Shown here: positions 1 through 33,447 of the stretch, in pieces
Position numbering within the stretch: the first letter of the stretch is position 1
Layout: every line of letters begins with the position of its first letter
Origin: an uncultured bacterium
Lineage (GTDB): Bacteria; Patescibacteriota; Minisyncoccia; UBA6257; GWB1-50-10
Direction: 5' to 3'
Length of the DNA stretch: 33,447 bases
Assembly (NCBI GenBank): GCA_903847915.1
Contig: CAINEW010000007.1
Coordinates: 1 to 33,447, forward strand
The notes under the pieces: model-generated
Told to the model about the DNA's origin: nothing
Seen by the model: only the letters and a program-made list of their open reading frames with translations
Database searches by the model: none
Translations under genes and position numbers: made by a program

Positions 1-984
1 TAAAAAAATATTATTAAATAATGAAAAACAGAGCAACAGGAGTGTCTTGTACCACAACGGAAAAGAAATAAAAGTTTTAAATAAATATTTTTGCCCTAAT
101 TTTTTTTTATTCCCTATCAAATACAACATCCCGATTCCACGAAGTTTCATTGCATAAAGAGATGGGACAACACGAAAGCATTCCTCATACTTAGAAATAA
201 AACTCGAAAATGATCGCGCTCTTTGTAATGCTGTTTTTTCATCTAATTTCCAATAAGGTTGTGTAAAATTTGTACCATGAGTGTGAACAATAAAAAGTGG
301 CTCGTTAATAAAAAGGAAGTTTAATTTTCTTTTTGCTATTTCGATAATAATCTCTTGATCTTCAAACGCACCAATGTTTTCATCGCGATCCCCGATACTC
401 TCTACAACCAACCTCGGAAAAAACATTCCGCTGTTATTACTTGCGTATATGCTTGTATCAAGTAAAACATCTCTTAATGTATTATATTGAACACGAAAAG
501 CGTGAACCTCTTCTTCGCCGATGGGCTGCATTTTTTTTTGCTGACAAGAAGAAAAAGATTTTGCAATTTTTTTTTCGCCTAAATAAGAAACAGAAAACGC
601 ATTGCAACTTATGACACCAAAATTATTTTCTCCAAAAGATTTTGCAAGATCAACCTGTCGCTCCAATTTAGTAGGCAACCATTCATCATCATGATCTAAA
701 TATGCAATATAATCCCCTTTAACATGCTGAAATCCTATGTTTTTAGGGTGAGCCGGAGTCCCGGAATTTTTATCAAGAAAAACGGAGGTGATTCGTTCGT
801 CTCTTTTTTTATAACTTTGAATTATCCGTACAGTATTATCAGTAGAGCAATCATCCACAATAATAAGTTCGAGGTTTTTATGTGTTTGCTCTAATACGCT
901 CTGGATCGTCCGTTCTAAAAACTTTTCTGCATTATACGTCGGTATGATAACTGAAACTTTAGAATGAGTATTATTGTTTAACAT
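1..984 (-). CDS. Glycosyltransferase family 2, truncated by window edge (not in ORF track)
   Basis: CAT at 982-984 opens a minus-strand frame that reads MLNNNTHSKVSVIIPTYNAEKFLERTIQSVLEQTHKNLELIIVDDCSTDNT...GDYIAYLDHDDEWLP and runs off the left edge; canonical GT-A/GT2 motifs. Confidence 0.85.
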   Translation of the reverse strand, partial: MLNNNTHSKVSVIIPTYNAEKFLERTIQSVLEQTHKNLELIIVDDCSTDNTVRIIQSYKKRDERITSVFLDKNSGTPAHPKNIGFQHVKGDYIAYLDHDDEWLPTKLERQVDLAKSFGENNFGVISCNAFSVSYLGEKKIAKSFSSCQQKKMQPIGEEEVHAFRVQYNTLRDVLLDTSIYASNNSGMFFPRLVVESIGDRDENIGAFEDQEIIIEIAKRKLNFLFINEPLFIVHTHGTNFTQPYWKLDEKTALQRARSFSSFISKYEECFRVVPSLYAMKLRGIGMLYLIGNKKKLGQKYLFKTFISFPLWYKTLLLLCFSLFNNIFL

Positions 985-1744
985 ATAATATCCCAATACC
1001 ACCCCATCCCTGATTTCTATCCTCTATAATCTCCAACGATTCATATTCTTTTTTAATTTCACCCCAAAAACGATCTACTTCACATCCAGAATCTTCTGAA
1101 TGGTGAGCAATATCATGAAAGGCAATGATCCCTATACTTCCTACTAAATGCCTATACATTAAAAAATCACGTTTCACTCCATCATACGTATGGTCCCCAT
1201 CTATAAAAAGAAAATCCACCTTCTTCCCATGGAGAACATTCTCTATTTGTTTCACCGAAGACTCATCATGAGAGTCTGCCTTAATAAGATGTAAGGATTG
1301 TTTATTAGAAATGAATTCATTATAAAGACGTTTCCTCCATTCTGGATATCCACCATCCACACCAGGCAAATCAAGACTAATAATGATTGAATCTTCGGGT
1401 ATTGTTTTACAAAGAAGAAACAATACACCACCAAATGACGTACCTATTTCAAGGACTATTTTTGGGCGCCTTTCTTCTATAATACTAAGCAAGTTTAGTA
1501 TTTCACTTTTTATTTGTAATGGTTTTATTACACTAAAAAAAATGCGGGAGGAAAAATAAAACAATTCCTCTTTGTTCCTTGTACGCACATTCTTCAATTT
1601 ATGTATTACTAGGTGGGATCCACAAAACCACACTATTGGTCTCAGTGGTTGAAAAAGCCACATACATAGACGCTTTAAAAAACCAAAAAGGCCTTTTTCA
1701 CGAATACCTTTTTTAATTCTATTAATATTCTTAATTATATTCAT
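971..1744 (-). CDS. Class I SAM-dependent methyltransferase (Methyltransf_24/CmcI-like)
   Basis: VLEIGTSFGGVLFLL, FLFIDGDHTYDGVKRDF, IAFHDI motifs. Confidence 0.7.
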   Translation of the reverse strand: MNIIKNINRIKKGIREKGLFGFLKRLCMWLFQPLRPIVWFCGSHLVIHKLKNVRTRNKEELFYFSSRIFFSVIKPLQIKSEILNLLSIIEERRPKIVLEIGTSFGGVLFLLCKTIPEDSIIISLDLPGVDGGYPEWRKRLYNEFISNKQSLHLIKADSHDESSVKQIENVLHGKKVDFLFIDGDHTYDGVKRDFLMYRHLVGSIGIIAFHDIAHHSEDSGCEVDRFWGEIKKEYESLEIIEDRNQGWGGIGILYVKQ

Positions 1745-2895
1745 ACCGCCAAAATACGCTTATATTCTTTTATTATGCGATCACCATAGTCATCCCATGT
1801 AAATCCATACGCGACCCTTTCTTTCGCTGACTGACCCATTCGTTCGCACATTTCTTGATTTTCATAAAGATACAGTAATTTTTCCTTTAATTTTTCCACA
1901 TCACGAATGGGAATAATAAACCCATCAGTACCATCTCGTACAACATCTTCTCCGCCAGTATTCGTAGTACAAATCACTGGCAACCCACACGCCATAGCTT
2001 GGATCATCACCATTCCAAATCCATCTTGAAGAGAATTTAAAACAAAAACGGATGCTTGAGAGTAGTATCGATAAAGCTCAGATTGGGGTAAATGACTTAT
2101 ATAATTGAAATTACCATTATATTTTTTAAAAAAGGGAGATATTTCCTCACTCAATGCACCAACAAGCATCAATTCAACATTTTTCAAGTTGAGTTCTGAG
2201 AATGCTTGTAATAAATAATGTACCCCCTTCTGTAACGTCATTGCCCCAACAAAAATCACACGAAATACATTATCCACCCTCTTCACTTGATGAAATTCTA
2301 AAAGATCAATCCCATAAGGAACGTGGATTAATTTTCGCTCTGGTATATTGTAATCCAGAAAAGTTCTTTTTGCAAAAATTGACGGCACCGAAATAAAATC
2401 CATTTCTTCATATGCCTTCAACTCATTCTCCACAATTCTTTGGGAAGAAATTTGAAATAATCCTGGTTTAATACCAAATTTATCATATTCTTCGCGCATA
2501 ACACGTTGTTGGTAAAGCGTGTGGGCGCTTCCATTTTCTACAATAACCAAAGCACCAAAATTCTTTGCCTTTCTCATAGTACGAGGAAACGAAGATTGAC
2601 CAGCAACAAGTATCTCACAAAAATCAAGACGACGAGCAGATCCTTTATCAAAAATTTTATGGAAAAAATATTGAGCATCATAACCATCTCTTAAAATATT
2701 TGGGAGTTTTTCCCAGCTCCTTTGAAGGATTTCTTTTATAACAACAGATCGTACTTTGCTCTTAGGAATACCAAATCTTCTCACAAGAAACTTAGGGTAT
2801 GACGTAATTAATTGTGACAAATAATTATATTTGAGTAATTGATTTGCCAAATTAAAAAGATGAAATCTCCCAATAATCGAGATAGCAATTTTCAT
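1741..2895 (-). CDS. Glycosyltransferase family 4
   Basis: C-terminal GT-B motif VIFVGAMTLQKGVHYLLQAF...VFVLNSLQDGFGMVMIQAMACGLPVICTTNTGGEDVV; 4-nt overlap with the next gene. Confidence 0.85.
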   Translation of the reverse strand: MKIAISIIGRFHLFNLANQLLKYNYLSQLITSYPKFLVRRFGIPKSKVRSVVIKEILQRSWEKLPNILRDGYDAQYFFHKIFDKGSARRLDFCEILVAGQSSFPRTMRKAKNFGALVIVENGSAHTLYQQRVMREEYDKFGIKPGLFQISSQRIVENELKAYEEMDFISVPSIFAKRTFLDYNIPERKLIHVPYGIDLLEFHQVKRVDNVFRVIFVGAMTLQKGVHYLLQAFSELNLKNVELMLVGALSEEISPFFKKYNGNFNYISHLPQSELYRYYSQASVFVLNSLQDGFGMVMIQAMACGLPVICTTNTGGEDVVRDGTDGFIIPIRDVEKLKEKLLYLYENQEMCERMGQSAKERVAYGFTWDDYGDRIIKEYKRILAV

Positions 2896-2904
2896 ATTAA
2901 ATAT

Positions 2905-3897
2905 TTAAAAATGCTTTTCAATAAAAATATTAATCCTATGACGCAAGGGGGAAGGTAAAAATCTTTTCATAAGTTTCTTTAAAAGAATATTATAGTGAGT
3001 TTTATTTATGAATAATATCTTTTTTGAAAAATCTTCACATATTATTCCTAATTCATCTAAACTTAGATTATTTCTTTTAGTAAATTGACAAAAAAGATCC
3101 AATAGTAAAAGAATAATATTTTTTTTGTTTTTAAAATAAAAGAATGGCATTTGTGTAGCGGCTACGACAAGCTCTTTAGGAACGTCCCTATTTAAAATTT
3201 GTTTAAATAGCTGTCGTCGAATAGTAATCTCAAGTTCTTGTTGAATTGAATACTGCGTACTACCAATTGACTCTTGATGAACACGCTTCACATGAAGCAC
3301 CTCATCTAAGTTGGCAAAATGGGTAAAGGTAATTAGTCGACTCCACAACTCCGTGTCTTCAATATGAACAAACTCAGGATTATAAGCGCCCGCACTCATT
3401 ATTACATCACGTCTCATCATAACCGAAGGATGTGCTATCGCCAACCCGAAAAACATTTCCCAATAAATCATATTATGTGTAAGTGGGAAATCAAGAGTAG
3501 AAAGTGTTTTCCCATTCACATCAATCTGACGCACACGTGTTCCTAAAACTCCAACATCAGGATGCGCATCTAAAAAACCAACCTGTTTCATAAATCGCTC
3601 GGGCAAACTAAAATCATCAGCATCTATTCGAGCAATATATTCTCCACAAGAATTTTTAAGACCACGATTAAGCGATTCCACTAACTTTAGATTTTTTTCA
3701 TTTCTCAAAATACAAATTCTTTTATCTTTAAACGTACTTAGTATCATAGGCGTAGCATCAGTAGATGCATCATCAATGATGATAAATTCAAAATCTGTAA
3801 ACGTTTGAGATAGAACGCTTTCTATGGCTTGTGTAATAAAACGAGCACCATTATACACAGAAAGTACGACAGATACTTTAGGATTATTAGATTTCAT
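2905..3897 (-). CDS. Glycosyltransferase family 2
   Basis: KVSVVLSVYNGARFITQAIESVLSQTFTDFEFIIIDDASTDAT; start at MKSNNPKVS preferred over the ORF-track start at 3924. Confidence 0.88.
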   Translation of the reverse strand: MKSNNPKVSVVLSVYNGARFITQAIESVLSQTFTDFEFIIIDDASTDATPMILSTFKDKRICILRNEKNLKLVESLNRGLKNSCGEYIARIDADDFSLPERFMKQVGFLDAHPDVGVLGTRVRQIDVNGKTLSTLDFPLTHNMIYWEMFFGLAIAHPSVMMRRDVIMSAGAYNPEFVHIEDTELWSRLITFTHFANLDEVLHVKRVHQESIGSTQYSIQQELEITIRRQLFKQILNRDVPKELVVAATQMPFFYFKNKKNIILLLLDLFCQFTKRNNLSLDELGIICEDFSKKILFINKTHYNILLKKLMKRFLPSPLRHRINIFIEKHF

Positions 3898-4942
3898 AAA
3901 TAAAGTCCTTGCTAATATAATCACAATATTCTTTTGGAGAGAGAGAATTTGGTATCTTTAATTGGTACAACTTAATATGAGAGAAAACCTTACGAAGAAT
4001 AGTTTCTTGCGACAACCGAAATTCTATAAGGTTGAATTCTCCAACTGATGCTAATAAAGAAAGATATTTCATACCCTCATTAAATTCCGAATCTAAAATT
4101 CCCATTATTCTTCCTATAAGAGAATCAATATCCATAGGTTCTAAAAAAATATTTTCCCCATCATATCTCTCAAGAAAAATGCTTGCATCTAACACCGTCC
4201 TTTTCCCTATCTTTTCTTTTTGGATGAGTTTTTCTGCAGGAATCTTAACATAAGAAGCGTTCCATTTTTTTAGCACCGGACCAGTAGAATTAAAAATCCT
4301 TTTAAAAATAAAATTTATAGCTCGCTTACATTCATAAAACAATTTATATCTATTTCTTTTTTTTAAATATATCTCACTAGAAGAATTTTTAAGCTCATTA
4401 AAAAGGGGGACATGATAGGGATAGATCGAAAAGTCACTTGGATATGAATACATCAAATGTTCGCCACCCACAATCACATAATCATCCCCAAAGAATTTGA
4501 AATCTTTATGATTGCGTAACGCTGATATAAGAAGAGTTTTTCCAACTCCACCAAGGGCTGGGAAAATAATACCCCTTCCTTTCATTTCTATACCTGCGCC
4601 ATGTACAAAACTAAACCCTTTTACAAGCAATAAAGCCTGAACAAAAAGATTTGTTGCTCTATTCGCATACGTAGTATATTCTTTTATTTTGTTCTTATCA
4701 AAAGAAATTGCATATCCTTCCTTAGGAAAACATATCCCGCTATCTATTCTAGAAAAATCAATAATGTGACCAGCGGAATTTTTAAAAAAATCTTTGGAAA
4801 AATCAACGACCCCATAATCAATCTCGCTTACCTTAGGGTCCTCGAAAAAACGAAGATAATGATCATATCCCGCTATTATATAAGGAGAATTAGAAACCAC
4901 ACCCACACTCACCAGATCGTGTATATTATACCGCTTTTCCAT
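3887..4942 (-). CDS. HPr kinase/phosphorylase-like P-loop protein in polysaccharide cluster
   Basis: FVHGAGIEMKGRGIIFPALGGVGKTLLISAL...FFGDDYVIVGG: Walker A GGVGKT and downstream GDD resembling HprK-type kinases. Confidence 0.6.
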   Translation of the reverse strand: MEKRYNIHDLVSVGVVSNSPYIIAGYDHYLRFFEDPKVSEIDYGVVDFSKDFFKNSAGHIIDFSRIDSGICFPKEGYAISFDKNKIKEYTTYANRATNLFVQALLLVKGFSFVHGAGIEMKGRGIIFPALGGVGKTLLISALRNHKDFKFFGDDYVIVGGEHLMYSYPSDFSIYPYHVPLFNELKNSSSEIYLKKRNRYKLFYECKRAINFIFKRIFNSTGPVLKKWNASYVKIPAEKLIQKEKIGKRTVLDASIFLERYDGENIFLEPMDIDSLIGRIMGILDSEFNEGMKYLSLLASVGEFNLIEFRLSQETILRKVFSHIKLYQLKIPNSLSPKEYCDYISKDFIYEI

Positions 4943-5024
4943 TAATCAAGCATATCAGTTATTTAAGGGAAAAAAAAGAGTTATGTATAAAATTCAAATG
5001 TTATAACACCTCATCCAATATTTA

Positions 5025-6050
5025 TTATGATATCATCTTCCGAATTGCCTTATAAACATCCTCACAAAATTTTTCTGTGGTAAATGGTCTATATCGCTCT
5101 GAATTTATATACTCCCACCCTCGTTGACACATTTCTTCATATTCTCTTGTTCCTTTAAAAACCTGTAAGTAGGAAACAAGGTCGTCTAGATTTTTAAAAT
5201 TATTATAGTTGATATAGGTATCTGATGGGATATATTCATCCACATTCGATGGAGGTAAATAAATAGGGACAGTTCCTGTTGCCATTGCCATAAATGGATC
5301 GTATTCAAAATCACCTGCGGGGATAGAATTCTGGATACAAAAAGCGAACCAGTATTCTGAAAATGTTTCCCATTTATCGGGAGAAAATCCCTTATAAAGA
5401 TTTGTGTAAAAGGGTGTAACCTTTCCAAATTTAGAAACATCTTCTGTGTTCCAACCGGGACCATAAAGATCGAGAAGAGCATCTCCACGCTTTTCAAAAT
5501 ATCTTATAATTTCTCTTCGTAAAGAATACAACTCTCCTCTCACAGGAGATGCTTTGTTGGATTGCATTAAAATACATAAATTTTTCTTAGCGTTAGAAAG
5601 AAAATGCTTATAGCGAGTAGAATCAAATGGAACAGGAACCTTAAATTCAACAAATTGTTTTGGATATTTCTTCGCTAAGTCACTTGACCAAGAAAGAAAT
5701 ATTTTATGAAAAAACCGATAAAAAGGGAGGTATTTCCATCCCCAAGGATTCACAATATTCGGCTCTAAAATAAAAAAAAGCACCTTTCTTGGATTAATAA
5801 AATTTTTCAAAATAAATAAATATTTTCTTAATCCTGGCTCCATCATAATCCACAAATCGATGTCTTTGAAATCTGAATACATATCATATGTATTCATTTC
5901 AATATCTTTTTGTTTTAAATAGCGCTTAAGTGTAGCATATCGATTTATTACAGGAAGTCCCCCAAGATTGACACTCGCATCAGAATCAATATCAAAAACA
6001 TGGTTCTTAAGCATATCTAGATACCCTGGGTCAAATGCAATTTTCAACAT
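5025..6050 (-). CDS. Glycosyltransferase family 10 (fucosyltransferase-like)
   Basis: C-terminal GT10-like motif FCIQNSIPAGDFEYDPFMAMATGTVPIYLPPSNVDEYIPSDTYINYNNFKNLDDLVSYLQ. Confidence 0.7.
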   Translation of the reverse strand: MLKIAFDPGYLDMLKNHVFDIDSDASVNLGGLPVINRYATLKRYLKQKDIEMNTYDMYSDFKDIDLWIMMEPGLRKYLFILKNFINPRKVLFFILEPNIVNPWGWKYLPFYRFFHKIFLSWSSDLAKKYPKQFVEFKVPVPFDSTRYKHFLSNAKKNLCILMQSNKASPVRGELYSLRREIIRYFEKRGDALLDLYGPGWNTEDVSKFGKVTPFYTNLYKGFSPDKWETFSEYWFAFCIQNSIPAGDFEYDPFMAMATGTVPIYLPPSNVDEYIPSDTYINYNNFKNLDDLVSYLQVFKGTREYEEMCQRGWEYINSERYRPFTTEKFCEDVYKAIRKMIS

Positions 6051-6053
6051 AAA

Positions 6054-7154
6054 TTATGAGTTAAAAAAATACTTTATTGATTCACATATATATTCAATTT
6101 CTTGATTCGTGAGCTTACTCGAAGAAGGCAGCCACAAACCTTGTTGCGCAATTTTTTCTGCAACAGGATACCTACCACTACGACTATAAACAGGCTCAGA
6201 ATGGAGCGCTGGATAAAATGGACGCGAACCAATATTTTTATCTTTTAAATAATTAATAAGGGCCTGCTTGTGATCACTACCATCATTAACAAGAACATCA
6301 ACAAACCACGGTGAGGTATCAGTGAGATTTGTAGAAATAAAAGATATGCCAGAAAAAGAAGAAAGAAGGTCTTTGTAAAAGGCATAAATTTCTTTCTTCC
6401 GTTGTACTCTCCAAGCAAGCTTTTCCATTTGTTCAATTCCTATAACCGCTTGGATATCAGTAAACTTAAAATTCCAACCCATCGTTAAATAATGATCCGC
6501 ACCTGGTTTCTCTCGTCCAAAATCACGAAGTTTGATTATTTTTTCAAACATTTCCTCATTATCGGTAATCAGTGCGCCTCCCTGACCAGTAGTAATAACT
6601 TTAGGTGCGCTAAAAGAAAAACTACCAATATCACCAAACGTACCAAGATGCTTGCCTCCATTAAAAGAACCGAGTGATTGTGCAGCATCTTCAATTAATA
6701 TAATATTTCGTTCTTTGCAAAATTGAACAAAGCTCTCAAGAGAGGATGGATAACGGCCATTTATTGTTACAAGAATCACCGCCCTCGTTCGAGGGGTTAC
6801 TGCCTCTTTCATCTTATTAAAATCCATACACAAACTACTTTCTTCAATATCTACAAAAACAACATCCGCACCAGTTAATTTCACCGCATTTGGAGTTGCC
6901 ACCATAGTATAATCAGGGACAATAACCTCGTCTCCAGTTTGAACACCTGCAGCTATCAATGCTAATGTAAGACTAATCGTTCCATTGGAAACGACGGAGC
7001 AATATCGTGCGCCGGTATAATTTGCAATCATTTTTTCAAAATCTCTTGTTTTTTGAAATTCGGTAACCCATCCCCCTCCTTTCATATACTCAGAAAGCGC
7101 TTGTTCTTCCCTCTCGTCAAACCACGGCTCCATTTGATTAATAAATTTTGTCAT
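6054..7154 (-). CDS. DegT/DnrJ/EryC1/StrS family PLP-dependent sugar aminotransferase
   Basis: SNGTISLTLALIAAGVQTGDEVIVPDYTMVATPNAV, IEDAAQSLGS, GSFSFSAPKVITTGQGGALITD, FKFTDIQAVIGIEQMEKL. Confidence 0.9.
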   Translation of the reverse strand: MTKFINQMEPWFDEREEQALSEYMKGGGWVTEFQKTRDFEKMIANYTGARYCSVVSNGTISLTLALIAAGVQTGDEVIVPDYTMVATPNAVKLTGADVVFVDIEESSLCMDFNKMKEAVTPRTRAVILVTINGRYPSSLESFVQFCKERNIILIEDAAQSLGSFNGGKHLGTFGDIGSFSFSAPKVITTGQGGALITDNEEMFEKIIKLRDFGREKPGADHYLTMGWNFKFTDIQAVIGIEQMEKLAWRVQRKKEIYAFYKDLLSSFSGISFISTNLTDTSPWFVDVLVNDGSDHKQALINYLKDKNIGSRPFYPALHSEPVYSRSGRYPVAEKIAQQGLWLPSSSKLTNQEIEYICESIKYFFNS

Positions 7155-7160
7155 AAAATT

Positions 7161-7736
7161 CTATTTTTTCTTTGATTCTACATTCAAACTTATCAAAATC
7201 CCATTTTTAACATCCATATGAGGAATATAGGCACGTGAATAATCATCATAATCTTTATGGATTGTCTTCCTCCAATCATATCTTTTTATATCACCAAATC
7301 CGTTTTCTTCCAGTATTTTTTTAAGACTCTTAAAATCATACGCAGTTTTATGATGCACAGTTTTTGTGGTACCAGGAATCTGCCAATGACCAAAAAGTGG
7401 GCCCAAAATCCCCGCATGATTAATATCTTTATATTTTAGATAAACTTTCACAATCGCCTCAAAATCAGGAACCGCAAGACGCAATAACCCTCCCTTCTTT
7501 AATACCCTCCTCCACTCTTTCAATACTTCTATTGCTTCAGTTCGATCAAAATATTCAAACGCATGAGAGCTATAAATAAGATTAACAGAATTATTCTTAA
7601 AAATAGACAAATCGTTTATTGGGCGACGATATTTAATATGAGGGAATCGAGCAAGATCAACATGCACAAAACCAGGAATGTATCTTTTACCACACCCTAA
7701 ATGAAGCATGACTAACTTTTTATCAACTTTTTTCAT
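7161..7736 (-). CDS. Class I SAM-dependent methyltransferase
   Basis: MLHLGCGKRYIPGFVHVDL, SSHAFEYFDRTEAIEVLKEWRRVLKKGGLLRLAVPDFEAIV. Confidence 0.8.
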   Translation of the reverse strand: MKKVDKKLVMLHLGCGKRYIPGFVHVDLARFPHIKYRRPINDLSIFKNNSVNLIYSSHAFEYFDRTEAIEVLKEWRRVLKKGGLLRLAVPDFEAIVKVYLKYKDINHAGILGPLFGHWQIPGTTKTVHHKTAYDFKSLKKILEENGFGDIKRYDWRKTIHKDYDDYSRAYIPHMDVKNGILISLNVESKKK

Positions 7737-8548
7737 ATATGCAAATCGAGTGGGTGAGGTGTAAAAACTTGTCTCCCTACAACATTTGTCCTTCGCACAA
7801 TTTCAGCGTCTTTCTCTTCGCGACAAAAAATTACATTCGAAGGATTTTCACAAGCAAAAAAGTATCCCTCTTTCTGCAAATATTGTATCACGGGCTCACG
7901 CCGGATTGAAATTTCAGCAATTACTACACGAGGAGCATATCGCTTGAAGTCCATACCACAAAATACATCTTCCTCGGTGCCTTCTGTGTCAACAGAAAGA
8001 ATATCGATTGGAATCGGCACATGATGCGTTTCAAAAAGCGTGTTAAGCGTACTAAGGGGAACCCGAATTTTCTTAAATCCCCCGAAAAACATCCCATAGT
8101 GAGACTTGAAAAATCCCTCAAGGCTTTTATCTAGTGTAGACATAGAACCCCTAAAGTTTGTATAAAAATCAACTTCGTTTTTATCCTCCCTACCTGCAGC
8201 CGCATGAATAGTAATAGAACGAGACCGATTCTTTTTTAATAAATCAAAATAATCTGGGTGAGGCTCAATACATATCCCCTTCCAACCCATTAACTCAAAA
8301 AGATAGGTATTACTAAAACGAGCTCCTTCCATTGCGCCAACTTCTACAAACCAACCCGAATAATTTTTCTCAAAAAGTGGAAGGATTTTTATATCTTCCC
8401 CATATTGACCATAAAAATTTCTTTCTTTTATCCATGCTGAAGGATAAGAATAGGTTGCATCCAAACTAATAACAGGAGTGATATTAATTATAGATCTTAT
8501 TTTTTCTTTGATAATACGCGGCACGAGTGCGCGGATAATTTTTCTCAT
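7733..8548 (-). CDS. FkbM family methyltransferase
   Basis: FVEVGAMEGARFSNTYLFELMGWKGICIEPHPDYFDLLKKNR, DILSVDTEGTEEDV; 4-nt overlaps with both neighbours. Confidence 0.8.
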   Translation of the reverse strand: MRKIIRALVPRIIKEKIRSIINITPVISLDATYSYPSAWIKERNFYGQYGEDIKILPLFEKNYSGWFVEVGAMEGARFSNTYLFELMGWKGICIEPHPDYFDLLKKNRSRSITIHAAAGREDKNEVDFYTNFRGSMSTLDKSLEGFFKSHYGMFFGGFKKIRVPLSTLNTLFETHHVPIPIDILSVDTEGTEEDVFCGMDFKRYAPRVVIAEISIRREPVIQYLQKEGYFFACENPSNVIFCREEKDAEIVRRTNVVGRQVFTPHPLDLHI

Positions 8549-8928
8549 TCTAAAAGAACCTTATCTTCGACGAATGGTCCATTTTTAAATTCCATCATTT
8601 TCGCGTCTTCAATAACCTCAATACCAATTCCTCCATCGACAATCATTACGCCCTGCCCTGTTCTTACAGTAACTACTTCTATAAGCTCATTCTGACTATA
8701 CACACTCACATTTACCACACCAGAAAAAACCATAAGGGCCTCCATAAGATTTTCGGTGGTTCGTGTAGTAGGGCAATGGCTATGCGCCACCAATTTTTTC
8801 CCAGCAGGATGGTTCAACGCAATCACTTGAAGTGGCCATGCCTCCGGAGTTAATGGTTTTGTTCCGTCTTCAAAAGTACCGTCAAAAACAATAGCAATTA
8901 TTTTTTCTTCTTTTTTAATAATTCTCAT
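8545..8928 (-). CDS. Small hypothetical protein, possibly cupin-fold, in sugar biosynthesis operon
   Basis: 127 aa; NHPAGKKLVAHSHC...MEALMVFSGVVNVSVYSQ...VRTGQGVMIVDGGIGIEVIEDAKMMEF resembles a cupin beta-barrel; 4-nt overlaps both sides. Confidence 0.4.
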   Translation of the reverse strand: MRIIKKEEKIIAIVFDGTFEDGTKPLTPEAWPLQVIALNHPAGKKLVAHSHCPTTRTTENLMEALMVFSGVVNVSVYSQNELIEVVTVRTGQGVMIVDGGIGIEVIEDAKMMEFKNGPFVEDKVLLE

Positions 8929-9914
8929 GATTCGTAGATATCTTTTGTGTTTTTAATATCTTCTTTGAGCATCTCACGAAGAAGTGATTTCCAATTATAA
9001 GTAGGACGCCATCCAAGCTTTCTAATTTTCTGCGCATCACCACGAAGATAGGGCACTTCGTTAGGACGGAAATATTTCTTGTCAATTACTACATATTTTT
9101 TCCAATCTCCGAGACCCACTTCTTTAAAACAAAATTCTAACGCCTCCTCAATACTATGAGTTTCTCCTGTTGCTACTACATAATCATCAGCTTTTTTTTG
9201 TTGCATCATAAGATGTATCGCATTGACATAATCTTTACTATGTCCCCAATCACGTTTAGCATAAATATTTCCCAATCGAATTTCTTTTTGTTTCCCATTT
9301 AAAATAAGTGCAATACCACGGGTAATTTTTCGAGTAACAAATATCTCGCCTCGACGAGGGCTTTCATGATTAAACAAAATTCCATTTACCGCAAAAAGAC
9401 CATATCCTTCTCGATAAATTCTTGTAAGATGAAAGGCAGCAACCTTTGAAACACCGTAAGGACTTTGTGGCCAAAACTCGGATCCTAATCCAAAAGGCGG
9501 CTTGCTCCGTGTAGCACCAAACATCTCAGAACTCGATGCCTGATAATATTTTGTGCGTGGGGCATGATAGCGAATATATTCAAGAATTCCCAAAGGACCT
9601 AGTGTATTTGTCCCAAGTGTGAACGAAGGAATATCAAATGAAATGCGCACATGACTCATGGCACCTAGATTATAAATCTCATCTGGCTTAAATTTTCCAA
9701 TAAGATTTGAAACAGAAACAGGATCAAGAAGATCTCCATATTCAGTATCAAATCTCTTGTTGTTATAAAGATGATTGATACGAGTTGTATTAAAGTGACT
9801 CGCACGACGAATCACACCAAGAACCTCGTATCCTTTTTCTAAAAGTAATTCAGCAAGATAACTCCCATCTTGTCCAGTAATCCCAGTAATAAGTGCTTTT
9901 TTTCTTTTATTCAT
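8925..9914 (-). CDS. gmd: GDP-mannose 4,6-dehydratase
   Basis: KALITGITGQDGSYLAELLLEKGYEVLGVIRRASHFNTTRINHLY; NHESPRRGEIFVTRKITRGIA; start at MNKRKK preferred over 9944. Confidence 0.92.
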   Translation of the reverse strand: MNKRKKALITGITGQDGSYLAELLLEKGYEVLGVIRRASHFNTTRINHLYNNKRFDTEYGDLLDPVSVSNLIGKFKPDEIYNLGAMSHVRISFDIPSFTLGTNTLGPLGILEYIRYHAPRTKYYQASSSEMFGATRSKPPFGLGSEFWPQSPYGVSKVAAFHLTRIYREGYGLFAVNGILFNHESPRRGEIFVTRKITRGIALILNGKQKEIRLGNIYAKRDWGHSKDYVNAIHLMMQQKKADDYVVATGETHSIEEALEFCFKEVGLGDWKKYVVIDKKYFRPNEVPYLRGDAQKIRKLGWRPTYNWKSLLREMLKEDIKNTKDIYES

Positions 9915-10002
9915 AAAATAATGCTTCTGCACAGCATACCACAAAGGTCATACAAATACAAACAAAAACGACCCTTATTGTGCTCTTATTATATTAAAAA
10001 TC

Positions 10003-10727
10003 GGCACTAGACTAGCAAAATCATGCTAAAGTCTAGAATATGCCAGTAAAATACACACGATTCAAGAAAAACAAGGTTAATAAATTATTAAGGTGTTTTT
10101 GTACTTATTTAGGGGCAACACAAACAGCACAATTAACAGGTATCAATCGCAACACGGTGAATAATTGGTATCAAACATTCCGTAAAGCAATTGCTGAATT
10201 CCAAGAAACGCAAGTGAAGCAGTCATCAGGATCCTTTGAACTTGATAAATCATATTTTGGAGGCACAAGAAAGAAGCTCCATGCGAAAGATCGTAGAAAG
10301 CGAGGTCGAGGAGCAGAAAACAAAATACCGGTCTTTGGTATCAAAAAAAGAGATGATGGTTCTGTCTATACCAAAATCATAGAAAACGCTTCAAAACACA
10401 CGCTATTTCCTATCATCAAGGAGTTAGTCAACAAACATGATTCCATCATCTATACGGACAAATTCAGTACGTATGACGGGCTCGTGTTTGATGGCTACAA
10501 GCATTTTCGTATCAATCATTCCAAACAATATTCCAATCGAAAAGGAAATCATATCAACGGCATCGAAAACTTCTGGGCATTTTCAAAACAACGACTCTCA
10601 AAATTTCATGGACTTTCACGAAAAAACTTCTATTATCATCTCAAAGAATGTGAATTTCGCTACAACAAGAAACATGACATGATGAAGATATTACAGAGAG
10701 TTATTCACAGTTTGCTAGTCTAGTGCC
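10003..10727 (+). mobile_element. IS1595-family (ISXO2-like) insertion sequence
   Basis: Transposase ORF bounded by perfect 17-bp terminal inverted repeats GGCACTAGACTAGCAAA (10003-10019) / TTTGCTAGTCTAGTGCC (10711-10727); no clear target site duplication. Confidence 0.92.
10040..10723 (+). CDS. IS1595 family transposase (ISXO2-like DDE)
   Basis: HTH TGINRNTVNNWYQTFRKAI; ELDKSYFGGTRKK; IIYTDKFSTYDGL; GIENFWAFSKQRLSKFHGLSRKNFYYHLKECEFRYN; stop codon lies inside the right IR. Confidence 0.92.
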   Translation: MPVKYTRFKKNKVNKLLRCFCTYLGATQTAQLTGINRNTVNNWYQTFRKAIAEFQETQVKQSSGSFELDKSYFGGTRKKLHAKDRRKRGRGAENKIPVFGIKKRDDGSVYTKIIENASKHTLFPIIKELVNKHDSIIYTDKFSTYDGLVFDGYKHFRINHSKQYSNRKGNHINGIENFWAFSKQRLSKFHGLSRKNFYYHLKECEFRYNKKHDMMKILQRVIHSLLV

Positions 10728-10813
10728 AAAATATTTTTCCCTGTATTTGCAAAATCAATCGCAAGACAATGTCCAACAATACCAGCCCCAACAATAATTA
10801 AGTCATACTGCAT
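10715..10813 (-). pseudogene. N-terminal remnant of an FAD/NAD(P)-binding oxidoreductase (Glf-like?) truncated at the IS end
   Basis: Reads MQYDLIIVGAGIVGHCLAIDFANTGKNI then enters the IS inverted repeat (LALD-stop); GxGxxG Rossmann start; no continuation beyond the IS. Confidence 0.65.
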
Positions 10814-10839
10814 AACAATATATTATAAATATATCGCCA

Positions 10840-12051
10840 TTAATTATTTATTACATGGCCCAAGGCGCTTAACAAACCTAAAACATCATTTTTATAATTA
10901 TATTGTTCTATAATAGAACGAGAACAAACACCGAAACTTTTTCTTTTTCTTTCATCTAACACAAGTTCAATAAGCATACTTGAAAATACATCGATATCCC
11001 CCACCGGAAAAACGAACCCGTTCTTCCCATGCTGAACAAGATCACCTCTACTTCCTACCATATCTGAGACTACAATTGGCAACCCAAAACACATTGCCTC
11101 ATTAACAACCACTCCCCACGTTTCTCCCACACCAGAAGACAACACAAATATATCCGAAAGAGCAAAATATTTTACTAAATCACGCTTATTTTGAAAACCA
11201 ACAAAGTATACATTTTTAAAATTATGAGATTTTACATACATCTCAAGATCTTCTCTTAAATCTCCATCTCCAACAAACACAAGAGCTGGAATTATATCTT
11301 TTTTATTTTTCTCTTGTAAATAAGAAAGAGTATGTTCATACGCCTTCAAAATATCAAATGGTCTTTTTTGCGAAACCAACCTTCCTACAAAAAGAATTAC
11401 TGGGCATCCCCTAATTTTAATATCTTCTTTGAGAACACTACGTTGCTCATTTAATGCTTCGCATGCCTGAAAAAGCTTGTCGTTGTTCGCCGCATAAGGA
11501 AAAAAGAAAAGTTTAGATTCTGGAATATGATAATAAGAATAAAATCTTTTATTTTCTTGTCCAATATATAAGAAGGCACTTATGTTTCTAAAAAGAAAAT
11601 TGAGAATAGGTTTTTTAATATTTTTTTTAATCTTACTTTTTAGAATTTCATGAGTAAGAGAGCTTTCGCTAAGTAAAAAAATGTGCGTTCCTAAAATAAT
11701 TGAACAAATAAAGGTGAGCCAGTTCGTAAAAGAATTCCAACCATTTACAAATACAACATCATATCTATTATATAAAAGCTCTTTTATAACACTTAGATTA
11801 ATTTGGCCAAAAAAATGATCAGACGGACAGAAAGAAAAGTTTTTTAGCACTATACATCTAAAACCATCAATAAGTGACTCTCCCCAATCAACACTAACTC
11901 CAAACGCAGGATCAAATCCCACCCTTATACCTCTATCACTTTGCAAATAGACTGTAAGATCAATATTTTTTTGTTGTGCAATTTCTCGGAAAAGTGCCGC
12001 ATTATTAGGGCCAATTTGAAATGTTAAAATAGCAAGTTTTATCTTTTTCAT
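10840..12051 (-). CDS. Glycosyltransferase family 4
   Basis: VILFVGRLVSQKRPFDILKAYEHTL...DIFVLSSGVGETWGVVVNEAMCFGLPIVVSDMVGSRGDLV. Confidence 0.88.
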   Translation of the reverse strand: MKKIKLAILTFQIGPNNAALFREIAQQKNIDLTVYLQSDRGIRVGFDPAFGVSVDWGESLIDGFRCIVLKNFSFCPSDHFFGQINLSVIKELLYNRYDVVFVNGWNSFTNWLTFICSIILGTHIFLLSESSLTHEILKSKIKKNIKKPILNFLFRNISAFLYIGQENKRFYSYYHIPESKLFFFPYAANNDKLFQACEALNEQRSVLKEDIKIRGCPVILFVGRLVSQKRPFDILKAYEHTLSYLQEKNKKDIIPALVFVGDGDLREDLEMYVKSHNFKNVYFVGFQNKRDLVKYFALSDIFVLSSGVGETWGVVVNEAMCFGLPIVVSDMVGSRGDLVQHGKNGFVFPVGDIDVFSSMLIELVLDERKRKSFGVCSRSIIEQYNYKNDVLGLLSALGHVINN

Positions 12052-12090
12052 TATATTGATTCATCTTGTAAATCCTTTGCTATCTAAAAA

Positions 12091-12714
12091 TTATTTTTTA
12101 TCCTTTAAGTTTGGCATATTTGAATCTAAAAACGTTTTTATCTTAACATCGTCCGGCCATAAAGAGAATATCTTTTTTGCAATTAAAAGGGCATTCTCTA
12201 AATCATTATGAGAACGATAGAGGTCAAATACATTATAAAGCACAGGAGGAAGATCAGGTCCAAGCGTAAGAGCTTTCCGATAATATCCTTCAACCTTCTG
12301 ATAATCCTCTTGTCTGTGGTAAGTGCTCCAAAGAACACGATACATCTCACCAAGCGTCAACAAATGACGCACATTATTTTTATCCATCACATCTTCAATA
12401 TAACGAATAAGCTCTCTCCGTACTGCCTCTTGTTGGTTTTCTTGAGAAACAATTCGAGCGATATCATTACTCAAAAATTTTGCAACTTCTTCGTCACCCA
12501 CAGGAGAATAAAACAGAAGCGCATAATTAAATGTTTGTTCAAAATCTTGAATACTATGAACATTCCGCGCTTGCACAGTACGAAGTGCGGTAATATATCG
12601 TTGAGATTTTTTAAACGGTAAATACGATCCAAAATAAAGTGATAAAAGCGTCCCTATAATGAGTACTATTGAGCTAAAGAATAAAATAATATGCTTGAAA
12701 GTGAATGAGGACAT
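12091..12714 (-). CDS. TM + TPR protein; probable detached C-terminal part of an O-antigen ligase
   Basis: Start at MSSFTFKHIILFFSSIVLIIGTLLSLYFG preferred over 12885 (upstream residues overlap another gene); TPR-like YQKVEGYYRKALTLGPDLPPVLYNVFDLYRSHNDLENALLIAKKIFSLWPDD. Confidence 0.6.
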   Translation of the reverse strand: MSSFTFKHIILFFSSIVLIIGTLLSLYFGSYLPFKKSQRYITALRTVQARNVHSIQDFEQTFNYALLFYSPVGDEEVAKFLSNDIARIVSQENQQEAVRRELIRYIEDVMDKNNVRHLLTLGEMYRVLWSTYHRQEDYQKVEGYYRKALTLGPDLPPVLYNVFDLYRSHNDLENALLIAKKIFSLWPDDVKIKTFLDSNMPNLKDKK

Positions 12715-12727
12715 AATATAATAAATA

Positions 12728-13186
12728 ACAAACGACAAATCATAAATAACTATCAAAATGAAAATTACTTGCTCTTTTCTATAATTGCAGAAAATATTTT
12801 CTTTAACTCGGTCGCCTCTTTTGATAAAATACTGTTTTCTAATGAAATATTCTCTTTGTTCGTCGCGCCAATAAGCTCCAACCAATATACTGTTTCTTTT
12901 GCCTCTTTTCTCGAGATTTTGATTCGCATCACAAAATCTTTCTTCCCAAGAGCTTCATTGGCCTCAATATAATTTGCGCCAACAGATGCTGACGACCGAA
13001 TCACTTGCTTACTATATTCTATATTAGAAATTGTTTTTGGCAATTTCTTGCAAAACATTGCCACATTTTTTGCAAATGTGTAACTTCTTTTTTCTAAGTC
13101 ATATTCTTTTTTTTGTTCAATCATTTTTCTGTTTTTTGAAATATTGTGTATTGGTTATTGGAACTTACTTATTATTTGAAGTTTGT
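12728..13186. repeat. Imperfect inverted repeat bracketing the four-helix-bundle gene
   Basis: 12728-12745 ACAAACGACAAATCATAA versus reverse complement of 13169-13186 ACAAACTTCAAATAATAA: 15/18 identical. Confidence 0.6.
12765..13124 (-). CDS. Four-helix-bundle protein (S23/IVS-encoded, avd-like family)
   Basis: RSYTFAKNVAMFCKKLPKTISNIEYSKQVIRSSASVGANYIEANEALGKKDFVMRIKISRKEAKETVYWLELI is the signature of the TIGR02436-type family. Confidence 0.85.
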   Translation of the reverse strand: MIEQKKEYDLEKRSYTFAKNVAMFCKKLPKTISNIEYSKQVIRSSASVGANYIEANEALGKKDFVMRIKISRKEAKETVYWLELIGATNKENISLENSILSKEATELKKIFSAIIEKSK

Positions 13187-14547
13187 AATTTGAAGTGTGG
13201 CGCTGAAAAAAGATATGTGGCAAATGCAAGGAATAAAAACACGTTAGTATAAATAGGAAGCACATCAAATAACACAAGACCCTGGATAAGATAAGCTACA
13301 GGAATACAAAGAATAATTGCTTTTACTGTTGACGAATATGAGCTAAAAACAGACGAAATATGATGATGACGAAAGAATAAAAAGAAGAAAACGCCAAACA
13401 TACTCAAAAAACTTAATAGCCCTAAAATACCCGTTTCTGCAAGAGAATCAAAAATAATGCTATGTGCTCTATCAAACCACGCACCAAACCCTTCGCTTGG
13501 CTTGAAATAAGCGGTATTAAAATGTGCGTCAAATACATGAATAAAATTCTCCGGTCCCCATCCAAGAAGTGGTCGCTCTTTGAATCCATCAATAGCACTC
13601 TTCCACATAATCGCACGATGCCCAAATGTTTCTGTCGTAAATGATATATCAAAAAGACGCGCCATAGGTAATTTTTGAATAAAAACACTTTGTTTGAAAT
13701 AAATTCCCGTACCAAAGACGATTAAAACAGCTGCAAGAGCACCCAAAATCCATTTACGAGCCATAGAATGACGAAATGCCATATAGAACCCACTCACACA
13801 CAAAGCGCCAATAAGACCTAATAAAGCCCCACGCGTTGCAGCAAAAATAAACACTGTAAGCAACCCACCTGAAAGAATATAAAGAATAATTGGCACAAAA
13901 GAAAACAACTTGTTGCGATAGCGCGAAAGAATAATATATCCCGCATAAAAAAGTGAAAATAAGATATATGCTGCCACATACGCAGAATTACCAATAGAAC
14001 CCTGAAAACGGAATCCTTGATCAGTAAATGGTGCACCAATAAATCCTCTTGTACCTAGTCCAGCAAAAACTCCATATACACTCATAAATATGGCACCAAA
14101 AAACACAAATCCAAATATCTTTCTCCAATCCTTTTCTTCTTGAAAAAGATAAGTAAGTAAGAGGAAAAATATATATAGATGAATCACCTGAATACCCCCC
14201 TCTCCACGTTCAAAATTAGACCAAAAAGAAAAATGGGGGTCTACTCCAAAAAAACATGCCAAGAGAAACATGAGCGTAAATACACTCACCGCAATTACAA
14301 GAGGATGACGAAACAGTATCAAAAAACGATCGGTAATAACCGACAATTCTTTAGAAAACATCACGCCACATAAAAACGCGATAAGCGCCAAATCAATACA
14401 TACACGAAACCACACATACTTCCCCACAATAAAAGGAAAAAGGGTTGAAGGTGTCACAATCGCCACACTTAATATTGACGCAAATAGGAAAAACCTAGAA
14501 AGCTTAAAATAATTAAATGACATTTGAATACTTAAGAGTATACCCAT
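13165..14547 (-). CDS. O-antigen ligase/polymerase (Wzy_C domain) membrane protein
   Basis: Multi-TM; RGALLGLIGALCVSG; KSAIDGFKERPLLGWGPENFIHVFDAHF...AHSIIFDSLAETGILGLLSFL. Confidence 0.85.
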   Translation of the reverse strand: MGILLSIQMSFNYFKLSRFFLFASILSVAIVTPSTLFPFIVGKYVWFRVCIDLALIAFLCGVMFSKELSVITDRFLILFRHPLVIAVSVFTLMFLLACFFGVDPHFSFWSNFERGEGGIQVIHLYIFFLLLTYLFQEEKDWRKIFGFVFFGAIFMSVYGVFAGLGTRGFIGAPFTDQGFRFQGSIGNSAYVAAYILFSLFYAGYIILSRYRNKLFSFVPIILYILSGGLLTVFIFAATRGALLGLIGALCVSGFYMAFRHSMARKWILGALAAVLIVFGTGIYFKQSVFIQKLPMARLFDISFTTETFGHRAIMWKSAIDGFKERPLLGWGPENFIHVFDAHFNTAYFKPSEGFGAWFDRAHSIIFDSLAETGILGLLSFLSMFGVFFFLFFRHHHISSVFSSYSSTVKAIILCIPVAYLIQGLVLFDVLPIYTNVFLFLAFATYLFSAPHFKLQTSNNK

Positions 14548-14565
14548 CTATCTCTAAAAACTCAA

Positions 14566-14599
14566 ACCCCTCCCTACTTTTTGAAAAGTAGGGAGGGGT
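14566..14599 (-). terminator. Strong hairpin terminator after the S-layer-like gene
   Basis: ACCCCTCCCTACTTTT-TG-AAAAGTAGGGAGGGGT perfect 16-bp stem followed on the minus strand by TTGAGTTTTT. Confidence 0.8.
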
Positions 14600-14658
14600 G
14601 AGTTTTCTCTTAATTCTCACAAGAGAACTAAGACCAATTTGTGTTATTGGGAAACAAA

Positions 14659-17600
14659 CTAGCTGCTTGCGGTGACCGCTCCCAATGATGGAGTGCCATC
14701 CACATACAAATCAGTAATGATATCAGAAATATCTGAGTCAGCATTACCAGAATAACCAAGATCTGCCTCATCCACACTAAAGAGGATGTTACCCAACGCG
14801 CTCACAGAGAATTGGAACGTGTTGTTGTTTACCGCTGCACCAGTCGTTTTAATTGTGATGTATCTCCATGATCCACCATCAATTTTACGATTTGCCGCAG
14901 AAACAGAGCTAAGATCAAAGTCTATTGTAGAAGAAGCACCAGTCGAAAATGTTGTTGATGAGTTTGGATAATCAACAGACACATCGCTTTCACCGCCACC
15001 CATTGCAGAAGCGTTCATATCGAACGTCAAAGTCGCCGTTGCTGAACCACCATTTGCAAACCTCATCACTGAGGACGATGCAATATAAACAGGAGCTGAG
15101 CCATTGTTGGTAATCTTGAATGCCGCAATTGATTGTCCACTACCAGTTCCTACTGTTCGAGCTGAACCCCAATTCGAAGAAGCAGGAGCAATAGTAACAG
15201 TACTTGGAACAACATAAGAAATACCAGTTGCAGTTGGAGTTCCTGTTTTGGTTGCAGTCGTACCTGCAGTAACAGATCCTTTAGTCGCGATATCACCCGT
15301 AGAGGATGCGATCATAAACTTAAAGTTGTCACCCAAAATGGTAGAACCTCCTGCCGCCACATCTGCCTTTACATAAATCGTCACACCTGTCGCCGGCACT
15401 GGTGCCGAAAGAAGGTTGTCCGATGCTGTGAAGGTAATGGTACATTGGCTTGGATTACATGCATCAAATTGTGATGCTTGCGCAAATGGAGTAACTGCAG
15501 AACTCTCATACAAACGGATGTTGGTAAGAGTAGTTGATGCTAAACCGTTTGCAGAAGTCGTTGCAGTAATCTTCAAGCTCGTAATTTTCTGCGACTCAAA
15601 TTGTGAAGTCAATTTGAATGCAAAATACGTACCATTTGAAGTTCCTGCGCTTACCACTTGATTGGTAGAAGGTGAAGCACCACTACCAGAAACCAAGGAA
15701 AGGGTAAGCGTACCTGCTGAAACATGTGTCATCATCTGTCCGCTTCCTCCATAAGTAATATCAGTACCGTGTGTCAAGCTGTTTCCAGTTGTCACACCAG
15801 TCGCGACAATTGCACCAGAAGAAGACGCGATATTGAACGTGCTTGTAGAAGCTGTTCCGGATAATGCATCAGCTTTCAAGTGAATGGTAACAGGTGTTGC
15901 ACGAGTTACCGTAATCGGAGTTGAGAAGCTGAACGTAACCGTTGATGCGTTTGTTGCAGTACTTGCTGAGGTAACAAGTGGAGTCGTGTCAGAATCCTTA
16001 TACATCACCAAGTTAGATACATTAGTCGGAGTAGGACCAGTGTGAGTAACAATGATAGTTGATACTTTCACGTCTTCACCTCCTGACTGTGCATTAAGTT
16101 GGAATGTTGCATACTCATAACCATTCGTACCACCCACTACTGAGTTTGCTACAGGAGTAGTAAGTGTTGTCACAGCAAGTTTTGCTGCTTTCACACCAAT
16201 TGCAAGACCATCGATCGCAGAAGTATTAAGTCCTGTATCGCTGTCGCTCAAAAGATCTCCAGAAACTAATCGTTTTACTTGGATCAAATCCATGTTATTC
16301 ACAAAGTATGAATCCGAAGCTGTTGCGGTAGAGTTCACAGAAACCTCAACCTGAATGGTGTTATTTACTCCTGCAGTAAGCACCGGGTAAGACGAGAGAG
16401 TTACCGTTCGTGCTGTACCGTTTGCATTCCAAGAAGAAGCACCTTCGCTGTAAACGATTGCATCGTTTACTTTCACAAAAACTGTCCCAGTCAAGACAAT
16501 AGATGCTGCATCTTGATCAAGACCGAAGCTAATCTGACGAAGTTCATAATTTTCGCCAGTTGGCTTCGCATTGTATTTTGCCAACACAATGTTATTGGAT
16601 CCAGGAACCACTGACGAAGACGGAGAATCCGCCGCAAGCGTCAATGTAACCGTTCCTGCGCCAATGGTTGTTTGGTTATACGCATTTCCAATTGGGAAAG
16701 TTGTATCGGGCGAACCTCCTACTGGAAGAACAGACACTCCTGTGGTTGCACCACGGAAATCAACATCATAGTTGTTATAGACCACGAGTTTGATTGTCTT
16801 TGTTGTTCCACCGATTAACTTTGCTTTAATAGTAAAGTTTTTCGTAAGTCCCTTATCAATCGTGTAAGGACTTGCAGAAAGATCAAAAGTTACCCATGCG
16901 CCTGAAGGTTGTGCGGTCGCAAGAACCGTGCCATCTTGAGCAACAAGTTGCACATCGGCATAATCCTTGTCAGTCGCATTGCCATAGTTATACAAGGTCC
17001 ACTTATAGATCTTCAACGCTTCGTTAGAAGAGTTTTCTGTCACACTAAATTTCGTAATTTCCTGTGAGCCGACCAAATCCACACTAAGTGTAGAAGAGCC
17101 AGTTGAGGTCAATACGGTGATTGTGCTTGATGCGAGTGCACTTGAGCCACTCACAATCTGCATGGTCGCGCCCGCAAGCGGGAAGCTTCCAGAGATTGCG
17201 GTCGTATCTGCACTAATTGCAGAAACAGACGCAAGTGAGAACATCACAGAACCACTTGATGCGCCTACCGCAAGGTTAAACCGAACAGTAAGAGATTTTG
17301 TGGTTCCTGCTGCAATCGTGAGAGGAGATGAACCAAATGTAATGTAAACAGTGTTATCCGCATTGATCGAAGAAATTACTTGACCATAACGAACACCCAT
17401 TTCATCCACTACATCTACTCCAGAAATATTGGAGTTAGTAACAAATCCACCTTTTGCAACAGTAAGAGCATTAACTTTCACGGTTTTGGACCCCGCTGAC
17501 AACTTAACCTTAAGGGCTGGGTTGAATGCAGTTCCAGAACCAATAATCATCGCAGAAGGAGAATCAGATGCTACAGAAACCTGAAGATCGGTTCCTGTTG

Positions 17601-18069
17601 GAACAACTACTCCTCCCCCTGTTCCCGTGCCAGTGCCAGTTCCCGTCCCGGTTCCTGTACCAGCCATTGCATTCAATTTTGCACGGCTTATTGGACCAAC
17701 ATAACCCGAAACCGGGCTAATACCAGACGCTCTCTGCCATGCCTGCACAGCCGCCTTGGTCAAAGGACCAAACGTACCAGTTGGCGTAGCAATTTTAAGA
17801 TATCCTCCGCTAATCAAAACATTTTGAAGAGCGGTTACATCAGCTCCTTTTGAACCAACTGTGAGGTTTTTGGTAAAGGAATATGATGCAGTGCCTTGTG
17901 GGCTTCCAAGCTGAGCCTGCAAAGCAGCAATTTGTGCTAACAATGCTTGGATTTGATCTGCTGTACTCGTTTGTGCGGATACAACAGAAATTGAAGCAAC
18001 ACCAGAAAGCGACATCACTGTTACGAGTGAGATCACTACTGATGTAGCTTTTCGTGTAAACGTACTCAT
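14659..18069 (-). CDS. Large secreted S-layer-like protein with N-terminal peptidoglycan-binding domain
   Basis: Signal peptide MSTFTRKATSVVISLVTVMSLSGVASISVVSA; PG_binding_1-like FTKNLTVGSKGADVTALQNVLISGGYL...TGTFGPLTKAAVQAWQRASGI; GTGTGTGTGTG linker; long Ser/Thr-rich beta-type repeats. Confidence 0.8.
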   Translation of the reverse strand: MSTFTRKATSVVISLVTVMSLSGVASISVVSAQTSTADQIQALLAQIAALQAQLGSPQGTASYSFTKNLTVGSKGADVTALQNVLISGGYLKIATPTGTFGPLTKAAVQAWQRASGISPVSGYVGPISRAKLNAMAGTGTGTGTGTGTGTGGGVVVPTGTDLQVSVASDSPSAMIIGSGTAFNPALKVKLSAGSKTVKVNALTVAKGGFVTNSNISGVDVVDEMGVRYGQVISSINADNTVYITFGSSPLTIAAGTTKSLTVRFNLAVGASSGSVMFSLASVSAISADTTAISGSFPLAGATMQIVSGSSALASSTITVLTSTGSSTLSVDLVGSQEITKFSVTENSSNEALKIYKWTLYNYGNATDKDYADVQLVAQDGTVLATAQPSGAWVTFDLSASPYTIDKGLTKNFTIKAKLIGGTTKTIKLVVYNNYDVDFRGATTGVSVLPVGGSPDTTFPIGNAYNQTTIGAGTVTLTLAADSPSSSVVPGSNNIVLAKYNAKPTGENYELRQISFGLDQDAASIVLTGTVFVKVNDAIVYSEGASSWNANGTARTVTLSSYPVLTAGVNNTIQVEVSVNSTATASDSYFVNNMDLIQVKRLVSGDLLSDSDTGLNTSAIDGLAIGVKAAKLAVTTLTTPVANSVVGGTNGYEYATFQLNAQSGGEDVKVSTIIVTHTGPTPTNVSNLVMYKDSDTTPLVTSASTATNASTVTFSFSTPITVTRATPVTIHLKADALSGTASTSTFNIASSSGAIVATGVTTGNSLTHGTDITYGGSGQMMTHVSAGTLTLSLVSGSGASPSTNQVVSAGTSNGTYFAFKLTSQFESQKITSLKITATTSANGLASTTLTNIRLYESSAVTPFAQASQFDACNPSQCTITFTASDNLLSAPVPATGVTIYVKADVAAGGSTILGDNFKFMIASSTGDIATKGSVTAGTTATKTGTPTATGISYVVPSTVTIAPASSNWGSARTVGTGSGQSIAAFKITNNGSAPVYIASSSVMRFANGGSATATLTFDMNASAMGGGESDVSVDYPNSSTTFSTGASSTIDFDLSSVSAANRKIDGGSWRYITIKTTGAAVNNNTFQFSVSALGNILFSVDEADLGYSGNADSDISDIITDLYVDGTPSLGAVTASS

Positions 18070-18091
18070 AATTATTTTGTATTTTGTATTT

Positions 18092-18367
18092 TCACCCTCC
18101 CAACTTTTGAAACAATTCGCTTAAATAATTTTTTAAAACACGTTTGAGATAATTCTTACCCCATCCGGTTTTTAAAAATTTTTCTCTTGCAAATGCGTCT
18201 TGTTGATTTAAATAAATCTCTACATAAACTGTTTTAAACGGTGCTCTGTGTTTTGTAGAATACGATCTTCCGTTATTATGTTCTTTAAATCTCCGTTCAA
18301 AATTATTGGTACATCCTACATAGAAATCCCCATCTTTTTGACTACGCAAAACATACACATAATGCAT
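18092..18367 (-). CDS. GIY-YIG (URI-type) nuclease family protein
   Basis: MHYVYVLRSQKDGDFYVGCTNNFERRFKEHNNGRSYSTKHRAPFKTVYVE; typical single-domain GIY-YIG. Confidence 0.92.
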   Translation of the reverse strand: MHYVYVLRSQKDGDFYVGCTNNFERRFKEHNNGRSYSTKHRAPFKTVYVEIYLNQQDAFAREKFLKTGWGKNYLKRVLKNYLSELFQKLGG

Positions 18368-18388
18368 TATTTCAAAAGTTGGGAGGGT
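18094..18388. repeat. Perfect 19-bp inverted repeat flanking the GIY-YIG gene
   Basis: 18094-18112 ACCCTCCCAACTTTTGAAA and 18370-18388 TTTCAAAAGTTGGGAGGGT. Confidence 0.95.
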
Positions 18389-18399
18389 AAATTTTGACT

Positions 18400-18641
18400 A
18401 TTTGTTTGTTTTTTTCGAGCCGACCTGCGAGTCGCAGATAAGCTCTATCGACCTTTTCCGCCTTGGGCGGAGGTTTTCGGCACATTCGCGATCCCTCGTT
18501 TCGACGTCCGCGTGAGTGAGGATTGCAGACAGGAGTAAAGGGTGAATGGGTTGGTGGTGAAATGAACAGAACCCGCCTTCGTCCTCATGGACTTCGGCGA
18601 GGTTGTTTCTGCGTGACCCCGATTGCTATCGGGGGACGAAT
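18400..18641. other. GC-rich, hairpin-rich intergenic region, candidate structured RNA or composite of palindromic elements
   Basis: Local hairpins CTGCGAGTCGCAG, TCCGCCTTGGGCGGA, CCCCGATTGCTATCGGGG and CGCC..GTCCTCATGGAC..GGCG; no convincing protein. Confidence 0.35.
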
Positions 18642-18667
18642 AAACAAAAAACTCGCATAAATGCGAG
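18642..18667 (-). terminator. Intrinsic terminator (minus strand)
   Basis: CTCGCAT-TT-ATGCGAG followed on the minus strand by TTTTTTGTTT. Confidence 0.7.
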
Positions 18668-18928
18668 ACTAGTAAATAAGAAGAGTACGAAACAAGGCAC
18701 AAATAGTATTTATACACCATTTGCCCTTTGCTCCCTGCCCTTTACCAAATTGCCTAGCCTCACACTAAGCACTGTTATGTATATCCTTTCTTGTTAAAGA
18801 GTGCAAGAAAACACTCTTCCCCTAGTTATCCACAGCCACAAAAGCTAATTATTGACTGCCTTTTTGGCTTATATAGATATAACGATAAACTGACCTATTA
18901 GTTACATAGAGCACTCACTCTTTCACGT

Positions 18929-19660
18929 CTAAATCCGCCATGAAATAAAGGCAAAAAGAAGGAATAAAAACACCAAAAAAGTACCTACATGGCGCATAAA
19001 AAATATCTTCGTAAGCTCACCCCTAAAATGAGCCAATACCACATCCCTTAAAAGAACCACAATCAACACGCCCTCTATCACAATAAAAAGAGGAGTGAGA
19101 GGAAGCAACACAGTAATCCACACATTTTCCGCAACAAGCAGTCCCGCAACGCCCGCACATGCCCACACTCGCATGGGATAGGTGATATGATAAAAAAGAA
19201 GAAATTCACGTACTGCACCCAAAACTACTCCTCCCCATACAAAAGGAATAAGCGAAGATAAAGAAAAAGAAAAAAGAAGTCCGTGCGTCACTAAAAAGAA
19301 CACAAAAAGAAGAATAGTTTGAAATAATAAATAACACTCTTCGCGACGCGCAAATGATCCATCCATAAGGCCGAAGATGAGAGATGAGAGAATGAGAAAT
19401 GAGAAAAGTGAGAAAGTGAGAGGAAACACAAAAACACTTATAATACTCGTCGCAAGAAAAAGAACGAAAGAGAAAAGAACTATTCTACGTTCAGGAGTGC
19501 ATTTTAAAAATAACCACATACCCACACCACACACCACAATTACCCCTAACACCCCCTTCGTGAGTGCAAGAAAGAGAAATGCGAGGAGAATAATACTAAC
19601 ACTAGACGCTAATCTCCACGTGCTCGGACTTATTGAGCGAAACGCGAATCGTATGTCCAT
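18929..19660 (-). CDS. Hypothetical multi-pass membrane protein
   Basis: Hydrophobic segments throughout; overlaps the clpB 3' end so the true start may be internal. Confidence 0.55.
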
Positions 19661-22271
19661 GGGTTAATTCTCCTTTTACCATTTTATCGGCCAAAGCGTC
19701 CACAATCATTTTTTGAATCAAACGACGGATAGGACGCGCCCCAAAATCAGGATCAAATCCTTTGTGCACCAAATACGCGCGCACCGCGGGCTTCACCGCA
19801 ATCGTAATCCCCTTTTTCGCCAAGCGTTCTTCTAATTTCTGAAGTTGAATATCCACAATCGTCTCCAAATCTTTTTTACGGAGCGAATGAAACACCACGA
19901 CCTCATCAAGCCGATTTAAAAACTCGGGACGAAACGTATCGCGCAACGCGGTCATCACCTTATCCTTAAATTCACTTTCTTTCGCTTCATGTGCACGATC
20001 TTCCCCCTCTTCATCGTGAAATCCCAAACGTGACATCGCACGAAAATAGTCACTTCCCACATTAGACGTCAAAATAATAATCGTATTTTTAAAATTCACC
20101 TGTTTTCCTTTTCCATCCGTCAGATGGCCGTTATCCAACACTTGAAGCAAAATATTAAACACTTCCGGATGTGCTTTTTCAATTTCATCAAACAACACCA
20201 AACTATACGGCCGATGGCGTACCAATTCAGTGAGTTGTCCCCCTTCTTCGTGTCCCACATACCCCGGCGGCGACCCCACCAAACGCGCCACGGCATGTCG
20301 CTCCATATATTCAGACATATCAACTCGTATGAGCGCCTTATCATCATTAAACATAAACTCTGCTAATGCCCGCGCGAGCTCTGTTTTCCCCACACCGGTC
20401 GGTCCTAAAAACATAAATGATCCGGCAGGGCGATCTTCATCCGCAAGGCCAGTACGCGAGCGACGCAACGCGCGCGAAACCGCATCAATCGCCTCGTCCT
20501 GTCCCACCACCCGCTTGTGGAGCACATCTTCAAGCCGTGCCAATTTTTGCATTTCTGATTCAAGCATCCGCATCACCGGAATCCCCGTCCATCGCGAAAC
20601 GACCGCCGCAATATCCTGCTCGTCCACTACTTCTTTAATATATTTTGAAGGAGGCGCATTCTTTTTTCCTCGTGCCCCTTTCGGCGATTTTTTCACAGTA
20701 TGTAAACTTTCAAAATCACTATATTCTTTTTCGGTCGCAGGGATTTCCCCATAACGAATTTGCGCCACACGATCAAAACGCCCTTCTCGTTCAGCAATTT
20801 CCGCCTCACGACGCAAGTCATCTATTTTCTTTTTGAGTGCATGCAGTTGTTCTACACCTTTTTTCTCCCCTTGCCATTGCGCCCCCATCATTTCATTTTT
20901 TCCCTTCAATCCCGCAAGTTCTTTTTCAAGATCCTTCAGACGTTTCGCACTCTTCGCACCCTTTTCTTTCATAAGCGCGGACTTTTCAATTTCAAGACGA
21001 GTGATGTCACGCCGAATCAAGTCAAGATCATGAGGCACGCTGTCGGATTCAAGCCGACGCGCCGAAGCCGCTTCATCAATCAAATCCACTGCCTTATCCG
21101 GCAAAAAACGATCAGTAATATACCGCGAAGATAAGTCCACCGCCGCAAGAATCGCCGCATCAGAAATCGTAAGTCCATGATGCATTTCATATTTTTCTTT
21201 CAAGCCCCGCAAAATCGCGATAGAGTCCTCCACCGTGGGCTCGTCCACATGAATCGGTTGAAATCTGCGCTCAAGCGCCGCATCGCGTTCAATATGTTTT
21301 TGATATTCTTTGAGGGTCGTCGCCCCAATCGCATGGAGTTCTCCGCGCGCAAGCGCAGGTTTTAATAAATTAGAGGCGTCCACCGCTCCTTCCGCTGCCC
21401 CCGCACCCACAATCATATGAATCTCATCAATAAAAAGAATGATGCTCCCCTGCGCTTCCTGCACCTCGCGTAAAAATGCCTTCAAGCGATCTTCAAATTC
21501 TCCGCGAAATTTCGTCCCCGCAATAAGCGCGCCCAAATCCATCATCACCACATCTTTATTTTTTAATGATTCTGGCACTTCGCCTGATACAATTCTCTGC
21601 GCTAATCCTTCCACAATCGCGGTCTTCCCCACTCCCGGCTCGCCAATCAAGACAGGATTATTTTTCGTGCGTCGCGAAAGGATTTGCATCAAACGTCGCA
21701 GTTCTTCTTCTCGTCCCACGACCGGATCAAGCTTTCCTTGCCGCGCCCGTTCGGTAAGATTGATAGAATATTTTTGCAACGCCTGCAATTTACTCTCCGG
21801 CATCTCATCGGTCACCCGCATAGATCCGCGCAGTTCTAAAAGCGCACGTAAAAGTGGTTCACGACGCGCGCCGAATCGCACAAGGAGTTCTTGCACTGCA
21901 GAGGGTACATCAAGCAACGCAAGGAGAAGATGTTCGCACGAAATAAACTCGTCTTTTTGCGCAAGCGCAATTTCTCCTGCGTGATCCAACAAGCGCATCA
22001 CCTCTTGCGATAAATAGAGTTGCCCCACCGTGCCTCCCATCGTAAAAATTTTAGGAAGCTGATTTAAATGTTGTTCAAGCGCCGATTCAAGGTCGCTAAT
22101 ATTGACCTGTGCACGCACAAGCATCGGACGCACGAGTGTCGTCTCATCCGTCAAAAGTGAGGAGAGAATATGGACGCTCTTCAGTTCCCCGTGATGCGCA
22201 TGCGCGACAAGCTCCTGCGCGGACTGCAACGCCTCTTGGGCTTTAATCGTGAATTTATGAAAGTTTGGCAT
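19602..22271 (-). CDS. clpB: ATP-dependent chaperone ClpB (Clp AAA+ ATPase)
   Basis: [37 protein letters not shown], two AAA+ modules plus ClpB-type coiled-coil M domain; [18 protein letters not shown]-domain. Confidence 0.92.
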
Positions 22272-22376
22272 GCCGATGTGATTAAAATTTATAAGCTCAA
22301 TGCGAAGTAAATTTTACTATCACATCGAGCACCTCGCCAAAGGCGGGTAATAAGCGACTTTTTAACTCTAGTGTAT

Positions 22377-22404
22377 ATTATACCAAACTCTTCAAAATTA
22401 GCAA
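22377..22404 (-). promoter_or_regulatory. Sigma70-type promoter of clpB
   Basis: Minus strand TTGCTA-N16-TATAAT; -35 overlaps the CIRCE-like operator. Confidence 0.6.
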
Positions 22405-22424
22405 TCTCACCACTTGAGTGCTAA
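22398..22424. promoter_or_regulatory. CIRCE-like element (HrcA operator) upstream of clpB
   Basis: TTAGCAATC-N9-GAGTGCTAA versus CIRCE consensus TTAGCACTC-N9-GAGTGCTAA: 17/18 arm positions. Confidence 0.85.
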
Positions 22425-22427
22425 TTC

Positions 22428-22459
22428 ACCCTCCTATCTTTTTTAAAAGATGGGAGGGT
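22428..22459 (-). terminator. Terminator-like hairpin after the 518-aa surface protein gene
   Basis: ACCCTCCTATCTTTT-TT-AAAAGATGGGAGGGT, one non-Watson-Crick position; no long U tract on the minus strand. Confidence 0.5.
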
Positions 22460-22529
22460 TTTGGTTCTTATTTGGAGCGTCGGAACTTAATTACTATGAA
22501 TTACCACTAAATTACTACTGTATCTCCTA

Positions 22530-24086
22530 TCATGCCTTAAACGTCACTGTCGCAAGCGATGGTCTTCCATCTACATAAAGCCCATAAATAGTATCACTCA
22601 AATCAGAATCATTATTTCCAGAATACCCAAGATCGCTTTCTTTCACGTCAAAACGGATATTTCCTAGCGCACTTACAGAAAGTTGCGCGGTATCATTATT
22701 CTGAGCAGCGCTATTGGTCTTAACCGTAATATATCTCCACGAACCTCCATCGATTTTCAATTCTTCAGAAGACGTCGCGAGAGTAAAATTAATGGTTGCT
22801 GATCCACCATTCCCCGATCCCACATAACCATTCCCTCCATTCCATGCTGAAACGTCAGATTGTGTACCACCCATCACAGAACCATAAATCTTAAAACTCA
22901 TCGATGTAGTCGCAGAGCCACCATTCGCAAATTTAAGAGATGAGGACAAAGAAATTGGAGTAGTCCCATTATTCACAATCTTAAAAATACCAACCATTTG
23001 ACCAGAACCAAGACCAACAGCTGTAGCAGTTGTTGGGTAAACTGCAGAAATAGTCACATTTTGAGGAACCACAAACGATCTCCCTTGAACACGTGGCGTA
23101 CCAACAACATTAGCAGGCGCAGCAGTTACTGCTGATATCGCCGTTACGTCATTCGGAGAAGTAATTTCAAACGTAAAATCGTCTCCAAGAATTGCCACTC
23201 CTCCAGCACTAATATCTGCTTTCACATGAAGAGTTACACCATCACTCGTAATAGGAGTAGAAAGAATATTATCTGTCGCACTAAATACGACAACACATAA
23301 AACAACACTACACGAATCCATTTGTGGAGCAGAAGCAATCACTACATCTCCTTGATATATACGAATATTAGAAAGGGTAGTCGTTGCAAGATTTCCACGA
23401 GCAGTTAATTTCAAACTTCTTACTTTAACAGGATCACTACTCGGCATTGTATTCATCTTGAGTGGAAAATAAACATTATGAGCGGTACTAACATTCACCA
23501 CTTGATCCATCACAGGAACACCCTGACCTAAAGAAAGAATAAGTGTAGATGTTCCTGTGCCATACGCCGAGTTGAATATCGCTTGCACATTTTTCCGTTC
23601 ATTCATCGTCACCTGACATGTAAGCATAAGAGACGGACATTCGCCCGTAGGAAGCCCATTAGACACGTAGGTCACTTTCCATCCACCAAACGACGAGGGT
23701 TCTTTGGGAGTCGCAAGAAGTGGTACGATTACACCTTTCACGTGTTCAAAACTACATCTATTGTTTCCATTTTTTAAACATACAATACCAGGTCCTCTTA
23801 CTGACCCCGTTCCATTCCCATCCATCTTCACAGAAAGTTTTAATTTTTTAAAATAATCTCCCTCACCTAAGAAAACAGTAGGAGATGTGTCCGAAACAAC
23901 TGCAGGAGCAACTTCTTTTGGAGAAATGCTATCAACGCGCGTTTGTAGCGCACGCTCCGTAGTAGAAAGCGCCGCTAAAAGCGATGCATATCCATTATCA
24001 ACCTTTGTGCTTATGTTCCCTAAAGACACATATGCACCAAACATCATCACAACGACAAGAGCGCCTAACAATATTTTGTTTGTCAT
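22530..24086 (-). CDS. Membrane-anchored surface protein with InlB-type repeat domain and S-layer-like C-terminal module
   Basis: N-terminal TM; LKLSVKMDGNGTGSVRGPGIVC...FGGWKVTYV...CQVTMNERKNVQAIFN resembles bacterial InlB-B repeats; C-terminal ~340 aa homologous to 14659-18069. Confidence 0.65.
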   Translation of the reverse strand: MTNKILLGALVVVMMFGAYVSLGNISTKVDNGYASLLAALSTTERALQTRVDSISPKEVAPAVVSDTSPTVFLGEGDYFKKLKLSVKMDGNGTGSVRGPGIVCLKNGNNRCSFEHVKGVIVPLLATPKEPSSFGGWKVTYVSNGLPTGECPSLMLTCQVTMNERKNVQAIFNSAYGTGTSTLILSLGQGVPVMDQVVNVSTAHNVYFPLKMNTMPSSDPVKVRSLKLTARGNLATTTLSNIRIYQGDVVIASAPQMDSCSVVLCVVVFSATDNILSTPITSDGVTLHVKADISAGGVAILGDDFTFEITSPNDVTAISAVTAAPANVVGTPRVQGRSFVVPQNVTISAVYPTTATAVGLGSGQMVGIFKIVNNGTTPISLSSSLKFANGGSATTSMSFKIYGSVMGGTQSDVSAWNGGNGYVGSGNGGSATINFTLATSSEELKIDGGSWRYITVKTNSAAQNNDTAQLSVSALGNIRFDVKESDLGYSGNNDSDLSDTIYGLYVDGRPSLATVTFKA

Positions 24087-24162
24087 ATTACCTATAAGTA
24101 TACCCCCCCCTGACCTATCACAACAATAAAACTGTGGATAAGTTTTTAATGATTCATTCTTA

Positions 24163-24225
24163 TTACTATTTAATTACAATGAATTACAACCGAATTACTA
24201 TTAATTACTACTGAATTTTTATGAA
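24163..24225. repeat. AT-rich tandem repeat, units of 10-11 bp (TTACTACTGAA-like)
   Basis: TTACTATTTAA TTACAATGAA TTACAACCGAA TTACTATTAA TTACTACTGAA TTTTTATGAA; related copies at ~22491-22523 and ~29407-29451. Confidence 0.75.
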
Positions 24226-25502
24226 CTCTCCGGCCTCTCCTCTAACTTCACTTCAAGAGAAAGCGCTTGAGTGCCTCGCTTTATTTTGAGCGTAATGATC
24301 TCCCCAATATTATATTTTTGGATCAACTCACTCAACGAATGATCTGCGTCAATCGCGGTACCATTAATTTCTGTGATAATATCTTCCGCCTGAATCCCCG
24401 CTTTTGCCGCAGGACTATTCAAAATCACCGCAGGCCCATCTTCCGTCCCCCGCACAAGCGCGCCCGAATTTGCAGAAAGATTTTGTTTTTTCGCCATCTC
24501 TTCTGTCACAGGAATATAGCGCACACCAAGATAGGCAACCTTAATACTCCCGGTATTTTTTACCGAAGTAATCGCGCGTTTTGCTTGATTGATAGGAATC
24601 GCAAATCCGATATTTTGTGCGCCTTGCGCAATCGCCGTGTTAATCCCAATCACCTCTCCTCGCAAATTGAGAAGCGGTCCGCCGGAATTACCCGGATTAA
24701 TCGCCGCATCGGTCTGCAACACTCCTTGAATTTTTTCCACCCCCACACCGGGACCAGACGCCGTCACTGTCCGCGCAAGTCCAGAAATCACCCCTACCGA
24801 CACCGTGTTACGAAACTCGCCCAATGCATTTCCAATCGCAATCGCCGTTTGTCCTAATTTTACCCCATCAGAATTACCAAGTGTCACCGCAGGAAAATTG
24901 GTTCCACTCACTTTGAGCACTGCAAGATCAAGCACAGGATCACGCGCTACCACTTTCGCAGGATATTTTTTACCATCATTCGTAAGCACGGTATATTCTG
25001 CTTTCGCATCAATAACCACATGTTTATTACTTACCACCAATCCATCACTGGACATAAAAAATCCTGACCCGCCTCCCACTTCCTGTTTTTTAGTTCCTTT
25101 TTCACAAGGTTGTTGAAATTGAAATCCTCCCCCACCAAAAAAATCACGAAACTCTGGTGGTAAATCACCAAAAGGATTGTAAGGACACTGCTCAATAATC
25201 GGAAGATCTTTGCTCACCACAATAGAGACGACCGAGGGTGTCGCTTTTTGTACCGCCGCCACCACCGCATCTTCATAGTCCACCGCGGGCTTATAAAGGG
25301 GCACTTCTTGCTTCGGAGTCACGCGTTTTTCTTGCCTCCATTCATCTTGATTTGGTAATGCTTGAGAAGACGTGCTCTGCGGTTGCGATATTTCCCCCTT
25401 CAAAAGGTTTAAGAGGTCATCAAAAAAACTTGCACGCGCCGACACGCCTATCATTAACAAAGAGCTGATAATTGCGATAAGAAGAATTTTGTTTTTAATC
25501 AT
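24219..25502 (-). CDS. Trypsin-like serine protease with PDZ domain (HtrA/DegP family)
   Basis: GGGSGFFMSSDGLVVSNKHVV, DLAVLKV, LQTDAAINPGNSGGPLLNLRGEVIGINTAI, PDZ AAKAGIQAEDIITEING. Confidence 0.93.
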   Translation of the reverse strand: MIKNKILLIAIISSLLMIGVSARASFFDDLLNLLKGEISQPQSTSSQALPNQDEWRQEKRVTPKQEVPLYKPAVDYEDAVVAAVQKATPSVVSIVVSKDLPIIEQCPYNPFGDLPPEFRDFFGGGGFQFQQPCEKGTKKQEVGGGSGFFMSSDGLVVSNKHVVIDAKAEYTVLTNDGKKYPAKVVARDPVLDLAVLKVSGTNFPAVTLGNSDGVKLGQTAIAIGNALGEFRNTVSVGVISGLARTVTASGPGVGVEKIQGVLQTDAAINPGNSGGPLLNLRGEVIGINTAIAQGAQNIGFAIPINQAKRAITSVKNTGSIKVAYLGVRYIPVTEEMAKKQNLSANSGALVRGTEDGPAVILNSPAAKAGIQAEDIITEINGTAIDADHSLSELIQKYNIGEIITLKIKRGTQALSLEVKLEERPESS

Positions 25503-25716
25503 ATTTATAGAAAATAATTTTGCTTGCCTTTCCGTAGCTACAAAGTAGCGAAGGAGGGAATTTTGATTGAATGTACGAATTAATCTATTGGGCCATTCTT
25601 TTATTGATTCAAAATTAAAAATTGGTTATTGTATTTCACGTTGTAATTTATTTGGCATTTGAATTTTGAGATTTGATATTTTACTTTATCTCATATTTCA
25701 ATACCACATTGACCTT

Positions 25717-26487
25717 TTATTTAATTTCGTACCGCACAGTGAGATTTACACTCACATCTTGTGAGCCCGCTTCAATCGTAGGCGATGACTTCATATCCCC
25801 TCCCGCAACACTAAATGATTCTGCCATTGCATAAGGACGAGGAAAGTTACCGGACTCTTGAATCCCTAAAATTTTTCCCAAACGAAAATGACCTGCGCGT
25901 GCAAGCGATTCCGCCTTTTCTTGTGCTTTCTGCATTGCTTCATTACGCGCCTCCATTTCTGAAGTCGTCGGATCATCAATGGTAAACGCAAGCGAAGAAA
26001 CCGTATTCACTCCCTTCTCCACCACGCCCGCAAGCACATCCCCCACAAGAGTAAAGTCCCTTACCTTCACTCGCACCGTATTCGTCACGGTATACCCCAC
26101 GATTTTTGGAGGAGGACATACAGATCCACCACTAAAACCGCAATTCGCATATTCATAGCGAGGAGATACTTGATACCCTGTCGTCATAATATCTTTCGCG
26201 TCAATCCTTTTTTCTTTCAAAAACGCGATGGCGTTGTTCGTACGTGTCGTATTTTCTTTTTGTAAGAGTGCGAGATTCACCCCGCCTTCATTCACCACAC
26301 TAAAACTAAACTCCGCCACATCAGGAATGGCGACTACCTTCCCCTCCCCGCTCACTTCAAAACTCCGAAACGACGCCGGCGACTGTGCATTGCTATACGA
26401 GCTCGCAAAACTCCACACAGAGAACCCTCCTATAACCAACATAAAAATCAACGCCCACCCTACATAATTTTTTATTTTTTCTGACAT
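25717..26487 (-). CDS. SIMPL domain-containing protein (DUF541)
   Basis: FEVSGEGKVVAIPDVAEFSFSVVNEG...VSPRYEY...GYTVTNTVRVKVRDFTLVGDVL; ALAVNLTVRYE-type end. Confidence 0.85.
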   Translation of the reverse strand: MSEKIKNYVGWALIFMLVIGGFSVWSFASSYSNAQSPASFRSFEVSGEGKVVAIPDVAEFSFSVVNEGGVNLALLQKENTTRTNNAIAFLKEKRIDAKDIMTTGYQVSPRYEYANCGFSGGSVCPPPKIVGYTVTNTVRVKVRDFTLVGDVLAGVVEKGVNTVSSLAFTIDDPTTSEMEARNEAMQKAQEKAESLARAGHFRLGKILGIQESGNFPRPYAMAESFSVAGGDMKSSPTIEAGSQDVSVNLTVRYEIK

Positions 26488-26545
26488 ATAATAACTATAA
26501 ATTTCTACGACTTTTTCAGTATACCATACCTCCTCATAGTTAATA

Positions 26546-26574
26546 AAAACACCTTCTTTTAAAGAGGGTGTTTT
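26546..26574 (-). terminator. Intrinsic terminator
   Basis: Minus strand AAAACACC(C)TCTTTAAAAGA(A)GGTGTTTTT hairpin immediately after the stop codon. Confidence 0.7.
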
Positions 26575-26580
26575 AAAGGC

Positions 26581-27075
26581 TTAATCATTAAGATAGGTAA
26601 TATCTAATAATTTACCAAAATAAATATGATGTCCTAAACATTTATCATCTCTTTTAGAAAAGATTCTTTCTACTCCAGAAAAAAGATGAAAATCATTCGT
26701 GGTGGGTACATTAGTATAGATATATTGACAATTTTCATAAGACACTAGACCTCTTCCTCCAAAAAAAATTTTGTGTGCATAACTTTCAAGAAGTGCCTCT
26801 TTGAGAAATGGAATTACTTCTTTAGGATATGATCCTCCATAATTCATCATCCATGTAGGAATCTTTCCCTTCCAAAGGATAGTGTTTCCCATACTCTCCG
26901 TTCCATTTTTTAAATACCAGTCAAGCACAACAAAATCTTCTTTCCGAAACCAAATGGCTTTTGATCCCAGAAAACGAGGTAATGTTGTTTTATTAGCACC
27001 TGAGCTTGCCCACCCATTTATCATTGCTTCAAAAAATATTTGTTGAAGCTCATTTAAACGTGCATTCATGTTCAT
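26581..27075 (-). CDS. DUF5680-like protein
   Basis: FVVLDWYLKNGTESMGNTILWKGKIPTWMMNYGGSY...FLKEALLES...YENCQYIYTN...FSGVERIF resembles the DUF5680 pattern as recalled. Confidence 0.55.
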   Translation of the reverse strand: MNMNARLNELQQIFFEAMINGWASSGANKTTLPRFLGSKAIWFRKEDFVVLDWYLKNGTESMGNTILWKGKIPTWMMNYGGSYPKEVIPFLKEALLESYAHKIFFGGRGLVSYENCQYIYTNVPTTNDFHLFSGVERIFSKRDDKCLGHHIYFGKLLDITYLND

Positions 27076-27220
27076 CTTTTATATCCTTTCTAAAATAAAT
27101 TATTAAAAAATCAAGTAAGAATACATTACCACTTATCACACCATTTCGTCAATAATTAAACAATGGGTAGACTAATATACTAATAAGGAGGAGGTCTACC
27201 AATCGCACTATTGTTGAATA

Positions 27221-28663
27221 CTAAATAATCCGACAAATACGAGATACTGCTTCTTTGACATCTCCTTCCGTTAAAACATTCCCAAAACTAAAACGGATAC
27301 TGTGACGGATATGATGCTCGGAGCAACCGAGCGCCGAAAGCACATGAGATTGTTTTGTGGCACGCGCCGCACAGGCAGACCCAGAAGACACCGCAATTCC
27401 CTCACGATCTAACGCAATAAGTAATTCGTGCGCGTCTCTTTGAGGAATAAAAAGATTTAAGATATGAGGCAACATATCCGCACCATTTACTTGCACGCCT
27501 TTTATTTTTTTCTTCAGCTCTTTCAAAAAGAGTGTTTTGAGATGTATTATTTTTTTTACTTCTTCCGCACGTCGCATTTTTGCACTTCTAAGTGCCATCG
27601 CACATCCTACAATCAATGGCACATTTTCTGTGCCTGAACGCATCCCAAACTCTTGCCCTCCTCCCGTAATCATTGGCTCAAGAAAATTTGTAGCACGCAT
27701 CACCTTCATTCCTTTCTCGCTACTCTTCATGGGCAATAATGCAGATCGCGCAAATAATACACCGATTCCTTTTGGTCCATAAAGTTTGTGTGCCGAAAGC
27801 GTCATATAATCCACTCCCAATGCATCTACATTGCACTCACAATACTGAAATGCCTGCACCGCATCAGTATGAAACAACGGATAACAACTTAACACATTTT
27901 CCCCCTCCGCATTCGGGTCATTCGGATGATTTTTTCGGGTCGCTCCTCGGGTCGCCACTCGGGTCGCCTCTTTATATTCACGAATAATTGTCGCAATCTC
28001 CGCAATCGGCTGAATTGAACCAATTTCGTTATTCCCATACATCACCGATACCAACACTGTGCGCTCATTGAGTGCTTCCTTTAATTTTTTCAAATTCACA
28101 ATTCCCTTTTTATCCACGGGAAGATAAATGACCTCAAACCCCTCATGCTCTCCGCCCAAGGCGGATCCGCTTTGAGCGGAAAGCTCTTTCGCGGTCTCTA
28201 ACACAGAATCATGTTCAATTTCAGAAATAATAAGACGAAGTGGCTTGGCGTTCCGTGAAGCGCAGCTCTCGCAAACATTCCGAGCTTGGTCTCCAAAGGA
28301 GTCGGAATGTTGAGAGCGCAGATTGTCGCGTGTCGCAGGAACACACGAACAATCGGTGCGATTCATAGAACGCTGAGCCACCTTCAGCACGCCCCGCAGG
28401 GCAAGGTTATTTGCCTCCGTCGCCGATCCGGTAAAAATGATTTCGCGGAACCCACTCGTGCGCGGACGCCCCAACGCTTCCGCAATCGTCTCCCGCGCCT
28501 CATCCACCGCCCGCAAGGCATCTTGCCCATAAGAATGGAGCGACCCCGGATTGCCAAAATCGGTCAAAAAATAAGGGCGCATTGCCTCATAGATTTCTGG
28601 ATCAAGAGGGGTGGTCGCCGCAGAATCAAGGTATATTTGCTGCTTATGCTGTTTCATAGACAC
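27221..28663 (-). CDS. Cysteine desulfurase (NifS/IscS-like) with three non-family insertions
   Basis: IYLDSAATTPLDPEI, TGSATEANNLAL, FHTDAVQAFQY, MTLSAHKLYGPKGIGVL, SSGSACAARATKQSHVL; 480 aa versus ~390 expected. Confidence 0.9.
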   Translation of the reverse strand: MSMKQHKQQIYLDSAATTPLDPEIYEAMRPYFLTDFGNPGSLHSYGQDALRAVDEARETIAEALGRPRTSGFREIIFTGSATEANNLALRGVLKVAQRSMNRTDCSCVPATRDNLRSQHSDSFGDQARNVCESCASRNAKPLRLIISEIEHDSVLETAKELSAQSGSALGGEHEGFEVIYLPVDKKGIVNLKKLKEALNERTVLVSVMYGNNEIGSIQPIAEIATIIREYKEATRVATRGATRKNHPNDPNAEGENVLSCYPLFHTDAVQAFQYCECNVDALGVDYMTLSAHKLYGPKGIGVLFARSALLPMKSSEKGMKVMRATNFLEPMITGGGQEFGMRSGTENVPLIVGCAMALRSAKMRRAEEVKKIIHLKTLFLKELKKKIKGVQVNGADMLPHILNLFIPQRDAHELLIALDREGIAVSSGSACAARATKQSHVLSALGCSEHHIRHSIRFSFGNVLTEGDVKEAVSRICRII

Positions 28664-28700
28664 TCAAATTATGCCCATATTTCCTCATTTTTTCAAGATA

Positions 28701-28729
28701 TTGACAAGATTAGATGAAAAGAGTATAAT
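28701..28729 (+). promoter_or_regulatory. Consensus sigma70-type promoter of NUDIX gene
   Basis: TTGACA-N17-TATAAT, both hexamers perfect. Confidence 0.85.
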
Positions 28730-28775
28730 GGAACATAGTAAACTTAACTCAATAACTAAAAAGAAAGGTTATTAA

Positions 28776-29345
28776 ATGACTAACCAAAAAATCTCGCCGA
28801 GAGAAGCAATGATGCAACTCGCGAATATACCTTGCGACAAACAAAGTCGTCACACTGTACGCATCGTGGCACCTCTCGGAAACCAATTCTTAATCGTGCA
28901 TTCACTTACAAAAAAAGTGAACAATACCGATTGGAAAGAAGAGGGATGGGGAATACCGACAGGGCAAGCAAAAACACATGAAACTGCATTTCAAGCAGCG
29001 CAACGTGAATTCAGGGAAGAAACAGAATTCCCTGATAGTATGGCACGTATTATGCCACTCCCCCTCTACGTAGAAACAAGAAATAATAAAACAACTAAAT
29101 TTGTTTTTACTTTTATCGCACTCCTTAACCCTGAAGTGCAAACTCTTCTCCCTAAAAAGAATACAGAAGATAAAGGCACTACAGAGGTGCGCCTCGCAAC
29201 TTTTGATGAAATAATAAAAAATCAGAATGGCAAAGGATATAGTTATGATGGATTGCCATTTTATATTTCAAGTAGAGTTGCTATAGCATCAGCAAAAAAT
29301 GCCATGACGGAAGAATATGATTACCAACTCCATTATAAAAAATGA
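28776..29345 (+). CDS. NUDIX hydrolase
   Basis: Nudix box GQAKTHETAFQAAQREFREETEF. Confidence 0.9.
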   Translation: MTNQKISPREAMMQLANIPCDKQSRHTVRIVAPLGNQFLIVHSLTKKVNNTDWKEEGWGIPTGQAKTHETAFQAAQREFREETEFPDSMARIMPLPLYVETRNNKTTKFVFTFIALLNPEVQTLLPKKNTEDKGTTEVRLATFDEIIKNQNGKGYSYDGLPFYISSRVAIASAKNAMTEEYDYQLHYKK

Positions 29346-29353
29346 GTTGGTAA

Positions 29354-29387
29354 AAACCCTCCATAGATTGTGGAGGGTTTTTTTGTT
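29354..29387 (+). terminator. Intrinsic terminator of NUDIX gene
   Basis: AAACCCTCCA-TAGATTG-TGGAGGGTTTTTTTGTTTT. Confidence 0.9.
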
Positions 29388-29446
29388 TTCTTATTCTTCT
29401 CATTTCTACTAAATTACGACCAAATTACTACTGTATTACTTCCCCA

Positions 29447-29689
29447 TTACAAATTATTCAACTGGGCATCAATATCGTTAAACTCTTGATCAACACTTCC
29501 TACCTCAACCTGATCCGTCTCTAACACTTCAGTACTCGTCGGCTCTTCGCTCACTAACGCATTTTCTTGCGCACCCTCAGTCGGAGCTTGTACTGTCCGT
29601 TCAGACGGCTTCCATACAAGAGCGCCAATCACAAGCACGAGCACAACAATCGCAATAAGAAGAATGTGTTTTTTTTGTATATTTTCCAT
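29447..29689 (-). CDS. Small membrane-anchored hypothetical protein
   Basis: KKHILLIAIVVLVLVIGALVWK TM anchor plus acidic tail. Confidence 0.55.
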   Translation of the reverse strand: MENIQKKHILLIAIVVLVLVIGALVWKPSERTVQAPTEGAQENALVSEEPTSTEVLETDQVEVGSVDQEFNDIDAQLNNL

Positions 29690-29708
29690 AAAATGAATTT
29701 ATTTTTAT

Positions 29709-30500
29709 TTATTGATTCGTTCCAGTGGACGATGGAGTGGAAGTAGAAACAGGAGGCGTTGATGTCGAAGAACTCGTAGCGACATCCCTACGTGCCTCAC
29801 GAGGAAGTCCGCTATACGCAAGCGCCGCAGCACGTACTGCCTCACGTGCCTTTTTCACTATATCACGAACCGCGGTAAGATCAGCGTGAATCGTCGTACG
29901 AACCGCACTTACATCCATCTTTAATGTCGCTTCCTTGTTCACCACAATTGAATAGGTTTTCCCCGCTTGAGCGGTCACTGCATTCTGCGCATCAGCAATT
30001 GCGGTCTGCGCGGTAGCAATCGCCGTCGTCACTGCAGTTATATCCACACCTTTCGCGGCAATTCTTGTCGCGCGATCACTGATACCCGAAACCACGCGAG
30101 TGAGTTTGGTAAGCGCTTCAGAAAAATGAGTGGTCATCGTGCCATTCAACGCATTCACCCGATCCCCAATCGTAGATACCGCCTCACGCTTTTTAAGATC
30201 GCGAATATTCTTTAATTTTTTATTAAGCTCATCACGCTCTGTCTTAATCTTCGTTTTGAGCGCCTCACGCTGTTCTTTCACTTGATCATGAAATTCTTTT
30301 CGCATTTCTTTACGCTCTTCCCTACCCATCATTAAGTCATCTCTTTTATCTTTCTGCGTGGTTGTTGCCCTTACCTCTTTAGGCGCCACAGCTCTTGCGC
30401 GTTGCACTTCATTCGGCTTACTCACCTTTGCACGCCCATACGCAGGCATTGCACAAAACACCATCACCCCCAACACGATCATTGATATTATTTTCTTCAT
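29709..30500 (-). CDS. Secreted coiled-coil hypothetical protein
   Basis: Signal peptide MKKIISMIVLGVMVFCAMPAYG; charged coiled coil; low-complexity Ser/Thr tail. Confidence 0.65.
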   Translation of the reverse strand: MKKIISMIVLGVMVFCAMPAYGRAKVSKPNEVQRARAVAPKEVRATTTQKDKRDDLMMGREERKEMRKEFHDQVKEQREALKTKIKTERDELNKKLKNIRDLKKREAVSTIGDRVNALNGTMTTHFSEALTKLTRVVSGISDRATRIAAKGVDITAVTTAIATAQTAIADAQNAVTAQAGKTYSIVVNKEATLKMDVSAVRTTIHADLTAVRDIVKKAREAVRAAALAYSGLPREARRDVATSSSTSTPPVSTSTPSSTGTNQ

Positions 30501-30583
30501 AGTTCTCTATTATATCACAATCTTTACAAACTATTTTAAACTCTACCAAACATTCTCATCTCATAGAAACTCATCAAATAAAT

Positions 30584-30628
30584 GTGGGTGACTCGCTTAG
30601 CGAGTCAATACCCACGCTTAGCGTGGGT
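30584..30628. repeat. Two tandem palindromes with shared CGCTTAGCG core abutting tRNA-His
   Basis: GACTCGCTTAGCGAGTC (30590-30606) and ACCCACGCTTAGCGTGGGT (30610-30628), preceded by GTGGGT (30584-30589). Confidence 0.9.
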
Positions 30629-30697
30629 GCTCAACGGGGTTCGAACCCGTGATAAGAGTTCCACAAACTCTTGTGTTACCGCTACACTATGAGCACC
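30626..30697 (-). tRNA. tRNA-His (GTG)
   Basis: Minus strand GGTGCTCATAGTGTAGCGGTAACACAAGAGTTTGTGGAACTCTTATCACGGGTTCGAACCCCGTTGAGCACC; GTG anticodon; encoded G-1:C73 possible. Confidence 0.93.
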
Positions 30698-30761
30698 ATT
30701 ATGGGGCTTCAAATAAACCCACAAACTGGAAAGTAAACCTATTATACGCTAGAGTTAAGGA

Positions 30762-31427
30762 ATGAGCAATCTTTTAGATGGGCTTGGTCAACTTATACTC
30801 CATTATCCCTCGTGGAGTTATGCTATTATCGGCCTCGGCATTCTCATTCAAGGTGAAGTCACTGTTCTCCTCGCAGTTTATCTCGCAGTAAGCGGTAACC
30901 TCACATGGTCAGGATTTATGATCGCAGCAATCGGCAGCTTACTCGTCGCCGAAACATTTGTTTATCTTATAGGACGCATTATTCGTCACACACGCTTTGG
31001 TTGGAAACTTTATTATAAATTAAAACCAAACCGCAAGGTACAAATTTATAGTTACTATCTCACTCAAAATCTTGGTAAATTATTTGTTGTCGCTAAATTC
31101 CTTGTCGGCACAAACCTCATTATTCTTCTTTTGACCGGCTGGACGAAAACACCATTCGGTAAATTTTTTAAGTCCCATCTCGTAAGCGTCTCTATTTGGT
31201 TTGCTACCATGACACTTGTTTCTTACTTCCTCGCAAGTGGAACATTCTATCTTAAATCAGAAAAAGTATTTCGTCGTGTAGAAATCGGCGCACTCATCGC
31301 CGTCGCATTTGTTTTTGTTGGTGAATACTTCCTCCGTGAAACGCTCAAACGAAAAATGTTTGCCAAAAAAGATATTACCGCATTGGAAGACGAAGAAGAA
31401 AATGAGCACAACAAAATCCCTTCATAA
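30762..31427 (+). CDS. DedA family (SNARE-associated) membrane protein
   Basis: GILIQGEVTVLLAVYLAVSGNLTWSGFMIAAIGSLLVAETFVYLIGR; VAKFLVGTN. Confidence 0.75.
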   Translation: MSNLLDGLGQLILHYPSWSYAIIGLGILIQGEVTVLLAVYLAVSGNLTWSGFMIAAIGSLLVAETFVYLIGRIIRHTRFGWKLYYKLKPNRKVQIYSYYLTQNLGKLFVVAKFLVGTNLIILLLTGWTKTPFGKFFKSHLVSVSIWFATMTLVSYFLASGTFYLKSEKVFRRVEIGALIAVAFVFVGEYFLRETLKRKMFAKKDITALEDEEENEHNKIPS

Positions 31428-31446
31428 CGAAGGGATTTTATTTTTG

Positions 31447-31518
31447 TGCCGCGGGGGTGAATCGAACACCCGACCAATCGCTCTTCAGGCGAATGCTCTA
31501 CCACTGAGCTACCACGGC
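31447..31518 (-). tRNA. tRNA-Phe (GAA)
   Basis: Minus strand GCCGTGGTAGCTCAGTGGTAGAGCATTCGCCTGAAGAGCGATTGGTCGGGTGTTCGATTCACCCCCGCGGCA; GAA anticodon; CCA not encoded. Confidence 0.93.
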
Positions 31519-31614
31519 ATAACATACTGTTAAGCACTAAAGAATAGTACTATTATTAACACATTCCTTTGTTTTGTTCAATATATTTTAGAAAAGGAAT
31601 ATACCACATAAAAC

Positions 31615-32757
31615 ATGAAACTTCTATCATTACTCCGGACGATCAAAAAATCGCTTTCACGCTACGAGCCCCTCGTAGAAGTATTAATTCACAAAGAGCA
31701 TATCATTCACAATATTGAGACGTATAAAACACATGCAAAAAATCTTCAAATCGCACCGGTCTTGAAAAGCAATGCCTACGGCCACGGACTGTTGAATATC
31801 GCAAAAATACTAGACACGCACCCCATCCCCTTTTTTGTGGTGGACTCGCTTTTTGAAGCGATAATCCTCCGCAACGAAAAAATCCACTCGCCTATTTTGG
31901 TCATTGGCCACACGACCACCAACAACATTATTCACAACACGCTCAAACACGTCGCCTTCACGATCGCAACTATTGAACAGTTAAAAGAACTTTCGCACGC
32001 GCTCACCCATCCTCAATCCATTCATTTAAAAATTGACACGGGCATGCATCGCCAAGGCATCGCTCTCAATGAGCTTGAATATTCAATTGAGCTTATTCAA
32101 AACAACAATTACATTCATTGTGACGGCATCTGTTCTCACCTTGCGGATGCCGACAACAGCGACGAACACTTTACCCTCCTTCAAATTGAACGATGGAACA
32201 GCATCGTGAAACTCTATAAACATCATTTTCCTCATCTGAAGTATACCCACCTCTCCGCAAGCGCAGGAATCTCTTATAGAGAAAAGATAAACGCGAATGT
32301 GTTCCGTTTAGGATTGGGCCTCTATGGTATAAACCCCTCACCGCTTATCGCCCTTGATCTCAAGCCAACACTAGAGATGAAAACAATCATCACCGCGCTC
32401 CGCACGATTGCCGAAGGGGAATGTGTAGGCTACGGCCTTACATTCCGCGCACACAAAGAAATGAAAATCGCCACCATCCCCGTGGGCTATTTTGAAGGAA
32501 TAGATCGCCGACTTTCTAATAAGGGATGCGTGAAAATAAAAAATCAGTTCTGTCCGATTATAGGACGCGTGAGTATGAATATGAGTTCAATTGATATAAG
32601 CGCTATTCCCGATATCAAAATCGGCGAATCAGTCACCGTGATCAGTGCACACAAAGAAGACCTTGATTCTATAGAACACATCGCACGATTATGTAACACC
32701 ATCCCCTACGAAATTCTCGTGCATATCCCCCCTCACCTCCGCAGAAGAGTGATATAA
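31615..32757 (+). CDS. alr: Alanine racemase
   Basis: APVLKSNAYGHGLLNIAKIL PLP-Lys motif; HLKIDTGMHRQGI; RLGLGLYGINPS; IPVGYFEGIDRRLSN. Confidence 0.92.
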   Translation: MKLLSLLRTIKKSLSRYEPLVEVLIHKEHIIHNIETYKTHAKNLQIAPVLKSNAYGHGLLNIAKILDTHPIPFFVVDSLFEAIILRNEKIHSPILVIGHTTTNNIIHNTLKHVAFTIATIEQLKELSHALTHPQSIHLKIDTGMHRQGIALNELEYSIELIQNNNYIHCDGICSHLADADNSDEHFTLLQIERWNSIVKLYKHHFPHLKYTHLSASAGISYREKINANVFRLGLGLYGINPSPLIALDLKPTLEMKTIITALRTIAEGECVGYGLTFRAHKEMKIATIPVGYFEGIDRRLSNKGCVKIKNQFCPIIGRVSMNMSSIDISAIPDIKIGESVTVISAHKEDLDSIEHIARLCNTIPYEILVHIPPHLRRRVI

Positions 32758-32766
32758 AAAGATAGG

Positions 32767-32794
32767 TTGACAGATAAAGCAGGTATGGTATGAT
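32767..32794 (+). promoter_or_regulatory. Sigma70-type promoter
   Basis: TTGACA-N16-TATGAT upstream of the 32844 ORF. Confidence 0.65.
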
Positions 32795-32843
32795 AAAGAT
32801 CCGTTTTTTAACAACTTATATTATCCATTAAATTATTTTTTAT

Positions 32844-33326
32844 ATGCCTAGTATCAATCAAAAAATTCTGTTTGTACAAACAGATCCTCCGCTGAATAAA
32901 ATAGCAATAGAAAAGCTCTTAGGAGAATATCCAAATACTGCAATTGCTCAAAATGCAGAAGAAGCACTTGAACAAATGCAAAAAGAGGAATTCGATTTTG
33001 TCGTCACTGGAATGCACATACATCCAGGGAATAGACAAGAATTAAAATTCTTTCACGACACGAATGCACCCACAGGACTTTATTTCCTTAAGGCGCTTTT
33101 ATGCAAAGAAAGAACAACAAGCGCAAAATTAACAGATGGCACAAAAAAGATTATTATTCCTTGGCTTACACCAGAGAAAATAATTGCCCATGCGCCAAAC
33201 AAAATTTCAATCTTTTTGCGTGATATACAAAACATGAGAATTCCACACATATACAGTGTGCCTCATGAAAGCGAAGGGACACTTACCACAATGGTAAGGA
33301 CAGCAATAAAAACCAGGATGAAATAA
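32844..33326 (+). CDS. Hypothetical protein with possible degenerate receiver-like N-terminus
   Basis: KILFVQTDPPLNKIAIEKLLGEYPNTAIAQNAEEALEQMQKEEFDFVVTGMHI receiver-like pattern, but no Asp at the expected acceptor position. Confidence 0.5.
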   Translation: MPSINQKILFVQTDPPLNKIAIEKLLGEYPNTAIAQNAEEALEQMQKEEFDFVVTGMHIHPGNRQELKFFHDTNAPTGLYFLKALLCKERTTSAKLTDGTKKIIIPWLTPEKIIAHAPNKISIFLRDIQNMRIPHIYSVPHESEGTLTTMVRTAIKTRMK

Positions 33327-33336
33327 TTTTTTACAG

Positions 33337-33367
33337 CATCCATTTCTTCATAGAGATGGATGTTTTT
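33337..33367 (+). terminator. Intrinsic terminator
   Basis: CATCCATTTC-TTCATA-GAGATGGATG-TTTTT. Confidence 0.85.
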
Positions 33368-33415
33368 ATTTCGTCGTCTTATTCTTCGTTATAAGTTATT
33401 AGTTAAGGGTTATTT

Positions 33416-33447
33416 TGGTCGGGCTGCTGGGAATTGAACCCAGTCTA
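33416..33447 (-). tRNA. 3' part of a tRNA truncated by window edge (identity undetermined)
   Basis: Minus strand CTGGGTTCAATTCCCAGCAGCCCGACCA: T-arm, acceptor 3' half and encoded CCA. Confidence 0.8.

What the first reader, a model, noticed from the sequence alone, without database searches (positions are those of the whole stretch)
12715..13190. Four-helix-bundle (IVS/S23-type) gene cassette with inverted-repeat ends appears to split an O-antigen ligase-TPR gene
Seen: the O-antigen ligase ORF (13165-14547) ends with ..PHFKLQTSNNK-stop, whose last residues come from the AT-rich end of the cassette. The next minus-strand gene after the four-helix-bundle gene begins with a TM helix plus TPR (12091-12714). 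The cassette is bracketed by an imperfect 18-bp inverted repeat (12728-12745 / 13169-13186, 15/18). Established knowledge: S23-family genes are known from intervening sequences in 23S rRNA, where terminal inverted repeats form a processed stem, and O-antigen ligase proteins are often followed by fused TPR domains. Inference: an IVS-like element has jumped into a protein-coding gene and produced two separate ORFs.
Basis: partly seen in the sequence, partly recalled or inferred. Interest (0 to 1): 0.78.

Follow-up and report, generated by a model that had tools for sequence, protein, structure and literature searches.

The report
Mobile S23 cassette with heptad-repeat ends
A small gene known mainly from insertions inside ribosomal RNA sits here between two sugar-polymer genes as part of a ~470-base mobile unit whose two mirror-image ends are built of 7-letter repeats; the same kind of unit is scattered through operons of many bacterial phyla.

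Summary
The cassette is real: an S23 (PF05635) gene at 12765-13124(-), bracketed by longer arms than reported (12723-12756 / 13158-13191, 25/34, p 0.0006). The split-gene reading fails: in 27 of 29 relatives ligase and TPR are adjacent separate genes, mostly in different frames and without this S23 gene. The cassette lies at their junction; its arm supplies the ligase's last 8 codons and stop.

Beyond the window, 130 S23 genes show one anatomy: inverted arms made of ~7-nt units (peaks at lags 7, 14, 21). The 'word' differs between cassettes but matches within a cassette (second subfamily: own arms 18.1, swapped 9.5, shuffled 9.3). S23 lies sense between co-directional genes in 105 of 106 such cases. 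Two Flavobacterium junctions show filled, empty and hairpin-only alleles beginning at or near a stop codon. S23 is under purifying selection, and ~80%-identical units occur in different phyla.

Mismatches show no G.U excess (296 vs 281), so no RNA-stem signature. Most likely this is a mobile element defined by its DNA ends; S23 binding the heptads, and the enzyme that moves it, are inferred or unknown. It may explain heptanucleotide repeats of cyanobacteria and Bacteroidetes. No such description was found in the open-access library searched.

The parts
12723..13191 (-). S23 cassette, arm to arm, ~469 bp (exact outer ends not resolved)
   Evidence: inverted arms and heptad periodicity; absent between the same two genes in 29 relatives
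12765..13124 (-). S23 / 23S-rRNA-intervening-sequence protein gene, 119 aa
   Evidence: PF05635 E 1.4e-15; single copy in own genome
13158..13191 (-). left (5') arm: AAATTACAAACTTCAAATAATAAGTAAGTTCCAA, ~7-nt units
   Evidence: 25/34 complementary to the right arm, p 0.0006; lag-7 autocorrelation p 0.006; top-ranked heptad stretch of the window
12723..12756 (-). right (3') arm: TTGATAGTTATTTATGATTTGTCGTTTGTTATTT, ~7-nt units
   Evidence: same alignment; lag-7 p 0.013
13165..13191 (-). last 8 codons (KLQTSNNK) and stop of the ligase, supplied by the left arm
   Evidence: sequence reading with arm coordinates
13165..14547 (-). O-antigen ligase (Wzy_C) gene, full length
   Evidence: PF04932 E 2.5e-18; relatives align to residues ~448-460
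12091..12714 (-). TM-TPR gene, full length, follows the ligase gene in all 29 relatives examined
25593..25686 (-). solitary arm-like stretch without S23, starting about 30 nt after the stop of gene 25717-26487
   Evidence: best score 34 against S23 arms; 60 shuffles max 26, other window segments max 23.5

Best explanation
The feature is a mobile S23 cassette, an IVS-type element outside rRNA, inserted at the junction between two adjacent co-directional genes at the very 3' end of the ligase gene, where its arm supplies the new stop codon. SHOWN: the unit is one S23 gene between two inverted arms built of ~7-nt units; the gene is under purifying selection; equivalent units sit sense-oriented in operon junctions of many phyla; filled, empty and hairpin-only alleles exist at the same junction in related species; similar units occur at unrelated loci in different phyla. 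INFERRED: it moves as a DNA unit recognised by its ends; the S23 oligomer (family members are five-subunit rings) binds the heptad array, perhaps in register with the repeat, and pairs the two arms; cutting and joining come from an unidentified host or element enzyme in trans; S23 is made from the host operon's mRNA, which would favour sense insertions. Hairpin-only copies would be non-autonomous derivatives.
For: TIR score 21.1 in 128 S23 genes vs 10.3 in 200 other genes of the same loci; 70% exceed the controls' 95th percentile. Lag-7/14/21 peaks (0.10-0.14 at lag 7; shuffles -0.01; other intergenic ~0.01) in both subfamilies. Own arms match each other but not other cassettes' arms; arm similarity follows S23 identity (Mantel r 0.32 and 0.40, 0/500). 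Empty and filled sites at two Flavobacterium junctions, with different cassettes or mini-hairpins at the same place. Sense in 63:1 and 42:0 co-directional junctions; background 70:13, Fisher p 0.004 for the first set. dN/dS 0.04-0.2 for pairs with measurable dS. A 472-nt, 80%-identical unit shared by a Brocadia and a deltaproteobacterium with no other similarity between the loci. No RNA asymmetry, G.U 296 vs A.C 281, p 0.56. Named cyanobacterial plasmids: (GTAATTC)n arms 36/36.
Against: No DNA-level empty site exists for the window's own cassette (nearest relatives ~55% protein identity). No target-site duplication or exact ends were resolved, and no transposition has been observed. Binding of S23 to the arms is not tested. 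The family includes no known nuclease or recombinase. The Flavobacterium cassettes are partly inherited vertically, so some empty sites may be losses. Orientation and position could reflect selection only; in cyanobacterial plasmids some copies lie antisense between cas2 and cas1.
Confidence: 0.72

Rival explanations
1. RNA-level IVS: the arms matter as an RNA stem that is cut out of the polycistronic mRNA by RNase III, as the S23 IVS is cut out of 23S rRNA.
For: Same anatomy as the 428-nt Coxiella IVS (terminal inverted repeats, S23 ORF, tandem heptamers before the start; PMC4990558); window RNA folds with the arms paired, z -2.5; sense orientation.
Against: No excess of G.U over A.C mismatches in 106 arm pairs; pairing in the window is AT-rich and imperfect; no RNA data.
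Confidence: 0.15
2. Passenger of a conventional transposon: a MITE-like element whose ends are recognised by a transposase encoded elsewhere (IS1595-type, Y1/REP or GIY-YIG partner), with S23 an accessory cargo.
For: Hairpin-only copies behave like MITEs; the window also carries an IS1595-type element and a GIY-YIG gene bracketed by inverted repeats.
Against: IS1595 ends (GGCACTAGACTAGCAAA) and GIY-YIG ends do not resemble the heptad arms; arm words vary widely while staying paired, unlike fixed transposase sites; S23 is under strong purifying selection.
Confidence: 0.12
3. Split ligase-TPR gene: the cassette interrupted one fused gene.
For: Ligase and TPR are in one frame across the cassette; fused ORFs exist in L006 and L015.
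Against: 27 of 29 relatives have two ORFs, mostly in different frames.
Confidence: 0.05
4. Ordinary resident gene: S23 is a host operon gene and the arms are chance AT-rich repeats or terminators.
For: A single copy in this genome.
Against: Arm and heptad statistics, empty sites, spread over many phyla.
Confidence: 0.03

Closest known systems
Intervening sequences (IVS) of 23S rRNA encoding S23p (Leptospira, Coxiella)
   Same: ~430-470 nt, one S23 gene, terminal inverted repeats; Coxiella IVS also has tandem heptamers before the S23 start (PMC4990558)
   Different: Here in protein-coding operon junctions, not in rRNA; arms show no RNA-level signature; very many heptad words
Cyanobacterial STRR heptanucleotide repeats and TAACTGA heptamers of Beggiatoaceae/Bacteroidetes (PMC4679880)
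   Same: Tandem 7-nt direct repeats in intergenic regions, sporadic horizontal-looking distribution; S23 genes in cyanobacterial plasmids are bracketed by such arrays
   Different: That report does not link the repeats to a gene or to inverted arms; STRR itself is recalled from memory, not tested against a published list
MITEs / REPIN-type hairpins
   Same: Short hairpins with TIR-like arms and no gene at the same insertion points (L198, L218, L219, L229, L014, L019)
   Different: Full copies carry a conserved non-transposase gene; ends are heptad arrays of variable word; no TSD seen
Avd of diversity-generating retroelements
   Same: Homologous four-helix bundle (PMC10053308)
   Different: No reverse transcriptase in this genome; 43 of 89 genomes with strong S23 hits have none
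23S_rRNA_IVP genes reported in cas operons (PMC3936711)
   Same: S23 gene lodged between operon genes such as cmr3 and cmr2
   Different: There proposed as a CRISPR-associated function; the present pattern suggests insertion of the cassette

Membership tests
S23 / PF05635 protein family | matches the family profile above its cut-off | tested here: met
   57.8 bits, cut-off 33.8
23S rRNA intervening sequence (IVS) | located inside a 23S rRNA gene | tested here: not met
   lies between two protein genes; no rRNA in the window or in 20 related loci
23S rRNA intervening sequence (IVS) | terminal complementary sequences around an S23 ORF | tested here: met
   25/34, p 0.0006
23S rRNA intervening sequence (IVS) | excised from RNA by RNase III | not testable with these tools
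   no RNA data; no G.U excess in arms
MITE / insertion sequence | terminal inverted repeats and presence/absence at orthologous sites | tested here: met
   for the family in Flavobacterium; for the window only at protein-neighbour level
MITE / insertion sequence | target-site duplication | tested here: inconclusive
   11-nt BLAST overlap at one junction is explained by AT-rich similarity, not a clear duplication
MITE / insertion sequence | transposase in the element or identified in trans | tested here: inconclusive
   none in the element; trans source not identified
Diversity-generating retroelement Avd | reverse transcriptase nearby | tested here: not met
   no RVT_1 match in the whole genome
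Heptanucleotide tandem repeats (STRR-like) | 7-nt tandem units in intergenic DNA | tested here: met
   lag 7/14/21 peaks; window arms joint p 0.0004; cyanobacterial examples

The most novel reading that the evidence does not exclude
S23 proteins are the self-recognition proteins of a phylum-crossing class of mobile cassettes whose ends are inverted arrays of heptads; each lineage keeps its own word, both arms being kept alike by copying one from the other, and the arrays left behind are the source of the unexplained heptanucleotide repeats of cyanobacteria, Bacteroidetes and sulfur bacteria. The S23 IVSs in rRNA are then one special landing place of this class.
Probability: 0.4. Interest if true: 0.88.

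Novelty: new variant of a known kind. Interest (0 to 1): 0.73.

Why it matters
S23 proteins are still described as having no known function (PMC4990558). Finding that they sit in discrete mobile cassettes with heptad-repeat inverted ends across many phyla gives a concrete hypothesis (S23 binds its own ends) that a gel shift could test, offers one origin for heptanucleotide intergenic repeats whose spread had 'no mechanism evident' (PMC4679880), and suggests that S23 genes seen inside cas operons are insertions rather than CRISPR components.

Tried and rejected
Split ligase-TPR gene: rejected by 27 of 29 relatives. RNA-stem selection: G.U vs A.C mismatch test negative. Heptads as three-frame stop cassettes (7 is coprime with 3, many words hold TAA/TAG/TGA): not supported in the larger set (281 sense, 288 antisense, 365 in shuffles), weak in the second (183, 102, 133). 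Resident reverse transcriptase as partner: absent from own genome and from 43 of 89 strong-S23 genomes; odds ratio 2.1, p 0.03, possibly confounded by Avd-like hits and genome size. 11-nt overlap as target-site duplication: AT-rich similarity instead. Rfam has no family for the cassette. Phage records hold hardly any relatives (2 records). The S23 tree is too poorly resolved to prove individual transfers.

Full report
What is there. On the minus strand the order is O-antigen ligase (13165-14547, Wzy_C E 2.5e-18), S23 gene (12765-13124, PF05635 E 1.4e-15), TM-TPR gene (12091-12714). The inverted repeat is longer than reported: 34 nt ungapped, 25 complementary, 13158-13191 against 12723-12756, p 0.0006 against 5000 dinucleotide shuffles. 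Both arms consist of ~7-nt units; the joint p for 7-nt periodicity is 0.0004, and an unbiased scan of the 33-kb window ranks the left arm as its strongest 7-periodic stretch. Own-genome search finds one S23 gene and no reverse transcriptase.

Was a gene split? No. Ligase homologues were found in 118 of 149 relatives. In the 29 nearest loci the TPR gene follows directly and the window-type S23 gene is absent. Reading each junction, 27 have two ORFs, usually overlapping or separated by a few bases and mostly in different frames; two are fused (L006, L015); in L003 one stop separates in-frame ORFs. Both window proteins are full length. The cassette therefore sits at a gene junction, at the very end of the ligase ORF. 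The same junction in G001 (L013) carries a different S23 gene, and in L014 and L019 it carries short non-coding hairpins with 7-nt periodicity, so the site has been hit more than once.

The family. A protein scan of GTDB contigs confirmed 546 relatives among 585 candidate stretches; the best 80 come from some 27 phylum-level groups, and PF05635 matches occur in 166 of 249 relatives, nearly all of the same order. In the first set (80 loci) the flanks show arms of CAAATNN, CGAAATN or CTAAATN units, of the same type on both sides in 64 of 78 loci. TIR score is 24.7 for own arms, 19.1 for arms swapped between loci, 13.3 for shuffles. In a second, divergent set (50 loci) the words are unrelated between cassettes (for example ATAGCTC, CGTATAC, GGGGTAT, CGTGAAG, TATTAAG) yet equal within a cassette: own 18.1, swapped 9.5, shuffled 9.3. 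Autocorrelation peaks at lags 7, 14 and 21 in both arms of both sets, while 200 control genes from the same loci have TIR 10.3 against 21.1 for S23 genes, and control intergenic DNA has lag-7 near 0.01. Arm similarity follows S23 protein identity (Mantel r 0.32 and 0.40, 0 of 500 permutations), as expected if arms and gene travel together, though shared descent alone would also give this.

Mobility. At one Flavobacterium junction (L079) the cassette and its neighbours align with related species in which the two flanks are only 8 nt apart; insertion is at the last codons or stop of the upstream gene. At a second junction (...TKGKPLRN-stop / thiolase start) seven species have a bare junction of a few bases (L220-L226), 17 inspected loci have an S23 cassette starting at the stop codon, all but L203 with a TATTAAG-like word, L203 has a different cassette, and L218, L219 and L229 have mini-hairpins of other words. 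Some empty sites may be losses. Between phyla, 472 nt are 80% identical between a Brocadia and a deltaproteobacterium with no other similarity in the loci compared. S23 lies in sense between two co-directional genes in 63 against 1 antisense (first set) and 42 against 0 (second set); ordinary genes in the same loci give 70 against 13. dN/dS is about 0.04-0.2 where dS could be measured, so the protein is kept by selection.

RNA or DNA? If the arms were kept as an RNA stem, G.U mismatches should exceed A.C. Over 106 arm pairs and 6278 aligned positions the counts are 296 and 281 (p 0.56). The window RNA can fold with arms paired (z -2.5), but selection on the arms looks DNA-symmetric. This points to recognition of double-stranded ends, or copying of one arm from the other; in L202 both arms are lengthened in parallel relative to L200. 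An RNase III step as in Coxiella (PMC4990558) is not excluded.

Mechanism. S23 homologues form five-subunit rings (Xanthomonas protein, cited in PMC4990558; 2RLD has five chains), and Avd of diversity-generating retroelements is homologous (PMC10053308). I infer that the ring binds the heptad arrays and brings the two ends together, with an unidentified enzyme doing the chemistry. A resident reverse transcriptase is not required. The idea that heptads serve as three-frame stop signals was tested and is not supported in general.

Relation to what is known. S23 IVSs in rRNA share anatomy and size, and the Coxiella IVS even has tandem heptamers (PMC4990558). Four-helix-bundle genes on Nostoc, Planktothrix and Aulosira plasmids carry textbook heptanucleotide arrays as inverted arms, for example (GTAATTC)n with a 36/36 match. 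MacGregor (PMC4679880) described TAACTGA heptamer arrays in Beggiatoaceae, Cyanobacteria and Bacteroidetes and saw no mechanism for their spread. PMC3936711 reported S23 genes inside cas operons. The cassette model covers both. Nine literature searches of the open-access library found no description of the cassette; subscription papers were not searchable, so priority is uncertain.

Limits. The window's own insertion is inferred from protein-level neighbours. Ends and target duplication are unresolved. Locus sets were chosen by S23 similarity, include related loci and are not a random sample. Gene neighbours were called from long ORFs, not annotation.

Noticed in passing
window 25593-25686 (-): Solitary S23-type arm (CAAATCTCAAAATTCAAATGCCAAATAAATTACAA...) without an S23 gene, about 30 nt after the stop of gene 25717-26487; a relic or hairpin-only copy.
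   Followed up: partly
window 18092-18367 (-), arms 18091-18116 / 18366-18391: Small GIY-YIG nuclease-like gene bracketed by a 26-nt inverted repeat (92%), one arm overlapping its own 3' end; looks like a second kind of one-gene cassette.
   Followed up: partly
window 10003-10729 (+): IS1595/ISXO2-type element, ~727 bp, with 17-bp perfect inverted repeats GGCACTAGACTAGCAAA; no clear target duplication.
   Followed up: partly
window 33381-33436 and 18701-18756: Other intergenic stretches with 7-nt periodicity, no S23 gene nearby.
   Followed up: no
L201, between the upstream stop and the S23 gene: A mini-hairpin of the same word (TATTAAG) precedes the S23 gene, as if a hairpin-only copy and a cassette were fused.
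   Followed up: no
L231 and L234 (Anabaena and Nostoc plasmids), L235: S23 genes lie antisense between cas2 and cas1 in two cyanobacterial plasmids; in L235 one lies between DISARM drmD and a restriction enzyme gene.
   Followed up: partly
L217, right arm: The right arm holds a ~45-nt unit repeated about four times while the left arm has one: arms expand by unit duplication.
   Followed up: no
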